Origin: Gemmatimonadetes bacterium bin94
GTDB lineage: Bacteria > Gemmatimonadota > Gemmatimonadetes > Longimicrobiales > Gaopeijiaceae
NCBI GenBank assembly: GCA_002238865.1
Contig: MPNE01000001.1
Span: forward strand, 62,001-126,000
Length of the DNA: 64,000 bases
Direction: 5' to 3'
Positions 1 to 64,000 of this stretch are shown here, one piece after another; within the stretch, counting starts at the first letter, position 1; each line of letters starts with the position of its first letter. A program made the translations under genes and the position numbers. The notes beneath the pieces were generated by a model that ran no database searches, was not told where the DNA came from, and saw only the letters and a program-made list of their open reading frames with translations.

Positions 1-1179
1 TCCGATCCACGGCGGTGGAGGATCCTTGCGCTGCTGAGCGTTGCCGAACTCCTTGGCATGTCGCTCTGGTTCACGGCGACCGCCGTGTCGGGGGAGCTGG
101 GGGCGCGGTGGGAATTGTCGCCGAATCAGGTCGGTTGGTTGGCCACCGCGGTCAACCTGGGCTTCGTGGCCGGGACCGCCGTGGCGGCACTGCTCAACCT
201 GGCGGACATCATTCGTTCACGTGTGTACTTCGCCACCGCCGCCGTGCTGGCCGCCGTGGTCAACGCCGCCGTCCTCGTGGCGCCCGGCTTTGCCACCGCG
301 GCCGGGCTGCGCTTCGCGACGGGCTTCCTGCTGGCCGGCGTCTATCCGCCCGCGATGAAGATGATCGCCACCTGGTTCCGGTCGGCCCGGGGGCTGGCCA
401 TCGGTACCATCGTGGGGGCCCTGACGGTGGGGAAGGCCATGCCGTACCTCCTCAAGGCATTTCCGCGGGCGGGAGCGGAGCAGGTGATCATCGGCGCATC
501 CGTCGGAGCTCTGACCGGGGCCGTCCTCGTGGCGCTTTTCTACCGCGACGGCCCGTTTCCGTTCTCGCGCCGCCCCTTCTCCTGGGGCCTTGCCGGCAAG
601 GTGCTGCGTCACCGGGAGACGCGCCTCGCCACGGCGGGTTACCTGGGGCACATGTGGGAGCTCTATGCGATGTGGGCGTGGGTGCCGGTGTTTCTGGCGG
701 CGTCGAGCGAGGCGGCGGGCCAGGGGGGTGGCTGGGTGGAACTGGCCAGCTTCGGTGCGCTGGCCGCGGGCGGAATCGGGTGCGTATGGGGCGGATGGGC
801 GGCGGACCGGATCGGCCGCGAGAGGCTGGTGATTCAGGCCATGACGGTCAGCGGGCTGTGCTGCCTTGCGGTCGGCTTCCTGTTCGGCGGCCCATTCGTG
901 CTGGTCACCGCCGCGACGCTGGTGTGGGGTTTCTTCGTGGTGGCCGATTCGGCCCAGTTCAGCACGCTCGTCACCGAGGTTGCGCCCAGGGGGGCCGCGG
1001 GGACCGCCCTGACCCTTCAGACGTGCCTCGGATTCCTGCTGGCGTCGTTCACGATCCAGGCCGTGCCGGTGGCGGCCGGGGCGGTTGGGTGGGCGTGGGC
1101 GTTCGCCGTGCTGGCTCTCGGCCCGTCGGCCGGGATCGTGGCGATCAGGCGGTTTGCGCGCTGCCGTGCCGGCGTATGA
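1..1179 (+). CDS. MFS transporter, 5' end outside window
   Basis: Integral inner-membrane transporter of the major facilitator superfamily; the substrate cannot be told. The reading frame is open from base 1 and already reads RRWRILALLSVAELLGMSL before the first internal ATG at 58, so the true start lies just upstream and the ATG is not the start. Hydrophobic segments alternate with short loops across the whole length, with basic loops after helices as expected for twelve helices; a longer basic loop near residues 180-200 fits the central cytoplasmic loop. The gene ends at TGA 1177-1179 and overlaps the convergent membrane-protein gene by 35 bases. Family assignment rests on the helix pattern and the N-terminal motif typical of NarK/CynX-like sugar or anion carriers; a precise subfamily is not claimed. 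Confidence 0.85.
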   Translation, partial: SDPRRWRILALLSVAELLGMSLWFTATAVSGELGARWELSPNQVGWLATAVNLGFVAGTAVAALLNLADIIRSRVYFATAAVLAAVVNAAVLVAPGFATAAGLRFATGFLLAGVYPPAMKMIATWFRSARGLAIGTIVGALTVGKAMPYLLKAFPRAGAEQVIIGASVGALTGAVLVALFYRDGPFPFSRRPFSWGLAGKVLRHRETRLATAGYLGHMWELYAMWAWVPVFLAASSEAAGQGGGWVELASFGALAAGGIGCVWGGWAADRIGRERLVIQAMTVSGLCCLAVGFLFGGPFVLVTAATLVWGFFVVADSAQFSTLVTEVAPRGAAGTALTLQTCLGFLLASFTIQAVPVAAGAVGWAWAFAVLALGPSAGIVAIRRFARCRAGV

Positions 1180-2236
1180 GGTAGATTCCCCACGTCAGAA
1201 CCGGCAGGACGAACACGAAGAGATAGCCCCAGGTGATCATCCCGTACCCCTGGGCGATCAGCGGGGTCAGTCCGAACTGTGCGATCAGGGCGCCCAGACC
1301 GAGCATCCCGATGGCCGCGACCGCCCGCGTGCGCGGCGGCAGGACCCTGTCCCGTTCGCTGTAGCTCCGTGCGACGCGCTCGTTGACCGCGTGGATCATT
1401 CCGGCCCCGGTCTCGACCAGGGTGCCGAAAAGCATGACCTGGAATGCGATCTGGAAGCCGCGGGAACCCAGCGCGTCCAACATATGGTTTACTGGAACTA
1501 CTTCTGTCAAGATTCCGGGGTATTCACCGGCGATGGCCACGAAGAAGAGCAGGGCCGGGATCATGGCGATGGGCCCGGTCAGGAGTCCGGCGATGAAGGT
1601 GTCCCTGCGGTTGCGGTGGTGGCGAATGGTGATCAGAACCGCGGGCAGTACGCCCAGGTTGTATCCGGCGTACTCGAAACCGCCCCGGATCCAGCTTCCT
1701 TCGATGACGCCGGACGCGAACGACGCCTGGATTGACGGCCCGAAGCTGCGCAAGCACATCACGAAGAAGATCAGGTAGACCAGGTACAGGACCCCCGACC
1801 AGCCGGCGAAGGCCCGCTCGATGGTGCGGTTGCCGCCGAATACGAGGAAGCCCACGAGTGCCAGGATTCCAAGGACGCCGACCAGGTACGGCAGGCCGAA
1901 GGTCTCTTGTGTAATCGACCCGGCCGATGCCGCGATCACCGCCAGCACGATCATCATCAGCGCCACGTAGAGGAACTCGAAGGCGATCCAGCCGCGACCG
2001 AGGAGTTTCTGGAAGAAGCTCCGGTATTCGAAGGCGCGGAATACGCGCGCGAATTCGTAGCTCACGATGCACACCGCGCTCCAGACGGCCGTGGACAGAG
2101 CCATCGCCAGAAGGCCGCCGAGGGGTCCTCGCGAGAGGAAGAACTCGGCCAGTTCGCGGCCGGTACCGTATCCTCCCGCGATCACGACGGACTGGAAGAC
2201 GAAGCCCGGGAGCAGGTAGCGTCTCAGTACGTTCAC
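1145..2236 (-). CDS. YkvI-like polytopic membrane protein
   Basis: A 363-residue membrane protein with about ten hydrophobic helices and almost no soluble part. The opening GYGTGRELAEFF and the later NRTIERAFAGWSG match what I know of the YkvI family, which belongs to the APC/LeuT-fold group of transporters; no substrate is established. The start is GTG 2236, preceded on this strand by GGAGG with an eight-base spacer, which makes the start convincing. It lies 81 bases downstream of the ABC transporter fusion on the same strand and could be cotranscribed with it. Its 3' end overlaps the convergent MFS gene by 35 bases. Function is inferred only as a small-molecule or ion symporter. Confidence 0.75.
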   Translation of the reverse strand: MNVLRRYLLPGFVFQSVVIAGGYGTGRELAEFFLSRGPLGGLLAMALSTAVWSAVCIVSYEFARVFRAFEYRSFFQKLLGRGWIAFEFLYVALMMIVLAVIAASAGSITQETFGLPYLVGVLGILALVGFLVFGGNRTIERAFAGWSGVLYLVYLIFFVMCLRSFGPSIQASFASGVIEGSWIRGGFEYAGYNLGVLPAVLITIRHHRNRRDTFIAGLLTGPIAMIPALLFFVAIAGEYPGILTEVVPVNHMLDALGSRGFQIAFQVMLFGTLVETGAGMIHAVNERVARSYSERDRVLPPRTRAVAAIGMLGLGALIAQFGLTPLIAQGYGMITWGYLFVFVLPVLTWGIYLIRRHGSAQTA

Positions 2237-2317
2237 CTTGGGTACCTCCGAGGGTTGGGGCCGGCGGCCAAGCTACGGTAAGGGTGGGCGCCGCGCCACA
2301 AGCGCCGGGTCGCCGGC

Positions 2318-3937
2318 CTACCTCCTCCCCTCGGCCACCCCTTTCGGCGCCACCGCGACCTCTGCCCGGGCCAGTCCCCAGTCCACGAACAGGGCGAGCA
2401 CCGCGGAAGGGACGGCGCCCGACAGGATCATGACCGGGTCGGAAAGGGTGAGTCCGGCCACGATGGGGTCCCCCAGTCCGCCCGCGCCGATGAACGCCGC
2501 GAGTGTCGCGGTTCCCACGTTGATGACCGCCGCCGTGCGGACCCCTGCCATGATCACCGGTGCCGCCAGGGGGAGCCGGACCCGGCCGAGCAGCTGTACC
2601 TCGGTCATGCCCAGCGCCCGTCCCGCCGCCACGGCGTCCGGCGCGGCCTCGATGATTCCCGTGTAGGTGTTGCGGAGAATGGGCAGGAGCGAATACAGGA
2701 AGAGGGCAACCACGGCGGGGGCCACCCCGATCCCGAAGAGGGGAATCATGAAGGCGAGCAGCGCGATCCCGGGGATGGTCTGGAGGAGGCCGGACAGCCG
2801 GATCGTGCCTTCGGCGAGGGACCGGCGCCGCTCCAGCACCACCCCGGCCGGGAGGGCGACCAGGATCGCCGCCCCCAGAGAAGCGAGCACGAGGAGCAGA
2901 TGGCGGCCGAACTGACGACCGAGGTCCGCGCGGTTCGTCCACATGTACCCGGGCAATGCCGCCACGGTCGACCGGGTCCGCCGCGACGCCGACGGGCTGC
3001 GCGCTTCATCGCCGGGCGCGTCGATCATGCCGACGTCGGCCAGCAGCTCCCGGGCGGCAACCGGAATGGGGGCCGCGTCGACCTCGATCCTTTCGTTGGC
3101 TCGCTGCACCGCCTCCTCATCGATTCTTCCGGCCAGTCGGGTGAGGACCAGCACGGCCCCGGGCCTGTCCGCATATAGCTTGCGGCTCACCAGCGGGGCG
3201 GCGTCGTAGGGCGGGAAGAAGTTCCGGTCGTCCGCCAGCAGAGCCAGATCGTACCGCGAGATGGCGCCGTCGGTCGAATAGGCGTCGATCACATCGACCG
3301 CGTCCTCGGCGAGGGCCTGGTACTTGACGGCCTGAAGCAGGCTGCGAGACTCGCGGAAGCGGATCCCGTAGGCGGCGGCAAGGCCATCCAGACCGTCGGC
3401 ACGGCCGATGAAATCAGGCGAAAACCCGCCCGCGAGGTCCTGGGCAACCGCCGCCAGTCCGGACAGCGTACGGACGTCCAGCGAGTCCGCGACATCCCGC
3501 CGCATGGCGATCGCATAGGTGTTTTCAAAGCCCAGAGGGGGGAGCCAGCGCACACCCCAGCGAGCCTCGAACTCTTCGCTGACCCGCCTGAAAACGGCAG
3601 CCGAACCCCCAGCGGCGGACTCGCCGAGGACAGCCGCCAGACCCGTACCGGTGTACTCGGGGTAGACATCGATGTCGCCGCGTATGAGCGCCCCCAGGGC
3701 GAGTTCGGTCATGCCCAGCCCGGGGCGCCGGTCGACGGCGTACCCGCTGGCCTCCAACAGCTGGGCGAAGGCCTCGGCCAGAAGGTACGACTCGGCGAAG
3801 GGTTTGGACGCAACGACGATCGGAGTTCGGCTGTCGACTGCTCCGGCCGCGTCGTCCTGAGCGGCGAGGCTTGGCGCCGCCAGAGCGCCCGCGGCCCACG
3901 CCGCGGCGATAGCGCCTCTGATGCGGGCGACTGTCAC
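2318..3937 (-). CDS. Osmoprotectant-type ABC transporter, binding protein fused to permease
   Basis: One polypeptide carries a periplasmic binding domain and the membrane channel of an OpuC/OsmU-type importer for glycine betaine, choline or related compounds. Residues 1-25 look like a signal peptide (ending SLAAQD). Residues 38-300 form the OpuAC/OpuCC-like binding domain, including DVYPEYTGTGL. After a linker, residues 345-525 hold five or six helices and the permease sequence EAAPDAVAAGRALGMTEVQ, the loop that contacts the ATPase. The order binding domain then permease is the reverse of the better-known ProWX fusions. The GTG start overlaps the ATPase stop as GTGA, so translation is coupled. 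The ligand is inferred from the family; ligand-binding residues were not verified. Confidence 0.85.
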   Translation of the reverse strand: MTVARIRGAIAAAWAAGALAAPSLAAQDDAAGAVDSRTPIVVASKPFAESYLLAEAFAQLLEASGYAVDRRPGLGMTELALGALIRGDIDVYPEYTGTGLAAVLGESAAGGSAAVFRRVSEEFEARWGVRWLPPLGFENTYAIAMRRDVADSLDVRTLSGLAAVAQDLAGGFSPDFIGRADGLDGLAAAYGIRFRESRSLLQAVKYQALAEDAVDVIDAYSTDGAISRYDLALLADDRNFFPPYDAAPLVSRKLYADRPGAVLVLTRLAGRIDEEAVQRANERIEVDAAPIPVAARELLADVGMIDAPGDEARSPSASRRTRSTVAALPGYMWTNRADLGRQFGRHLLLVLASLGAAILVALPAGVVLERRRSLAEGTIRLSGLLQTIPGIALLAFMIPLFGIGVAPAVVALFLYSLLPILRNTYTGIIEAAPDAVAAGRALGMTEVQLLGRVRLPLAAPVIMAGVRTAAVINVGTATLAAFIGAGGLGDPIVAGLTLSDPVMILSGAVPSAVLALFVDWGLARAEVAVAPKGVAEGRR

Positions 3938-4662
3938 GGCCCGACCCCCGACTTGTCGAGAAGCTCCGCCGCGTAACCGGTGGCCTCGCCGAGCAGCTGT
4001 CCGGCGGGAGCCTCCAGGACGATCCTGCCGGCGCGCATGACCGCGATCCGGGTAGCCACTTCCAGCGCTTCGGCCATGTCGTGTGTCACGAGAATGGCGG
4101 TGACGCCCAAGGATTCACGCAGTGCCGTGAAGGTGGTCCGGGCCTGGTTGCGGGTGATCGCGTCGAGCGCACCGAACGGCTCGTCCATGAGCAGGATATC
4201 GGGGCCGGCTGCCATGGCCCGCGCGATGGCGACGCGCTGGCGCTGCCCACCGGACAGCTCGCGCGGGTAACGCTCCGCGAAGACCGCGGGGTCCAGCCCG
4301 GCCGCCCTGATGGCGTCGCGGCCGTGTTCCTCCGGGTCGCCGAGACCCAACAGAGCGGGCACCAGGCTGGCGTTGTCCAGACACGTCCAGTGCGGGATCA
4401 GTCCGCCATCCTGTTGGACGTATCCGATCGAACGCCGAAGCTCCACCGCGTCCATCGAGTCGACCGGCTCTCCGCGCACGACGACCCTGCCGCGATCCAG
4501 TTCCGTGAGCCTGTTGATGCTGCGGAGCAGGGTGGTCTTTCCGGAGCCGCTCTCGCCCACCAGGGCCACGCACGCACCTGCTTCCACCTCGAGCGTGACG
4601 CCGTCGAGGGCCAGCGTGGAGCCATACCGCTTCACAGCGCCCTCGACTGCGATCAGGGCCAT
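3934..4662 (-). CDS. Osmoprotectant ABC transporter ATPase (OpuCA/ProV-like)
   Basis: Cytoplasmic ATPase that powers the adjacent binding-protein/permease fusion. It shows Walker A GESGSGKT at residues 36-43, the signature LSGGQRQRVAIARA, Walker B ILLMDEPFGALD and the switch histidine in LVTHD. At 242 residues it is shorter than ProV or OpuCA because the C-terminal CBS pair that senses ionic strength or cyclic-di-AMP in many homologues is absent. The ATG start lies inside the end of the dehydratase gene (10-base overlap) and its stop overlaps the permease start by four bases, so the three genes form one tight leftward unit. Confidence 0.92.
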   Translation of the reverse strand: MALIAVEGAVKRYGSTLALDGVTLEVEAGACVALVGESGSGKTTLLRSINRLTELDRGRVVVRGEPVDSMDAVELRRSIGYVQQDGGLIPHWTCLDNASLVPALLGLGDPEEHGRDAIRAAGLDPAVFAERYPRELSGGQRQRVAIARAMAAGPDILLMDEPFGALDAITRNQARTTFTALRESLGVTAILVTHDMAEALEVATRIAVMRAGRIVLEAPAGQLLGEATGYAAELLDKSGVGP

Positions 4663-5651
4663 GGAGTGCCGTCCCGCAGGGCCTTCGCGAGGAGGTCACC
4701 GTCCACGTTGCCCCCCGTGACCAGCGCCACCACCCTCTCTCCCGCAGACACCGGCACGCGCCCGTGCATCAGTGCCGCGACCGCCGCGGCTCCGGAAGGC
4801 TCGACCACCAGCTTCGCCCGGCTCATGAGGAGGCGCATGGCGGACAGAATCTCCGCGTCGGAAACCAGAGCCACGTCTTCAACGAACTCGGCCACATAGC
4901 GGAAGTTCAGCGCCCCGGCCATGGGGGGGGCCAACCCGTCGGCGATCGTGTCCGTTGCGTCGAGGTGGGCGGCGTGCCCCTCGTTCAGGCTCCGGCGCAT
5001 GGAGGGAGCCCCTTCCGGCTCGACCCCGAAGACGCGCATGCCCGGTCCGCCGCGCCCACCGAGGCGTCCGGTCGCGGCGAGCGCGCCGGCGATCCCCGCG
5101 ATCTGGCCTCCACCGCCGACGGGAACAACGATTGTCGCGTCACCCGGGAGGTCCTCGGCCAGTTCGAGCCCGGTCGAAGCGTGGCCGGCGATCACGGGGG
5201 CCGCGTCAAAGGGATGCAGGAAGGTCAGCCCGTCCTCGTCGGCGCGCCGGCGGGCCTCGCGAAACGCTTCTGCGGCGTTTCCGTGCAGGACCACCTCGGC
5301 CCCGTACCCGATTGCCGCCGCGACCTTGCTGCGCGAGGCTCCGGAGGGCATGACCACCACCGCGCGGGCTCCCGCCCGGCGCGCGGCCCACGCCACGGCC
5401 TGCGCATGGTTCCCGGCCGATATGGTCACGACCCCGCGTGCGCGCTCGACGTCGCTCAACACCGCGATCGCATTCAGGGCTCCACGCACCTTGAACGAAC
5501 CGGTCTTCTGCAGGTTCTCGCACTTCAGGAACGCGATCGTGCCGGTGGCGTCCCCAAGGGTGCGGAAGGAGAGGAGGGGGGTTCGGTGAATCGCGGGTGC
5601 CACCCGTGCTCTCGCCGCTTCACAGTCCCGGTGCGTCAACCAATCCGTCAC
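4653..5651 (-). CDS. PLP-dependent threonine/serine dehydratase family enzyme
   Basis: Fold-type II PLP enzyme of the threonine ammonia-lyase/serine racemase group, 332 residues and without the C-terminal ACT-like regulatory domain of biosynthetic IlvA. Lys54 in KTGSFKVRGA is the expected PLP lysine; GGGGQIAG near residues 178-185 is the phosphate-binding loop and VTGGNVDGD the C-terminal cofactor contact. Catabolic threonine deaminase, serine racemase or the hydroxyectoine-pathway dehydratase EutB are all possible from sequence alone. Coupling to an osmoprotectant importer would fit a compatible-solute catabolic role, but no other ectoine genes are nearby. The GTG start at 5651 has GGAG five bases upstream. 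It is the first gene of a leftward operon, divergent from the TonB receptor. Confidence 0.85.
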   Translation of the reverse strand: MTDWLTHRDCEAARARVAPAIHRTPLLSFRTLGDATGTIAFLKCENLQKTGSFKVRGALNAIAVLSDVERARGVVTISAGNHAQAVAWAARRAGARAVVVMPSGASRSKVAAAIGYGAEVVLHGNAAEAFREARRRADEDGLTFLHPFDAAPVIAGHASTGLELAEDLPGDATIVVPVGGGGQIAGIAGALAATGRLGGRGGPGMRVFGVEPEGAPSMRRSLNEGHAAHLDATDTIADGLAPPMAGALNFRYVAEFVEDVALVSDAEILSAMRLLMSRAKLVVEPSGAAAVAALMHGRVPVSAGERVVALVTGGNVDGDLLAKALRDGTPWP

Positions 5652-5697
5652 CTTCGCTCCATTTTGGCCCGCTTGTGTCGTCCGTTGTCCACATCAA

Positions 5698-5725
5698 TTG
5701 ACCGAAAGACGTGCCGTTCGACAAT
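5698..5725 (+). promoter_or_regulatory. Candidate promoter of the TonB receptor gene
   Basis: TTGACC (5698-5703, five of six to the sigma-70 -35 consensus) is followed after 16 bases by GACAAT (5720-5725, four of six to the -10). The -10 lies inside the first copy of the 22-base tandem repeat, so a protein bound there would block initiation. It sits in the 200-base divergent gap between the dehydratase and the receptor. Prediction by consensus only. Confidence 0.4.
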
Positions 5726-5763
5726 TGTGCGACCTTGCAGGGACAATTGTGCAGCCTTGCAGG
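5720..5763 (+). repeat. Two tandem 22-bp repeats with palindromic ACAATTGT cores
   Basis: Copies at 5720-5741 and 5742-5763 abut exactly and are identical at 20 of 22 positions; each begins GACAATTGTGC and ends CCTTGCAGG. The core ACAATTGT is its own reverse complement, and the cores are 22 bp apart, about two helical turns, so two dimers could bind on one DNA face. A further CAATTG occurs at 5695-5700. This looks like an operator for the receptor gene. The binding protein is unknown. Confidence 0.6.
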
Positions 5764-5773
5764 ATTGGGTATT

Positions 5774-5801
5774 TTCGCGGAAGCGAAGGCTTTTTTTTCG
5801 C
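5774..5801 (+). promoter_or_regulatory. Terminator-like hairpin with alternative pairing in the receptor leader
   Basis: TTCGC (5774-5778) pairs with GCGAA (5783-5787) around a GGAA loop and is followed by GGC and eight Ts (5791-5798). The same GCGAA can instead pair with TTCGC at 5797-5801, so two exclusive hairpins are possible. This resembles an attenuator about 50 bases before the receptor start, but the stem has only five pairs. Confidence 0.35.
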
Positions 5802-5851
5802 GGCGAATACGGACAGCAGGCCTGGCCACTCCCAGAAACGTGGAGGACACC

Positions 5852-8563
5852 GTGGGCATCGGATCCCGGATTGTCTCGCTCTCCCTGATTGCGCTCGCGG
5901 TCAGCATTCCATCCACCAGGATTCAGGCGCAACAGGGCACCATCGCCGGCCAGGTGACGGACGCCGAGACCGGAGCGGCTCTTTCCGGTGCCGCGGTCGA
6001 AGCACTCGGCGAGGGTGGTCCGGTCGCGAGCAACGACGACGGGCGCTTCACTTTTTCGGTTGCCCCCGGATCCCACTCGATCCTCGTCAACCTGATCGGC
6101 TACGAGACCACGCGGGTGGACGGCGTGTCCGTGGATGCGGGAGCCACCACGAACGTGACCATATCGCTCCGGTCGCAGGCTCTCCTCCTCAACCCGATCG
6201 TCGTCACGGCCTCCAGACGCCAGGAGAAGGCGCTCGATGCGCCGGCGTCGATCGCGACGGTGTCGGCCAGCGAGGTTGCCAGAATCGCAGCGACGACTGT
6301 GGCCGAACACGTCAAGACCCTGCCCGGAGTCGACAGGGTTCGGACCGGCATCAATCAGGGCACGGTGGTGGCCCGTGGGTTCAACAACGTGTTTTCGGGC
6401 TCACTGCTGACCATTATCGACAACCGCTACGCCCGGGTTCCGTCCCTCAGGTTCAACGCCTACCAGATGGTCCCCACGACGGACCTCGACATCGACCGCA
6501 TCGAGGTATCGCTGGGTCCCGGAGCCGCCCTCTACGGACCCAACGCCTCCAACGGCGTGATGCACATCGTCACCAAGTCGCCGATCGACGAGCAGGGGTC
6601 CACCATATCGCTGGCCGGGGGCGAGCGGTCGATATTCCACGGTCAGTTCCGGACGTCCGTCTCGCCCTCCGACCGCTTCGGGTTGAAGATCTCGGGTCAG
6701 TACTTCCGCGGGAACGACTGGGAGTACGACGATCCGCAGGAGCGCATGGCTCGCCAGGCGAACCCGAGCATCCCGGCCCGGGATTACTTCAACAACCGGT
6801 ATTCGGTGGACGCCCGTATGGACTTCCGTTTCGGGGACGACGGCGAGTTCATTCTGAACGGCGGAACCAGCACGGTCCTGAACGGGGTCGAGATGACGGG
6901 GATCGGAGCCAGCCAGGTCAGGAACTGGGGCTACAACTTCGCGCAGGCGCGCTTCCTGAAGGGCCGGCTCTTTGCCCAGGCGTTTCTCAACCAGACGAAC
7001 TCCGGGAGTGATCCCAACTCTGCGGGCACGGACGGCACTTTCCTGCTGAGAACCGGCGGAGGCGTCGTCGACCAGTCGCGCACGATGGCGCTCCAGTTTC
7101 AGTACGGGTTCGATCTGGGGTCGTGGCAGTCCTTCACGTACGGAGTGGACTGGCAGCGCACGAACCCGCAGACGGGGGGGACGATCTTCGGGCGCAACGA
7201 GGACGACGACGAGATCTCCGAGGTGGGCGCCTACCTGCATTCCGAGACATCTCTCGGCGGCATGGTGGACCTCGTGACGGCCATCCGCGTCGACGATCAC
7301 AATCGCCTCGCCGATGCGAACATATCGCCCCGCGCGGCCCTCGTGATCAGGCCCACCGAAAACCAGAACTTCCGGCTGACCTTCAACCGCGCCTTCGCGA
7401 CGCCCTCGACCAACAACCTGTTCCTGGATATCCTGGCCGGGCAGATTCCGCTCCCGGGTGGCATCAGCTACGGCATACGCGCGCTCGGGGTCCCGCCGGG
7501 CGGCTTCTCCTTCGGGGCCCGGTGTTCGGGCGGAGTGATGGACTACTGCATGCGTTCGCCGCTCGTCCAGGGAGCCATTCCGGCCAATGCCGCGCTGTTC
7601 TGGGACTCCGTGCTCGCGTTCCTGCCGGGGATCGATCCCCGACTGGCGCTTCTCGTCGATTTCCTGAAGAGTCCGGGAGCGCTCCCGGGCGATCCGGCAT
7701 TGGGGACGGTGTTGCGTCGCCTTGACCAGGCGGCGGCCGGGATGGGTGGCGACCCCTTCCCGCTCGACAATTCTCCCGTGGAAGACATCAACGCACTGAC
7801 GTCCACGATCAACAACACGTACGAAGCCGGATACAAGGGACTGATTCAGGACCGTGTCCGGCTCTCGGCCGATGTCTACTTCACCAGAATCGAGAACTTC
7901 GTGGGTCCGCTCCGGATCATTACGCCCAATGTCTTCTTCGATCCCGCGGGAGTACAGGCGTTTGTTCTCCACCGTTTGACCCCGCTGATTCAGGCGGGCC
8001 TGCTGACGGCTGAGGACGTCGGAGTGATTGTCGAGACGCTGGCCGCGGCGCCCCTCGGCACGATTGTGCCGGACCAGGCGGGATCGCCCGACCTCCTCGT
8101 CACCTACCGCAACTTCGGCGAGGTCGACTACTGGGGAGCTGACCTGGCCGCGGAAATCCTGGTTTCCGACCGAGTGCGGATCAGCGGCGGCTATTCGTTC
8201 CAGAGTGACGAGTGCTTCGACTTCAACGAAGACGGAATGTGCACCAGTTCCGACGACATTGCGCTAAACGCGCCCAACCACAAGGGGTCGATCGGATTGA
8301 CCTTCGACGACCGGGCGTCGGGCTTCTCGCTCCAGGGGCGCTTTCGCATGACCGGTGGCTTCCCGATGAACTCGGGCGTGTACATCGGCGACGTGGACGG
8401 GTATTCGGTCGTGGACGCCTCCGTCGGGTACCGTTTGCCTTTCCAGCCGGCCACCCACATTTCGCTGACGGCGAACAACGTCCTCAACAACCTGCACAAC
8501 GAGTTCTTCGGAGCGCCGGAAGTCGGCAGGCTTCTGCTCGCCCGGGTCAGGTACGACTTCTGA
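5852..8563 (+). CDS. TonB-dependent receptor with CarboxypepD-reg-like N-domain
   Basis: Outer-membrane active-transport receptor of about 903 residues. I start at GTG 5852 because GGAGG (5842-5846) lies five bases upstream and a signal peptide follows at once, with cleavage likely after RIQA (residue 26); an in-frame ATG at 5711 would translate the tandem repeats and hide the signal peptide. Residues 29-110 form a carboxypeptidase-regulatory-like beta-sandwich (GTIAGQVTDAETG), residues 120-235 the plug (GPGAALYGPNASNGVMHI), and the rest a 22-strand barrel ending in RVRYDF, the usual aromatic C-terminus. No SusD partner adjoins it. It is only 13 bases upstream of argR, so cotranscription with the arginine genes is likely. 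The substrate is unknown; the family takes up siderophores, vitamins, peptides or glycans. Confidence 0.88.
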   Translation: MGIGSRIVSLSLIALAVSIPSTRIQAQQGTIAGQVTDAETGAALSGAAVEALGEGGPVASNDDGRFTFSVAPGSHSILVNLIGYETTRVDGVSVDAGATTNVTISLRSQALLLNPIVVTASRRQEKALDAPASIATVSASEVARIAATTVAEHVKTLPGVDRVRTGINQGTVVARGFNNVFSGSLLTIIDNRYARVPSLRFNAYQMVPTTDLDIDRIEVSLGPGAALYGPNASNGVMHIVTKSPIDEQGSTISLAGGERSIFHGQFRTSVSPSDRFGLKISGQYFRGNDWEYDDPQERMARQANPSIPARDYFNNRYSVDARMDFRFGDDGEFILNGGTSTVLNGVEMTGIGASQVRNWGYNFAQARFLKGRLFAQAFLNQTNSGSDPNSAGTDGTFLLRTGGGVVDQSRTMALQFQYGFDLGSWQSFTYGVDWQRTNPQTGGTIFGRNEDDDEISEVGAYLHSETSLGGMVDLVTAIRVDDHNRLADANISPRAALVIRPTENQNFRLTFNRAFATPSTNNLFLDILAGQIPLPGGISYGIRALGVPPGGFSFGARCSGGVMDYCMRSPLVQGAIPANAALFWDSVLAFLPGIDPRLALLVDFLKSPGALPGDPALGTVLRRLDQAAAGMGGDPFPLDNSPVEDINALTSTINNTYEAGYKGLIQDRVRLSADVYFTRIENFVGPLRIITPNVFFDPAGVQAFVLHRLTPLIQAGLLTAEDVGVIVETLAAAPLGTIVPDQAGSPDLLVTYRNFGEVDYWGADLAAEILVSDRVRISGGYSFQSDECFDFNEDGMCTSSDDIALNAPNHKGSIGLTFDDRASGFSLQGRFRMTGGFPMNSGVYIGDVDGYSVVDASVGYRLPFQPATHISLTANNVLNNLHNEFFGAPEVGRLLLARVRYDF

Positions 8564-8576
8564 GCACCGGGGCGGA

Positions 8577-9038
8577 GTGACCTCCAGCGCCAAGCGCAGG
8601 CGTCAGGCCAGGCTGCTCGAGATCATTCGGAATCGCAGGGTTCCCCACCAGGAAGCGCTTCGCGAACTGGTGGCAAGGGCAGGATTCCCGGTGGCTCAGG
8701 CAACGTTGTCGCGTGACATCCGCGACCTGCGGCTGGTCAAGGTCAAGGGAGCCGGTGGTGTTCCGTACTATACGCTCCCGGAGGAATGGGAGCATGTTCC
8801 GCCATTGGACTCCATCCTGCCGACGCTGTTCGTTTCGGCCGAAGCCATCGGCAACCTGGTCGTCGTCAGGACCCTCAGCGGTGCCGCTCAGACCGTCGCC
8901 TCCGGGATCGATTGGGAGGAGTACCAGGGCGTTGCCGGCACCATCGCCGGGGATGACACGGTGCTGATCATCGTGCGCGACGCCACGACGGCCGGGAAGA
9001 TCGTGGGCACCATCTCGGCACTTGCGGGGAAGGGGTAG
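8577..9038 (+). CDS. argR: Arginine repressor ArgR
   Basis: Transcription factor that senses L-arginine and binds ARG boxes, normally as a hexamer. Of 153 residues, 1-70 form the winged helix-turn-helix (QATLSRDIRDLRLVKV is the recognition region) and about 85-150 the oligomerisation and arginine-binding domain, with GDDTVLIIVRD, where the family uses adjacent aspartates to hold arginine. Length is standard. The GTG start at 8577 follows the receptor stop by 13 bases. The next gene is argG, whose promoter carries an ARG-box-like sequence, so local control of arginine synthesis by this protein is well supported. Confidence 0.93.
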   Translation: MTSSAKRRRQARLLEIIRNRRVPHQEALRELVARAGFPVAQATLSRDIRDLRLVKVKGAGGVPYYTLPEEWEHVPPLDSILPTLFVSAEAIGNLVVVRTLSGAAQTVASGIDWEEYQGVAGTIAGDDTVLIIVRDATTAGKIVGTISALAGKG

Positions 9039-9163
9039 CAATCGTCGGATCCGGCCGGTGTTCAACCATGCGCCGCCGGCAACCGCGACGGGAGGTGCCG
9101 CTTTGAGGGGGCCGAGGTCCGTCGCGTCTTGCCTCCCGGTCTTCCTTGTCGATCGAATCCAGC

Positions 9164-9191
9164 TTGACAAGAACTCAATTATGCATATTCT
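9164..9191 (+). promoter_or_regulatory. argG promoter
   Basis: A perfect -35 TTGACA (9164-9169) is followed after 16 bases by TATTCT (9186-9191), four of six to the -10 consensus. It sits in an unusually AT-rich patch in the 298-base gap between argR and argG, and its -10 is inside an ARG-box-like sequence. Transcription would start near 9198, leaving a 5' leader of about 140 bases. Confidence 0.7.
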
Positions 9192-9197
9192 TTCATC
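9180..9197 (+). promoter_or_regulatory. ARG-box-like operator over the argG -10 element
   Basis: TATGCATATTCTTTCATC fits the ArgR operator consensus WNTGAATWWWWATTCANW at eight of the ten core positions of the two half-sites (TGcAT and tTTCA). It overlaps the -10, the classical place for repression. argR is the gene immediately upstream. Consensus known from E. coli and Bacillus; binding here is inference. Confidence 0.65.
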
Positions 9198-9239
9198 AAG
9201 AAGGTATTTTTCTTCGTTACATGCTACGCGGATCGTTGT

Positions 9240-9308
9240 GGGTCCGGAGTGCAGGGAACACGCTGTTACGGCCTTGGCGGGAGACGTAACCACCCTGTGC
9301 TCCGGCCC
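9240..9308 (+). ncRNA. Structured 5' leader of argG
   Basis: A long imperfect stem pairs 9240-9256 (GGGTCCGGAGTGCAGGG) with 9293-9308 (CCCTGTGCTCCGGCCC), about fourteen pairs broken by a bulge and a small internal loop. Inside it GTTACG (9265-9270) pairs with CGTAAC (9285-9290). The element ends 28 bases before the argG ATG and has no T-run, so a role in translation or RNA stability is more likely than termination. It matches no riboswitch class I can name. Confidence 0.45.
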
Positions 9309-9336
9309 GCAACTGCCTTGGGACCGGGATCGAACC

Positions 9337-10608
9337 ATGAAAATCGTGCTGGGATACTCGGGGGGCCTCGACACGTCGGTGATCGTGCCCTGGCTGAGAG
9401 AAAACTACGAAGCCGACGTGATCTGCATGGCCGCGGATGTGGGCCAGCGCGGAGGCGTTGACGACCTCGCGGCAAAGGCGTTCGCCACCGGAGCCTCCGC
9501 GTTCCACGGCGAGGACCTCAGGGAAGACTTCGTTTCCGGCTATGTGCTTCCCGTCCTTCGCGCGGGAGCGGTGTACAGCCGCAAGTACCTGCTCGGCACG
9601 GCGATGGCCCGCCCGCTCATATCGCGCCGCATGGTGGAGGTCGCGCGCCGGACCGGAGCCGACGCCCTCGCGCATGGCTGCACGGGGAAGGGGAATGACC
9701 AGCTGCGCTTCGAGATGTCCTTCGCGGCGCTGGCCCCGGATCTGACCGTGGTCGCTCCATGGAGGGAGTGGACCATCGCTTCCCGGGAAGACGCGTTCGC
9801 GTACGCCAGCGCCCGGGGCATCTCCCTGGACGGAATCGACCAGGAGAAGCTCTATTCCCGGGACGAGAACCTATGGCACATCAGCCACGAGGGCGGCCCG
9901 CTGGAGGATCCCGCCAACGCGCCCGGCCCCGACGTTTTCGTGTGGACCCGGGATCCGGCCGACGCCCCGGATGAGCCCCTCGAGCTGGAACTCGGCTTCG
10001 AATCCGGCGTCCCGGTCTTGATCGACGGGCGCCCGCTCTCCCTCCTCGACCTGCTGACGGAACTCAACGAAGCCGGGTCGATGCACGGCGTGGGCCGCGC
10101 GGACGTGATCGAGGACCGGGTCGTCGGGATCAAGTCGCGGGGCGTGTACGAGACCCCGGGCGGCACGATCCTCCTTTCCGCCATTCAGGAGCTGGAACAG
10201 TTGGTCCTTTCCCGGAGCTGCCTTGCCCTGAAGGACGACCTGGCGCCCCGGTACGCCGACCTCGTGTACGAGGGCCGCTGGTGGACGCCCGAACGGGAGG
10301 CACTCGACGCCATGGTCGATTCCCTGATGGTCAACGTGACCGGTACGGTGCGTCTGCGGCTGTTCAAGGGTCATGCGACCATTCTGTCTCGCACGGCGCC
10401 CGCCTCGCTGTACAACCTCGACCTTGCTTCATTTGGCGCCAGCGAGGGTTATGAGCACGCGGACTCGTCCGGCTTCCTGAAGCTCTTCAGCCTGCCCCAG
10501 CGGGCGGTAGCCGCACAGAGGCTGGCGGCGGACCACCGCGCGGTGCCGTCGCGGAACGGCCAGGGCGCTGTCTCAGCCCCCGTGTTGGCCCGTCCCCGCG
10601 CCGAGTGA
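9337..10608 (+). CDS. argG: Argininosuccinate synthase
   Basis: Joins citrulline and aspartate with ATP to give argininosuccinate, the penultimate step of arginine synthesis in the cytoplasm. The protein of 423 residues starts at ATG 9337 with KIVLGYSGGLDTSV, the ATP-pyrophosphatase loop (GYSGGLDTS, residues 6-14); the frame is open further upstream, but that stretch is the promoter and leader. Further family marks are the CMAADVGQRG stretch, AHGCTGKGNDQLRFE and SRDENLWHISHEG. The last 30 residues (after about 395) look disordered and exceed the usual length. argH follows after 18 bases. Expression is probably controlled by ArgR at the operator near 9190. Confidence 0.96.
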   Translation: MKIVLGYSGGLDTSVIVPWLRENYEADVICMAADVGQRGGVDDLAAKAFATGASAFHGEDLREDFVSGYVLPVLRAGAVYSRKYLLGTAMARPLISRRMVEVARRTGADALAHGCTGKGNDQLRFEMSFAALAPDLTVVAPWREWTIASREDAFAYASARGISLDGIDQEKLYSRDENLWHISHEGGPLEDPANAPGPDVFVWTRDPADAPDEPLELELGFESGVPVLIDGRPLSLLDLLTELNEAGSMHGVGRADVIEDRVVGIKSRGVYETPGGTILLSAIQELEQLVLSRSCLALKDDLAPRYADLVYEGRWWTPEREALDAMVDSLMVNVTGTVRLRLFKGHATILSRTAPASLYNLDLASFGASEGYEHADSSGFLKLFSLPQRAVAAQRLAADHRAVPSRNGQGAVSAPVLARPRAE

Positions 10609-10626
10609 CCGCGCCGGGCTCCGCCC

Positions 10627-12030
10627 GTGGCCAAAGACTCGTCGGACTCGGGGCACACCCTCTGGGGTGGCCGCTTCGAGGGTGGGCTGTCGCCCGAAAT
10701 GGAGGCCCTGAACCGGTCCCTTGACGTGGACTGGCGTCTGTGGCGTCACGATGTGCGTGGAAGCCGAGCGTGGGCGGCCGGTCTTGCCCGTGCCGGTATC
10801 CTGTCGGCGGATGAGGTCCTCCGTATCGACCAGGGCCTGATCGAGGTCGCGCGTCGGCTGGAAGCCATGCCCGGGCCCCGGGGCCTCGCCGACGAGGATA
10901 TCCACACCGTCGTCGAGAGGCTCCTCACGGAAACGATCGGTTCCGTGGGCGGCAAGCTCCATTCGGGCCGTTCGCGCAACGACCAGGTCGCGACCGACTT
11001 CCGTCTGTGGGGAATGGCCGCGGTCCGCCTGCTGCAGGCCCGGCTGTCGGGGCTGGTTCGGGCGATCGCGGAGAAGGCGCGGGAGGTGGAAGGCGTCGTG
11101 ATGCCGGGTTACACCCACCTGCAACAGGCACAGCCGGTGCCCGCCAGCCACTGGCTCCTTTCACGGGCGTGGCCCCTGGTGCGGGATCTCGATCATCTGG
11201 GATCCGTGCTGAAGGAATGCGACGTTCTCCCGCTCGGCTCGGGAGCGATTGCCGGCTGCCCCTTCGACATCGACCGCGAGGCCCTCGCGGCCGACCTCGG
11301 CTTCAGCAGGGTCTCCGAGAATTCGATGGACGGGGTCTCCGACCGCGACTGGGCCGCGCGGCTCCTTTTCGGGGGAGCAATGACGGGGGTGCACCTGTCG
11401 CAGTTTGCCGAGGACCTGGTCCTCTTCTCGAACAGCGAGTTCGGCTTCGTCCGTCTGGGTGACGGCTACACGACGGGGTCTTCGCTGATGCCCCAGAAGC
11501 GAAACCCGGATGTGGCGGAACTGACACGGGGCAAGTCGGGGAGGCTTGTCGGCAATCTGATGGCGATGATGACCGTGCTGAAGGGGCTGCCGACCGGATA
11601 TAACCGGGACCTTCAGGAAGACAAGGAGGCGGTCTTCGACTCGGTGGACACGCTGGGGGGCGTCCTGCCCGCCATGACGGGAGCGGTGCAGAGCATGACC
11701 CTGGACCGCGACCGCATCGCGGAAGCCCTGCGAGCCGAAATGCTCGCCACCGATCTCGCCGACTACCTGGTGCGGAGGAGTGTGCCGTTCCGGGAAGCCC
11801 ATCATGTGGCGGGAGCGCTGGTGCGCCTGGCCGAAGGGGCCGGAAGGCAGTTGAGCGACCTCACACTCGACGAGATGAACGGCGTCCATCCGGGGTTCGG
11901 CGACGATGTCTTCGAAATCTTCGACCCTGCGGCGTCGGTCGAATCCCGGGACGTGCGGGGCGCCACCTCGCGCGAGGCGGTGGAGGCTCAGCTGGATGCG
12001 CTGGCGAAGGCGCTTGCCGGGACCCTCTGA
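10627..12030 (+). CDS. argH: Argininosuccinate lyase
   Basis: Splits argininosuccinate into arginine and fumarate; fumarase/aspartase superfamily, cytosolic tetramer. The 467-residue protein has the family signature GSSLMPQKRNPD at about residues 284-295, which contains the catalytic serine, and the other conserved regions SGRSRNDQVATD and GYTHLQQAQPV. The start is GTG 10627 (VAKDSSDSGHTLWGGRF); the conserved LWGGRF near the N-terminus supports it. It is the last gene of the receptor-argR-argG-argH run and is convergent with the DAHP synthase gene, 31 bases away. Confidence 0.96.
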   Translation: MAKDSSDSGHTLWGGRFEGGLSPEMEALNRSLDVDWRLWRHDVRGSRAWAAGLARAGILSADEVLRIDQGLIEVARRLEAMPGPRGLADEDIHTVVERLLTETIGSVGGKLHSGRSRNDQVATDFRLWGMAAVRLLQARLSGLVRAIAEKAREVEGVVMPGYTHLQQAQPVPASHWLLSRAWPLVRDLDHLGSVLKECDVLPLGSGAIAGCPFDIDREALAADLGFSRVSENSMDGVSDRDWAARLLFGGAMTGVHLSQFAEDLVLFSNSEFGFVRLGDGYTTGSSLMPQKRNPDVAELTRGKSGRLVGNLMAMMTVLKGLPTGYNRDLQEDKEAVFDSVDTLGGVLPAMTGAVQSMTLDRDRIAEALRAEMLATDLADYLVRRSVPFREAHHVAGALVRLAEGAGRQLSDLTLDEMNGVHPGFGDDVFEIFDPAASVESRDVRGATSREAVEAQLDALAKALAGTL

Positions 12031-12061
12031 CCTCGCCCGGCGGCGGCCGGGGCTCTCCCCG

Positions 12062-13078
12062 CTACAACGTCCGTCCGGCAGCTTCGGCGAACACGCCCAG
12101 CCCGCCCATGAGGTCGGCGAATTCCCCGAAGGTCAGCGACTGGTCGCCGTCCGAAAGTGCCGAGGCGGGGTCCGGGTGCACCTCCACGATCAGGCCGTCG
12201 GCACCTGCCGCCAGGGCCGCGAAGCTGAGCGGCGCGACCAGGTCGCGGCGGCCTCCCGCGTGTGAGGGGTCGGCAATGACCGGCAGGTGGGTCTCCATCT
12301 TGAGCCAGGGGATTGCGGCCAGGTCGAAGGTGTTGCGCATCTCGCCGCCGAAGGTCCGAATGCCGCGCTCGCAGAGCACGACTTGCATGTTGCCGCGGCT
12401 CATGATGTACTCCGCTGCCAGCAGGAAGTCCTTGAGCGTGGCCGACATGCCCCGCTTGAGGAGCACGGGACGCTGAAGCTGCCCCACCTCTCGCAGCAGA
12501 GCGAAGTTCTGCATGTTCCTCGCCCCGACCTGGAGCATGTCCGCGTATCCGGCCACCAGCTCGGCGTCCCGAGGATCGAGCACCTCCGTTACGATCGGGA
12601 GACCGGTCTGCTCCCGCACCTCGGCCAGTATGCGCAGCCCATCCTCCTTGAGCCCGTCGAAGGAGTACGGCGACGTGCGCGGCTTGAAGGCACCTCCGCG
12701 CAGCAGGGACGCCCCCGCACCGGCCACCGCCCGCCCCGTCTCGGCCATCATTCCGCCGCCCTCGACCGAGCACGGCCCGGCGGCGACCGGGCACACCGTC
12801 CCGCCGAACGTGCGGTTGCCCACCCGTACCGTCGAGGTTCTGTCGGCGGCGAAATCGCGCGCGGCGAGCTTGTACGGCCGCATCACGGGGTGAACCGAAT
12901 CGATCCCGGGAATCGAGAGGAGAGGCAGGTGGGCCAGGCGCGCTTCGTCACCGATGCATCCAATGATCGTGCGGCTTTCGCCACGGGAAACATGAGTTCG
13001 GAGCCCGATCGCCTCCACGCGTTCACGGATGTGGTCGATCTGCTCGGTGGTGATGTCCTTCGTCGCGACGATGATCAC
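12062..13078 (-). CDS. aroF: 3-deoxy-7-phosphoheptulonate (DAHP) synthase, type I-beta
   Basis: Condenses phosphoenolpyruvate and erythrose 4-phosphate, the first step of aromatic amino acid synthesis. From GTG 13078 the protein is 338 residues, the usual size for I-beta enzymes with an N-terminal ferredoxin-like (ACT-like) domain, here residues 1-70 ([17 protein letters not shown]). The barrel has AGPCSVE with Cys103 as metal ligand, [16 protein letters not shown] for [12 protein letters not shown], and [10 protein letters not shown] with the metal histidine. The N-terminal domain usually gives feedback inhibition by tyrosine or phenylalanine. The frame stays open far upstream on this strand, but that part lies antisense to rpiA and rpe. 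Neighbouring pentose-phosphate genes supply its substrate erythrose 4-phosphate. Confidence 0.93.
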
Positions 13079-13233
13079 TTTGCGCGTTCCGGTTTGGCGA
13101 AGTCTCGGTGGGGGTGGACGAGAGAAGATGGCGATTTTCGTGCCGTAGCAGAACCGCGCACAGTCGCGGTCCCTTTTTGCGGCGAGTGGAACGGTCCCCT
13201 TCCGCGCGACTGGTGAGTGCCCGCGGGAACGGG

Positions 13234-13239
13234 TAGATT
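13234..13239 (+). promoter_or_regulatory. Candidate -10 element of rpiA-rpe
   Basis: TAGATT, 57 bases before the rpiA start, is the only AT-rich hexamer in the 217-base gap between the divergent aroF and rpiA genes. The same hexamer occurs before hpf at 30335. No good -35 is seen. The rest of this gap shows no gene. Confidence 0.3.
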
Positions 13240-13295
13240 GGGCCCTTCCGAGTTCGTGGCGACACCCGGACACCCCCCGCAACCCCGGCGATGCA

Positions 13296-14006
13296 TTGGC
13301 CCGACACACCGTCGATGAACTGAAGAGCATGGCGGGGCGCGACGCGGCCCGGACGGTCGGCTCCGGAATGCGCCTGGGCCTCGGGACCGGCTCCACCGTC
13401 GCCCATTTTCTCGAATCCCTGGGTGCTCGCATCGCACGAGGTGACGTGACCGATGTGGCGGGCGTGCCCACGTCGATCCGCACAGGGGACGCCTGCCGGA
13501 GGCTGGGCATCCCGCTGGGCACCCTGGAAGAACTCGCACCGCTCGACCTGACCGTCGACGGGGCGGACGAGGTGGCTCCCGGCCTCGACCTGATCAAGGG
13601 GCTGGGCGGCGCGCTCCTGCGCGAAAAGATGGTCGCACAGGCCTCCCGGCGGATGATCGTCATCGTGGACGACACCAAGATCGTCGATCGGCTCGGCCAG
13701 ACCGCCCCCGTGCCCGTCGAGGTGGTGCCGTTCGAATTTGCGAGCCACCTGGTGTGGTTCACCCGGCTCGGGGCCGACCCGGTCATCCGGCGCGACGGAG
13801 AAGGCGTGATGTACCGGACCGACAACGCGAACCTGATCGTCGACTGCCGTTTCCCGGGAGGAATCGACGACCCGGCCGAGTTGGAGGGGCGGCTGGCGCG
13901 CAGGGCGGGCGTGGTGGAATCGGGGCTGTTTCTCGGCTTGGCGGACGAGGCGATCGTCGCGGGGGACGGGGGTGTTCGCCGGATCGGTGGGGAGGGGGTG
14001 TCGTGA
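13296..14006 (+). CDS. rpiA: Ribose-5-phosphate isomerase A
   Basis: Interconverts ribose 5-phosphate and ribulose 5-phosphate in the non-oxidative pentose phosphate pathway. The 236-residue protein shows the family marks [40 protein letters not shown] (with the catalytic acid and lysine region) and a normal length. The start is taken as TTG 13296, the first start in frame; a shorter form from ATG 13329 would lose the first helix. Its TGA overlaps the rpe GTG by three bases within GTGA, so the two enzymes are translationally coupled and act on the same ribulose 5-phosphate. Confidence 0.93.
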
Positions 14007-14689
14007 TCAGAATCGCGCCGTCGATCCTGAGCTGTCGCTTCGCGGAGCTGGGCACGGAGGTGCGCACCGTGGACGAAGCCGGTGCGGAGTGGATCCACGT
14101 CGACGTGATGGACGGGCATTTCGTGCCCAACATCACGATAGGGCCCCTTATCGCCGATGCCGTGCGCGGGGTCACCTCCCGCACCGTCGACGTGCACCTG
14201 ATGATCAAGGACCCCGACCGCTACATCCCGGACTTCGCCAGGGCCGGTGCCGACGTGATCACCGTCCACGCCGAGGCGACGGTGCACCTTCACCGCACCC
14301 TTGGCCTGATCCGCGAGCTGGGGAAGCGTGCCGGCGTGGCGCTGAATCCCTCGACTCCGCTCAGCGCCATCGAAGACGTGTTCGACGAGATCGATCTCAT
14401 CGTGATCATGTCGGTGAACCCCGGTTTCGGCGGTCAGGCGTTTATCCGCGGTTCGGTCGACAAGGTGAGCCGGGCCCGTGCGATGATCGAGGCCCACCGA
14501 TCCGGACAGATCGATCTGGAGGTCGACGGGGGTGTGAGCGCGAAGACCGCGCCGGCGCTTGCTGCCGCCGGAGCGACGGTGCTCGTGGCCGGCTCGGCCA
14601 TCTTCGGGCACCCCGCGGGTGCTGCGGCGGGCGTGGACGCCATTCGGTCGTCCATCGAAGGAATCCACTGGCACCGCTCAGGTACATAA
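14003..14689 (+). CDS. rpe: Ribulose-phosphate 3-epimerase
   Basis: Interconverts ribulose 5-phosphate and xylulose 5-phosphate. The 228-residue TIM barrel begins at GTG 14003 with [12 protein letters not shown], which matches the universal N-terminus; the frame upstream is antisense noise inside rpiA. Catalytic and metal regions are visible: [32 protein letters not shown] and LEVDGGV. The start overlaps the rpiA stop (GTGA). Together with rpiA and the nearby DAHP synthase it links ribose, xylulose and erythrose phosphates to aromatic synthesis. Confidence 0.95.
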
Positions 14690-14698
14690 GGCTTCGCC

Positions 14699-16084
14699 AT
14701 GCCCACATTCGTGCACGAGACCAGACTTCCCTTTCCGGTAGACGACGTCTTCGACTGGCACATGCGGCCAGGTGCCCTTGAACGCCTGATGCCGCCATGG
14801 GAGGATGCACGCGTGGTGGCACGGGAAGGCGGCATTGACGACGGCGGCCGGGTCCACGTCCAGGTGCGGCGGGGCCCGCTGAGGGTCGACTTCAAGGTGC
14901 GTCACACCGCCTTCGAGGCCGGGAAGCTCTTCCGCGACGAGCAGATTTCCGGCCCGATGGGGTCGTGGAAGCACGATCACGAATTCGAGGCGGCGGGTTC
15001 GAATTCCAGCATCGTTCGCGACCGGGTGGTCTACGATCCGCCACTGGGAGCCGCGGCCGCTGCGCTGGCCGGATCCACGATCGAGGGCGAGATGAGGCGG
15101 CTATTCCGTTTTCGCGGCCAGCGCCTCGCACACGATCTGGGGAGGCACGCGGTGTACAGCGGGCCCCGGCTACGGGTGGCCGTCAGCGGCGCCAGCGGAT
15201 TCATCGGGTCGGCGCTATCCCATTTCCTCACCACGGGGGGGCACGAGGTCTTTCCCATCGTGCGCCGCAAGCCCCGCCGGGAGCGGGGCGAGATCCACTG
15301 GGACCCCATGGAGGGCCGAATCGACGCCGATGGACTCGAGGGGTTGGACGCGGTGGTGCACCTGGCCGGCGACAGCCTTTCGCGGGGGAGGTGGAATGGC
15401 GCGAAGAAGAAGGCGATCTGGAAGAGCCGGGTCGTTGGGACCCGCGTGCTGGTGGACGCGCTGAATGGACTGCGTCGCCCGCCGCGGGTTCTGATATCGT
15501 CCTCCGCGATCGGATTCTACGGGAACCGGGGCAGCGAGCGGCTCGGAGAACGGAGCGGACCGGGGAAGGGGTTTCTGCCGGATCTGTGCCGTGAATGGGA
15601 GAACGAGGCGGTCAAGGCGCGGCGGTCGGGGGTTCGGGTCGTCCTGCTCAGGACCGGATTGGTGCTCAGCCCCGGCGGCGGTGCCCTGGGGACCATGCTG
15701 CTTCCCTTCAAGATGGGCATCGGGGGCAGACTCGGGAGTGGGCGGCAGTACGTCAGCTGGATCGATCACGACGACCTCGTCGCCCTCGTCTTTCACGCGC
15801 TCGTGACGCCCTCCCTGCGGGGACCGGTCAACGCCACCGCCCCCCACCCTGTCCCCAACGCTACCTTCACCACGATTCTCGGGCGGGCCCTGAAGCGCCC
15901 CACGCTGCTTCCCGTCCCGTCCCTGGCGGTCAGGGGGGTGTTCGGCGAGATGGGCAGGACGCTGCTCCTGGAAGGGGCTCGCGTCATCCCCGATGCCGCC
16001 ACTCGGGCCGGCTTTCGCTTCACCTTCGAGGGCCTCGCGGACTCGCTTGCATTCCAGCTCGGCCGGGCCGCGCCCGGGCCGTAG
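14699..16084 (+). CDS. SRPBCC domain fused to a TIGR01777-type NAD(P) epimerase
   Basis: A 461-residue cytoplasmic fusion. Residues 1-150 form an SRPBCC lipid-binding-type fold of the cyclase/dehydrase kind (ETRLPFPVDDVFDWHMRPGA). Residues 158-455 form a Rossmann-fold short-chain epimerase of the YfcH/SulA group, with nucleotide loop VSGASGFIGSAL, VVHLAGDSLSRGRWN, and ISSSAIGFYGNRG in which the Ser-Tyr pair of the family is kept. The substrate is unknown for the whole family. ATG 14699 lies nine bases after rpe. This domain pair is a known architecture in bacteria, so the fusion itself is not novel. Confidence 0.88.
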   Translation: MPTFVHETRLPFPVDDVFDWHMRPGALERLMPPWEDARVVAREGGIDDGGRVHVQVRRGPLRVDFKVRHTAFEAGKLFRDEQISGPMGSWKHDHEFEAAGSNSSIVRDRVVYDPPLGAAAAALAGSTIEGEMRRLFRFRGQRLAHDLGRHAVYSGPRLRVAVSGASGFIGSALSHFLTTGGHEVFPIVRRKPRRERGEIHWDPMEGRIDADGLEGLDAVVHLAGDSLSRGRWNGAKKKAIWKSRVVGTRVLVDALNGLRRPPRVLISSSAIGFYGNRGSERLGERSGPGKGFLPDLCREWENEAVKARRSGVRVVLLRTGLVLSPGGGALGTMLLPFKMGIGGRLGSGRQYVSWIDHDDLVALVFHALVTPSLRGPVNATAPHPVPNATFTTILGRALKRPTLLPVPSLAVRGVFGEMGRTLLLEGARVIPDAATRAGFRFTFEGLADSLAFQLGRAAPGP

Positions 16085-16092
16085 CGATCGGC

Positions 16093-16713
16093 ATGTCACG
16101 ACCCGGCCCTTCCCTGACGCGCGGCGACCTGTCAGCCGATCCCATCGAGCAGTTTGCCCGCTGGTTCGAGGAAGCCGCCGCCGACCCGCGGATCGTGTTT
16201 GCGGAAGCGGTCTGCCTCTCCACGCTCGGGCCCGACGAAACCCCCGAGGCTCGCATGGTGCTCCTGAAGGACTTCGACGACAGGGGTTTCGTCTTCTATA
16301 CGAACGTCGAGTCCGAAAAAGCCCGGTCGATCGTCGCCCACCCCAGAGCCGGAATGACCTTCTACTGGCAGCCCCTCGGGCGCCAGGTGCGGATCCGGGG
16401 CGCGGTGGAGAAGGTGTCTCCCCACGAAGCTGACGGGTACTTCGCGAGCCGGCCCCGGGGGAGCCGAATCGGCGCATGGGCGTCGGACCAGAGCCGAGAG
16501 CTGGAGAGCCGCGCGGCGCTGGAGGAGCGGGTCGCGGCCCTGGAGGAGCGCTACGCCGGCCGCGAGGTCCCCAGGCCTCCCCACTGGTCCGGCTTCCGCC
16601 TCATCGCCGAGGCGATCGAGTTCTGGCAGGAAGGACAGGCGCGTCTGCACGACCGCTTTGCCTACCGGCGTGACGGCGCGGGAGGATGGATCCGGCGGCG
16701 GCTCTATCCCTGA
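16093..16713 (+). CDS. pdxH: Pyridoxamine 5'-phosphate oxidase
   Basis: FMN enzyme that oxidises pyridoxine or pyridoxamine 5'-phosphate to PLP. The 206-residue protein starts at ATG 16093 (MSRPGPSLTRGDLSADPIEQF) and shows ARMVLLKDFDDRGFVFYTN (FMN and substrate contacts), the conserved ASDQSRELESR, PPHWSGFRLIAEAIEFWQ and a C-terminal RRRLYP ending, a textbook PdxH terminus. It lies eight bases after the epimerase fusion. The 3' end overlaps by ten bases the convergent aminotransferase fusion, itself a PLP enzyme; whether that is more than chance is unknown. Confidence 0.95.
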   Translation: MSRPGPSLTRGDLSADPIEQFARWFEEAAADPRIVFAEAVCLSTLGPDETPEARMVLLKDFDDRGFVFYTNVESEKARSIVAHPRAGMTFYWQPLGRQVRIRGAVEKVSPHEADGYFASRPRGSRIGAWASDQSRELESRAALEERVAALEERYAGREVPRPPHWSGFRLIAEAIEFWQEGQARLHDRFAYRRDGAGGWIRRRLYP

Positions 16714-19700
16714 GCGGCCCCGGTCTGCCGGACCAGCGCGGTCTCGCCGAGCAGCGCATCCAGCGTATCCACCAGGAGAGCGGCCTCCTCTTCGCCGAAG
16801 ACCATCGGCGGCTTCACCTTGAGGACGTTGTGGTCCGGCCCGTCGACGCTCAGGAAGACCCCCAGCTCACGAGCCCGGTTGACAATGCGGGTGCATGCCT
16901 CGGGAAATGGCTCGCGGGTCCCGCGGTCGCGGACGACCTCGATCCCGAGAAAGAGGCCGCGCCCCCGCACGTCGCCCACCAGGGGATGGTGCGCGGCCAG
17001 CTCCCGCAGATCCCCGAGAAGTCCGGCTCCTACCCGGCGCGCGTGCTCGACCAGCCCGCGGTCGCGGATTTCGGCCAGGGTGGCCCGGGCCGCGGCGCAG
17101 GAGACCGGATTGCCGCCGAAGGTGCTGAAGTATTCCATCCCGTTGGCGAAGGTGTCGGCGATCTCACGGGTGGTCACCACCGCGGCGACCGGGTGACCGT
17201 TCCCCATGGGCTTGCCCAGGGTGACGATGTCGGGCACTACGTCCTGCAGTTCGAAGCCCCAGAAGGCGTCGCCCACCCGGCCGAAGCCGACCTGCACCTC
17301 GTCTGCGACGCACACGCCGCCGGCACGGCGTATGTGATCGTATGCGGCCGCCAGGTATCCGGGTGGAGGCTCGATCTGGCCTCCGCAACTGAGGATCGGT
17401 TCGGCGACGAACGCCGCGACGCCGGGGCCCCCTTCGAGGCGAGCGGCCGCCTCGGCCACCTCGCCGGCGTAGCGCGCGCCCAGGTCCCGGCCGGCTGCAT
17501 CCCCGCGCGGGTCCATGTCCGGGACTCCGGCCCCGTCCCTTCGCCGGTAGCGGCCCCGGTAGCTGTCGGGCATCGCCGCCACAGCCACGCGGCTGCTCGC
17601 TCCCGCGCCTCCGGGTCCGTCGAACTTGTACTGGGAGATCTCCACCAGCCCCCCCGTGTTGCCGTGGTAGCCACCCTCCAGGCAGACGACGCCGTCGCGA
17701 CCGGTGTGGAGGCGGGCCATGCGCAGCGCGAGCTCGTTCGCCTCGCTGCCGGAGCAGACCAGGTAGACGACGTCCAGCGGGGCCGGGAAGTGCGCCAGCA
17801 ACTCCTCGGCCAAGGCGACGATCTCGCCGTGGAGGTAGCGCGTGTTGGTGTTGAGCATACGTGACTGGCGCGCGATCGCCTCGGCGACGCGGCGATTGCC
17901 GTGCCCGACGTGGGGGACGTTGTTGACGGTGTCCAGGTAGCGGCGGCCGGTGTCGTCGTACAGGTAGGCACCGAGGCCACGCACCACGTGGACCGGACGC
18001 GCGTAAGACAGACTCAGCGACGAACCCAGAACCGTCTTGCGCTTCGCCGTTAGAACCCGATACCGCAAGACGGCGTCGGGGACGGGAGCGGAGACGGCTG
18101 CCGGGGACGCTTCCCGCGAAGGTGTTGCGCCTGGTGGTGCACCGGGGTCGGGAACGCCTGAAAGCGCCGCGGGGTCGGGGAGGACCGACTCCCAGACGGC
18201 GCGGAGGCGGTGAAGGGCCACTCCCGCGAAGGTCCCCTGTTCTTCCGCCGTCGTGCACTCGTCGTGCAGGGGGTCCAGCGCGATGACCTGAAGGTGCAGG
18301 TGAGGGGGCCAGCCTCCGTTGACGGATGCGTCCCCGAGCCAGCCGAGCACGTCCCCGGGAGCGACCTGCCTTCCGGGAGCCAGGTGTTCCAGAGTGGCTC
18401 GGTCGAGGTGGCCGTACAGGGTATGGAAGCCGGCACCGGCACCGGTGACGTGCCGGATGATGACGGTGGGGCCGTAGTCGAGCCGTTGGGCATTGTCGAC
18501 GACGGACACGACGGTGCCGGCCAGCGGTGCCAGCACCGGTGTGCCCGCCGGTGCGAAGAGGTCGAGGCCGAGGTGGACGGTGCGGGCCTCCCGGCCGTCG
18601 TTGCCGGGGACGACGAACGCGGGGTCGTCGTAGAGCAGCCGGACCTCGCCGTAGCGGCCCACGCCGACCGTGGCCCCGGCCGCGGCGATCTCGCTCTCGA
18701 CCCAGGCGTCGGCGGCGCCGGGGCGGGACAGGGCGTCAGGGTGCGGAAGGTCCGGGCTCTCCACCGAGAGGTCGATGGTGCAGGGCCGGGCAAGCACTTC
18801 GGGGGGCATCACCGACGCGTGGGCCCGGGCCTCGTCCACCCACGAAGCGACCGTTTCCCGGGCCGGATTCGGCACCAGGCCGCACGCCTCGCGAATCCTG
18901 AATTCGGCAAGCCTCCAGTCGGTGTTCGCCAGGGTACCGAGAAGCCTCCACGCGGGCTCCTGGCTCACGGCGAGGTACGCGTTGTCGGGCTGCTCGCGCA
19001 TCTGGCGAGACTGGACGCACACCGATAGGCAGAGCCGCAACGCCACCATGGGGATGATCGCCCGGCATTCCACATCGGCGAGAGGCGCGACCGAACAATA
19101 CCCCCGTGAGATCGCGCAAGCGGCTTCCACGGGGTCCGCCAACTCCATCATCGCGTAGGCGCATGCGACCGCCACCTCGGCCGCCCGCCAGCCATGCACC
19201 ACGTCACCGAAGTCGATCAATCCCCCCAGGCGGTCGCCGTCGACGGCAGGAGCCACCATGACGTTGTAATCGTTGGCGTCGTTGTGAATCACGGTCAGGG
19301 GAAGCGTGCCCTGCACGGGGTCGAGCCATCGGACGGCGCGGTCGAGAGTCGCGGCCACCAATTCGGGTCCGCCGCGTGGGCCCTGCACGGGATCCGGGCT
19401 GTCCAGGTGCGCGCGGATCGTCTCCGGCGCGTCTTCCATCCTCCACGCAAAGTCGCGGCCGAGCTCCGGATGGTCGAAGCCGGACAGCGCCGCGTTCAGC
19501 TCGGCCAGGAGCGCGCCGAGGGATCGCAGCACCGCCATCGAACGGGGGTGCACCTCCGCCAACGGGATCCCGTCCACGTACGTGAGAGCGCACGCAATGT
19601 ACGGGGCGCCGTCGAGGTCGACGTCCACGACGGGAGACCGGAACGCCTCGGTGACGGCCCCGGGCGCCGGGCTGTGGGCACCGGCGGGCGGGGTCACCAG

Positions 19701-19949
19701 GCGCGGAATGGCGGCGGAGAAGGTGGACCCGGCGAGGTGGTCCAGACACGAGGTAACCACTTCGAAGACGGGCCGCCGTGACGCGGGGCTGAGCTTCAGC
19801 ACGAACGTGCGCGTCGCTTCCCCGGCCTCGGCCGCGCGGTCCGCGACGACGTAGTTCAGGTCGAATTCGCCCGGCAGAGCCCGGACTTCGCCGGTGAGCC
19901 CGAAGTGTTCCCGGGCAATGGCGGATGCGCGCGTGAGTCGGATGGTCAT
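16704..19949 (-). CDS. Trifunctional-looking fusion: APH-like kinase, LytM/M23 domain, class III aminotransferase
   Basis: A single 1081-residue protein. Residues 1-345 are an aminoglycoside/hydroxylysine-kinase-like phosphotransferase with HNDANDYN (His222, Asp224, Asn229) and the metal aspartate in IDFGD (Asp246). Residues 430-560 are an M23/LytM fold keeping HLGLD (His459, Asp463) and HLHLQ (His550, His552), so zinc ligands are present, although no signal peptide precedes it. Residues 630-1078 are a class III PLP aminotransferase with SGSEANELALR, DEVQVGFGR and Lys913 in TLGKPMGNG. Animal hydroxylysine kinase and its phospho-lyase are the same two families acting in sequence, so a kinase plus phospho-lyase on an amino alcohol is a reasonable inference. 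Related fusions exist in Proteobacteria. Start ATG 19949. Confidence 0.87.
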   Translation of the reverse strand: MTIRLTRASAIAREHFGLTGEVRALPGEFDLNYVVADRAAEAGEATRTFVLKLSPASRRPVFEVVTSCLDHLAGSTFSAAIPRLVTPPAGAHSPAPGAVTEAFRSPVVDVDLDGAPYIACALTYVDGIPLAEVHPRSMAVLRSLGALLAELNAALSGFDHPELGRDFAWRMEDAPETIRAHLDSPDPVQGPRGGPELVAATLDRAVRWLDPVQGTLPLTVIHNDANDYNVMVAPAVDGDRLGGLIDFGDVVHGWRAAEVAVACAYAMMELADPVEAACAISRGYCSVAPLADVECRAIIPMVALRLCLSVCVQSRQMREQPDNAYLAVSQEPAWRLLGTLANTDWRLAEFRIREACGLVPNPARETVASWVDEARAHASVMPPEVLARPCTIDLSVESPDLPHPDALSRPGAADAWVESEIAAAGATVGVGRYGEVRLLYDDPAFVVPGNDGREARTVHLGLDLFAPAGTPVLAPLAGTVVSVVDNAQRLDYGPTVIIRHVTGAGAGFHTLYGHLDRATLEHLAPGRQVAPGDVLGWLGDASVNGGWPPHLHLQVIALDPLHDECTTAEEQGTFAGVALHRLRAVWESVLPDPAALSGVPDPGAPPGATPSREASPAAVSAPVPDAVLRYRVLTAKRKTVLGSSLSLSYARPVHVVRGLGAYLYDDTGRRYLDTVNNVPHVGHGNRRVAEAIARQSRMLNTNTRYLHGEIVALAEELLAHFPAPLDVVYLVCSGSEANELALRMARLHTGRDGVVCLEGGYHGNTGGLVEISQYKFDGPGGAGASSRVAVAAMPDSYRGRYRRRDGAGVPDMDPRGDAAGRDLGARYAGEVAEAAARLEGGPGVAAFVAEPILSCGGQIEPPPGYLAAAYDHIRRAGGVCVADEVQVGFGRVGDAFWGFELQDVVPDIVTLGKPMGNGHPVAAVVTTREIADTFANGMEYFSTFGGNPVSCAAARATLAEIRDRGLVEHARRVGAGLLGDLRELAAHHPLVGDVRGRGLFLGIEVVRDRGTREPFPEACTRIVNRARELGVFLSVDGPDHNVLKVKPPMVFGEEEAALLVDTLDALLGETALVRQTGAAQG

Positions 19950-19991
19950 GGGCGGCAGACTTAGCGGAAGCGGCCCGCGCCGTCAAAGGAT

Positions 19992-20016
19992 TGTGGAATC
20001 GTCCACATGTTATTAT
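19992..20016 (+). promoter_or_regulatory. Inverted repeat and -10-like box between divergent genes
   Basis: TGTGGA (19992-19997) and TCCACA (20002-20007) form a perfect dyad around ATCG, followed by TATTAT (20011-20016), a good -10 candidate for the rightward fmdB-argS genes. Lying 42 bases upstream of the leftward fusion gene and 58 before fmdB, it could serve as operator for either. The regulator is unknown. Confidence 0.4.
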
Positions 20017-20065
20017 TGAAGTTGCCTCCGCAAGTCCCCCGGAATCACGCCGCCCCGGACCAGCC

Positions 20066-20422
20066 ATGCCCACTTACGAATACAGATGCAGTGACTGCGG
20101 CCGCCAGTTCGAACTCTTCCAGAGGATGAGCGACAGCCCCGGCGCCCCATGTCCCGGATGCGGCCGCAGGGCCGAACGGTTGATCTCGGGTGGCGCGGGC
20201 CTGCTCTTCAAGGGCGAGGGCTTCTATATCACCGACTACCGGTCGGACGCGTACCGAAAGAGCGCCAGGGAAGAGTCCGGGGCCGGTTCGGAGCGGGAAT
20301 CCGTGGCCGGCTCGAAGGGCAAAGCCGCTGCCGGGGTGAAGAAGAAGGGCGGCGACGGGGCGGAAAAGACGGCCCGGGCCGGGTCGAGCGCGGGTGGATC
20401 GTCCGGGTCCGGAGGCGACTGA
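20066..20422 (+). CDS. FmdB-family zinc-ribbon protein
   Basis: A 118-residue small protein beginning MPTYEYRCSDCG, the hallmark of the FmdB/CxxC_CxxC_SSSS putative regulators. Two CxxC pairs (Cys8, Cys11 and Cys29, Cys32) would bind one zinc. Residues 60-118 are low-complexity, rich in Gly, Ser, Lys and Ala, and probably disordered. ATG 20066 is fixed by the conserved N-terminus. argS begins three bases after its stop, so the two are cotranscribed. Molecular function is not established for the family. Confidence 0.85.
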   Translation: MPTYEYRCSDCGRQFELFQRMSDSPGAPCPGCGRRAERLISGGAGLLFKGEGFYITDYRSDAYRKSAREESGAGSERESVAGSKGKAAAGVKKKGGDGAEKTARAGSSAGGSSGSGGD

Positions 20423-20425
20423 CCC

Positions 20426-22102
20426 GTGTCCTCAGAGCAGATCGCCGAGGCGCTGCGGGAGGCCGCCACGGAACTCGGCGCCGACGACATCCGCTTTCGC
20501 CTGGACCGGCCGAAGGATGCCAGGCACGGCGATCTCGCGTCGAATGTGGCCCTGACTCTCTCGTCGCGCCTCCGCCGCCCGCCCAGGGACATCGCGGAGG
20601 AGATCAAGACCCGGCTGGAGTCCGTCGCCGGCGTGGACAGGGTCGAGGTGGCCGGACCGGGCTTCCTGAACGTCTTCCTGGAAGGGGCGGCCGCCGGCGA
20701 GGTTCTCCGCCGAATACGGGTGCTGGGCGGGCGCTACGGCCGCAACGACGCCGGTGCCGAACGGCGGGTCATGGTGGAGTTCGTCTCGGCCAACCCAACG
20801 GGTCCGCTGCACCTCGGACACGGCCGTCAGGCTGCCCTGGGAGACGCGATCGCGACCCTCCTGGAATGGTCGGGGTGGCAGGTCCACCGCGAATTCTACT
20901 TCAATGACGCCGGCGGCCAGATCGCGCGGCTGGCCCAGAGCGTCAGGGCGCGCTACCGGCAGCAGCTCGGGCACGACGAGGCGATCCCTGACGGCGGCTA
21001 CCACGGCGACTACGTGTCGGAGATCGCGAGAGCGCTGATCGACGAGGCCGGAAATCGGTACGAGAACGACTCGAGCGAGGCTGCGCTGGAGGCCATGCGC
21101 GGTCACGCGGTGCGGCTCCTGCGCCGCGAACAGGAGGTGGATCTGGCGGCGTTCGGGGTGCACTTCGACGAGTACTACCCGGAATCGCGGCTGTACTCGG
21201 ACGGATGCGTGGCCCGGACGGTGCGGGATCTGGACGGGACCGGCCTGACCTACAGAAAGGACGGCGCCGACTGGCTCCGCACATCCGAATTCGGCGATCA
21301 GAAGGACCGGGTGATGGTCAAGAGAGATGGCTCGCCCACCTACTTTCTGCCGGACGTTGCTTATCACGTGACCAAGTGGGAGCGTGACTTCACGGAGGTG
21401 ATCAACGTCCAGGGCTCGGACCATCACAGCACGGTGGACCGGGTGCGGGCCGGTTTGCAAGCCCTGGGACTCCCCGCGGGCTATCCGGAGTACCTGCTCC
21501 ACCAGATGGTGACGGTCGAAAAGGGCGGCGAGGAGGTCAAGTTCTCCAAGAGGGCGGGCTCCTACACGACCCTGGCCGAGCTGGTCGCCGAAGTGGGCGC
21601 CGACGTGGCCCGGTATTTCTTCCTCATGCGCCGGCCCGAAGCGCACCTGACCTTCGACCTGGACCTGGCGCTGGACCAGTCCGACAAGAACCCGGTGTAC
21701 AAGGTCAAGTACGCCCACGCCCGGGTGTGCAGGCTCTTCGAGCTGGCGCGGAAGAGGGGGTGGGCCGAGGTCCCCCCGGACGCCGATATCGCCCTCCTCG
21801 ACGCGCCCATGGAACGAGAGCTGATCAATCAGCTGCGCGAGTTCCCCGCATTTCTCCGCCGGGCCGCGACCGGGCGGGCTCCGCACGTGATCTGCGACTA
21901 CCTGGAGAAGACGGCGGGACTGGTCAACTCCTGGTACCAGGCTGGCCACCCGACCCGGAGTCCGGAGCAGGCGGCCCTGGTGGACGACGAAGCGCTGCGC
22001 AACGCCCGTTTGACGCTGGCCGACGCCGCGCGCATCGTCCTCCGCAACGGCCTGCAAGTTCTGGGAATCGAGGCCCCCGAGCGGATGGTGCGGGATGAAT
22101 AG
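20426..22102 (+). CDS. argS: Arginyl-tRNA synthetase
   Basis: Class I synthetase that charges tRNA-Arg. The 558-residue protein has the N-terminal Add-1 domain (residues 1-85), the HIGH-like motif HLGHG within NPTGPLHLGHGRQAALGD, the family EFYFNDAGGQI, a KMSKS-like loop KFSKRAGSYTTL, and a C-terminal anticodon-binding DALR domain ending LQVLGIEAPERM. GTG 20426 follows fmdB by three bases. It is the only tRNA synthetase in the window and is separate from the arginine biosynthesis genes 8 kb away; no ARG-box-like sequence was seen before it. Confidence 0.96.
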   Translation: MSSEQIAEALREAATELGADDIRFRLDRPKDARHGDLASNVALTLSSRLRRPPRDIAEEIKTRLESVAGVDRVEVAGPGFLNVFLEGAAAGEVLRRIRVLGGRYGRNDAGAERRVMVEFVSANPTGPLHLGHGRQAALGDAIATLLEWSGWQVHREFYFNDAGGQIARLAQSVRARYRQQLGHDEAIPDGGYHGDYVSEIARALIDEAGNRYENDSSEAALEAMRGHAVRLLRREQEVDLAAFGVHFDEYYPESRLYSDGCVARTVRDLDGTGLTYRKDGADWLRTSEFGDQKDRVMVKRDGSPTYFLPDVAYHVTKWERDFTEVINVQGSDHHSTVDRVRAGLQALGLPAGYPEYLLHQMVTVEKGGEEVKFSKRAGSYTTLAELVAEVGADVARYFFLMRRPEAHLTFDLDLALDQSDKNPVYKVKYAHARVCRLFELARKRGWAEVPPDADIALLDAPMERELINQLREFPAFLRRAATGRAPHVICDYLEKTAGLVNSWYQAGHPTRSPEQAALVDDEALRNARLTLADAARIVLRNGLQVLGIEAPERMVRDE

Positions 22103-22143
22103 GAGCCCGTGGGCTCGCGGTTGCGCCGGGGGGCCCTGAAGCC

Positions 22144-23070
22144 GTGTCCATCCTGGCGGTCGGCAGTGTGGCCCTCGACGCGGTGGAGACCCCGGCCGGC
22201 AGTGTGGACGGTGTGATCGGGGGGTCCGCGGTCTTCTTCGGAGCCGCGGCGTCGTTGCTCACGGACGTGCGCGTGGTCGCGGTCGTCGGCGGTGACTATC
22301 CGCTCGAACGGCTTGGTTTCATGCGCGAGCGGGGGGTGGACTTCGCGGGGATGGTCCAGGTGCCCGGCGAGAGCTTCTTCTGGGGGGGACGCTACAGCGA
22401 CGACTTCCGCGCGCGGGAGACGACCGAGACCCGACTCGGGGTGTTCGCGTCCTTCGACCCCGACGTGCCGGCCGGCCACCGCGACTCGGAGGTCGTATTC
22501 CTGGGCAACATCGATCCGGAGCTCCAGCTTGATGTCCTGGACCAGGTGCGCACTCCTGCGCTGGTGGCCGCCGACACGATGAACTATTGGATCGAGCGCA
22601 CGCCCGACGCGCTGGCCCGCGTGCTGCCCCGCCTCGACGTGCTCATGATCAACGACGAGGAAGCGGCTCAGCTCTCGGGCGAAACGGACATCGCGCGGGC
22701 AGCACGGCGGATCCGCAGCCGCGGGCCCCGCATCGTCGTCGTCAAGATGGGAGAGGACGGTGCAGTTCTCTTCGCCGACGACTGGGTGTTCCACTGCCCG
22801 GCGTGCTCCGTGCCGCAGGTTGTCGACCCGACGGGTGCCGGCGACGCCTTCGCGGGCGGGTTCCTGGGCCACCTCGACCGGGTGGGGGCGTACGGGCGCG
22901 ACGAGCTGGCCCGGGCCGTGATGCACGGGTCGGCGATGGGCTCCTATGCCGTCGAGGCTTTTTCGGTCGACCGCTTTCGGGGCCTTGACCCGCGCGACAT
23001 TGCCGAAAGGGTCGAAGGTCTGCGGGGCCTCGCGACCCGGGCGCCTCAACTTGCGGGGGCGGTGGAGTGA
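22144..23070 (+). CDS. PfkB-family sugar/nucleoside kinase
   Basis: A 308-residue ribokinase-fold kinase. The C-terminal PfkB signature DPTGAGDAFAGGFLGHL with the catalytic aspartate is intact, as are GGSAVFFGAAASLL near the N-terminus and VVKMGEDGAVLF before the ATP site. The substrate is uncertain: fructose, ribose, adenosine and other hydroxylated substrates are possible. It lies between argS and purM with short gaps (41 and 51 bases) and may be cotranscribed; the link to purine synthesis would suit a nucleoside or ribose kinase but this is only suggestive. Start GTG 22144. Confidence 0.85.
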   Translation: MSILAVGSVALDAVETPAGSVDGVIGGSAVFFGAAASLLTDVRVVAVVGGDYPLERLGFMRERGVDFAGMVQVPGESFFWGGRYSDDFRARETTETRLGVFASFDPDVPAGHRDSEVVFLGNIDPELQLDVLDQVRTPALVAADTMNYWIERTPDALARVLPRLDVLMINDEEAAQLSGETDIARAARRIRSRGPRIVVVKMGEDGAVLFADDWVFHCPACSVPQVVDPTGAGDAFAGGFLGHLDRVGAYGRDELARAVMHGSAMGSYAVEAFSVDRFRGLDPRDIAERVEGLRGLATRAPQLAGAVE

Positions 23071-23121
23071 CCCGCCCGCCAGCGCCATGCACGATGCCCC
23101 GGAGGGACGACCTGATCCGAG

Positions 23122-24150
23122 ATGAATGACTCTCTGACCTACAAGGACACCGGCGTCGATCTGGACGCGGCCGACCGGGCCAAGCGTTCGCTGGCACCTT
23201 TGCTGGCGGCTTCCGGCGACGCTCACACCCTTTCCGGACTCGGTGCGTTCGGCGGCCTCTACGCCGTTCCCGCCGGGATGTCGCAGCCGGTTCTCGTGTC
23301 GAGCGCCGACGGGGTGGGCACCAAGCTCAAGGTGGCGTTCGCCTCGAAGCGGCACGACACGGTGGGCCGCTGCCTCGTCAACCATTGCGTGAACGACATT
23401 CTGGTGCAGGGGGCCCGGCCGCTCTTCTTCCTGGACTATCTCGCCACGGGCGACCTGGAGGAGGACGTGGTGTCCGCCGTGGTCGGTGGGGTAGCGCGCG
23501 CATGCCGCGAGAATTCGTGTGCGCTGCTCGGTGGCGAGACCGCCGAGATGCCCGACTTCTACGCAGCGGGCGAATACGACCTGGCCGGATTCGTCGTCGG
23601 GGTGGTCGAGCGGGAACGGATACTCGACGGTTCGGCGGTGCGCCCGGGGGACATCCTCGTCGGCTTGCGCGCGTCGGGTCTCCACACGAACGGGTACACG
23701 CTCGCACGGACGATCGTCTTCGAACGGATGGGCCTCGGCGTCGACGACGACTTCCCCGGCGAGGACGCGTCGGCCGGGGACGTGCTGCTTCGGGTCCACC
23801 GGTCGTACCTGCCGACGGTGGCGCCGTTGCTGCAGCAGGGGTGGGTCAGCGCCATGGCGCACGTGACCGGAGGCGGGATGGAGGGGAACCTGCCACGGGT
23901 CCTGCCCGACGGTCTGGGCGCCCGCATAGACTGCCGTGCATGGTCGGTCCCGAACGTATTCCGGCAGCTCGCGATCGGGGGTGGTGTGCCCGCATCCGAG
24001 ATGTACCGCGTCTTCAACATGGGCGTCGGCATGATCCTCGTCGTACCGCCCGAACGGGAAGCGTCGGTCCTGGGGGCGCTCGGCGAAGACGCATGGCCCC
24101 TCGGGGAGGTGGTGCGGGGTGCCGGCGCGGAACTGGCCGGACTCGGCTGA
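23122..24150 (+). CDS. purM: Phosphoribosylformylglycinamidine cyclo-ligase (AIR synthase)
   Basis: Closes the imidazole ring in purine synthesis, making AIR from FGAM with ATP. The 342-residue protein shows SSADGVGTKLKVAF, HCVNDILVQGARPLFFLDY, GGETAEMPDFY, GLHTNGY-type LRASGLHTNGYTLAR and AHVTGGGMEGNLPRVLP, all hallmark PurM blocks. ATG 23122 is preceded by a purine-rich CCGAG stretch but no strong ribosome site. No other purine genes are in the window. Confidence 0.95.
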   Translation: MNDSLTYKDTGVDLDAADRAKRSLAPLLAASGDAHTLSGLGAFGGLYAVPAGMSQPVLVSSADGVGTKLKVAFASKRHDTVGRCLVNHCVNDILVQGARPLFFLDYLATGDLEEDVVSAVVGGVARACRENSCALLGGETAEMPDFYAAGEYDLAGFVVGVVERERILDGSAVRPGDILVGLRASGLHTNGYTLARTIVFERMGLGVDDDFPGEDASAGDVLLRVHRSYLPTVAPLLQQGWVSAMAHVTGGGMEGNLPRVLPDGLGARIDCRAWSVPNVFRQLAIGGGVPASEMYRVFNMGVGMILVVPPEREASVLGALGEDAWPLGEVVRGAGAELAGLG

Positions 24151-24170
24151 TTCCGGTGCAAGGCACGACA

Positions 24171-25250
24171 GTGCGCTCCGGTGCTGCGGACACGGCTTCC
24201 GCGGGCGGGTGGCCCGGTCCTCGCCGGCGTAGGCAGGCGTTCGCTCCGGGGTGGGCACTTGCGGTGGCGACGCCCGTGCTCGTCTCCCTCGCCGGAGCGC
24301 TTGCCTCCCTGCAGGCCCAGAAGCTGCCCGTCAGTCGCTTCAGCGTCGAAGGAGTTGCCGATCTCGCGAGCCGCTGTTCCGGCGGCGGGGGTGCGATCCT
24401 GTCCATCCCCTGCCGGGAGCTGTCCCTGGCGGTGATGGCGGTGCACCGCGGCGTCGGCCTTGCGTCGGCCCTGGGCAGCGATATTCCCGGGAGCGCGAGC
24501 ACGATGGGTCGCAGGCTCGGGAGCACTCCGCGAATCGGGGTGTCGGTGTCCGCGGCGGGACTTCGGCTGGCAATGCCGCGGATAGCGACGACGTCTCCGG
24601 CGGACCTCGCGGAAAAGGAAGGGTACACGCTGGCCGGGTTCCGGGGCTCCGTGGCCGCCGGCGTCTTCGACGGCTTCCGGCTGGGCGTTGGCGTGGGGGG
24701 CGTCCTCTCGGTGGACCTTATCGGTTCCTACTCCCTGATGCGCCTTCCCGAAGGTGCGGGATTCGAAAAGATGTCGTCGGGCGTTGGGCTGGGTGCGCGC
24801 GTGGGCCTGATCCGGGAGTCCTTTGTCGTGCCCGGACTCTCGATCTCGGGAGTCCGGCGCTGGCACGGCGACATCAAGGCGGGAGACGTGGGCGCCGGCC
24901 ACCCCGGCGAGTTGGTCACGGATCTGACGGTCTCGTCGTTGCGGGCCACCCTGGGAAAGAACTGGTTCGTGCTGGGGCTGATGGGCGGTGTTGGATGGGA
25001 TCGGTACGAAGGGGACGCCAGGTTGACCGTTTCGCGCGGCTCGGGCGATCCCGGGACGATCGACGGCCTGGTGACCAGTGAACGTCTGGTCTATTTCGTC
25101 GGGGGCTGGTTCAACTTTCTCGTGTCGCAGCTTTCCCTTGAAATCGGGGTGGCGGAGGGCGCTACCGACCCCTTCGCCGACAGACGGGCGGCGTACGACC
25201 CCGCGTTGGCGAGCTGGTTTGCGGCAGCCGCCTTCCGGATCACCCTTTGA
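24171..25250 (+). CDS. Secreted protein, probable outer-membrane beta-barrel
   Basis: About 359 residues. After a basic stretch (PRRRRQAF) comes a hydrophobic segment ending SLQAQ that looks like a signal peptide, residues 18-46. The rest alternates short glycine-rich amphipathic strands (RGSVAAGVFDGFRLGVGVG, GVGLGARVGLI, WFVLGLMGGVGWD, RLVYFVGGWFNF) and ends AAFRITL, an aromatic-near-end pattern common in barrels. No named family recognised. The start may be GTG 24171 or 24156; the upstream open frame is antisense-like noise within purM. Its stop lies close to ribD, and the two might be cotranscribed. Confidence 0.6.
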   Translation: MRSGAADTASAGGWPGPRRRRQAFAPGWALAVATPVLVSLAGALASLQAQKLPVSRFSVEGVADLASRCSGGGGAILSIPCRELSLAVMAVHRGVGLASALGSDIPGSASTMGRRLGSTPRIGVSVSAAGLRLAMPRIATTSPADLAEKEGYTLAGFRGSVAAGVFDGFRLGVGVGGVLSVDLIGSYSLMRLPEGAGFEKMSSGVGLGARVGLIRESFVVPGLSISGVRRWHGDIKAGDVGAGHPGELVTDLTVSSLRATLGKNWFVLGLMGGVGWDRYEGDARLTVSRGSGDPGTIDGLVTSERLVYFVGGWFNFLVSQLSLEIGVAEGATDPFADRRAAYDPALASWFAAAAFRITL

Positions 25251-25279
25251 GTCCATCTCGCCGCACGGAGTCGGGCGCC

Positions 25280-26467
25280 ATGGAGCGTGCCGCCGCGAAG
25301 CCCCCGCCTCCGCCGGCTCCTCCGTCCGACCTCGATCGCCATTGCCTTGCCCGCGCGGTCGAGGTGGGTAGGCGGGGCTGGGGCCGGGTGCAACCAAACC
25401 CCATGGTCGGCGCGGTGGTGGTCCGTGGCGGCGAGGTCATCGCCGAGGCGCATCACGCGGAATACGGGGGGGATCACGCCGAGGTCGCAGCCCTGGCGTC
25501 CCTGGACGACGCCCGCGGAGCGACCCTGTACACCAGTCTGGAGCCGTGCAGCCACGCGGGGAAGACCCCGCCTTGCACGGAAGCCATACGCGCGGCGGAA
25601 ATCGCCCGGGTGGTGTTCTGGGCGCCGGAGCCGGGCTCGAAGCAAGGCGGCGGGGGACAGTGGCTGCGCAGTCGCGGGGTGCGGGTAGACGGCCCGTTCG
25701 GAACACGGGGCGACTGGGTGGCCGAGAATCCCGCGTTCTTTCTTGCCGCGGCCGGCCGCGCGCCCTACGTGGCGCTCAAGCTGGCGGTCAGCCTGGACGG
25801 AATGATAGCGCCGGGCGGTGGAAAGCGAGCATGGCTTACCGGGCGTGAGTCCCGGGAAGAGGTGCACCGGCTTCCGGCCGGCGTCGACGGGGTGCTCGTG
25901 GGGACGCGCACCTGGAAGGCCGACGACCCGATGCTCACGGCCAGGGGAGCCGCAGTGCCGCGGCTCCCTCCCGTGCCCGTATTGCTGGATCGACGCGGTG
26001 ATCTGTCCGCGGGGGCAAGGGCCCTGCAGGGACGCTCCGGGACGCGGGGGATCGTGGCGACCACCGCCGCGCAAGCTGCCCGCCTGCAGCGCCGCCTCGG
26101 ACGAAGCGCCGATGTGGTCGCCGTGCCGGAGGTGGATGGCGGCCTCGATCTCGCCGCGCTCATGGCGGAACTGCGGGGTCGCGGGATGACAAGCGTGCTT
26201 TCGGAAGGCGGTGGGATCCTGGCGATGTCGCTGCTCCGGGACGACCTCGTCGACCGTCTCTACCTTTTCGCGGCCCCCGTGGTCGTCGGCAAGGGAGGAG
26301 TCCCGGCATTCCCGGCCGGTGCCGCCCCCACGTCCGCCTGCGCCGCCGATCCCGGTGCCGCCGCGGAGTCTGACGAAGCGGTCCGCCTGTTCAAGGGGTG
26401 GAAGTCCCGCCTCGACCCGGTGAGATTCGGAAGCGACACACTTATCGTCCTCGACCGCGGAGACTGA
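25280..26467 (+). CDS. ribD: Riboflavin biosynthesis deaminase/reductase RibD
   Basis: Bifunctional enzyme for steps two and three of riboflavin synthesis: deamination of the pyrimidine intermediate, then NADPH reduction of the ribosyl side chain. In the 395-residue protein the deaminase (residues 16-155) has zinc ligands in HAE (His66) and PCSHAGKTPPC (Cys90, Cys99). The reductase (160-395) has LKLAVSLDGMIA, VGTRTWKADDPMLTAR and SEGGGILAMSLL. I use ATG 25280, with GGAG nine bases upstream; a TTG at 25247 overlapping the previous stop is the alternative. First gene of ribD-ribE-ribB(A)-ribH. Confidence 0.93.
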   Translation: MERAAAKPPPPPAPPSDLDRHCLARAVEVGRRGWGRVQPNPMVGAVVVRGGEVIAEAHHAEYGGDHAEVAALASLDDARGATLYTSLEPCSHAGKTPPCTEAIRAAEIARVVFWAPEPGSKQGGGGQWLRSRGVRVDGPFGTRGDWVAENPAFFLAAAGRAPYVALKLAVSLDGMIAPGGGKRAWLTGRESREEVHRLPAGVDGVLVGTRTWKADDPMLTARGAAVPRLPPVPVLLDRRGDLSAGARALQGRSGTRGIVATTAAQAARLQRRLGRSADVVAVPEVDGGLDLAALMAELRGRGMTSVLSEGGGILAMSLLRDDLVDRLYLFAAPVVVGKGGVPAFPAGAAPTSACAADPGAAAESDEAVRLFKGWKSRLDPVRFGSDTLIVLDRGD

Positions 26468-26472
26468 CCCTG
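26459..26472 (+). promoter_or_regulatory. Ribosome-binding site fixing a CTG start for riboflavin synthase
   Basis: GGAGA (26459-26463) is followed after six bases by CTG 26470, which begins the universal N-terminus xFTGIIE. No ATG, GTG or TTG lies in frame nearer than GTG 26398, which would add 24 residues translated from within ribD. Confidence 0.6.
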
Positions 26473-27078
26473 TTTACCGGAATCATCGAATCGATGGGCG
26501 AGGTCGTCAGCGTGACGGATGTGGACGGCGGACGCTCCCTCTCGATTCTCGCGCCCTTCGCGGCGAGGCTTGCGCCGGGGCAGTCCGTCGCCGTGGACGG
26601 GGCCTGCCTGACGGTTCGCGATCTCGCCCCGGGGGCGTTCACCGTGGATGTGGGCGTGTCGACACTGGAGCGAACGATTGCCGGCCGCTACGGACCGGGC
26701 GACGTGGTCAACCTGGAGCGGGCGGTTCGGGCAGGCGACCGGCTGGACGGTCACCTCGTCCAGGGTCACGTCGACGGCCTTGGCACACTGGTCGAAAAGC
26801 GGTCCAGCGGGAATACGCGATTCCTGGACTTCAGGCTGCCCGGCAACGTCCTTGCCGGCACGATCCTGCACGGCTCCGTCGCCTTGAACGGCGTCAGCCT
26901 CACCGTCAACGACCTCCGCGATGGCGCCGTCTGTGAAGTCGCGATCATTCCGCACTCCTGGGAGCACACCAACTTCTCCCGATTGCGGCCGGGCGATCCG
27001 GTCAACGTGGAGGCGGACCTGATCGGCCGATACGTCCAAGGGCTGATCGCGGCGCGTGGTGAGATTCATGCCTTTTGA
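26470..27078 (+). CDS. ribE: Riboflavin synthase alpha chain
   Basis: Dismutates two molecules of 6,7-dimethyl-8-ribityllumazine to riboflavin. The protein has two lumazine-binding barrels: residues 1-95 (FTGIIESMGEVVSV, DGACLTVRDL, FTVDVGVSTLERT) and 96-195 (GHLVQGHVDGLG, LNGVSLTVNDL, IIPHSWEHTNF), and at 202 residues from the CTG codon it is exactly family-sized. The starting codon appears to be CTG (26470), placed well behind GGAGA. The coding end overlaps the next gene by 11 bases, which supports operon-coupled translation. Confidence 0.92.
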   Translation: MFTGIIESMGEVVSVTDVDGGRSLSILAPFAARLAPGQSVAVDGACLTVRDLAPGAFTVDVGVSTLERTIAGRYGPGDVVNLERAVRAGDRLDGHLVQGHVDGLGTLVEKRSSGNTRFLDFRLPGNVLAGTILHGSVALNGVSLTVNDLRDGAVCEVAIIPHSWEHTNFSRLRPGDPVNVEADLIGRYVQGLIAARGEIHAF

Positions 27079-28234
27079 CTCCGTCCGCGACGCCATCCGC
27101 GATATTGCCGCGGGCAGGCTCGTGATCGTCGCCGACGACGAGGACCGGGAGAACGAAGGCGACCTGGTGTGCGCGGCCGAAAAGATCACCCCCGACCTGA
27201 TCAACTTCATGACCAAGTTCGGACGGGGACTCATCTGCGTCTCGATGACGGCCGAGCGGGCCGATGCCCTCGAGCTTCCCCTTATGACGAGCCGCAACAC
27301 CGACCCGCAGGGCACCGCCTTCACGATCTCCGTGGACGCCAGCCGGCGATTCGGCGTGACGACGGGCATCTCCGCGCAGGATCGGGCGACGACGGTGCAG
27401 GTGTTGGCCGATCCGCGGTCGCGCGCCGACGACCTCAGGCGGCCCGGGCACATCTTTCCCCTGCGCGCTCGTCGGGGAGGGGTGTTGCGCCGCGTGGGCC
27501 AGACCGAGGCCGCGGTCGATCTTGCGCGTCTGGCCGGCCTGGCCCCGGCCGGCGTCATCTGCGAGATCCTCAACGAGGATGGCACCATGGCCCGGAGGGC
27601 CGAGCTCGAGGTGATGGCCGGAGAGCACGACGTCAGGTTCATTACCGTGGAACAGCTGGTCACCTACCGGCTTGCGCGGGAACGTCTGGTCAGACGCGTG
27701 GTGGAGGCACCGCTGAGCACGGAGTGGGGAGATTTCCTCTGCATTGCGTACCGCAGCGAGATCGACGAACGGGTCCATATTGCACTCGTCAGGGGAGACG
27801 TGGCCGGCAGAAAGGAAGTCCTGGTCCGAATGCACGCGGAGAATCCGCTCCGAGACACCTTCGGGTCGGTGGACGAGCCGGGGGGCAACTTCCTCGCGGG
27901 TGCCATGGATCGGATTCGCGCCGAGGGGGAGGGGGTCGTCGTCTATATTCATCGGGATCGCGCCGGCGACCGGCTGATCGAGCGACTCCGGGGCGTTGCG
28001 GACCAGCATCAGGTCGGGGAGGCGTCCCCGGGAGCGCGGCAGGTTCTTCGTGATTATGGTATCGGGGCCCAGATCCTGCTCGACCTGGGGTTGACATCGA
28101 TCCGGCTGCTCACGAACAGCCGGCGACGTATTGTGGGTCTGGACGGTTATGCACTACAGGTGGTGGGACGGGAGCGCTTCAGGGGGAAGCGTACGGAGAC
28201 CAGGAGGATGGGGGGGGAGAGAGTCCATGACTGA
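27068..28234 (+). CDS. ribB: DHBP synthase with degenerate GTP cyclohydrolase II-like domain
   Basis: Residues 1-200 are 3,4-dihydroxy-2-butanone 4-phosphate synthase, making the four-carbon unit of riboflavin; metal and substrate residues are kept in VIVADDEDRENEGDL, VTTGISAQDRATT, PGHIFPLRAR and CEILNEDGTMAR. Residues 205-380 align with GTP cyclohydrolase II (RibA), ending in the typical IRLLTNSRRRIVGLDGY, but the three zinc cysteines are missing (RMHAENPLRDTFG replaces the SECxxGD...CDCG region) and the RQEGRGIGL loop is absent. I infer that only the first activity survives and that GTP cyclohydrolase II is encoded elsewhere. ATG 27068 has GGTGAG four bases upstream; GTG 27056 is the alternative. 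Confidence 0.9.
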   Translation: MPFDSVRDAIRDIAAGRLVIVADDEDRENEGDLVCAAEKITPDLINFMTKFGRGLICVSMTAERADALELPLMTSRNTDPQGTAFTISVDASRRFGVTTGISAQDRATTVQVLADPRSRADDLRRPGHIFPLRARRGGVLRRVGQTEAAVDLARLAGLAPAGVICEILNEDGTMARRAELEVMAGEHDVRFITVEQLVTYRLARERLVRRVVEAPLSTEWGDFLCIAYRSEIDERVHIALVRGDVAGRKEVLVRMHAENPLRDTFGSVDEPGGNFLAGAMDRIRAEGEGVVVYIHRDRAGDRLIERLRGVADQHQVGEASPGARQVLRDYGIGAQILLDLGLTSIRLLTNSRRRIVGLDGYALQVVGRERFRGKRTETRRMGGERVHD

Positions 28235-28670
28235 ACCGAGAGCGCCGCGTATTGCCCTGCTTGCGGCACGGTACAACAGCCTGTTCACCGAGCAGTTGCT
28301 GCAAGGCGCGAGGGCGCGCCTGGCCGACAAGGGAATTGGCGAAGAGAACATCAGTGTACTATACGTACCGGGGGCGTGGGATCTGCCCCAGGCCGCACGC
28401 AGGATCGCGGACTCGGGGCGTTACGACGCGATCATCGCGCTCGGATGTGTGATTCGGGGTGAGACGGCCCACTTCGACTACGTGGCTGGACACGCCAGCG
28501 ACGGGCTGGGACAGGTGGCCCTGACCGGTGGAATCCCGGTTGTGTTCGGCGTGCTGACCACCGACAGCGGCCAGCAGGCCATGGTGCGTGCAGATTCCTA
28601 CGGGACCAACCGCGGGGGTGAGTTCGCCGAGGCCGCGCTCACCCTGATTGCCCTCTATGATTCTCATTGA
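28227..28670 (+). CDS. ribH: 6,7-dimethyl-8-ribityllumazine synthase
   Basis: Condenses the pyrimidinedione with the butanone phosphate; forms pentamers or icosahedral shells. The protein of 147 residues has VPGAWDLPQAARRI, the phosphate-binding GCVIRGETAHFDYV with catalytic histidine, and GVLTTDSGQQAMVRA. The usual GQxxxR motif is close to consensus. ATG 28227 lies within the end of ribB (eight-base overlap) behind GGGGAGAGAG. nusB follows, an arrangement seen in many bacteria. Confidence 0.95.
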   Translation: MTEPRAPRIALLAARYNSLFTEQLLQGARARLADKGIGEENISVLYVPGAWDLPQAARRIADSGRYDAIIALGCVIRGETAHFDYVAGHASDGLGQVALTGGIPVVFGVLTTDSGQQAMVRADSYGTNRGGEFAEAALTLIALYDSH

Positions 28671-28688
28671 CATGGACTGCGCCGGGTC

Positions 28689-29126
28689 TTGAATCAGTCG
28701 CTGGACAGGCACAGACGGCGGGACCGGACCCGTTCCCGGGCCTGGTTCCTCCAGGTGCACTACCGCTGGGAAGCGGAGGGCGGTGCCCTCACGTTTTCGG
28801 AAGCACTTGCCGCGACCGTCGAACAGCGGCTGATCGCCCCGGGCAGGATCGACTACCTGAAGAGGCTGGCGCAGGAGTTCGAGGACAACAGGGGACGCGT
28901 GGAAGAGACCATCTCCGCGTGCATGGACAACTGGCGCCTGGAACGGCTGTCGGTCATGGACCGGGGGATCCTGCGGCTCGGTGCCACCGAAATCGTGTGT
29001 CTGTCGGATCTTCCGGGGAAGGTGGCGATCCAGGAAGCTGTCCGGTTGGCCGAACGCTACGGTGGTTCCGAGTCGCCCCGCTTCGTAAATGGGGTTCTCG
29101 ACGCCGTCTTTCGGAAAGTCGGCTGA
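28689..29126 (+). CDS. nusB: Transcription antitermination factor NusB
   Basis: An all-helical RNA-binding protein that joins NusE at boxA and takes part in rRNA antitermination. The 145-residue sequence has the family pattern RSRAWFLQVHYRWE at the N-terminus, DNWRLERLSVMDRGILRLGATEI, and a C-terminal RFVNGVLDAVFRKV. The likely start is TTG 28689 (LNQSLDRHRRRDR), 18 bases after ribH. The basic N-terminus (RHRRRDRTRSR) suits RNA binding. Confidence 0.92.
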   Translation: MNQSLDRHRRRDRTRSRAWFLQVHYRWEAEGGALTFSEALAATVEQRLIAPGRIDYLKRLAQEFEDNRGRVEETISACMDNWRLERLSVMDRGILRLGATEIVCLSDLPGKVAIQEAVRLAERYGGSESPRFVNGVLDAVFRKVG

Positions 29127-29145
29127 GGGCCGCTCCGGCTCGACG

Positions 29146-30273
29146 GTGACAAACGGGAAGCGGCTCCGGATTCTGGTGGTCAACTGGCAAGACCGCCGCA
29201 ACCCGGCAGCGGGCGGGGCCGAGGAACACCTTCACCAGGTCTTCGGCAGGCTTGCCCGCCGGGGCCACCGGGTCACGCTCCTCTGCTCGGGCTGGAGCGC
29301 GGGTTGTCGCACCGAGGACGTCGACGGGATCCGCGTTCATCGGACCGGCGGGCGCTACACCTTCAACGTGGCGGCGCCCCTGTACTGTGGCCGCCACCTC
29401 TCCGATGAGCGCTTCGATGTGGTCGTCGAGGACCTCAACAAGGTCCCCATGCTGGCAACGCGGTGGGCCGATGCCCGGGCACGGCTGCTCATCGTGCACC
29501 ATCTCTTTGGTGCAACCGCGTTCCGGGAGGCGAACGTGGCGCTGGCGAGTGCCACCTGGCTCTTCGAGCGGATCATTCCCGCCGTGTACCGGGGCCTCCC
29601 CTGTGTCGCCGTGTCGCGCAGCACCCGCGACGACCTGGTCCAGCGCGGCCTGGACGCCTCGGACATCTCCGTGATCCACAACGGGGTGGCTCTGGATGAC
29701 CTGGGGCCCGCCACCAACCGGTTCCTGGAACCCACGGTGGCCTATCTGGGACGTCTCAAGAAGTACAAGCGCGTCGACCTCGTTCTGCAGGCCGTGGCGT
29801 TGCTGCGAGAGCGGGGCATGGAAGCGAAGGTGATCGTTGCGGGGAAGGGGGACGCCCGTCAGACCCTGGAGGAGACTGCCCGGGGACTGGGAATCCTTGA
29901 CAGTGTGCGTTTCGCGGGCTTCGTACCCGACCACGAGAAGCGTGACATCCTGGCGCGATCGTGGGTGCACGCCCTGACCTCGCCCAAGGAAGGGTGGGGG
30001 ATTGCAAGCGTCGAGGCGTCGGCGTGCGGAACCGCTACGGTCGCGTCCGACTCGCCCGGACTCCGGGAGACGGTGCGCCACGGCGAGACGGGGCTTCTTG
30101 TCCCGCATGGCGATGTCGAAGCCCTGGCGGATGCTCTGGCTCGCGCCATGGAGCCCGCAGTCCGCGACCGGATGGGCCGAGCCGCCCTCGCGATGGCGGC
30201 GCGGTTTTCCTGGGATGGGGTTGCCGACGCCATTGAGGAGATGTTGAGGTCGCTCGTGGATGCGCCGTCGTGA
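29146..30273 (+). CDS. GT4-family glycosyltransferase
   Basis: Probable retaining glycosyltransferase with the GT-B fold, 375 residues. N-terminal Rossmann domain with the acceptor-side GGAEEHLHQVFGRLARRGH; C-terminal nucleotide-sugar domain with YLGRLKKYKRVDL and the Glu-x7-Glu type motif in SPKEGWGIASVEASACG. The donor and acceptor are unknown; lipid-linked or cell-envelope glycans are typical. GTG 29146 is the start taken; one at 29089 would overlap nusB by 38 bases. It precedes hpf with a 147-base gap that contains a promoter-like element, so it may be a separate unit. Confidence 0.87.
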   Translation: MTNGKRLRILVVNWQDRRNPAAGGAEEHLHQVFGRLARRGHRVTLLCSGWSAGCRTEDVDGIRVHRTGGRYTFNVAAPLYCGRHLSDERFDVVVEDLNKVPMLATRWADARARLLIVHHLFGATAFREANVALASATWLFERIIPAVYRGLPCVAVSRSTRDDLVQRGLDASDISVIHNGVALDDLGPATNRFLEPTVAYLGRLKKYKRVDLVLQAVALLRERGMEAKVIVAGKGDARQTLEETARGLGILDSVRFAGFVPDHEKRDILARSWVHALTSPKEGWGIASVEASACGTATVASDSPGLRETVRHGETGLLVPHGDVEALADALARAMEPAVRDRMGRAALAMAARFSWDGVADAIEEMLRSLVDAPS

Positions 30274-30331
30274 TTCGTCCCCGGCCCCAGGCCGCTCGAC
30301 ACGGATCGCGGTAGGGATTTTCCCCTCGGGT

Positions 30332-30340
30332 TGCTAGATT
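30332..30340 (+). promoter_or_regulatory. Extended -10 promoter before hpf
   Basis: TGCTAGATT gives the extended -10 TGn followed by TAGATT (30335-30340), as also seen before rpiA. It is 81 bases upstream of the hpf ATG; no clear -35. Weak by itself. Confidence 0.35.
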
Positions 30341-30420
30341 TGTATGGTGCCGACCGGGGGGATGGACTTCCGCGAGCGGCCGAAACCGACGCGAATCCCC
30401 ATGAATGGAGGCCGCGACAG

Positions 30421-30735
30421 ATGGTGACACGGATAACAGCACACGGATGCGAAGTGAGCGAGCTGCTCCGGAAACGGTCGGAGGATCTGGCGGGCCGTTG
30501 GCCTCGCTTTGATCCCGCCGTGATGGACATGCAGCTCATCTTCCGGCACCAGGGCCGGTCCCACACCGTCGAAGCCATCGTCTCCCGGCGCCGGCGCCAG
30601 CCGGCCGTCGCCAAGGGGGAGGGTCCCGACTTTCGCGTAGCCCTGGACGAACTCGACGGGCATGTGAAGCGCATTCTCAAGCGGGATCGGTCCCGGCGAA
30701 AGGACTTTCGCCACGCCACAGGCCTGCCGGGCTGA
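30421..30735 (+). CDS. hpf: Short-form ribosome hibernation promoting factor
   Basis: A 104-residue HPF/RaiA (sigma-54 modulation) protein that binds the 30S decoding region and forms idle ribosome dimers. MVTRITAHGCEVSELLRKRSE at the start, FRHQGRSHTVEAIVSRRR in the middle and the basic helix DELDGHVKRILKRDRSRRKDF fit the family. The long-form C-terminal dimerisation domain is absent. ATG 30421 follows GGAGG by ten bases. HPr and enzyme I follow, an order that recalls the rpoN-hpf-pts regulatory clusters. Confidence 0.8.
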   Translation: MVTRITAHGCEVSELLRKRSEDLAGRWPRFDPAVMDMQLIFRHQGRSHTVEAIVSRRRRQPAVAKGEGPDFRVALDELDGHVKRILKRDRSRRKDFRHATGLPG

Positions 30736-30816
30736 CATTGTGGCCAGCACGCGTGCGCCTGCCGGCTTGCGGTGGCTCCCCGCCGGCTCGTGACCCGGAC
30801 CCCCTGACCTGTCCCC

Positions 30817-31083
30817 GTGACCTGCTCCCTGGAGGTGCAGGTGCCCAACCGGCACGGGATGCACGCACGCCCGTCCGCCGAGTTCGTGAAGCTTGCGGGT
30901 GGTTTCGCGGCGTCGGTACGCGTCACCAGGAACGAGCTCACCGTCAACGGAAAGAGCATCATGGGCGTGCTGATGCTCGCAGCCGAACGGGGGAGTTCCC
31001 TGACCATCACCGCCGAAGGGGATGACGCCCCGGAGGCCGTCGAGGCGTTGGCGCGGCTGGTGCGGGGCGGTTTCGATGAATGA
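30817..31083 (+). CDS. ptsH: Phosphocarrier protein HPr
   Basis: An 88-residue HPr-type protein. RHGMHARPS places His16 at the phosphorylation site, and GKSIMGVLML keeps Ser47, the HPr-kinase target (Ser46 of Bacillus). It receives phosphate from enzyme I and passes it to IIA proteins. The GTG start at 30817 is 82 bases after hpf; its stop overlaps the ptsI start by eight bases. No sugar-specific IIB/IIC is in the window, so a regulatory (Ntr-like) PTS is the better guess. Confidence 0.93.
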   Translation: MTCSLEVQVPNRHGMHARPSAEFVKLAGGFAASVRVTRNELTVNGKSIMGVLMLAAERGSSLTITAEGDDAPEAVEALARLVRGGFDE

Positions 31084-32848
31084 ACGCCGAGCCCCGGTTG
31101 TGCGGGTAGGCTTTCCGGCTTCGGAAGGGATCGCCAGGGGGCGCGTGCGACGGATCGTCTGGCGCATCCCGGAGCTGCCGCACACGGTTGTGCAGGACAG
31201 TTCGAGCGCACGCGAGCTGGAGCGATTCCACAGTGCGCTCGACCATGCGCGCCGTGAACTGGAGCGGATCAAGGCCGCGACCGAGGCCCGTCTCGGACAC
31301 GTGGAGGCGCGCATCTTCGATCCTCAGATCCTGATGCTGGATGATCCGGAGGTCGTCGACGGAACGGCGCGGTACATCCGTGAGAACAGGCTCGCGGCGG
31401 CGCGGGCGTTCGATTGGCGGATGCTGGAACTGAAGGAACTGTGGTCGCGGACCTCGCACCCCATGTTCCTCGACCGGCTCAATGATCTGGCGGACCTCAG
31501 GTTCAGGGTTCTCGGCCGCCTTCTGGACCTCCCCAGTCCATGGCGTGCGGGGGACACCGACGGAATCGTCATTGTGGCGCGGGAGCTGGCCCCCAGCCTC
31601 GTAGCCGGGCTCGATCCGGAAAGGGTGGCTGCGCTCGCTACGGACGAAGGGACCCGGACCTCCCACTGGGCAATCCTGGCACGGTCTCTCGGAATCCCCG
31701 CCGTCGCGGGCCTGGGGGATATCGCGGCGACCACCAGCGACGGGCAGGCGATCATCGTGGATGGACGATCCGGCCGGGTCGTCGTCGAGCCGGACAGGAG
31801 GGAGGCCGAGCACTTCCGACGGCGGCGTGCCGCGATCCGCGGGTGGGAACGGGAGCTCCGCGCCAGCGCGGGCGAGGAAGCGATCACCCTGGACCAGCGT
31901 GGCGTGGTCCTGCGCGCCAACCTGGACCTCCCCGGCGAAGCGTTGCAGGCCCGCCGGCACGGCGCCGACGGCGTGGGTCTCTTTCGAACGGAGTTCCTCG
32001 TCGTCGGCCGCCACACGGTGCCCGACGAGGAGGAACAGTATCGTGCCTACCGAATCGTCACCGAGGCCTTCCGCGGCCGCGCGGTGTTCATTCGAACCTT
32101 CGATCTCGGGGGGGACAAGTTCCCGGTTTTTCTTCACATGCCCCCCGAGGAGAACCCGTTCCTGGGAAGAAGGGGAGTGCGCGTGTGCCTGGAGGAGTCG
32201 GAACTCTTTCTGACCCAGTTGCGCGCCATTCTGAGGGCTGGAGCACACGGTGACGTGCGGATCATGATTCCCATGGTCAACACGGTGAGCGAACTCGCCG
32301 CGGTTCGTGAGCTGCTCGATACGGCAGGCAATCAACTCGGGCGGGAAGGCATCCCCTTTGCGCGGGAGATCAAGGTCGGCGCCATGATCGAGACGCCCGC
32401 CGCCGCGCTGAAGGCGCCGGAACTCGCTGCTCACGCCGACTTTCTGTCCATTGGCACCAACGACCTGGTCCAGTACACCCTGGCCATCGACCGGACCAGC
32501 ACGCGTCTGGCCCACCTGTTCGACGAATTCGATCCGGCCGTCCTTCGCATGATCGCGGGTGTGGCGCGCGCGGGCCGATCCCGGGGCATCGAGGTGGGCG
32601 CGTGCGGGGAGATGGCAGCCCGGCCGCTGGGGGCCGTCCTCCTTCTGGGTCTGGGAGTCGAGGCGCTGTCCGTAGCGTGGGCGTCACTTCCAGAAATCAG
32701 GAAGCTGGTCCGCAGTTGCCGCCTCGACGACCTTCGCGCCGCCGCTTCCGACGTGCTGGAAGCCCCGACGAGCACGGACGCGAAGCGTGCCCTGACGGAG
32801 TCCCTCGGGGATGTTCTCGATGTTGGCGTGTTCCCCCTCGGGACTTGA
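31076..32848 (+). CDS. ptsI: PTS enzyme I
   Basis: Phosphoenolpyruvate-protein phosphotransferase that starts the PTS relay. From ATG 31076 it is 590 residues: an N-terminal HPr-binding and phospho-histidine domain (His197 in TRTSHWAILARSLGIPAVAG), then the PEP-binding barrel with GVGLFRTEFL, RTFDLGGDKFP, GAMIETPAAAL, SIGTNDLVQYTLAIDR and the catalytic cysteine in GACGEMAARPL. There is no GAF domain of the PtsP type. It overlaps ptsH by eight bases. metK follows after 114 bases. Confidence 0.95.
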   Translation: MNERRAPVVRVGFPASEGIARGRVRRIVWRIPELPHTVVQDSSSARELERFHSALDHARRELERIKAATEARLGHVEARIFDPQILMLDDPEVVDGTARYIRENRLAAARAFDWRMLELKELWSRTSHPMFLDRLNDLADLRFRVLGRLLDLPSPWRAGDTDGIVIVARELAPSLVAGLDPERVAALATDEGTRTSHWAILARSLGIPAVAGLGDIAATTSDGQAIIVDGRSGRVVVEPDRREAEHFRRRRAAIRGWERELRASAGEEAITLDQRGVVLRANLDLPGEALQARRHGADGVGLFRTEFLVVGRHTVPDEEEQYRAYRIVTEAFRGRAVFIRTFDLGGDKFPVFLHMPPEENPFLGRRGVRVCLEESELFLTQLRAILRAGAHGDVRIMIPMVNTVSELAAVRELLDTAGNQLGREGIPFAREIKVGAMIETPAAALKAPELAAHADFLSIGTNDLVQYTLAIDRTSTRLAHLFDEFDPAVLRMIAGVARAGRSRGIEVGACGEMAARPLGAVLLLGLGVEALSVAWASLPEIRKLVRSCRLDDLRAAASDVLEAPTSTDAKRALTESLGDVLDVGVFPLGT

Positions 32849-32962
32849 CGGCTCGCGCGTTTCCTTCTTCCGTGACAGTTGCATTCCCGGTGTAGCGCCA
32901 CCGCTGACACCCCTGTTGCGGTATCTTCGCGGATCACCCTTCCTTCCTGCAGAGGCATCACG

Positions 32963-34147
32963 TTGAGTTCGAGCCTGTTCACCTCCGAATCCGTCACCGA
33001 GGGGCACCCGGACAAGGTTGCCGACCAGATTTCAGACGCCGTTGTCGACGAAATCCTGAAACGCAACCCCGAGGGCCGGGTGGCCTGCGAGACGCTGTTG
33101 GCGGCGACGATGGTCGCGGTCGCGGGTGAGGTCCGGACCGACACCCTCCCCGATGTCCCGGAACTGGTGCGCGGGGTCATGCGTAGCGTCGGCTACGAGG
33201 CGCCCGTCTATGGGGTGGACGGCACCGAGTGTACCGTTGCGCTCGTGAGGCAATCCGCCGAGATCGCGGCTGGCGTCGACCACGGCGGCGCGGGCGATCA
33301 GGGAATGATGTTCGGCATGGCCTGCGACGAGACTCCCGAGTACATGCCCGCCCCCATTGCCGCCGCCCACGCCCTCGTCAAGCAGCTCTCCAGAGTTCGC
33401 AAGTCGGGCGAGATCCCGTGGCTCCTCCCCGACGGCAAATCCCAGGTGACGTACGAATACGACGGGGTCGATCCGACCCGGGTCACGACGGTGGTCCTGA
33501 GCGCCCAGCACGCCGACACTCACAGAGGGGCGGCGTTGTCGCAGGAGGAGATAAGGGACGAGCTGATCGCCAGGGTAATCGTTCCGGTGCTTCCCGGTAA
33601 CCACTTCGAACTTGGCGCCACAACCGTGCACATCAACCCGAGTGGGAGCTTCGTGTCGGGGGGACCCCAGGCGGACGCGGGGTTGACTGGCCGCAAGATC
33701 ATCGTGGACACCTATGGCGGGATGGGACGCCACGGGGGTGGCGCATTCTCGGGCAAGGACGCCACGAAGGTGGACCGGTCCGGCGCGTACGCGGCTCGCT
33801 GGGCGGCAAAGAACCTGGTGGCGGCCGGCGCTGCTTCGCGCTGCGAGGTGCGACTCGCCTATGCGATCGGTGTGGCGCGACCCGTCCAGATCTGGGTGGA
33901 CTCGTTCGGGACCGGTCTCGTACCGGACAGCGATCTTTCTCGCGCCGTGGACGCCGTCTTCGACTTCAGACCCCGGAGCATCATGAACGAGTTGGATCTG
34001 CGCAGTCCGATCTTTGGCCACACCGCCGCGTATGGGCACTTCGGACGGACTCCGCGAGTGGTGGAAGTTGGAGGCCGCAAGGTGCAACTCTTCGCGTGGG
34101 AGCGCACGAACCGGGTGGAAGAGCTCAGGACGGCGTTGCAGCTATGA
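32963..34147 (+). CDS. metK: S-adenosylmethionine synthetase
   Basis: Makes SAM from methionine and ATP. The 394-residue protein has the methionine/ATP motif SVTEGHPDKVADQISDAVVD at the N-terminus, GAGDQGMMFG (hexapeptide GAGDQG), and GGGAFSGKDATKVDRSGAYAAR. The start is TTG 32963 (LSSSLFTSES) with AGAGG eight bases upstream. The 114-base gap before it shows no SAM-riboswitch fold that I can recognise. The BFN-nuclease gene follows after 60 bases. Confidence 0.96.
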   Translation: MSSSLFTSESVTEGHPDKVADQISDAVVDEILKRNPEGRVACETLLAATMVAVAGEVRTDTLPDVPELVRGVMRSVGYEAPVYGVDGTECTVALVRQSAEIAAGVDHGGAGDQGMMFGMACDETPEYMPAPIAAAHALVKQLSRVRKSGEIPWLLPDGKSQVTYEYDGVDPTRVTTVVLSAQHADTHRGAALSQEEIRDELIARVIVPVLPGNHFELGATTVHINPSGSFVSGGPQADAGLTGRKIIVDTYGGMGRHGGGAFSGKDATKVDRSGAYAARWAAKNLVAAGAASRCEVRLAYAIGVARPVQIWVDSFGTGLVPDSDLSRAVDAVFDFRPRSIMNELDLRSPIFGHTAAYGHFGRTPRVVEVGGRKVQLFAWERTNRVEELRTALQL

Positions 34148-34207
34148 CGCGGAATGCCCATTGTGGGCAGACGCGAGCGGATCATCCCGTGAGGTGAGGA
34201 GGGTCAG

Positions 34208-34720
34208 GTGATCGAGGTCAATGTACAGAACCTCGCATTCGACCGAGCGTCGAACACGCCAGTCGTCATTCTCAGGGAAGTCGGCACCGATCGTGTGCTC
34301 CCCATCTGGATCGGTCCCGGCGAAGCGAGTGCGATCGCAATGCACCTGGGAGGCGTCTCCTTCCAGCGCCCGCTGACACACGATCTCCTTGTCTCCATAC
34401 TCGGGGGTCTGGGGGGGACCTTGCTGCGCGTGCTCATCACCCGTGTCGAGGACAGTACCTACTTCGCCGAACTTATCATCGACCGGGACGGCGACCTCAT
34501 TTCCGTCGACGCGAGGCCTTCCGACTCAATCGCCATGGCACTGCGGGCAAAGGCCCGGATCTTCGCCGACGACGCCCTGCTGGAGTCCGCCTCCCAAGCG
34601 CTCGACGCCCCCCGGAGCGACGAGCCGGATGGCGAAGACGAAACGCAGATCAGCGGCCAGGCTCTGGAAGAGCACCTGCGGAAGCTCCGTCCCGAAGACC
34701 TGGGGCGGTTCGACCATTAG
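34208..34720 (+). CDS. Bifunctional nuclease (BFN, DUF151) family protein
   Basis: A 170-residue protein whose first 125 residues match the BFN domain: ILREVGTDRVLPIWIGPGEASAIAMHL, FAELIIDRDGDLISVDARPSDSIAMALR. BFN proteins have been described as nucleases with RNase and DNase activity. The C-terminus (residues 130-170) is acidic then helical, EEHLRKLRPEDLGRF, common in bacterial members. GTG 34208 has GAGGAGGGTCAG just upstream, a good ribosome site. It sits between metK and a membrane protein, with short gaps. Confidence 0.88.
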   Translation: MIEVNVQNLAFDRASNTPVVILREVGTDRVLPIWIGPGEASAIAMHLGGVSFQRPLTHDLLVSILGGLGGTLLRVLITRVEDSTYFAELIIDRDGDLISVDARPSDSIAMALRAKARIFADDALLESASQALDAPRSDEPDGEDETQISGQALEEHLRKLRPEDLGRFDH

Positions 34721-34743
34721 CGGACCGTGGTGACACCCTGTCA

Positions 34744-35868
34744 ATGTGGCTGACTCCGATCCGGGCGCTCGCCCTCTCCGGCTTCGGCAGCCTGCTGGCG
34801 GTGGCGCTCGCGTGGGATGCGCCGTCCGAAGTCCGGCAGGAGCCGCTCGGCCCCGTCCTTGCGGGTGAGGTGCTCATCGGCGATCAGCCGGCGGACAGCG
34901 GGACGGTTGTCCTGCACAGGGTGTCCGCGTTCTTCACGGGAGAAGTCGACAGCGTCGCGGTCGACCGGCGGGGCGCCTTCGAGATTCGACTGCCGGCGGA
35001 GCCCGACTCCCAGGCGGGTGACGTCTTCTTCGCCTCGATCCGGTACCAGAATGTCCTCTATTTCGGCGAAGCGATCACAGGCGCGGAGAACTTCGCCGAA
35101 CCCTACCTCATCCAGACGTATCCGACGGTGGGAGCCGGCGCCGGCACCTTTCTTCCATTGCGTGTCAGGAACGTCTTCGTGCAGCTGTCGGAGTCCGGGC
35201 GCGGTTGGAACGTGACCGATCTCTTCGAAATCGGCAACGACGCGCGGGCAACGCTGGTGGCCAGCGAGGACGGCGCGACCTGGACCCATGCGCTGCCTCC
35301 GGAGGCCGTCGACTTCAGCGTGGGACAGAGTGACCTTTCGCCCGACGCTGCAAGCTTCCGGGAGGGCAGAATCCACGTTTCCGCCCCGATCCCGCCCGGT
35401 GGCAGCGTCTACCTCCTCCGCTACCGGGTTCCCGAAGACGACTTCACGATCCCGCTGGAGGGGGGCGCCGGCTCGATGGAGTTGCTGGTCCGGGAGCCGG
35501 CCGGCGAACTCACCGTCTCCGGGTTGGCGGCGGCGGAAGGAATCGAGCTGGAGGGGTTCGCCTACCGGCGATTTGCGGGACGCGAAATGGCTCCGTCAGT
35601 CGTGACGGTTGCGCGCGGGACGCCTCTGACGCCCACCGGCTCCATACCCTTGCTGGCGGTGCTCATCACCCTGTCGCTGGCTGCGGCCGGGGCGTTTCTG
35701 GTGGCTCGCGGGCGCGCCAGGCCACTCAGGGCGCACCGGGCAACCGACCGGCGGAGGGGGATCCTCGTCCAGATCGCCCGTCTCGATGAGGAATGGAGCG
35801 GTGGCAGCCTCGAGGTGGAAGACTACGACAGGCGCCGCGAACGGCTCATCGAGGAGCTGAGAGGGTGA
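34744..35868 (+). CDS. Membrane-anchored Ig-like protein with short cytoplasmic tail
   Basis: A 374-residue protein. Residues 1-25 form a signal peptide or anchor; 40-120 resemble a carboxypeptidase-regulatory-like beta-sandwich (VLAGEVLIGDQPADSGTVVLHR); 130-290 are further beta-rich sequence with no named fold; 303-322 form a transmembrane helix; the tail 323-374 is basic, then LDEEWSGGSLEVEDYDRRRERLIEEL, which resembles the helix-turn seen in SHOCT-like and CcmI-like tails. Most of it would lie in the periplasm. Function unknown. ATG 34744 lies 23 bases after the nuclease, and recO starts 22 bases after its end, so it belongs to the same run. Confidence 0.65.
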   Translation: MWLTPIRALALSGFGSLLAVALAWDAPSEVRQEPLGPVLAGEVLIGDQPADSGTVVLHRVSAFFTGEVDSVAVDRRGAFEIRLPAEPDSQAGDVFFASIRYQNVLYFGEAITGAENFAEPYLIQTYPTVGAGAGTFLPLRVRNVFVQLSESGRGWNVTDLFEIGNDARATLVASEDGATWTHALPPEAVDFSVGQSDLSPDAASFREGRIHVSAPIPPGGSVYLLRYRVPEDDFTIPLEGGAGSMELLVREPAGELTVSGLAAAEGIELEGFAYRRFAGREMAPSVVTVARGTPLTPTGSIPLLAVLITLSLAAAGAFLVARGRARPLRAHRATDRRRGILVQIARLDEEWSGGSLEVEDYDRRRERLIEELRG

Positions 35869-35890
35869 ATGCCCCACCACGGGCCGGGGC

Positions 35891-36661
35891 ATGGTCACGG
35901 TAACGACCCCGGCGGTACTGCTCCGGGCGCACGCGTACTCGGAGAGCAGCCGGGTGCTCAGGTTCTATACCCGTGAGCTGGGGCTGGTCGGCGTCATGGC
36001 ACTCGGGGCGCGGCGAGGCGCATCAAAGGGGCGGGGCGCCGCGGGCACCTTCGGCGAGGGAACGGCGGTGGTGGCCGTGCGCGAGAATCGCGAGCTGCAG
36101 TCCCTTCGCGAATTCAGCCCGGCCAAGACCCGATTCGGTCTGGCTGCCGATGTTCGTCGTCTGGCGGGGGCGTCGATCGCCGGGGAACTTGTCCTCGGTC
36201 ACGCCGGCCAGGAACCCCACCCCGAGCTCTACGACGCGCTTTCGGCGGGTCTGGACCGGCTTGAGGACGCCTCTCCCGGCGGGGTGGTCGGCGAAGTGCT
36301 GGCTCTGGGGTGGAGGATGGTCCATATCCTGGGTTTCGCGCCCGAGTTGTCTGCCTGCATGTCCTGCGGCCGACTGCTCGAGGAAGACGACATGGGTCGC
36401 TTCGACCTGGCTGGAGGGGGGATCCGGGGGCCGGGTTGCGGTGCGGTCGAGGGGGCACGCAGGATCGGCCCCCTGGCGCGGGCCCAGTTGCGCACGCTGC
36501 TCCTGGGAGAAGTCCCCGGGAATCTGCTCAAGCCCGGGGCCCACCTGGCGCTGCTGGACGACTTCACCGCCTATCACATGCTGGGAGGGCGCCGGCTCGG
36601 GTCGTTCCGATTCCTGGAACCACCCGCCTCCCCGGTCTCGGGCGCTCCGGAGGGCACGTGA
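35891..36661 (+). CDS. recO: DNA repair protein RecO
   Basis: Recombination mediator that loads RecA on SSB-coated DNA together with RecR. The 256-residue protein has the N-terminal OB fold (TPAVLLRAHAYSESSRVLRFYTRELG), the helical domain, and a C-terminal zinc site with CMSCGRLL and GPGCG, so three of four cysteines are apparent. The stop overlaps the selB GTG start (GTGA), so the two are translated together; no known functional link explains this. Confidence 0.92.
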   Translation: MVTVTTPAVLLRAHAYSESSRVLRFYTRELGLVGVMALGARRGASKGRGAAGTFGEGTAVVAVRENRELQSLREFSPAKTRFGLAADVRRLAGASIAGELVLGHAGQEPHPELYDALSAGLDRLEDASPGGVVGEVLALGWRMVHILGFAPELSACMSCGRLLEEDDMGRFDLAGGGIRGPGCGAVEGARRIGPLARAQLRTLLLGEVPGNLLKPGAHLALLDDFTAYHMLGGRRLGSFRFLEPPASPVSGAPEGT

Positions 36662-38634
36662 CGAGAATCCCGGACTCTCCCGCGAGCGGCGACCCTCGCC
36701 CCGGGTCTCACCCGGGGACCAGCCTCATCCTTGGCACGGCCGGCCACATCGATCACGGAAAAACATCGTTGGTGCGCGCCCTTACCGGAGTCGACACGGA
36801 CCGGCTCGACGAAGAGAAGCGGCGAGGCATCACCATTGAACTCGGCTTCGCGCGCTACACTCCGGAGGGTGGTACATCGTTCGGTATCGTGGATGTTCCC
36901 GGGCACGAGGGATTCGTGCGCACCATGGTTGCCGGTGCCACGGGGATGGACATCGTGCTCATGGTGGTTGCCGCGGACGAGGGCGTGATGCCCCAGACGC
37001 GCGAGCACCTGGCGATCATCAGGCTCCTCGGCGTCGAGGGGATGGTCGTCGCGATCACGAAGTCGGATCTGGTCGACGAGGAATGGCTCGAACTGGTCGA
37101 TGAGGATGTTCGCGGGCTCCTCGCGGGGACGCCGTACGAGAACGTGGAGATCGTGCCGACATCGGTGCAGTCGGGCACCGGACTGACAGCGCTGTCGCGG
37201 GCTCTGCTTCGGTGTGGGCGCCAGGCCCGCGAACGGGTGACGGGGGACCTGGCCCGTCTTCCCGTCGATCGCGTCTTCGCCATGGAGGGCGCCGGAACGG
37301 TCGTCACGGGAACGCTGTGGTCCGGACGTCTGGTGCGGGGCTCCACCGTCCGAATCCTCCCCCGCGGGGATCAGGCGCGGATCCGTGCCGTTCAGGTGCA
37401 CGGCGCCGCGGAGGAGAGCGCGATGGCGGGGCAGCGGACCGCTCTGGCACTGACCGGGGCAGCGGTGCGGCGGGGCATGATCGAGCGCGGGGATGTGCTC
37501 GTCAGCGACGACAGCTGGTCACCGTCGATGATGCTCACGGTGGAGCTGCGAGCGCTCGAAGGAAGCGGGTGGAGGCTGGAGGCTGGCCAGAGGGTCCGCG
37601 TACACCTCGGCACGATCGAGGTCATGGCGCGGGTCGCGCTCTTCGACGTGGAGGAAGTCGTGCCCCACGAACCCGCCCTGGCCCAGCTGCGCCTTGAGGG
37701 GCCGGTTGTGGCTCGCTCGGGAGATCGCTTCGTGATCCGTTCGTACTCGCCGGTCACCACGATTGCCGGCGGCGTGGTGCTGGAGCCGATTCCTCCCAAG
37801 CGGAAGCGTCTTTCGGACGACGAGCGGCTGTCTCTGACGGCCCTGTCGAGAGGTGGTCCGCACGCGGTGAAGGGTGCTGTTGCACTCGCCGGATGGAGCG
37901 GCCTCGAGACCTCGGCCGTGGGGGTCCGGGCCGGGTGGCGGGCGGGGGCGATCGACGACCCGGCCGACTCGCTTTTCCGGCTTGACCGCGTCCTCTTCGA
38001 TCCGGCGATCGCGTCCGCCGGAGAGGATCTCCTCCTCGCGGCGGTGCGGCGTCACCACCGGGATCATCACCTGGCCGCCGGTGCGCCACTGGGCGTCCTG
38101 CGCACGGCTCTGCCCGCGCGCGCGCACCCCCGATTGGCCGACGGGCTGGCGGCACGGCTGGTGGAGCAGGGGAGATTGATCGTCGAAGGCAAGGAAGCGC
38201 GGCTACCCGGATTCGAGGCGGCGTTGTCCCCGGACGAGGAGCGGCTGTCGGAGCGTGTTGTTGCCGTCCTGCACGATGCGGACCTTCAGGGTCCCACGAC
38301 GGCGGAGCTCGCGGCGCTGCTCGGCGACCCCCCCGCTATGGAGGCGCTCTTGGGGTTTCTCTCCGAGCGGGGACGCGTCCGTCTGCTCGGTGACGCGTAT
38401 TGGGTTTGCCAGACGGCGCTGGACCGGGCCGCCCGCAGCGTCGTGGAGGAACTCGGGGGCCGGGAAGGGTTGGGTCCGGCCGACTTCCGAGAGGTGATCC
38501 CCGTCACGCGCAAGCACCTGATTCCGATTCTGGCCCATCTCGACGCCCTGGGCGTCACGATGAGGCTGGACACGGGTCGGCGGGTGACCCCGGACTGGAC
38601 TCCGGGGTCGAGGGCGAGCAGCCCCGGGGGTTAG
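36658..38634 (+). CDS. selB: Selenocysteine-specific elongation factor SelB
   Basis: GTPase that delivers selenocysteyl-tRNA to UGA codons with a SECIS hairpin. The 658-residue protein has G1 [14 protein letters not shown]3 [10 protein letters not shown]4 TKSD in the GTPase domain (residues 20-200), EF-Tu-like barrels to about 365, and a long C-terminal part with winged-helix repeats that bind m[19 protein letters not shown] and the ending [18 protein letters not shown] are typical. GTG 36658 overlaps recO. It implies that selA, selC, selD and selenoproteins exist elsewhere; none were recognised here. Confidence 0.94.
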
Positions 38635-38690
38635 CGGGCCGGCAACCTTTCGGGTGCCTCTGGTGTCTTATCTCGCAACGCCGATTTCGC

Positions 38691-38720
38691 TTGACTTCGG
38701 GAGGGCGACGCGGGTAATAT
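38691..38720 (+). promoter_or_regulatory. Promoter before the FlgD-Ig-like gene
   Basis: TTGACT (38691-38696) and TAATAT (38715-38720) with an 18-base spacer form one of the best sigma-70-like promoters in the window. It gives a leader of about 90 bases before the GTG at 38816, carrying AGGAGGGG at 38767 that has no start codon at a usual distance. Confidence 0.65.
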
Positions 38721-38815
38721 GTCCAAACACCCGGCAGTTTCACGGTCCCGAGTCGGTCCAAGCCCTTAGGAGGGGCGATCGCACGAACGCTACTGAATCG
38801 AAGGCAGGACAGCTT

Positions 38816-39256
38816 GTGAGGCGCATGCTTTGCGTCGGTTTTTTTCTCTTGTTTGGCGGCACCGGAAGCGTGGCCGCTCAGGATCGTCCTGTGCCCGTTG
38901 GCGAGCAGGATCCGGGGTTCAAGCTGGAGCAGAACTACCCGAACCCCTTCAACCCCGAAACGCGAATCCCCTTTGTATTGTCCGAGTCGCTCTTCTCCGA
39001 AGGGGAGTCCGCCACGGTATCCATACGCATTTTCAACATCCTGCAGCAGTTCGTGGCGTCGCCGGTGGCCCTCGGACTCCCCAGCGGCGAGGGGTTGCCG
39101 CTTCTCCAGCGCGAGTACACGTCGGCCGGACGCTACGAGGCGTTCTGGGACGGGCGTGACCGCACCGGCAGACCGGTCGCTTCCGGCGTCTACTTCGTCA
39201 CCATGCTGGTCAACGGACGGGGTCCCTACGTCCGCAAGATGTTCGTAACGAAGTAG
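38816..39256 (+). CDS. Small secreted protein with FlgD-Ig/T9SS-like C-terminal domain
   Basis: About 146 residues. GTG 38816 gives a signal peptide VRRMLCVGFFLLFGGTGSVAAQ; then residues 38-146 form a single FlgD-Ig-like or type A C-terminal domain with FKLEQNYPNPFNPETRIPF, GRYEAFWDGRDRTGRPVASGVYFVTM and VRKMFVTK. Usually this domain ends large secreted proteins in Bacteroidota and related phyla; here it is the entire mature protein. It has its own promoter upstream and faces the IIA gene convergently. Role unknown: possibly a cell-surface or sorting accessory. Confidence 0.75.
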   Translation: MRRMLCVGFFLLFGGTGSVAAQDRPVPVGEQDPGFKLEQNYPNPFNPETRIPFVLSESLFSEGESATVSIRIFNILQQFVASPVALGLPSGEGLPLLQREYTSAGRYEAFWDGRDRTGRPVASGVYFVTMLVNGRGPYVRKMFVTK

Positions 39257-39274
39257 GGGGCGTGAACCGGGACG

Positions 39275-39727
39275 CTAGACCCCCTTTGATTCCAGCAGGT
39301 CGAAGAAACTCCTCGGCGATGTCAGGGATGCCAGTCTGGCCGGTACGTCGGCTTCCTTTGCCAGACGGGCCACTTTCCCGAGCACGCGGAGGTACTGTCC
39401 GGAGACCTCCGTGCGTGGCGCCACGATCAGAAAGAAGTGATGGACCGGCCGGTTGTCGATGGCGCGGAATTCGACGCCGTCCGGGTGGCGTCCATACGCC
39501 AGGTGCAGACGGCTGACAACGAGCGAACGGCAGTGCGGGATCGCGATTCCCCTGCCGATCCCGGTGGAGCCCAGGTTTTCGCGCCTCCGCAGGGCCCGCG
39601 CCAGGACACCCCGCGACCGTTCCTCGATCCCGATCAGGTCCACGAGCGATTCCAGGACGTCCTCCCGGGTAGCGCCCGCAAGGCGAAGGCTGACTCGCTC
39701 CGGCGCGAGAAATTCACGAAGCAACAT
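39275..39727 (-). CDS. PTS IIA(Ntr)-like protein
   Basis: A 150-residue PTS EIIA type 2 (fructose/nitrogen) domain with phospho-histidine His65 in GIAIPHCRSLVV. LLREFLAPERVSLRLAGATREDVLESL opens the domain and FFLIVAPRTEVSGQYLRVLGKVARL is typical of PtsN. ATG 39727 gives exactly one domain; the longer open frame upstream is not needed. With HPr and enzyme I about 7 kb away and no IIB/IIC, this suggests a regulatory PTS. It is divergent from the dus gene with a 134-base gap. Confidence 0.87.
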   Translation of the reverse strand: MLLREFLAPERVSLRLAGATREDVLESLVDLIGIEERSRGVLARALRRRENLGSTGIGRGIAIPHCRSLVVSRLHLAYGRHPDGVEFRAIDNRPVHHFFLIVAPRTEVSGQYLRVLGKVARLAKEADVPARLASLTSPRSFFDLLESKGV

Positions 39728-39861
39728 GGAAAGTCGATGAGTTCCGGGTTGGGAGTGACCGGGCACGGGAGCGGGCCGCAAGATATTCGCCGGGGACCGG
39801 CATGGCCAGCCTTCGTGGCCAGGTCGTTCCGGTCGCGGGGCGGGTCTTTTAGCTTCCGGGC

Positions 39862-40935
39862 ATGAACAAGCTTCCATTCACGGTGCCGGGGAACCCCGAT
39901 ACGCCGCTCTTTCTGGCCCCCCAGGCCGGAGTCTCAGAGTCTCCCTTCCGGAGGCTGTGCAGGAGCTTCGGGGCGGATGTGGTGCTCACGGAGTTCGTGA
40001 GTGCCGAGGGAATCGTGCGCGAGAACGAGCGCACGGCGAACTATCTGCGCTTCGACGACGAAGAGCGCCCGATCGGGATTCAGATCTTCGGGGCCGACCC
40101 GGGAACGATGGCCGAAGCGGCCGCAATGGTCGCCGAGGCGTACGCTCCGGACTTTGTCGACATCAACTTCGGATGTCCGGTGAAGAAGGTCGTCAAGCGC
40201 AACGGAGGGTCCGGCTGCCTGCGGGACCTGGGCCTGGTGGGCCGCATCGTTCGCGCCGTGGTCGCCGCCGTCCCGCTCCCGGTGACGGTCAAGATCCGCT
40301 CGGGTTTTGACGAGGCCACCCGCGATCCGGTCGCGATCGGCAGCGTCTGTCGGGAGGCAGGGGCACGCATGGTCACGCTTCACCCCCGTACCCGCGCGGA
40401 CATGTACTCGGGTCGGGCGCGGTGGGACGAGATCGGGACCCTGGTCGGTGCTCTCGATGTTCCGGTGATCGGGAACGGCGACATCGTTGCGGGGGAAGAC
40501 GCCCGCCGCATGAAGGATCGCACCGGTTGCGCCGGGATCATGATCGCCCGGGGATCGCACGGTGCGCCATGGTTGTTCAGGCAGTCCCGCGCCGCGCTGG
40601 ACGGCCACAGGGTTCCCGGTCGGCCGGATGTACGAACCCGCTTCCGCATCTGCATGCGGCACGCGGAGAATGCGATCGCCTTCGGGGGCGACCCGGACAA
40701 GGCGGTCCGGGAGTTCCGAAAACACCTCGGCTGGTACACGAAGGGCCTGGCCGACGGGCGTCGGCTGCGGCAGCGGCTTTTCCAGGTGCAGGACCTCCGC
40801 GAAGTGCGTTCCGTGCTGGAGAGGTACCTGCGCGAAACCGGGGACGGGGGGTTTGCGGGGGACGGAGTCGATCTTATCGTTACAGTAGCGCCGACGGATG
40901 CAGGAAAGCATGCGCGGGTACCTGCCGGCCGCTGA
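39862..40935 (+). CDS. tRNA-dihydrouridine synthase
   Basis: FMN enzyme reducing uridine to dihydrouridine in tRNA D-loops. In 357 residues: LFLAPQAGVSESPFRRLCRSFGADVVLTEFVSAEG, the active-site cysteine in INFGCPVKKVVKRNGGSG, TLHPRTRADMYSG, VPVIGNGDIVAGEDA and ARGSHGAPWLF match the DusB type; the last 60 residues form the helical tRNA-binding domain. ATG 39862 is the start. It ends eleven bases before the tmRNA gene. Confidence 0.92.
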   Translation: MNKLPFTVPGNPDTPLFLAPQAGVSESPFRRLCRSFGADVVLTEFVSAEGIVRENERTANYLRFDDEERPIGIQIFGADPGTMAEAAAMVAEAYAPDFVDINFGCPVKKVVKRNGGSGCLRDLGLVGRIVRAVVAAVPLPVTVKIRSGFDEATRDPVAIGSVCREAGARMVTLHPRTRADMYSGRARWDEIGTLVGALDVPVIGNGDIVAGEDARRMKDRTGCAGIMIARGSHGAPWLFRQSRAALDGHRVPGRPDVRTRFRICMRHAENAIAFGGDPDKAVREFRKHLGWYTKGLADGRRLRQRLFQVQDLREVRSVLERYLRETGDGGFAGDGVDLIVTVAPTDAGKHARVPAGR

Positions 40936-40946
40936 TTGAGAGTACT

Positions 40947-41299
40947 GGGGGCGACACGGCTTCGACGGGTTTGGTGAATTCGGGGCTGCGTGCCGAGGTC
41001 CGGGGGCCTCGATAAACATCCCGGAAAACGTTCAAATGCCAACAACGATCTGGCTCTGGCAGCTTAAGACATAAGCTGCCCGTTCCCCTGCAAGCCCGCC
41101 CGAGGCGAGCCGTGGGAACGTCGACAATTCGGGCTGGTGCTCACATCCACGCCACTGGACGAGAGCACGAGACACAAGGTGGCTAGCCCGGCAAGGGTCG
41201 TTCGCCGACCCGGCCGGTAGCGAATCGAACGGCGATCTACGCACGTAGAGGCCTGGAAGAATCCATTCGCGGACGCGGGTTCGACTCCCGCCGCCTCCA
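40947..41299 (+). ncRNA. ssrA: tmRNA (transfer-messenger RNA)
   Basis: One-piece tmRNA of 353 bases that rescues stalled ribosomes with SmpB. The 5' end GGGGGCG pairs with CGCCTCC near the 3' end (41292-41298), giving a seven-pair acceptor stem with one G-U, followed by discriminator A; CCA is not encoded. The T arm GCGGGTTCGACTCCCGC and the opening GACACGGCTTCGACGGG match the tRNA-like domain. The tag frame at 41038-41067 reads GCC AAC AAC GAT CTG GCT CTG GCA GCT TAA, that is ANNDLALAA, ending in the usual LAA degron. Very secure. Confidence 0.97.
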
Positions 41300-41305
41300 T
41301 TTCCG

Positions 41306-41353
41306 CGGGACACGAGTCCAGCCACGGGCTTTCCGACGTGGCGCTCTGTCCCG
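41306..41353 (+). terminator. Possible terminator after tmRNA
   Basis: CGGGACA (41306-41312) pairs with TGTCCCG (41347-41353), and CCACG pairs with CGTGG inside. There is no T-run, so this may be only a stabilising 3' structure or a processing site for the tmRNA precursor. Confidence 0.3.
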
Positions 41354-41425
41354 GGTGTAACCGGTCCGCTCATCGTGCCGCGAACTGGACGGATGTCTGC
41401 AACAATCATTCGGGGAACCATCAAC

Positions 41426-41977
41426 GTGAAACGAAAGCTGACCATCCTCGGCGCCACTCTGCCGATCATCCTCATCGCCGACGTCATCACCAAGCGCTGG
41501 GCTGTCGAGGCGTTGCTCGGGGCGTCCCGGCCCGACTTCATGGGGGGCGCCGTGCCCCTCACGCTGGCCTACAACCGGGGCGCGGCCTTCGGGATATCGA
41601 TCGGCGACAATCCGCGCTTGTTCTTCATCCCCGTCGCGCTTCTCGCGCTTGGCTTGATGGTCGCGCTGATCATCCGGGCCCACGATCGCGACCACCTCAG
41701 GCTGATCTCGCTGGCCCTGGTGATTTCCGGTGCACTCGGCAACCTGATCGACCGAGTCAGGTGGGATCAGGGCGTCGTCGACTTCATTGGCCCCATCCCC
41801 CTCGGCTTCATGAACTGGCCCATCTTCAACATCGCGGACATGGCCATCTCGTGCGGGGCGGTGTTGCTGGCGGTGTCCTTCTGGCTTGAGGACCGGGCGC
41901 TGAAGCGAGCGGAGGGCGACAAGCGGGCCGACGCGCCGGCGGAGGTCATGACGGGGCCGGAACCCACCGAGAGCTGA
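41426..41977 (+). CDS. lspA: Lipoprotein signal peptidase II
   Basis: Inner-membrane aspartyl protease that cuts prolipoproteins before the lipidated cysteine. About 183 residues with four helices; the catalytic aspartates lie in GNLIDRVRWDQGVVDFI and FNIADMAI, and NRGAAFGIS is the family's third block. GTG 41426 has GGGGA nine bases upstream; ATG 41393 would add 11 residues. The C-terminus after residue 150 is charged and longer than usual. Lipoprotein substrates with clear lipoboxes occur later in the window. Confidence 0.92.
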   Translation: MKRKLTILGATLPIILIADVITKRWAVEALLGASRPDFMGGAVPLTLAYNRGAAFGISIGDNPRLFFIPVALLALGLMVALIIRAHDRDHLRLISLALVISGALGNLIDRVRWDQGVVDFIGPIPLGFMNWPIFNIADMAISCGAVLLAVSFWLEDRALKRAEGDKRADAPAEVMTGPEPTES

Positions 41978-42089
41978 GAAACTGCTCGGAAGCGGCGCGG
42001 ACTCCTATCGCCTCGCCCACGTCGCTCACGGGGGGGCGCGGCGCGATGCCGCGCAGCACCGGGATCCGCGAGCCGCAAGCCCGGCCAGG

Positions 42090-43310
42090 CTATCCCTTCG
42101 GCTCGAAGATGACGTATTCGATTCGTCGCCGCCGCACCGTGAGGATCCGGAAGCGGCCGCCATGGGCTGCCACCCTGTCTCCGGGCTTCCCGATCCCTTC
42201 CAGGGCCCCGAAGATGTAGCCACCGATGGTGTCGAACTCCTCGTCGAGCACGATGCCCAGGCGCTCCTCCACATCCTTCACCGGGGTGCCTCCCCAGATC
42301 ACGGTCCGTCCGTCGCCGGTGAGCTGGAATTCCCGCGGCTCGTCGGTTTCGTGTTCGTCCTGGATCTCGCCGATGATCTCCTCGATGAGGTCCTCGAGCG
42401 TGACGAGACCGGCCGTGCCCCCGAATTCGTCCAGCACCATGATCATGTTGGTGCGCTTGGCCCGCATTTCCCGAATCAGGTCCTCCACGACCTTCGTGGC
42501 CGGCGCGAACCGTGCGGGGCGCGCAATGTCGCGGATGTTGTCTCTCCCCTCCCGGGCTGCCCTCCACAGGTCTCGTGCCAGCAGGATTCCAACGATCCGG
42601 TCGAGGTTCTCCTCGTAGACGGGGAGGCGCAGCTTCCCGCGGTCGAGCATCACGTCCATCGCTTCGGTGACCGACGCCTCGACCGGCACCGCCACGATGT
42701 CGATCCTCGGCGTCATGACCTCACTGACCGCGATTTCGTCGAGCTGCATGACGTTCGACATGACCTGGAATTCTTCCTCGTCGATTGCCCCCTCCCGGTG
42801 CCCGAGCTCGGCGAGGACCTCGAGCTCCGCGCGGCTGATGGTGGCCGGGCTGGTCTTGCCGGGTGAGATCCATCGGCTGAGAAATCCCAGCGGCACGAGG
42901 GCCGGCTTCATCACGACGACCATGAAGCGCAACAGGTACGCGGTCGGGCCGGCGAGCTGCTTGCAGAAGACCGCTCCGAGAGTCTTGGGTATGATCTCCG
43001 ACAGCACGAGCACGGCGAAGGTGAGGGAAGCGACGAACACCCCGATCCAGACGTCGCCGAAGATCCGGTCGGCGATCGCACCGCCCCACGCGGCGCCAAC
43101 CGTGTGGGCGATCGTATTAAGGGTGAGGATGGCGGCGATCGGCTCGTCGATCCGTCGCTTCATCCGATGGAGTATCTCTCCGGTTCGCTCGCCGCGGCTG
43201 TGCAGGAGAGCGACGAAGGAGTGACTGACCGACAGCAGGACAGCCTCCAGGACCGAGCACACGAAGGAGACGCCAAGAGATATGCCGACTACCGTCAAAA
43301 GCTGAATCAC
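42090..43310 (-). CDS. CNNM/CorC (hemolysin-family) membrane protein
   Basis: A 406-residue protein: DUF21 membrane domain (residues 1-150, three or four helices, LSEIIPKTLGAVFCKQ), a CBS pair (about 190-310, VSEVMTPRIDIVAVP and NMIMVLDEFGGTAGLVTLEDLIEEIIGEI), and a CorC/HlyC domain (about 320-406). The family is linked to magnesium or cobalt export. I start at GTG 43310 because AGGAGG lies ten bases upstream; a GTG at 43331 would include that site in the coding sequence. It is convergent with lspA, 112 bases away, and divergent from the propeller gene. Confidence 0.9.
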   Translation of the reverse strand: MIQLLTVVGISLGVSFVCSVLEAVLLSVSHSFVALLHSRGERTGEILHRMKRRIDEPIAAILTLNTIAHTVGAAWGGAIADRIFGDVWIGVFVASLTFAVLVLSEIIPKTLGAVFCKQLAGPTAYLLRFMVVVMKPALVPLGFLSRWISPGKTSPATISRAELEVLAELGHREGAIDEEEFQVMSNVMQLDEIAVSEVMTPRIDIVAVPVEASVTEAMDVMLDRGKLRLPVYEENLDRIVGILLARDLWRAAREGRDNIRDIARPARFAPATKVVEDLIREMRAKRTNMIMVLDEFGGTAGLVTLEDLIEEIIGEIQDEHETDEPREFQLTGDGRTVIWGGTPVKDVEERLGIVLDEEFDTIGGYIFGALEGIGKPGDRVAAHGGRFRILTVRRRRIEYVIFEPKG

Positions 43311-43320
43311 GCTGCTCTTG

Positions 43321-43326
43321 CCTCCT
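43321..43326 (-). promoter_or_regulatory. Ribosome-binding site deciding the CNNM start
   Basis: AGGAGG on the minus strand, ten bases before GTG 43310, the best Shine-Dalgarno sequence in this divergent gap. Confidence 0.6.
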
Positions 43327-43396
43327 TGCACACGGTGTCCCTACCGTTCGTGCACGGCAGCCGAATGCTGCCGTTTTCGTTGGCCGAGGATGGTTT

Positions 43397-44578
43397 GTGA
43401 GCCTGGTGATGCGCGCTGCATGCGGTTGGACGATCCTGCTCTGTCTGGGAGGACCGGGTTCCGGTGATGCCCAGGCACCGCCGGAGGCCGACTACTACGT
43501 ATACGTTGGGGCGGAGTCCGCCGATCTGCTCCACCGTGTCCGGTTCGGCCCGGGAGGGGCTTCCCTGGACCGGACCATCGTGGTCGGCGAAATGGCCACC
43601 GAGACGGAGGGGCCCCACGGGCTCAACGTCTCGCGAGACGGCAACTTCCTCTTCATGACCACCGGTCACGGGGTCCCCGACGGAAAGCTGTGGAAGTTTC
43701 ATGCCGGCCCCGACACATTGATCGGCGATCCCATCCTGCTCGGATACTTCCCGGCCACGCTCGACCTTACGCCCGACGGGCTCTATGCCTTCGTGGCGAA
43801 CTTCAACCTGCACGGCGAGATGGTTCCCTCGACGATCTCGGTGGTGTACACCCCCGACATGATCGAGGTGGAGCAGGTCGAGACCTGCACGATGCCGCAC
43901 GGCGCCCGCCTCGACGCGACCGGGATGTTCCTGTATTCGGCGTGCATGATGGACGACCAGGTCGTCGAGGTGGATACCCGCACCTTCGAGGTCGCGCGCC
44001 GCTTTTCGGTGGCGAGGGGCCGGGAGGGCCCACTCCCGCGCATGGACGGGGAGGCCGAACACGCGGTCTCTCACGACCAGGCGACGAGCCCTGGTTCCCC
44101 CGGGCCGGATTGTTCGCCGACGTGGGTGGCTCCCACCCGGGACCGCGGCTCGATCCTGGTAGCCTGCAACCGTGGCAACCGCATCCTGGAGATCGATCGG
44201 GCATCGTGGTCGCTCGTGAGGACGCTGGAAACCGGAACCGGTCCCTACAACCTCGCCACCACGCCTGACGACAGGATACTGGTCGCGACCCTGAAACAGG
44301 GCGCGGGCGTGCAGTTCTTCGATCTCGATTCGGGGAAAGCGCTGGCAACGGTGCCGGCTTCGACCACCGTCACTCACGGCGTGGCGGTAAGTCCGGACGG
44401 ACGCTACGCTTTCGTGTCGGTGGAGGGCGTGGGAGCGGAACCGGGGAAGGTCGACATCTACGACCTGTCCACGTTCGTTCGCGTGGCGGAAGTGGATGTC
44501 GGACAGCAGGCCGGCGGCATCATCTTCTGGAAGATGGAGGATGTGGTCGAAGGGACCACCGGGGGCGCGGGCTGCTAG
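43397..44578 (+). CDS. YncE-like secreted beta-propeller
   Basis: A 393-residue protein with signal peptide 1-26 (MSLVMRAACGWTILLCLGG) and then a seven-bladed YVTN/cytochrome-D1-like propeller: ETEGPHGLNVSRDGNFLFMTT, LDLTPDGLYAFVANF, RLDATGMFLYSACMMDDQVVEVD, TRDRGSILVACNRGNRILEID, TTPDDRILVATL, VSPDGRYAFVSVEG. Cys and His residues cluster in ETCTMPHGA and YSACMMD, so metal binding is possible but not shown. Members serve as lactonases or metal/redox accessory proteins. GTG 43397 is the start. Confidence 0.75.
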   Translation: MSLVMRAACGWTILLCLGGPGSGDAQAPPEADYYVYVGAESADLLHRVRFGPGGASLDRTIVVGEMATETEGPHGLNVSRDGNFLFMTTGHGVPDGKLWKFHAGPDTLIGDPILLGYFPATLDLTPDGLYAFVANFNLHGEMVPSTISVVYTPDMIEVEQVETCTMPHGARLDATGMFLYSACMMDDQVVEVDTRTFEVARRFSVARGREGPLPRMDGEAEHAVSHDQATSPGSPGPDCSPTWVAPTRDRGSILVACNRGNRILEIDRASWSLVRTLETGTGPYNLATTPDDRILVATLKQGAGVQFFDLDSGKALATVPASTTVTHGVAVSPDGRYAFVSVEGVGAEPGKVDIYDLSTFVRVAEVDVGQQAGGIIFWKMEDVVEGTTGGAGC

Positions 44579-44614
44579 ATCGTCGGGTGAATTGGGAGGT
44601 TCCGCCACGGGTGC

Positions 44615-45190
44615 TCAGCCGACCGGTACCGAGATGCCGTCTTCGTCCCACGTGAAGTAGTACGTCCGTTCCCTGCCGCTGCGCGTCTTCAGGTTCACCA
44701 GGTTGCGCTGGTCCTCGAACATGTTGAACAGGAGCCGATTCCGGATATGGATCCGTTCGACGGAGGCAGGCAGCCGGTACTCGAGGCGGTACCACCACAT
44801 TACCTCGTCGATTCTCGGCGCCTCCTCCACGCCGCGCTCCAGCAGCACGCCCTGAACCGGGGTGCCGCCTCCCGCATCGAACACCAGCATGTCGTTGATG
44901 TACTGCTCGACGATCCCGTCCACCTCGTCGTCCTGCGCGAGTTCGAACTCCATGTCCGACGTGCTCTCCATCACGGCGAATTGAAGGTCGTCCCAGAAGA
45001 AGCGGATGCGGACCTCCAGCGTCGAGCCGGTCACACCGACGTCGGCGACCGACAGGCGAAACGGATGAGCCGACAGCCCGCGGTTTGTCGGGTCCGGGGT
45101 CGGCCGTGCCCCGATGAAAAGGAGGAGACTGCAAGCCAGAAGGGTGGCCCGGGCGGCCAGGGGTACGGAATCGATGCGATTTGGGTACAT
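44615..45190 (-). CDS. DUF6702-like secreted protein
   Basis: A protein of about 191 residues from ATG 45190, with signal peptide MYPNRIDSVPLAARATLLACSLLLFIG and then HPFRLSVADVGVTGSTLEVRIRFFWDDLQ, the pattern of DUF6702-type secreted proteins of Bacteroidota and related phyla. Later RNRLLFNMFEDQRNLVNL and TYYFTWDED continue the domain. It could start at 45241, adding 17 residues. Function unknown. It is divergent from the barrel/MCE cassette. Confidence 0.6.
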   Translation of the reverse strand: MYPNRIDSVPLAARATLLACSLLLFIGARPTPDPTNRGLSAHPFRLSVADVGVTGSTLEVRIRFFWDDLQFAVMESTSDMEFELAQDDEVDGIVEQYINDMLVFDAGGGTPVQGVLLERGVEEAPRIDEVMWWYRLEYRLPASVERIHIRNRLLFNMFEDQRNLVNLKTRSGRERTYYFTWDEDGISVPVG

Positions 45191-45355
45191 TCCAACAACC
45201 GTCGAAGGGGCGAGACCGGTCTCTCGCAATTCATACTCCACCAGGCCCTGGCAGGTTCAGGGTCACGCCGCGCCCGGCGGGGGCCGAGCACCCCGGGCCG
45301 CACGGTTTCAGCTACAAAGTGCCGAAGCCGGGGACGTTGATCAACCGGGGGGCCT

Positions 45356-45961
45356 GTGCACCAACTGCCGAGAACCAGACGAATCGACACGGGATCAGAG
45401 TCCAGGCGGCACCGGGCCGCGCGGTCGGGGCACCGACCGACTCTTGTCCCCGTGACCTTCGCGGTTGCCGCCGCCATGGCCATCGCCGGTCCGGCTGCGG
45501 GCCAGGTGAGCGGCGGGGGACATGGTGCCTACCAGAGCGAGATATTCGAGGGCACCTTCGGCGCGGGAGCACGGCTCGAATTCGACCTCGGGTTTCTGAG
45601 GCGCGGGATTTCCCTTGCCGGGACCTGGGAAAGGTACTTCCCGGGCTGTGACGACTGCTCCCTGTGGGAGGCGGGTGGCCAGGTCATTGTAGGCGGCGAC
45701 AACCCCATCTACCTCGGTGTGGGCGCTGGCTTCCAGAGGTTCGAGCGCGGGGAGAGTCTGGAAGAGCTGGGCGACACCGACGACTGGATCTTCAGCATGG
45801 TCTTCGGCGTTCGCTTCCCCGTAATGCCGGTGATTACGCCGTTCGTCGAGTATCGGCAGGAGGTGGGATCGGAATCGGCGAACCAGCAGACGTTATCCGC
45901 GGGCATTCTCTTGCGTCCGGCTCGTGCCCGCCGCTCTCCCGCGCGCCCGGGGGCGCGATGA
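45356..45961 (+). CDS. Small outer-membrane beta-barrel coupled to the MCE transporter
   Basis: About 201 residues. A basic stretch and then VPVTFAVAAAMAIAGPAAGQ gives a signal sequence; GTG 45452 is a possible shorter start. The rest has amphipathic strands (ARLEFDLGFLRRGISLAGTWERY, PIYLGVGAGFQRFER, WIFSMVFGVRFPVM, TPFVEYRQEV) as in small OmpW/OmpA-like barrels. Its TGA overlaps the MlaE ATG as ATGA, so it is made together with the transporter. An outer-membrane partner for lipid transfer is a reasonable inference only. Strong GGGGGG sits before GTG 45356. Confidence 0.65.
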   Translation: MHQLPRTRRIDTGSESRRHRAARSGHRPTLVPVTFAVAAAMAIAGPAAGQVSGGGHGAYQSEIFEGTFGAGARLEFDLGFLRRGISLAGTWERYFPGCDDCSLWEAGGQVIVGGDNPIYLGVGAGFQRFERGESLEELGDTDDWIFSMVFGVRFPVMPVITPFVEYRQEVGSESANQQTLSAGILLRPARARRSPARPGAR

Positions 45962-46749
45962 ACGAAGCCGCCTTCTACAAACGTCCCGTCAGGGCGGTGG
46001 GACGGTGGTGGGAGGACTGGGCGAAGCACGCTGGACAGCTGGGTCTTCTGGTCTGGTCCACCTTTGTCGCAGCCGCGCGGCTCCGCGTCTCCTTCCGGGA
46101 ATTCCTGCACCAGCTCTACGTGATGGGCGTGCAGAGCATCCCCATCGTGATGGTCACGTCCGTTCTGTCCGGGATCGTGACCTCCCAGCAGGGTGGCTAC
46201 CAGATCACGGCGACGGTCCCGCTGTATGTGCTTGGCAGCGTCACGGTGACGAGCGTCGTGCTCGAACTTGCCCCGGTGCTCACGGCGGTGGTGCTCGTCG
46301 GCAGGGTAGGGGCGCGCATCACCGCCGAACTGGGCACCATGGTGGTCTCGGAGCAGATCGACGCCTACCGCTCGCTGGGACGGGATCCGGTCATCGCCCT
46401 GGCCGCGCCCCGGATCCTCGCCGGGATCCTCGTCATGCCGCTCCTCGTGGGCATCTCCAACACCGTGGGAATCCTATCGGGAATGGTCGCGGCGGACCTT
46501 ACGCTGGACCTCAGCTACGAGACGTTCCTCTACGGCGCGCGCCTCTACTGGCACTCCTGGGACATCGTGTATTCCTTCATGAAATCCCTGGCGTTCGGCT
46601 TTGCGATCCCGGTCATCGCGATTCACATGGGCTTCCGTACGCGCGGCGGCGCGGAGGGCGTCGGCAGCACCACGACGGCCTCGGTCATGTTTCAGACCCT
46701 GACCGTGCTCATTCTGGACGCCATGTTCCCACCCCTGTTCCTGAATTGA
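45958..46749 (+). CDS. mlaE: MCE lipid transporter permease (MlaE-like)
   Basis: A 263-residue permease of an ABC system for phospholipid traffic between the membranes. Five to six helices with the conserved LAPVLTAVVLVGRVGARITAELGTMVVSEQIDA and PRILAGILVMPLL, the MlaE/YrbE signature region. ATG 45958 overlaps the barrel stop by four bases. The ATPase follows after seven bases and the MCE protein after that, which gives the E-F-D order. No MlaB (STAS) or MlaC gene is found. Confidence 0.93.
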   Translation: MNEAAFYKRPVRAVGRWWEDWAKHAGQLGLLVWSTFVAAARLRVSFREFLHQLYVMGVQSIPIVMVTSVLSGIVTSQQGGYQITATVPLYVLGSVTVTSVVLELAPVLTAVVLVGRVGARITAELGTMVVSEQIDAYRSLGRDPVIALAAPRILAGILVMPLLVGISNTVGILSGMVAADLTLDLSYETFLYGARLYWHSWDIVYSFMKSLAFGFAIPVIAIHMGFRTRGGAEGVGSTTTASVMFQTLTVLILDAMFPPLFLN

Positions 46750-46756
46750 CCGCCCG

Positions 46757-47539
46757 ATGACGGCCTACCCGGTGATCCGGTATCGGAATACCCACAAGGC
46801 GTTCAAGCGGCCTGTGCTTTCCGGGGTGGACCTGGACATCCGCGAAGGCGAGATGTTCGCGCTCTTCGGCCCCTCGGGAACCGGCAAGAGCGTGCTGCTC
46901 AAGACGACCATCGGGCTGATCATCCCCGACCGCGGCGACGTGGTAGTGAACGGGACATCCGTCTACTTCGGGGGTGCGGGGGCAATGGATGCGGTTCGCA
47001 AGCAGGTGGGCTACGTGTTCCAGAACGCGGCGCTGTTCGATTCGATGGACGTGTACCGGAACGTGGAGATGGGGTTGCCCGTGGACCGGTTGCGCAGCAT
47101 GAGCAGGATCGACACCGCACGGGCGATCTGGAGGGCGCTGGAGATGGTGAATCTCGAGCCCGAGGCCGTGCTGTCCGTCCTGCCGGCCGAGCTCTCCGGC
47201 GGCATGAAGAAGCGGGTCGGGATCGCGCGAGCCATCGTGGGCCGGCCGGGCATCCTTCTCTGGGACGAGCCCACCACTGGGCTGGACCCGGTGAACACCG
47301 CCGCGGTGGAACGGCTGATCAAGCGACTCTCGGAGGAGTTGAGGGTCACGTCGGTTCTCGTCACCCACGATGTGGAGGGCGCCCTCTGGATGTGTGACCG
47401 GGTGGCCATGCTGGAGGGCGGGCGCATTCGGTTCCACGGCACACCGGACGCGTTCAAGGCCAGTGCCGACCCGGTTGTCAGGGCTTTCGTTGATCGAGCG
47501 GCCGCGGAGGCCGCCCTGGACGTTGTGGAGATGTCATGA
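46757..47539 (+). CDS. mlaF: MCE lipid transporter ATPase (MlaF-like)
   Basis: A 260-residue ABC ATPase. Walker A GPSGTGKS (38-45), signature LSGGMKKRVGIARA and Walker B ILLWDEPTTGLDP are intact; the LSGGM variant is typical of MlaF. It energises the permease encoded upstream. Its stop overlaps the next ATG as ATGA, coupling it to the MCE-domain protein. Confidence 0.94.
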   Translation: MTAYPVIRYRNTHKAFKRPVLSGVDLDIREGEMFALFGPSGTGKSVLLKTTIGLIIPDRGDVVVNGTSVYFGGAGAMDAVRKQVGYVFQNAALFDSMDVYRNVEMGLPVDRLRSMSRIDTARAIWRALEMVNLEPEAVLSVLPAELSGGMKKRVGIARAIVGRPGILLWDEPTTGLDPVNTAAVERLIKRLSEELRVTSVLVTHDVEGALWMCDRVAMLEGGRIRFHGTPDAFKASADPVVRAFVDRAAAEAALDVVEMS

Positions 47540-48483
47540 GCAACACCGATCCGTCACACAAGCGGCGCCTTACCGACGAAGAGGTCGCGCGCGCCGTACC
47601 GCCAACCGCCGGGGTCCGGGAGTTTCGCGTCGGGATCTTCGTCATTCTCGGAATCGTCGGGTTCTTCACGGTCCTCTTCCTGATGACCAGCCCGGGAACC
47701 TTTCGAAACCGCTACATGGTCACGACCCACGTTGACGACGCCCAGGGCATTCGCAGGGGCGACCCGGTGCGGATGCGGGGAATCAACATTGGAAGGGTGT
47801 ACCGATTCGAGATGCACCCGGAGGGCGGTGTCATGATCACCCTCGAGGTGGAGGGCGAGTGGCCCATTCCCCGGGGCTCCCGTACGGAGTTGAAGTCGAT
47901 GGGCGTGCTCGGGGGAATGGTGGTCTCGGTCTTGCCGGGTGACGGTGGAGGGGTCGTAGGCCCGCGGGAGCTGCTACCGGGCAGGACGGTCGACGACGTG
48001 CTCGACTCGGCCGGGGATCTGGCGACCGACGCGTCCAACGTCTTCGCCAGCATCCAGAATCTGCTTTCCGACTCCAACGTGGCTGGCGCCGGTGAAGCGA
48101 TCACCCAACTGCGCGAGGTACTGCGCGACCTGTCCGAAATCACCGAGGGACAGGCTGCCGAGGTGCGTTCCCTTACCGAGAGCCTCAAGCGGTCCGCGGC
48201 GAACGTGGAGGGGATAACGGGCGCGGAGGAGTGGGCGCGCACGCTGGCACTGGCCGAGGTCACGCTTGCCAACCTGGACAGGACCTCTGCCGGCATCAAC
48301 GAGACCGTCACGTCGCTCAACGTCATCGTTGCACGCATGGAGCGAGGGGAGGGCACCCTGGGCAGACTCTCCACCGACGAGACTCTGTATGAAACGCTCG
48401 ACGCGGCTGCGCAGAGTCTGCGCGAACTCCTCGACGACGTGAAGGCGAACCCGGGCCGGTACCTGAAGCTGGAGTTGTTCTAG
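47536..48483 (+). CDS. mlaD: MCE-domain substrate-binding protein (MlaD-like)
   Basis: A 315-residue protein with one N-terminal helix (residues 34-54, FRVGIFVILGIVGFFTVLFL), an MCE domain (about 60-145, VDDAQGIRRGDPVRMRGINIGRV, ELKSMGVLGGMVVSVLPG), and a long helical C-terminal part (160-315) with heptad-like repeats that may form the periplasmic tube or needle. The protein sits in the inner membrane facing outward. It is the last gene of the cassette and is convergent with the outer-membrane fusion. Confidence 0.92.
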   Translation: MSNTDPSHKRRLTDEEVARAVPPTAGVREFRVGIFVILGIVGFFTVLFLMTSPGTFRNRYMVTTHVDDAQGIRRGDPVRMRGINIGRVYRFEMHPEGGVMITLEVEGEWPIPRGSRTELKSMGVLGGMVVSVLPGDGGGVVGPRELLPGRTVDDVLDSAGDLATDASNVFASIQNLLSDSNVAGAGEAITQLREVLRDLSEITEGQAAEVRSLTESLKRSAANVEGITGAEEWARTLALAEVTLANLDRTSAGINETVTSLNVIVARMERGEGTLGRLSTDETLYETLDAAAQSLRELLDDVKANPGRYLKLELF

Positions 48484-48499
48484 GCAGCTCGTGGACAAG

Positions 48500-48549
48500 T
48501 CCGCGCGAGCGCGGAGGACTCCTTCCACGGGCTGCCCGCGGCGCAGCCC
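48500..48549. terminator. Hairpin pair between convergent genes
   Basis: TCCGCG/CGCGGA (48500-48515, CGAG loop) and GGGCTG/CAGCCC (48529-48549) lie in the 80-base gap between MlaD and the outer-membrane fusion. Neither has a T-run, so a bidirectional terminator is only suggested. Confidence 0.3.
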
Positions 48550-48563
48550 TGCTTAGTCCCGGG

Positions 48564-51500
48564 CTACCAACCCGGTGCCACGTGGAAGCCCAGGTGCCAG
48601 CCCTTGTCGGGACGCTGCCAGGGGTACGCGTAATACCCTTCCAGGATCAGGAATCCCAGGAGGTTGAAGCGCGCCGACACCCCGGTGCTCACCAGCGGAA
48701 CCCGGTCCGGCGAGTCGCGTGACCAGGTCAGCGTCGCCGGGCGCTCGCTGTCCCACGCCATGCCGACATCCGCGAACACGGTGAACTCGATGGGCACGTA
48801 CGGGAAGTTGATGAGCCCGAACTCCTCGATGCCCGTGAAGGGGAGACGCAGCTCCAGGTTCGCCACGCCGAGCCGGTGTCCAAAGAGACGGTCGAGCTCG
48901 GGGCAACTGGATCCGCTGAGGTCGATTGTGCATTCCCGGTTCTGGTCGAACGACTGGTAGCTGTACCCCCTGATAAACGTCTCGTAGCCCAGGAAGTACG
49001 TCCCGAGCTGCTTTTCGTCGAGGGAGCGGATGTCTCCGTACCGCCCCAGGTGTATCCCGCGCATCGCCAGGGTGACGGGCCCCCCGTTGTTGAAGTAGCG
49101 CCTGTAGTCGAACGTCAGCGTCTGGAAGTTGACGGTGCCGTATGCCGTCTCGGCGCCGAGACGGAAACGCCCGCCCCGGACCGGACTGGTGAACGCCGCG
49201 TAGGAGTTGTCACCCACAAAAGCAATGGACGCGCTTGCCAGATTCAGGGCTTCCCGCGACGGCAGGCTCTTCCGCTCGAAGCCCACGATGCGCCCAAAGG
49301 GATCGGTGTAGTATGTGTCCTCTTCGACATCGAACGAATACCGGGTGAAGCCGAGCCCCCCCTCCAGACGCCGGGTCGCCGAAAGCGGGAACGCCATCAA
49401 CCCGTTCGCACCATCGATGAAGATGCGCTCCCGCCAGATGGTGTAGCCGTCCCGGTTGAAGCCGAAGTACTGCCTGAGGTATGGGGTGTGCTGGACGCTT
49501 CCCCCCCAGTTCCAGCGGTTTTTCTGGTTCAGGTAGAAGACCTGTCCGCCAATATCCTTGATGGTACCGTTTGCATTGAGGTAGACCCCCATGAAACGGT
49601 CTCCAAGCATGTCGCTGAAGAATGCCTGGGTGCCGCCGCCGATGTAGGAGCCGAAGGCATCGCCGCTCACCCCGACCGAGGGCTGGCCGACGTAGTCCAG
49701 CTGGAGGGAAGGGTCGTAGGCTTCGGCCTGGCTGCCGGTGTACACGCCTTCAGAGACCAGTCCCGTGAACGGGTCGTCGAGATAACCGGCGATGCGGCTC
49801 CGGATCCCGGGCCTTCCCGGAGGCAGCAGCCGCCCGGGGTGGTTGGTGGCCTCCGCGACCACATCGACATAGGTCGCCATGTCGTCGGGCCGGCCGGTGT
49901 TGACGATGTATCCCCGTTCATGGAATACGGAGAACGCGAGCAGGTCCAGGTCCGGCGAATACGTTAGCGCGGGCGAGAGCATCGTGATACCGCTGACGCC
50001 CGTCACGGCCCGGGTAATCCTGCGGGTTTCCCCGTCGCTCAGGTTCATGTGGTAGACGTCGGGGAACCCGTCGGGATCCGAGATGAAGAAGATCCCGTCG
50101 CCGGTCCGGTCGTACACCGGGTTGGTGTGCTTGGCATCGGCGAATACCGTGAACGGTTCCACAATCAGCGACTCGACGTCGATGAACGACAGCACGTAGT
50201 TGCCGAAGCTGAGTTCGGAGAAATTCGTCCCCGCGCCCCGGTCCGACACGAAGGCCAGAGTCCGTCCGTCGGGGTGCCAGGCAGCGTGGACGTCGGCGTG
50301 CTTGTCGTTTGTCAGCTGCTGCACGCTTCCGGTGTCGAAGTCGTAGAGGTAGAGGTCGGTGATTCCGCCCTTGAGCCCGGAGAAGGCGATCCGGGTGCCA
50401 TCGGGCGACCACGCAGGATTCTGAATCGCCCCCAGTCCCTCGATCTCGACGCGGTCCTCGATCCTGCCACTGGTGACGTCGAGAATCGCAAGCTGGTTGT
50501 TGCCGCCGGCCAGAATCACAATGGCCAGTTTGCGGCTGTCGGGAGACCACGAGCCACTGGTGTCGATATAGCGGATCCCGTCAATGTAAGGGGCCTCGTT
50601 CCGCTGCAGGGGTCGCAGGATCTCACCGGTCGCGACCTCGGCCAGGAACAGATCCATCGAGAAGAGGTCCTTCTCCGACTGGAAGACGATGTACTTCCCG
50701 TCGGGGCTCAGCGATGGCGCCACGTTGGTCCTTCCGGCTCCGCATTCCACGCAGAGCAACACGTCACCCGTCTCGTACGGATCGGTCTTGCCGGCCATCA
50801 GAGGCCGGTACTCGGTCTCGATCGCGTCCCACCACTGCATCGCCAACGTGTCGCTGGCCATGCCGTACACCTGCTCGATGGCAGGCTCCCATCCCGTTCT
50901 GAGCGCGGTACGGAAGAAATCCTGCACGGACTCGTCCCCGTACGTGCCTCCCAGGTAGGCGATCAGGCCCTGCCCGAAGCGATAGGCGAAGTACTTGGGG
51001 TCCCGCGTGATTTCCTTGAGGGTGGGTTTGTCGTCGCGCAGAATGTGGTCGCGGAGCCACATGGCCGTGTGGGGATGCTCCCGTCCCATCGAGAGGTACT
51101 CCGCCATGCCCTCGACCACCCACAGAGGCATCTGGGCCAACCTCATGATCCCGCCGCCGGTCCGGCTCTGGGAGATGTTGTACTGGAACGCGTGCACCAG
51201 CTCGTGGCCCAGAATGCGGTCCGTGTCCCGGTAGGATGCCGTGAGCGGCATGATCACCCGGTTCTTGAGGGACTCGGTGACGCCGCCGGTGCCCTGGCCG
51301 ATCGCCCCCTGAAGGGTGTTGGTCTGCTGGAAGTCCGGGTGGTCGGCGTAGATGACCAGCGGCTTCCGGGTGTCGAACTCGTGCTGGAAGACGCGGGAGA
51401 AGCGCTCGTACCACCGTTCCGCCATGCGCGCGATGTCCTCGACCGCTTCCTCGGCCTCGGGGTAGTAGTGGATCCTCCAGTTCTGCGTCGTCAGGACCTT

Positions 51501-51647
51501 GAAGTCGAACTGCTCGTACTGGACCTTGTTGCGGCCGAAGTACTGAGCTGATGCCGACGCCGGAAACGAAAGGAGGAGAGCGGCCAGGCCCGCCCACGCG
51601 AAACCGGGGGCGACGAGGCGCCCGCGTATCCTATTTGTCGATGACAT
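48564..51647 (-). CDS. Outer-membrane fusion: HELVH peptidase, TolB-like propeller, Omp85-type barrel
   Basis: A 1027-residue protein. ATG 51647 has GAGG seven bases upstream; residues 1-34 form a signal peptide (ending ASASA). Residues 40-300 are a peptidase-MA-like gluzincin with HELVH (His148, Glu149, His152) and EGMAEY (third ligand Glu183). Residues 310-640 form a PD40/TolB-like propeller (PSLSPDGKYIVFQSEKD, GSWSPDSRKLAIV, PAWSPDGTRIAFSG, AWHPDGRTLAFVSD, DGIFFISDPDG). Residues 680-1027 form a bacterial-surface-antigen (Omp85) barrel with FIRGYSYQSF and GVSARFNLLGFLILEGYYAYPW. The open frame upstream of 51647 is antisense to the BNR lipoprotein. The architecture is seen in Gemmatimonadota and related groups; its substrate is unknown. 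Confidence 0.86.
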   Translation of the reverse strand: MSSTNRIRGRLVAPGFAWAGLAALLLSFPASASAQYFGRNKVQYEQFDFKVLTTQNWRIHYYPEAEEAVEDIARMAERWYERFSRVFQHEFDTRKPLVIYADHPDFQQTNTLQGAIGQGTGGVTESLKNRVIMPLTASYRDTDRILGHELVHAFQYNISQSRTGGGIMRLAQMPLWVVEGMAEYLSMGREHPHTAMWLRDHILRDDKPTLKEITRDPKYFAYRFGQGLIAYLGGTYGDESVQDFFRTALRTGWEPAIEQVYGMASDTLAMQWWDAIETEYRPLMAGKTDPYETGDVLLCVECGAGRTNVAPSLSPDGKYIVFQSEKDLFSMDLFLAEVATGEILRPLQRNEAPYIDGIRYIDTSGSWSPDSRKLAIVILAGGNNQLAILDVTSGRIEDRVEIEGLGAIQNPAWSPDGTRIAFSGLKGGITDLYLYDFDTGSVQQLTNDKHADVHAAWHPDGRTLAFVSDRGAGTNFSELSFGNYVLSFIDVESLIVEPFTVFADAKHTNPVYDRTGDGIFFISDPDGFPDVYHMNLSDGETRRITRAVTGVSGITMLSPALTYSPDLDLLAFSVFHERGYIVNTGRPDDMATYVDVVAEATNHPGRLLPPGRPGIRSRIAGYLDDPFTGLVSEGVYTGSQAEAYDPSLQLDYVGQPSVGVSGDAFGSYIGGGTQAFFSDMLGDRFMGVYLNANGTIKDIGGQVFYLNQKNRWNWGGSVQHTPYLRQYFGFNRDGYTIWRERIFIDGANGLMAFPLSATRRLEGGLGFTRYSFDVEEDTYYTDPFGRIVGFERKSLPSREALNLASASIAFVGDNSYAAFTSPVRGGRFRLGAETAYGTVNFQTLTFDYRRYFNNGGPVTLAMRGIHLGRYGDIRSLDEKQLGTYFLGYETFIRGYSYQSFDQNRECTIDLSGSSCPELDRLFGHRLGVANLELRLPFTGIEEFGLINFPYVPIEFTVFADVGMAWDSERPATLTWSRDSPDRVPLVSTGVSARFNLLGFLILEGYYAYPWQRPDKGWHLGFHVAPGW

Positions 51648-51707
51648 TCCCAAGCCTCTTCCCTGTATGCGCGTGAATTGGCGAGCGTTATCCTTACCCA
51701 ATGACCC

Positions 51708-51741
51708 CCGAAGGTTCCGAACCGTTAGCCGAACCCTTCGG
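51708..51741. promoter_or_regulatory. Inverted repeat in a divergent promoter region
   Basis: CCGAAGG (51708-51714) and CCTTCGG (51735-51741) pair, with TTC and GAA continuing the stem across a bulge. It is in the 201-base gap between the leftward outer-membrane fusion and the rightward lipoprotein. Operator or transcript hairpin; no T-run. The rest of the gap shows nothing else. Confidence 0.35.
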
Positions 51742-51848
51742 TCGACTTGCTCTGCATATACCCTACGCAGGGATCGGAGGTCCTTACCGTTTGCCTCTCT
51801 GTCCCCCACCTTTATGTCTCCTATCGACAATACACCCTTGGGAGCCCA

Positions 51849-53162
51849 ATGACTACAGCCATGACTCGCGGGCCGGGCACGGCGACCCCGGTCGCACTTC
51901 GGTCCGCGCCCCTGCCGGTATTGGTCGCCGCTGCGCTGGCCGGCCTTTCGGCGTGCTCCGGCGACACGTCCAGCGCGATGTCCGGCGAGCGCGTGTCCAC
52001 TCCGGCCGCGCCCGGGAGCGGCCAGCCCTTTCTCGCGTCGCACGGTGCCGGTGTATGGATGAGCTGGACCGAGCCCGCGGCTTCCGGACACCGCGTGGCG
52101 GCCTCGTTCTTCGACGGGCAGTGGAGTCCGCCCACGACGGTCGCGGAGGGTGACGGCTTCTTCGTCAACTGGGCGGATTTCCCTTCCATCAACGTTTTTG
52201 GGGATCGTCTGGTCGCCCATTGGCTCTGGCGCGGAGGGCAGGGGACCTACGACTACGGGGTCCGGCTCTCCTGGTCCGACGACAAGGGCGCGACATGGTC
52301 CCCGCCCTGGACCCCGCACGACGACGGTACGCCCACCGAGCACGGCTTCGTGTCCGTCTTCCGGGCCGGCGACGGCATCATGGCCACCTGGCTGGACGGT
52401 CGCGCCATGGTCGAACCGGAGGGACCGATGACCGTACGCGCAAGGATGCTTCCCGGCAGCGTCCCGGCAGGCTCGTCCGCCACGGCTTTCGCATCGGGCC
52501 AGCCGGGCGCGAGCGGCCACGTTGCCGGGCCCGAGATCGTCGTGGACGAACGCAGTTGTGAATGCTGCCAGACGGATGCGGTGCTGGCGGGCGCCGTCCC
52601 GGTCATCGCCTTCCGCGACCGGGCCGAGGGAGAAGTCCGCGACATTCATGTCAGCCGGCTCCTGGATACGGGATGGACCGAGAGCAAGCCCGTACACCGC
52701 GACGGGTGGGTGATCGGCGGCTGCCCCGTGAACGGGCCCTCGATGGCGGCCCGGGACGAACAGGTCGCAGTCGCCTGGTTCACGGCGCCGGATGGCGAAG
52801 CGATGGTGAACCTGGCCTTCTCCGCGGATGCCGCAGCCTCGTTCGGTCCTCCCCTGCGAGTGGACGCCGGGCAGCCGCTCGGCCGTGTGGACGTGGTGCT
52901 CCTCGACGACGAATCGGCGCTGGTGACGTGGCTGGAGCGGAGCGGCGACGGAGCCGCCATTCTCAGCCGGCGCGCCCTGGCAGACGGTTCCGTCGGAGAG
53001 GCCCGTCGCCTGGCCGATACCGAGGCTGTTCGGGCCGCCGGCTTCCCCCGAATCGCGCGCCTCGGTCCGGATCGCCTGATGCTGGCATGGACGGACCCCG
53101 CCGGTGGGGGCCGGGTGCGGGTGTCGGTCCTCCCGTTGGAGGATTGGGAGGCGCCATCGTGA
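51849..53162 (+). CDS. BNR-repeat (sialidase-like) lipoprotein with CECC motif
   Basis: A 437-residue lipoprotein: signal peptide with lipobox LSAC, Cys36, then a sialidase-type propeller with Asp-box repeats such as SWSDDKGATWSPPW. Residues 237-240 are CECC within DERSCECCQTDAV, a compact cysteine cluster that could bind a metal or form a disulfide; another cysteine lies in GGCPVNGP. ATG 51849 has GGAG four bases upstream. The stop overlaps the start of D-threonine aldolase as GTGA. Sialidase catalytic residues were not identified, so enzyme activity is unproven. Confidence 0.75.
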   Translation: MTTAMTRGPGTATPVALRSAPLPVLVAAALAGLSACSGDTSSAMSGERVSTPAAPGSGQPFLASHGAGVWMSWTEPAASGHRVAASFFDGQWSPPTTVAEGDGFFVNWADFPSINVFGDRLVAHWLWRGGQGTYDYGVRLSWSDDKGATWSPPWTPHDDGTPTEHGFVSVFRAGDGIMATWLDGRAMVEPEGPMTVRARMLPGSVPAGSSATAFASGQPGASGHVAGPEIVVDERSCECCQTDAVLAGAVPVIAFRDRAEGEVRDIHVSRLLDTGWTESKPVHRDGWVIGGCPVNGPSMAARDEQVAVAWFTAPDGEAMVNLAFSADAAASFGPPLRVDAGQPLGRVDVVLLDDESALVTWLERSGDGAAILSRRALADGSVGEARRLADTEAVRAAGFPRIARLGPDRLMLAWTDPAGGGRVRVSVLPLEDWEAPS

Positions 53163-54340
53163 AGCTGGCCGCGGTCGAAACCCCGGTCGGCGTCGTCGAC
53201 CTCCCGCGAGCCAGACGCAACGTTGAACGGGCGGTCGCGTACTGCCGCCGCCACCGGCTTGCCTGGCGCCCCCACGTCAAGACCCACAAGTCGGTGGAGA
53301 TGGCTCGGCTCCAACTGGACAGGGGGGCGCAGGGGCTGACCGTCGCGACGCCGCACGAGGCGGAGGTCATGGCGACGGTCACCGATGACCTCCTGCTGGC
53401 GCATCCCCCGGCGTGCGCGTCCAAGGTGCGGCGGTTGTGTTCGCTTCCCCGATCCGTCGACCTGCAGGTGGGACTCGACGCGGTCGAGGTGCTTCTGCCC
53501 CTCGCCGCCGCCGGGGCGGCGGCAGGTCGCATATTCGGGATACTGGTGGAGTTCGACGCGGGTTTGGGGCGGACCGGAGTCGTGGCGCCGGACGACGCCG
53601 TGCGTGTGGCCGAGGCCGCCGCTCGTCTCCCGGGGGCACGCTTCGACGGGCTCATGTTCTACCCCGGTCACCTGCGGATCCCGCGACCGGAGCAGTCGGA
53701 AGCTCTGACGCGGCTGTCCCGGCGCATCGAGGACTTCGTGGCCGCGCTCGAGGGGGCGGGTCTGCCGCCGCGGGTGGTGTCGGGTGGGTCCACGCCGACG
53801 TTATGGGACTCTCACCTCCTCCGCGGTGTCACCGAGGTGCGCTGCGGGACGTGCATCTACAACGACCGCGACATCGTGGGGATGGGGGCCGCGGCCCCCG
53901 AAGATGTTGCCTACACGGTACTGGGCACGGTCATCAGCGTCGCCGTACCGGGACAGGTGGTGGTGGATGCGGGCTCGAAGGCGCTCTCGAGGGAGGTCCT
54001 CGGGTCCGGCGCATCGGGGTACGGCGCCCTCTTCGACCGCCCCGCCGTCACCGTCAAGGCGATCAACGAGGAACACGGTGTCCTGGATCTGAGCCAAACG
54101 GCGTGGCGGCCAGCCATCGGAGAGCGCCTCCGGATCGTGCCGAACCATGTGTGCGTGTCGGTCAACCTGCACGACCACTTGTGGGGCTTCGAGAACGGGA
54201 GCTCCGATGGCGGGGGTTGCGCGGTCAGGCCGGTGATGCTGGAGGCGCGGGGACGCGCGAGCCCGCGGGCGGAGCAGGTTGCCGTCGGTGCCTCGGCCGC
54301 CACCTCGCGCGGGGCCGCGACCGCGCACGGGCCCGCGTAG
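53159..54340 (+). CDS. D-threonine aldolase-like PLP enzyme
   Basis: Fold-type III (alanine-racemase-like) enzyme splitting D-3-hydroxy amino acids into glycine and an aldehyde, or a D-serine dehydratase relative. In 393 residues, RPHVKTHKS places the PLP lysine at Lys41; GILVEFDAGLGRTGV and VSGGSTPTLWDSH are family blocks; PNHVC (near residue 326) supplies the His and Cys metal ligands. GTG 53159 overlaps the lipoprotein stop. A C-terminal tail of about 30 residues is low complexity. The heptose kinase starts two bases after its stop. Confidence 0.88.
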   Translation: MKLAAVETPVGVVDLPRARRNVERAVAYCRRHRLAWRPHVKTHKSVEMARLQLDRGAQGLTVATPHEAEVMATVTDDLLLAHPPACASKVRRLCSLPRSVDLQVGLDAVEVLLPLAAAGAAAGRIFGILVEFDAGLGRTGVVAPDDAVRVAEAAARLPGARFDGLMFYPGHLRIPRPEQSEALTRLSRRIEDFVAALEGAGLPPRVVSGGSTPTLWDSHLLRGVTEVRCGTCIYNDRDIVGMGAAAPEDVAYTVLGTVISVAVPGQVVVDAGSKALSREVLGSGASGYGALFDRPAVTVKAINEEHGVLDLSQTAWRPAIGERLRIVPNHVCVSVNLHDHLWGFENGSSDGGGCAVRPVMLEARGRASPRAEQVAVGASAATSRGAATAHGPA

Positions 54341-54341
54341 G

Positions 54342-55313
54342 GTGGACCGGGCTCGCTTCGGGGAGGTCGCCGCCGCTTTCCCGCGCTGCCGGGCGGTCGT
54401 GCTGGGAGATCTCATGCTGGACCGCTACGTGACCGGCACTGTGGCGCGCGTCTCGCCGGAAGCGCCCGTTCCGGTGGTCCTGGTGGACGATGAATGGAAC
54501 GCGGTCGGTGGCGCGGCGAACGTCGCCGCGAACATCCGTGCCCTGGGAGCCCGGTGCGACGTGATCGGGGTTGTGGGCGCGGACGGGGCGGGCCGTGCGA
54601 TTGAGCGCACCCTCGAGACGATGGGCGCGGCATGCCGTCTGGTGGCCGATGACCGCCGGTCGACGACCGTCAAGACAAGGGTCCTCGCACAGGGTCAGCA
54701 GGTTGTGCGCATCGACCGGGAGGAGACCTCCGCGATTGCCCCGGACGCGGAACGGCGACTGAAAGCGCAGATCGATGAACGGTTGTCCGGTGCCGGGGTC
54801 CTCATCCTCGCCGACTACGACAAGGGCGTGCTATCGGGCGCCCTCGGCGCTCACGCCCTGGAACGGGCTGCCAGGCTCGGCGTCCCGACGGTCGTCGACC
54901 CGAAGCGGCGGGACTTTTTCGCGTTCGGCGGAGCCACGGTATTCAAGCCCAACCGGGCCGAACTGGAGGCCGCGCTGGATGAACCCGTCCGTCCCCGGAA
55001 ACCGGAGTGGATGGAGGCGGCCCGCGCCCGCGTCGGATGCGACCACCTCCTCGTTACCCTCGGGGCGGAGGGCATGGCGCTCGCCTCGCCCGGAGGAAGG
55101 CTGGAGAACGTCGCCTCTCGTGCGCGGTCGGTGTATGACGTTTCAGGTGCCGGGGACATCGTGTCGGCGGTGGTGGCCGCGTCGCTCGCCACGGGTGCGG
55201 GCATGGCCGAGGCCGTGGTCCTTGCGGCACACGCGGCTGCGGTTGGCGTCGCGAAGGTTGGGGTGGCGACGGTCACGCCGGAGGAAATCGCGGAACTGCT
55301 GCCGGAGTCTTGA
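54342..55313 (+). CDS. rfaE1: D-glycero-beta-D-manno-heptose-7-phosphate kinase
   Basis: PfkB-family kinase, the first domain of HldE, which phosphorylates heptose 7-phosphate for ADP-heptose and LPS core synthesis. GDLMLDRYVTGTVARVSPEAPVPV is the family signature; VGGAANVAANIRALGA and VVDPKRRDFFAF follow; the active-site loop reads DVSGAGD, slightly different from DTTGAGD. At 323 residues it is the kinase alone; the nucleotidyltransferase domain is missing and must be elsewhere. GTG 54342 is the start, immediately after the aldolase. Confidence 0.9.
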   Translation: MDRARFGEVAAAFPRCRAVVLGDLMLDRYVTGTVARVSPEAPVPVVLVDDEWNAVGGAANVAANIRALGARCDVIGVVGADGAGRAIERTLETMGAACRLVADDRRSTTVKTRVLAQGQQVVRIDREETSAIAPDAERRLKAQIDERLSGAGVLILADYDKGVLSGALGAHALERAARLGVPTVVDPKRRDFFAFGGATVFKPNRAELEAALDEPVRPRKPEWMEAARARVGCDHLLVTLGAEGMALASPGGRLENVASRARSVYDVSGAGDIVSAVVAASLATGAGMAEAVVLAAHAAAVGVAKVGVATVTPEEIAELLPES

Positions 55314-55460
55314 TCAGCAACCGCGGGGGTGCCGGCCGCGCCCTGGAACGCGGTGCTCTGACGCGCCCGGGTCCGCTTGACCGCTCGCCTCCCCGGTCGC
55401 CACAATCATGCGGCCGAAAACTGCACTCGACCCCCCAGCAGCCCAGGAGATACCATCCGG

Positions 55461-55847
55461 ATGTCAAAGCTCACAACTATCCATACCGACAGCGCTCCCG
55501 GTGCCCTTGGCCCGTACGCGCAGGCCATCGTGACCGACGGATGGATCTTCGCGTCGGGCCAGATCGCCATCGACCCTGCCACCGGAAGCCTGATCGAGGG
55601 GGGCGTGGACAAGCAGGCCGACCGGGTGCTGCGCAACCTGGAAGCGGTGCTCGCGGCCGCGGGCGGGAGCCTGCAGACGGTCGTAAAGACGACTGTCTTC
55701 CTCTCCGACATGTCCCTCTTTGCCGAGATGAACGAAGTCTACGCCCGTCATTTCGGCGATCATCGACCCGCTCGGGCGACGGTGGGCGTGGGTGGTCTGC
55801 CCAATGGCGTCGACGTGGAAATCGAAGTGGTGGCAAGAGTTGCCTGA
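55461..55847 (+). CDS. ridA: RidA family enamine/imine deaminase
   Basis: A 128-residue RidA/YjgF protein that hydrolyses reactive 2-aminoacrylate-type intermediates made by PLP enzymes. GALGPYAQAIVTDGWIFASGQIAIDPATG at the N-terminus and RPARATVGVGGLPNGVDVEIEVVA with the conserved arginine are family hallmarks. ATG 55461 is preceded by AGGAG at eleven bases. Its position after D-threonine aldolase agrees with protection from PLP side products. The gene ends an apparent unit; the next gene is 281 bases away. Confidence 0.93.
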   Translation: MSKLTTIHTDSAPGALGPYAQAIVTDGWIFASGQIAIDPATGSLIEGGVDKQADRVLRNLEAVLAAAGGSLQTVVKTTVFLSDMSLFAEMNEVYARHFGDHRPARATVGVGGLPNGVDVEIEVVARVA

Positions 55848-56009
55848 AGGGTTGACGGGGCGTCCGGGCAGGTCGCCTGTCCGCCGGTCATCCTTGCGTG
55901 TTCTTGACAGCCGCGTGCCGAGTGACAACTATGATGCACGCGCACGCCGACGTGCGGGACCCGTACGTTGTTGGACGGCTCCCGGGTTTCAGTGTGCGCG
56001 TGCTGCGGA

Positions 56010-56044
56010 TTGCCGTGTGCAGTGGCGACCCGCGACAATTGGGC
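56010..56044 (+). promoter_or_regulatory. Candidate SusC promoter with GACAATTG motif
   Basis: TTGCCG (56010-56015) is followed after 18 bases by GACAATTGGGC (56034-56044), which shares ten of eleven bases with the tandem repeat before the other TonB receptor. The first six bases can be read as a -10. Upstream in the same 281-base gap there is also TTGACA (55904-55909) with TATGAT (55930-55935) at a long 20-base spacing. No gene is seen in this gap. Confidence 0.4.
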
Positions 56045-56128
56045 TCTGGCCCTGGCCGGGAAAGACCCGGAATACATAGATGACAGGGTTGTGTCGCATG
56101 TCCAGGACTCACAAAGGGAGGACACCTC

Positions 56129-59100
56129 ATGACACGTAACTCGTTAGGAAGAAGCCTCAGGAATGGGGCTGGGGGGCTTTGGCTGGCGATGTTGGCCGCC
56201 CTGGCCTTCACCTCGGTGGCGCAAGCCCAGACCGGGACCGTTTCGGGGATCGTAACCGAAGCCGGATCGGGTAGACCGCTGGCATCGGCCCAGGTCTACA
56301 TCGAAGGCACGGCTCTCGGGACGCTGACCAACAGCAGCGGCCGCTACCTCTTCGTCACCGCTCCGGCCGGCGAGCACACCGTGATCGCGGAGCTGGTCGG
56401 ATACCGGCCCGGGTCGCAGACCGTGACCGTCACCGCCGGCGAGGCGGTAACGGCGGACTTCGGCCTGACCGTGACGGCGATCCAGCTGGATCAGATCGTG
56501 GTGACCGGAACCGGCGTCGCCACGGAGAAGAAGAAGCTCGGCAACACGATTGCCACGGTGGATGTATCGCAGCTGGAAGATGCGCCCATCACGAGCTTCA
56601 GCGATGTCCTCCAGGGCCGCGAAGCCGGCGTCGTCGGCCTTCCCGGCGGCGGTGAGACAGGATCCAGCGGCCGCATCCGGATCCGCGGTTCGGCCTCGCT
56701 CTCCCAGTCCAACGAACCCATCATCTACCTCGATGGCGTGCGCATCGACACCGGCTCCATGGGTGGCTGGGGTGCGGCCCAGGCCGCGACCCGCCGGTTC
56801 GACGACATCGACCCCAACTCGATCGAGCGGATCGAGATCCTCAAGGGCGCGGCCGCGGCGACGCTGTACGGCACGGAAGCCTCCAACGGGGTGATCCAGA
56901 TCTTCACCAAGCGTGGCCAGCAGGGCGCGCCGCGGTGGACGGTCCAGACCGATCAGACGGCCGTCAACGCACCTTACGACCGCTTCATCCCCCACGCCGA
57001 CTTCCCCAGGAACGCGGAAGAGGTGGCCCGGATGCAGCACCGCTGGGGCGTGAGCCTCCAGCCGTACGAGGTCTATGAGACGAACTACATGAAGGAGCTC
57101 TACAACACCGGTTACGGCCAGACCTACTCGGCCTCGGTTTCCGGTGGCGGCGACCTGATCACCTACTTCGCCTCCGGCAGGTACTACAACGAGAACGGCC
57201 CCTTCAGCAAGCTCGACGGAATCTTCGCCGATGGAGGCGCCCTCGAGAACGAGGACACGATCGTTCGCCGCCAGGGGACCATGAACCTGAACATCTTCCC
57301 CTTCGACAACCTGCGCCTGCGGGTCACCGGCCTGTACTCGGAGCTGAACCAGAGTTCGCTGGCGGGCGGGAACAACATCTTCGGGGTCTTCTCCCTGGGG
57401 CTCATGGGCCAGCTTCGGCTCGCGGACGACAACAACCGCTACGGCAGCCTCGCCTTCGCGACCCTGCGCGAGACGGCCGAACGCGACATCAAGGAGGAAG
57501 TGGAGCACTTCCAGGGCTCGGTCAACGCGAACTGGACCATCGCCGAGGGGCTCGTCTTTGACGGCACCTTCGGGGTGGACATGACGAATACCCGGAAGGT
57601 TTCCTTCTTCCCCTTCGGTTGGGCCGTGGACGGCTTCTCCACCTTCTACACGAGTGGAAACCGCTCCTCCGGCGACCGGAACAACCGGGAAGTCACGGGC
57701 GACTTCAAGCTCTCCTACGACAACAACTTCACCGACGACATCAGCAGCACCTTCCTCGCGGGCTCACAGGGCTTCATCAGCCAGAACGTGTACGTTGAGG
57801 CCGGTGGCTCGCAGTTCCCGGGTCCGGGCCTCGAGGTGGCGGGCGCCGGTGCCAGCCAGTACGCCTACGAGTTCTGGCAGAAAGAGGTCAACGCGGGTAT
57901 CTACTTCCAGGAGCAGCTCGGCTACCAGGATTGGGCGTACCTCACCGTGGGGGCCCGCTTCGACGCCAACAGCGCCTTCGGTTCGGAGTTCGAGACCGCG
58001 ACGTATCCGAAGTTGGCGATCTCGATCATTCCCACGGACCTGTTCGACTGGAACAGCGAGACTCTCTCGACCTTCCGTATCCGCGGCGCATGGGGCCGGT
58101 CCGGCCTTCAGCCCGGTGCCTTCGACAAGTTCACGACATTCGTTCCTTCGCCCGCGGAAGTGGGTCCGGGTCTGAGGCCAGGCAACCTGGGCAACCAGTC
58201 GCTCAGGCCCGAGATCTCGACCGAGATCGAGGGTGGCGCCGAGATCGGCCTGTGGAACGACCGTGTCGGCGTCGACCTCACCTACTGGTCCCGGGTGACC
58301 TCGGACGCCCTCGTGGCTCGCCAGTTCCCGGTGACGGGGGGCTTCACCGCAACTCAGCTCGACAACATCGGCCAGCTCGATGCCACGGGCATCGAATTGA
58401 CGGTCAACGGGTCGGTCTACAACAGTGAAAACCTGGCCATCAACGTTTTTGCCAACACGGCATACATCGACGAGATCGTGACCGACCTGGGCGGCGCGCC
58501 GCCGCTCAAGACCGGCGGTTCGTATCCGCGCTACCGGAACTTCCTGAAGGAAGGCCACGCTCCGGGTTCGTTCTTCGGCGCGGTCCTGGACCCGAACATG
58601 GCGATTCCGCTGGACGTTTCGGGTACGTCCTGCCAGGAGCCCACCCGGGCCCAGGCACTCGAGTACTTCAGCGAACCCAGGAATCCGTCGGCCTTCGAGG
58701 TGATTCCGCTCGGGTGCGCCGGCGGTTCGGCCGAATACCTGGACACCTACATCGGCAAGCCCACGCCGGACTTTGCCGGTTCGACCGGCTTCGACATCTC
58801 ATTCCTCGGCAACTTCGAGCTGTCCACCAACTTCGAGTACCGTGCCGGGAACTATCACACCCAGGACCTGACGGGCGCCTTCCGCCAGGCCAACGCGGTC
58901 ATCGGGCGGAACGTGCCCGGGACGGCGAGGGTCGCGTCGATCCTGCAGAACCCTGCTTCGACCGCGGAACAGCGGCTCGAGGCGGCGCTCGAGTGGGCCA
59001 GGGAGTACCGGGCGCTGGCTCCGATGTCGGGCATGAACCAGATCTGGACATCCGATTTCGTCCGCTTGCGGGAGATTTCCCTTTCCTACCGGCTGCCCTC

Positions 59101-59323
59101 CGACATGGTCGAGGGCTTCGGACTGGACAATGCGACGATGTCGCTGGGTGGCCGGAACGTAAAGCTCTGGATGCTGGGGGACTACCGGGGAATCGACCCG
59201 GAACTCAACCCGGCGGCCAACTGCACGGGCGGTGGCGTGAGCTGCAACTTCCTCACCGGAACGGAAGCCTTCGGCATCCCGATCCCGAGGCGGTTCACCT
59301 TCTCGCTGCGCGTCGGCTTCTAA
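56129..59323 (+). CDS. SusC/RagA-family TonB-linked outer-membrane protein
   Basis: A 1064-residue TonB-dependent transporter of the SusC type that pairs with the SusD lipoprotein encoded next. Signal peptide 1-33 (LAALAFTSVAQA); CarboxypepD-reg-like domain about 35-105 (TGTVSGIVTEAGSGRPLASAQVYI); plug about 125-245 with IRIRGSASLSQSNEPIIYLDGVRID and AATLYGTEASNGVIQIFT; large barrel ending RRFTFSLRVGF. ATG 56129 has AAAGGGAGG seven bases upstream. The nutrient could be a glycan, peptide or other oligomer; no enzyme of the same unit identifies it. SusD starts 18 bases later. Confidence 0.94.
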   Translation: MTRNSLGRSLRNGAGGLWLAMLAALAFTSVAQAQTGTVSGIVTEAGSGRPLASAQVYIEGTALGTLTNSSGRYLFVTAPAGEHTVIAELVGYRPGSQTVTVTAGEAVTADFGLTVTAIQLDQIVVTGTGVATEKKKLGNTIATVDVSQLEDAPITSFSDVLQGREAGVVGLPGGGETGSSGRIRIRGSASLSQSNEPIIYLDGVRIDTGSMGGWGAAQAATRRFDDIDPNSIERIEILKGAAAATLYGTEASNGVIQIFTKRGQQGAPRWTVQTDQTAVNAPYDRFIPHADFPRNAEEVARMQHRWGVSLQPYEVYETNYMKELYNTGYGQTYSASVSGGGDLITYFASGRYYNENGPFSKLDGIFADGGALENEDTIVRRQGTMNLNIFPFDNLRLRVTGLYSELNQSSLAGGNNIFGVFSLGLMGQLRLADDNNRYGSLAFATLRETAERDIKEEVEHFQGSVNANWTIAEGLVFDGTFGVDMTNTRKVSFFPFGWAVDGFSTFYTSGNRSSGDRNNREVTGDFKLSYDNNFTDDISSTFLAGSQGFISQNVYVEAGGSQFPGPGLEVAGAGASQYAYEFWQKEVNAGIYFQEQLGYQDWAYLTVGARFDANSAFGSEFETATYPKLAISIIPTDLFDWNSETLSTFRIRGAWGRSGLQPGAFDKFTTFVPSPAEVGPGLRPGNLGNQSLRPEISTEIEGGAEIGLWNDRVGVDLTYWSRVTSDALVARQFPVTGGFTATQLDNIGQLDATGIELTVNGSVYNSENLAINVFANTAYIDEIVTDLGGAPPLKTGGSYPRYRNFLKEGHAPGSFFGAVLDPNMAIPLDVSGTSCQEPTRAQALEYFSEPRNPSAFEVIPLGCAGGSAEYLDTYIGKPTPDFAGSTGFDISFLGNFELSTNFEYRAGNYHTQDLTGAFRQANAVIGRNVPGTARVASILQNPASTAEQRLEAALEWAREYRALAPMSGMNQIWTSDFVRLREISLSYRLPSDMVEGFGLDNATMSLGGRNVKLWMLGDYRGIDPELNPAANCTGGGVSCNFLTGTEAFGIPIPRRFTFSLRVGF

Positions 59324-59341
59324 GGAAAGGAGAGACAAGAA

Positions 59342-60673
59342 ATGATGATCAAGACATCAATATCCAGGTCGCTCCTGTCGGTGCTGGGCGCAGCTGTGCT
59401 CTTCAGCGGGTGTGACATCCTGAACGTGGACAACCCGAACGCCCTGGTGCAGGAGGACGCCGAGAAGGTGACGGCGGCTTCCTCGGTGGTAAACGGCGCA
59501 CAGGCAAGGACCGCAAGCGGCATTGGCGGCATCTACGCCGCATTCTCGACGGCCGGAGACGAGATCACCTGGATCGGTTCACGCGACGCGTGGAACGAGC
59601 TGGACCAGGGGACGCCGGACAACCCGGGCAACGAATTCACGGACGGCTCGTTTCCGGGGATCGCCCAGGCGCGCTGGATGACCAACTTCGCCGTGGGGAT
59701 CATGGAGGGGCACGTATCCGAAGATGCTGGCAACGCGTCTCTGCAGGCCGATCTTGCGCGCGCGAATCTCTACGCCGGCGTCGCCTACGCCGCGATAGCA
59801 CAGATGTTCGACGACTTCGCGTTCAGCGACCGTACCGAGCCCGGACCGCTCATCGGCGAAGCCAATATGAGCAGCGTCTTTGACCAGGCTATCGCATATT
59901 TCTCCGCCGCCATGGCCGGCGGAGGCGAAACGGCAATGCGCGCTCAGGCGGCGCGAGCCCAGGCATATCACCAGAAGGCCATCTGGGGGTTGCTGAATCC
60001 TTCGGGCTCGACACCGGCCAACCCGCTGGTGAACGACGCCAACGCCAACAGCGACGCGGCGGCGGTGCTCGGCTCGGTCGCCGGTACCGATTGGGACTAC
60101 CGGTTCCTCTACAGCGACGCGACCGTGGGCAACAACCTTTCGTGGCAGGTCAACGAGCGCGGGGAGCTTCAGATCGGCCCGGACTACGCGACCAAGGATC
60201 CGGCTGACCCGCCGACCCTGACATCGCATGACCTGATGGATCCGATCGAGGGTGCGCTGGACACTCGGTACAAGGCGTTTGTGGACGTATTCCTGGGCGG
60301 TGGCGGCAACGCGCCCCTCACCGTGGTAAGCGAGCGGGGACTGCGGCTCATGCTGGCCGAATCGGCGCTGGCGAGCGGTGACATGGCAGGCTTCGCCGAG
60401 CATGTCAACATGATCCGGGAGGGCCTGGACGGTCTCACGGCCTATTCGGGACAGATTCCCGCGATCGAGATGCTCCAGCACGAGCGCCGGGTCAACCTGT
60501 TCATGCAATACAAGCGGCTGCAGGACCACTACCGCTTCGGCGTGCCGAGCAGCAACTGGCTGCCGGGATCGCCGGCCATGTCGAGGCCGGGTACGATGCT
60601 CCCGATCACCAGGATCGAGATCCTGGCGAATTGTCATCACCCGGACAACGCGCTTCACCCTTGTGACGGCTAG
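59342..60673 (+). CDS. SusD/RagB-family nutrient-binding lipoprotein
   Basis: A 443-residue surface lipoprotein forming the lid of the SusC channel. Lipobox FSGC with Cys24; then NPNALVQEDAEKV, a typical SusD N-terminus, and TPR-like helices. RVNLFMQYKRLQDHYRFGV near the C-terminus fits the usual SusD ending, with ITRIEILANC. ATG 59342 (or 59345) has GGAAAGGAGAG upstream. The unit ends with a strong terminator at 60716. Confidence 0.92.
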   Translation: MMIKTSISRSLLSVLGAAVLFSGCDILNVDNPNALVQEDAEKVTAASSVVNGAQARTASGIGGIYAAFSTAGDEITWIGSRDAWNELDQGTPDNPGNEFTDGSFPGIAQARWMTNFAVGIMEGHVSEDAGNASLQADLARANLYAGVAYAAIAQMFDDFAFSDRTEPGPLIGEANMSSVFDQAIAYFSAAMAGGGETAMRAQAARAQAYHQKAIWGLLNPSGSTPANPLVNDANANSDAAAVLGSVAGTDWDYRFLYSDATVGNNLSWQVNERGELQIGPDYATKDPADPPTLTSHDLMDPIEGALDTRYKAFVDVFLGGGGNAPLTVVSERGLRLMLAESALASGDMAGFAEHVNMIREGLDGLTAYSGQIPAIEMLQHERRVNLFMQYKRLQDHYRFGVPSSNWLPGSPAMSRPGTMLPITRIEILANCHHPDNALHPCDG

Positions 60674-60715
60674 GAGCTGAGATCGGCTATTTGGTTCGGC
60701 CTCTCGGTTGGTCGG

Positions 60716-60750
60716 ACGGGGTCCAGGAGTTCGCTCCTGGGCCCCGTTTT
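60716..60750 (+). terminator. Rho-independent terminator of the SusC/SusD unit
   Basis: A fourteen-pair stem, ACGGGG-T-CCAGGAG against CTCCTGG-G-CCCCGT (one G-U pair), closed by a UUCG tetraloop at 60730-60733 and followed by TTTT. It lies 43 bases after the SusD stop. One of the clearest terminators in the window. Confidence 0.92.
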
Positions 60751-60866
60751 GGCCGGGTGACGGTGGATTCGTGGGAACCGGGCGGCGGGATCCTGTCCGG
60801 TGGTGTCGCCGTGTTGGCGGCATGTGGTGGAAACCGAACGGGCCCGAACCAGTGGAGAAGGTGGCG

Positions 60867-61304
60867 ATGAAGAAACCCTGGCAGTTTTCCCTCCCATACT
60901 GTGTCCTCGTTGCTCTGGTGGCCGGGGGTTGCAGCTGGTTCGACGACCCCAGCCCTGCTGTCGTCAGCGTCACGCTCGACGCGCAGGCGGATTCGTTCGT
61001 GATCATTACCTCGACCGACTTCTTTACCGCCACCAACGAGGCGGGGGAAGTGGGGATACAGGTTCTGAACTCCGACACGACGGTCATATCCTTTCCGTTC
61101 GAGAGGAGTTGGGACATCGAGGACGAGGGGCGGTTCCTGCTCCTTGGCCTGCCCGCCGACTCCGGAGCGGTAACGGTCCGACTGCGCGTCCTGCTCGATG
61201 GTGACGAGGACTATGACGCAAGTGTCCGGGCGCTCATCGACGACCCGGTGCGGTATATCTATCTGTTCAATCAGACGGTCCTTCAGGACATCGAGTTGCT
61301 CTGA
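60867..61304 (+). CDS. Small lipoprotein, no known family
   Basis: A 145-residue protein; signal peptide with lipobox VAGGC (Cys22). The mature part is acidic and beta-rich, with VVSVTLDAQADSFVII and RFLLLGLPADSGAVTVRLRVLLDGDEDYD, and no motif I recognise. ATG 60867 has GGAGAAGGTGG upstream. Its TGA (61302-61304) overlaps the ATG of the next lipoprotein by one base, so the two are translationally coupled. It follows the SusC/SusD terminator and therefore should have its own promoter, though none was obvious in the 116-base gap. Confidence 0.7.
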   Translation: MKKPWQFSLPYCVLVALVAGGCSWFDDPSPAVVSVTLDAQADSFVIITSTDFFTATNEAGEVGIQVLNSDTTVISFPFERSWDIEDEGRFLLLGLPADSGAVTVRLRVLLDGDEDYDASVRALIDDPVRYIYLFNQTVLQDIELL

Positions 61305-61804
61305 TGACAAAGGCTTCGATCCCACGGTGGTTTTCGGTGCAGGCGTCACTGCTGGCAGTGTTGTCCGGTTCTGGTTGCTACACCTACACCCCGGTCCTGA
61401 ACACCCCTCCGGTCGGGAGTGACGTTCGCGCCACGGTGACCGACGAGGAGGCCCTGCGGCTCAGCGACCTGACCGGCCAACTGACCCGAAACCTGGACGG
61501 ACGCCTGATGGGGGCTACCGATGATTCGGTTTTCGTCTCGATCGTGACTTTCAGGGTTGCCTCCGAGATTTCCGGATCGCGCCAGCTGCGCCAATCGATT
61601 CCCATTCCGAGAACCGGTCTGGAAGCACTCGAGGCCAGGCAGCTGTCGGCGTTGCGAACCGGGATCGCGGGCATGCTTGCAGCTACCGGGGTTGCCCTGG
61701 TCGTGAGACAGGTCGTGGTCGGTGGAGGGGGTGGCGACAACACCGACGATGGCGAGCCGGTCGGAACCTTGATCCCGCTGATTCGGATTCCCATAGGGCG
61801 GTAG
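61304..61804 (+). CDS. Small lipoprotein, no known family
   Basis: A 166-residue protein with a signal peptide and lipobox SGSGC (Cys25). The mature part has TDEEALRLSDLTGQLTRNLDGRLM, a single hydrophobic segment (about residues 122-140, ALRTGIAGMLAATGVALVV) followed by VVVGGGGGD, and a C-terminal LIPLIRIPIGR. I do not recognise a family. It starts at ATG 61304, one base inside the preceding gene's stop, so they form a pair. Confidence 0.7.
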   Translation: MTKASIPRWFSVQASLLAVLSGSGCYTYTPVLNTPPVGSDVRATVTDEEALRLSDLTGQLTRNLDGRLMGATDDSVFVSIVTFRVASEISGSRQLRQSIPIPRTGLEALEARQLSALRTGIAGMLAATGVALVVRQVVVGGGGGDNTDDGEPVGTLIPLIRIPIGR

Positions 61805-61850
61805 CGGTCAGAGGGGGTGGCGAATCAGGCCCCCCCGGTTCTATGGTTGA

Positions 61851-61883
61851 CACCTGGACCCCGTTTGGGGCCCGGTGCGTTTT
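61851..61883 (+). terminator. Possible terminator after the lipoprotein pair
   Basis: CACC(T)GG(A)CCCC pairs with GGGG(C)CCGGTG around GTTT, about ten pairs with one bulge and one mismatch, then CGTTTT. It is 47 bases after the lipoprotein stop and 33 bases before the BNR protein start, so it may end the lipoprotein unit or act inside a leader. Confidence 0.5.
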
Positions 61884-61915
61884 GTCCCCAAGTCATTCAA
61901 GGAGCACAATCCCCC

Positions 61916-64000
61916 ATGCATTGTCAGCGCAACTTCGCACTCCTCCTCACCCTGACTGCCAGCGTCCTTTCGGCCGCCGCCTTCACCCCCTCCCCCGCCC
62001 GGGCCCAGGAGGCCTTTGCGGAAGATTTCTGGGGTTCCCTGGAGTGGCGCAACGTCGGTCCACCCCGGGGCGGGCGGTCCATCGCGGTGGCCGGCTCCGA
62101 CACGCGCCCCTTCGAGTACTTCATGGGTACGACGGGCGGCGGTCTGTGGAAGACCAGCGACGGTGGTCAGAACTGGGAACCCGTGACCGACGGGCAGATG
62201 AACAGCAGCTCGATCGGTGCCGTGCAGGTCTGCGAGAGCGACCCGGACATCGTCTACATGGGGACCGGGGAAACGCAGATACGCGGCAACATCCAGCAGG
62301 GAGACGGCGCTTACAAGTCCACCGATGGCGGTGAGACCTGGGCGCATGTCGGCCTGAGGGAAACGCAGAACATCGCGCGCATCCGCATCCACCCCGACGA
62401 CTGCGACGTGGCCTGGGCAGCCGCCTTCGGCAAGCACTCCGCGGAAAACCCCGAGCGGGGGGTCTTCAAGACCACCGACGGGGGCGAGACCTGGCGGAAG
62501 GTCCTGTACAAGAGTGACAAGGCCGGCGCCGTGGACATCAGCGTCGACGCGACCAATCCGGACGTTATCTACGCCGCGGTCTGGGAAGCGTGGCGGCGCT
62601 CCTGGGGCATGTCGTCGGGCGGGGAGGACAGCGGGCTCTGGAAGTCCACAGACGGGGGTGAGAGCTGGACCGACATTACCGGCAACGTGGGACTCGCCGA
62701 CGGACCCGTCGGCAAGATAGGCGTAGCGGTCTCGCCGGCGAACCCCGATCGTGTGTGGGCGCTGATCGAGCACGAACCCGACGGCGGCGTGTGGCGCTCC
62801 GACGATGCGGGTGCCACCTGGGAGCGCGTCAACGAGGAGCGCAAGTTGCGGCAGCGCGCGTTCTACTACACGCGCGTCTACGCCGACCCCAACGACGAAG
62901 ACGTCATGTATGCCCTCAACACGGGGTTGTACCGGTCGCGGGACGGGGGCGAAACCTTCCCCGGGGGCATCCGGGTGCCTCACGGCGACAACCACGACCT
63001 GTGGATCGCGCCGAGCGACTCCGACCGGATGGTGAACGGCAACGACGGCGGCGCCAACGTCTCCTTCAACGGCGGAGACACGTGGACCGACCAGGATTAC
63101 TCGACGGCCCAGTTCTACCGCGTAATCACGACCGAGCACACGCCATATCACATCTGTGGAGGCCAGCAGGACAACTCCACGGCGTGCATTCCCGTCCGCG
63201 GCTGGAACCAGATGGCTGCGCGCGGGCCCGGGATGCGTGCCTGGTACTATGCGGTCGGGGGCTGCGAGAGCGGCTACGTGGCGCCGAATCCGGTTGATCT
63301 GGACGTCTTCTACGCGGGCTGCTACGGTGGTGCGCTGTCCCGCTTCGACATGGCCACGGGGGCGACACGTGCCGTCAACGTCTGGCCCGAAAACCCGATG
63401 GGACAGTCGTCGGAGGACCTTGTCGAACGGGTGCAATGGACCTTCCCGATCGTCTTTTCGCACCACGACCCCGATGTGCTCTACACCGGGACGCAGAAGG
63501 TCTGGAAGACGACGACGGAAGGACAGAGCTGGGAGCAGCTCAGCCCGGACCTCACCCGCGCCGACCCCATGACGATCGGTCCCTCCGGCGGCCCCATCAC
63601 GAAGGACCAGACGGGTGTGGAGACGTACGCCACCGTGTTTGCGATCGCGCCGTCGTACCACGACGCGGACGTGATCTGGGCCGGCTCCGACGATGGACTC
63701 GTCCACGTCACCCGGGACGGGGGTCTCAACTGGGCCGACGTTACGCCCCCGGACGCCCCCGACTTCGTGCGCATCAACACGATCGAGGCGTCGCCCACGA
63801 CGCCGGGGAAGGCGTACATATCCGGAATTCGGTACCTCGTCGACGACGACCGAAGCCCCTACGTGTGGAGGACGGACGACTACGGCCAGACGTGGACGAG
63901 CATCATCCGCGGCCTCCCCGCGGACGATTTCATGCGGGCCACCCGCGAGGACCCGCGGCGCCCCGGGCTGCTCTATGCGGCTTCGGAGCGCACCGTCTAC
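61916..64000 (+). CDS. Sortilin/VPS10-like BNR-repeat secreted protein, 3' end outside window
   Basis: At least 695 residues; the reading frame is open to the window edge. Signal peptide 1-31 (MHCQRNFALLLTLTASVL, cleavage after ARA). Then a two-propeller WD40/YVTN/BNR architecture with Asp-box-type repeats about every 40-100 residues: TSDGGQNWE, STDGGETWA, TTDGGETWR, STDGGESWT, SDDAGATWE, SRDGGETF, TRDGGLNWA and TDDYGQTWT. WRNVGPPRGGRS is the typical start of this group, often annotated as 'glycosyl hydrolase' although catalytic residues are not established. ATG 61916 has AGGAG about eleven bases upstream. Very common in Gemmatimonadota. Confidence 0.88.
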   Translation, partial: MHCQRNFALLLTLTASVLSAAAFTPSPARAQEAFAEDFWGSLEWRNVGPPRGGRSIAVAGSDTRPFEYFMGTTGGGLWKTSDGGQNWEPVTDGQMNSSSIGAVQVCESDPDIVYMGTGETQIRGNIQQGDGAYKSTDGGETWAHVGLRETQNIARIRIHPDDCDVAWAAAFGKHSAENPERGVFKTTDGGETWRKVLYKSDKAGAVDISVDATNPDVIYAAVWEAWRRSWGMSSGGEDSGLWKSTDGGESWTDITGNVGLADGPVGKIGVAVSPANPDRVWALIEHEPDGGVWRSDDAGATWERVNEERKLRQRAFYYTRVYADPNDEDVMYALNTGLYRSRDGGETFPGGIRVPHGDNHDLWIAPSDSDRMVNGNDGGANVSFNGGDTWTDQDYSTAQFYRVITTEHTPYHICGGQQDNSTACIPVRGWNQMAARGPGMRAWYYAVGGCESGYVAPNPVDLDVFYAGCYGGALSRFDMATGATRAVNVWPENPMGQSSEDLVERVQWTFPIVFSHHDPDVLYTGTQKVWKTTTEGQSWEQLSPDLTRADPMTIGPSGGPITKDQTGVETYATVFAIAPSYHDADVIWAGSDDGLVHVTRDGGLNWADVTPPDAPDFVRINTIEASPTTPGKAYISGIRYLVDDDRSPYVWRTDDYGQTWTSIIRGLPADDFMRATREDPRRPGLLYAASERTVY

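Follow-up and report, generated by a model that had tools for sequence, protein, structure and literature searches.

What could a single protein do at the outer membrane when it carries a zinc-protease motif, a β-propeller and an Omp85 barrel in one chain? The question is raised by a gene in a 64,000-nucleotide stretch of DNA from Gemmatimonadetes bacterium bin94 (contig MPNE01000001.1, positions 62,001 to 126,000), which we call the window and whose own numbering is used below. An initial annotation had seen in this chain a possible system of self-contained quality control or secretion.

Architecture of the chain

The gene occupies 48564..51647 on the minus strand, where its frame runs from an ATG at 51647 to a stop at 48564 and encodes 1027 residues. 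Along these residues a signal peptide is followed by a gluzincin-fold zinc peptidase, a TolB-like propeller and a 16-strand Omp85 barrel, and the initial annotation was right to assign HELVH, EGMAEY, a PD40 propeller and an Omp85 barrel to one polypeptide at exactly this place. A chance assembly can be excluded, since the open frame has full-length homologues in three phyla, with identities of 70-81% in close relatives and about 25-56% at greater distance. Structure prediction, recommended for the placement of the domains, supported each of them. All three were recognised when predicted models were used in structure searches, the full-length model having been made with AlphaFold2 on a 20-sequence alignment (mean pLDDT 78), and the domain composition is thus established directly. 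A scan of the gene region for promoters and terminators gave nothing exceeding chance.

Conservation was assessed in an alignment of 28 diverse sequences from three phyla, among them a paralogue from the window genome with 23% identity. By sequence reading, residues 1-34 (51546..51647, minus strand) form a Sec signal peptide with no lipobox, cleaved after ASA and before Q35 of QYFG; this segment is weakly conserved in the alignment and has a model pLDDT below 50. The mature N-terminus that follows, residues 35-47 (QYFGRNKVQYEQF; 51507..51545, minus strand), has the highest mean majority fraction of all (0.72), yet the stretch, with its QYFGRNKVQY, is poorly ordered and of low confidence in the model. 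Possibly it binds a partner, as the N-terminus of TolB binds TolA.

The peptidase domain spans residues 48-286 (50790..51506, minus strand) and, folded alone, reached a pLDDT of 83 (model medb9d1689a5a). Its matches in the PDB include M9 collagenases (8jt1, Z 16.1), M30 lugdulysin (7bb8, Z 15.9) and M1 aminopeptidases (Z about 13), and gluzincin peptidases make up almost all of the top 50 matches, with Z between 12 and 16. The likeness to the M9 and M30 domains lies in the fold (Z about 16) and in the HExxH...E...Y arrangement, whereas sequence identity to them is merely 11-15%, and we know of no Omp85 context for either. Pfam applied to this protein alone brought neither peptidase nor Omp85 families to their cut-offs, BSP scoring 18.1 bits over the HELVH region against a threshold of 23.8. 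Among the 28 diverse relatives BSP was found in 21 and Peptidase_MA_2 in 14 (best 1.9e-14).

Residues 295-594 (49866..50765, minus strand) constitute the propeller. The evidence for it is PD40 with E=5.9e-23 and three individually significant repeats, an NCBIfam TolB match of 7.5e-36, and a superposition of residues 317-591 on TolB 3iax with Z 27.8 and an rmsd of 2.2 over 244 residues. The model has 24 strands in this region and therefore six blades, and Pfam finds PD40 in 28/28 relatives. The six-bladed propeller is what the protein shares with TolB; the separate N-terminal domain of TolB is absent and the propeller is instead fused to a peptidase and a barrel. PD40 propeller proteins are abundant in the window genome in general, with more than 100 TolB-profile matches in 4.4 Mb.

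Behind a variable linker (residues 595-648; 49704..49865, minus strand), which has the lowest mean majority fraction in the mature protein (0.32), lies the barrel, residues 649-1027 (48564..49703, minus strand). Its count of 16 strands (DSSP) sets aside one short loop-4 hairpin. Model residues 650-1025 match BamA 8bnz with Z 20.7 and an rmsd of 4.5 over 301 residues; a PDB BamA profile matches the barrel at 3e-12, the NCBIfam BamA match is weak (2.9e-6, residues 735-995), and Pfam Omp85 is found in nine of the 28 relatives (best 2.4e-15). The loop-6 (V)RGF/Y motif of Omp85 proteins is present as RGY at residues 893-895 (48963..48971, minus strand), with R and G in 28/28 sequences, and aligns with LRGY of the BamA and IRGF of the TamA-like protein encoded in the same genome. 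With the strands so counted, RGY would sit between strands 11 and 12 of the model, which is also its place in the established topology of BamA. Two acidic partners accompany it, each aligned with its equivalent in the same two proteins and each present in 28/28 sequences: E932 (48852..48854, minus strand), the counterpart of the barrel-wall Glu near loop 6, and D960 in FADVG (48768..48770, minus strand), the counterpart of the Asp in BamA FYDAG. A BamA-similar barrel with the loop-6 motif and its acidic partners places the protein in the Omp85 superfamily. It has no POTRA domain, either by Pfam or in the model, which passes from propeller to linker to barrel, but membership does not require one, and the 2014 classification admits subfamilies without POTRA, WD40-Omp85 and others (PMC4104836). 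Judged from sequence, the invariant loop-6 residues suggest that the barrel may retain an assembly or gating function beyond that of a plain anchor.

The active site and the distribution of the family

Is the peptidase a working enzyme? The HELVH motif (residues 148-152; 51192..51206, minus strand) has H148, E149 and H152 in 28/28 sequences, and in EGMAEY (residues 179-184; 51096..51113, minus strand) E179, G180 and A182 are found in 28/28 and E183 in 27/28. We propose E179 as the third zinc ligand. Y222 (50982..50984, minus strand) is also present in 28/28 and is probably the catalytic (transition-state) tyrosine, since it lies 73 residues after E149, the spacing that separates E242 from Y315, the residues mutated in lugdulysin entry 7bb9. 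The protein thus combines HExxH, a downstream Glu ligand and the gluzincin fold, as expected of clan MA(E). Motif search or alignment showed the HExxH and EG motifs to be retained in every one of 55 loci, the window copy counted, and in the two Acidobacteriota loci L098 and L099 both HELVH and EGM(A/C)EY are intact. The initial annotation had made its reading depend on conservation of the zinc ligands in orthologues, and the ligands proved to be invariant. A pseudoenzyme reading was rejected, because the whole active-site set is invariant and not even the 23%-identical paralogue departs from it.

A survey of the architecture across phyla, which had also been recommended, found the family in nearly all Gemmatimonadota (148/150 genomes), with matches in 56 of 59 close relatives. 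It is also present in many Bacteroidota, the phylum of Sphingobacterium (89/148), and Acidobacteriota (58/119), counts in which many matches cover the peptidase-propeller part alone, in frames that are about 950-1130 codons long; apparently they belong to paralogous classes in which the C-terminal part has diverged. The architecture is not unique to the window genome, and its retention across the Gemmatimonadota is a direct observation. In one relative of the same order, two family members stand in tandem, 214 bp apart (L126:5875-12459).

The paralogue in the window genome (G000:C80; L045:2039-5071) is its one other protein with this order of peptidase, propeller and barrel. It lacks the FGxNK motif and keeps the zinc motif as HELVH and EGLAT. 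The genome also encodes a BamA-type protein (C68, L001), a TamA-like protein and a full-length TolB match; with all of these present, we rejected the idea that the window protein replaces TolB or BamA.

One relative has no barrel at all. On plasmid pSR116 of Salinibacter ruber (L130:5911-7812) a 633-residue protein consists of a signal peptide, a peptidase with HELVH and EGMAEY and a propeller, and in a quick tree it is nested in a clade whose other members bear the barrel. By this evidence the enzyme unit may be separable from the barrel and able to work without it, although a single plasmid gene could possibly be a decaying copy. Its annotation reads 'basic secretory protein-like protein' and nothing more. 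A second barrel-less copy, in genome G143, was discarded, its truncation being the end of a contig.

Proposed function and its alternatives

We favour the reading that the protein is an outer-membrane-anchored periplasmic zinc peptidase, to which we give a probability of about 60%. The chain would be exported via Sec, and its C-terminal barrel, whose last residue is aromatic as in other substrates of BAM, would insert into the outer membrane. With an even number of strands a barrel has both termini in the periplasm, so that propeller and peptidase would then face that compartment. The propeller would most likely be a docking or recognition surface that recruits a substrate or partner, and the gluzincin domain would cleave the envelope protein so brought to it. 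Besides this periplasmic placement, we infer active catalysis, recognition by the propeller and a housekeeping role in the envelope. A periplasmic, anchored peptidase is preferred because of the even-stranded topology and because the enzyme domain of PlpD, another Omp85 protein, is experimentally periplasmic (PMC11116518). Of the two roles raised by the initial annotation, secretion is thus disfavoured by barrel topology and by PlpD and quality control is possible, while the tethering of protease and propeller to the barrel is upheld by sequence, structure prediction and conservation.

Could the protein instead be an assembly factor, with a BamA- or TamA-like barrel, a propeller in place of BamB or TolB and the peptidase as a checkpoint that destroys stalled clients? 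The invariance of RGY, E932 and D960 and the choice of BamA as the best barrel match would fit, as would the suggestion of Heinz and Lithgow that WD40-Omp85 proteins resemble a BamA-BamB fusion (PMC4104836). However, BamA is an essential assembly factor with POTRA domains, which are absent here, and the genome already has a BamA and a TamA-like protein. Moreover, PlpD illustrates that an enzyme-bearing Omp85 barrel need not be an assembly factor (PMC11116518), and the loop-6 residues are perhaps required for barrel stability alone. We consider this explanation unlikely.

More questions come from the gene neighbourhood in Bacteroidota. In one clade (L040/L066, L082, L084, L085, L086 and L087) six orthologues lie directly behind a same-strand gene for PBP1A, identified by Pfam, with a gap of 49 bp in L040 and one of 168 bp in L122. 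The second clade (L074-L081 and L083) has a divergent PBP2 gene adjoining in nine of nine cases, and in L121 a RodA-like gene lies next to PBP2, these two having been named from sequence. The loci next to peptidoglycan synthase genes further include L161-L164 in the first group (with L040, L066, L082, L084-L087 and L122) and L168-L171 in the second (with L074-L081, L083 and L121). A quick tree separates the two clades and supports each fully. Adjacency in two clades suggests, on gene order, a role that couples the outer membrane to the cell wall, with the propeller or peptidase regulating a PBP or another cell-wall enzyme. Yet gene order is the sole source of this argument, the pattern was recognised post hoc, and each clade perhaps represents one inherited arrangement. 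No PBP neighbour was seen in any Gemmatimonadota or Acidobacteriota locus searched, in the paralogous classes (28 loci, L132-L150 and L152-L160) or at L151, where one genome has a second, orthologue-like copy. A coupling role therefore seems to us rather doubtful. Slightly more doubtful is its specific form, in which the barrel would hold peptidase and propeller against the cell wall to control PBP1A or PBP2-RodA in place of Lpo/CpoB-type factors.

It is also conceivable that peptidase and propeller reach the cell surface through the barrel, by a type Vd-like self-secretion. Such a route was first proposed for PlpD, in which an enzyme domain likewise precedes an Omp85 barrel, but the PlpD domain was later placed in the periplasm (PMC11116518). 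The cargo would here amount to about 550 residues in two large, folded domains, and the freestanding barrel-less form speaks against the idea as well; we regard it as very improbable.

Lastly, a cluster of mlaE-like, mlaF and mlaD genes (window 45958-48483; MlaD and ABC_tran identified by Pfam, the mlaE-like gene named from its read frame) lies convergent with the gene in the window and in close relatives. Although MlaF and MlaD follow in most same-family relatives whose contigs extend that far, a role as outer-membrane partner of the MlaEFD lipid transporter is extremely unlikely, since the order is conserved only within the window's own family, with no such linkage in other families or phyla, and convergent genes would not be co-transcribed.

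Comparison with known systems

An anchored periplasmic peptidase has a functional analogue in BepA, an M48 periplasmic protease with HExxH that acts at the BAM complex. The analogy is one of function only, as BepA is a separate protein with TPR repeats and is not fused to a barrel. Another name that invites comparison leads elsewhere: we take PF00149 to be a metallophosphoesterase family and not a peptidase of the type found here. It is PF00149 that defines the 'Metallo' class of Omp85 proteins, termed metalloprotease (PMC4104836).

The closest published group is WD40-Omp85, described by Heinz and Lithgow in 2014 (PMC4104836) and still listed as uncharacterised in the 2024 paper on PlpD (PMC11116518). 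With a TolB-like propeller ahead of an Omp85 barrel and without POTRA, the window protein fits this subfamily; it differs from the subfamily as published in the gluzincin domain, with its complete active site, that precedes the propeller. The main text of PMC4104836 mentions no peptidase for WD40-Omp85, and our full-text literature searches, which covered largely papers outside subscription and the main text of the 2014 article, found none described. WD40-Omp85 thus includes proteins with a complete and strictly conserved peptidase that is near-universal in one phylum, and their function is therefore directly testable. If the PBP neighbours reflect function, they would further point to coordination of outer membrane and cell wall in some phyla.

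Like the window protein, PlpD, of the patatin-Omp85 group, carries an enzyme domain ahead of its Omp85 barrel, and it is the one studied Omp85 protein of this kind (PMC11116518). PlpD joins a patatin phospholipase to one POTRA, whereas the window protein joins a zinc peptidase to a propeller. The zinc peptidase would be a second type of enzyme, after PlpD, held at the outer membrane by an Omp85 barrel.
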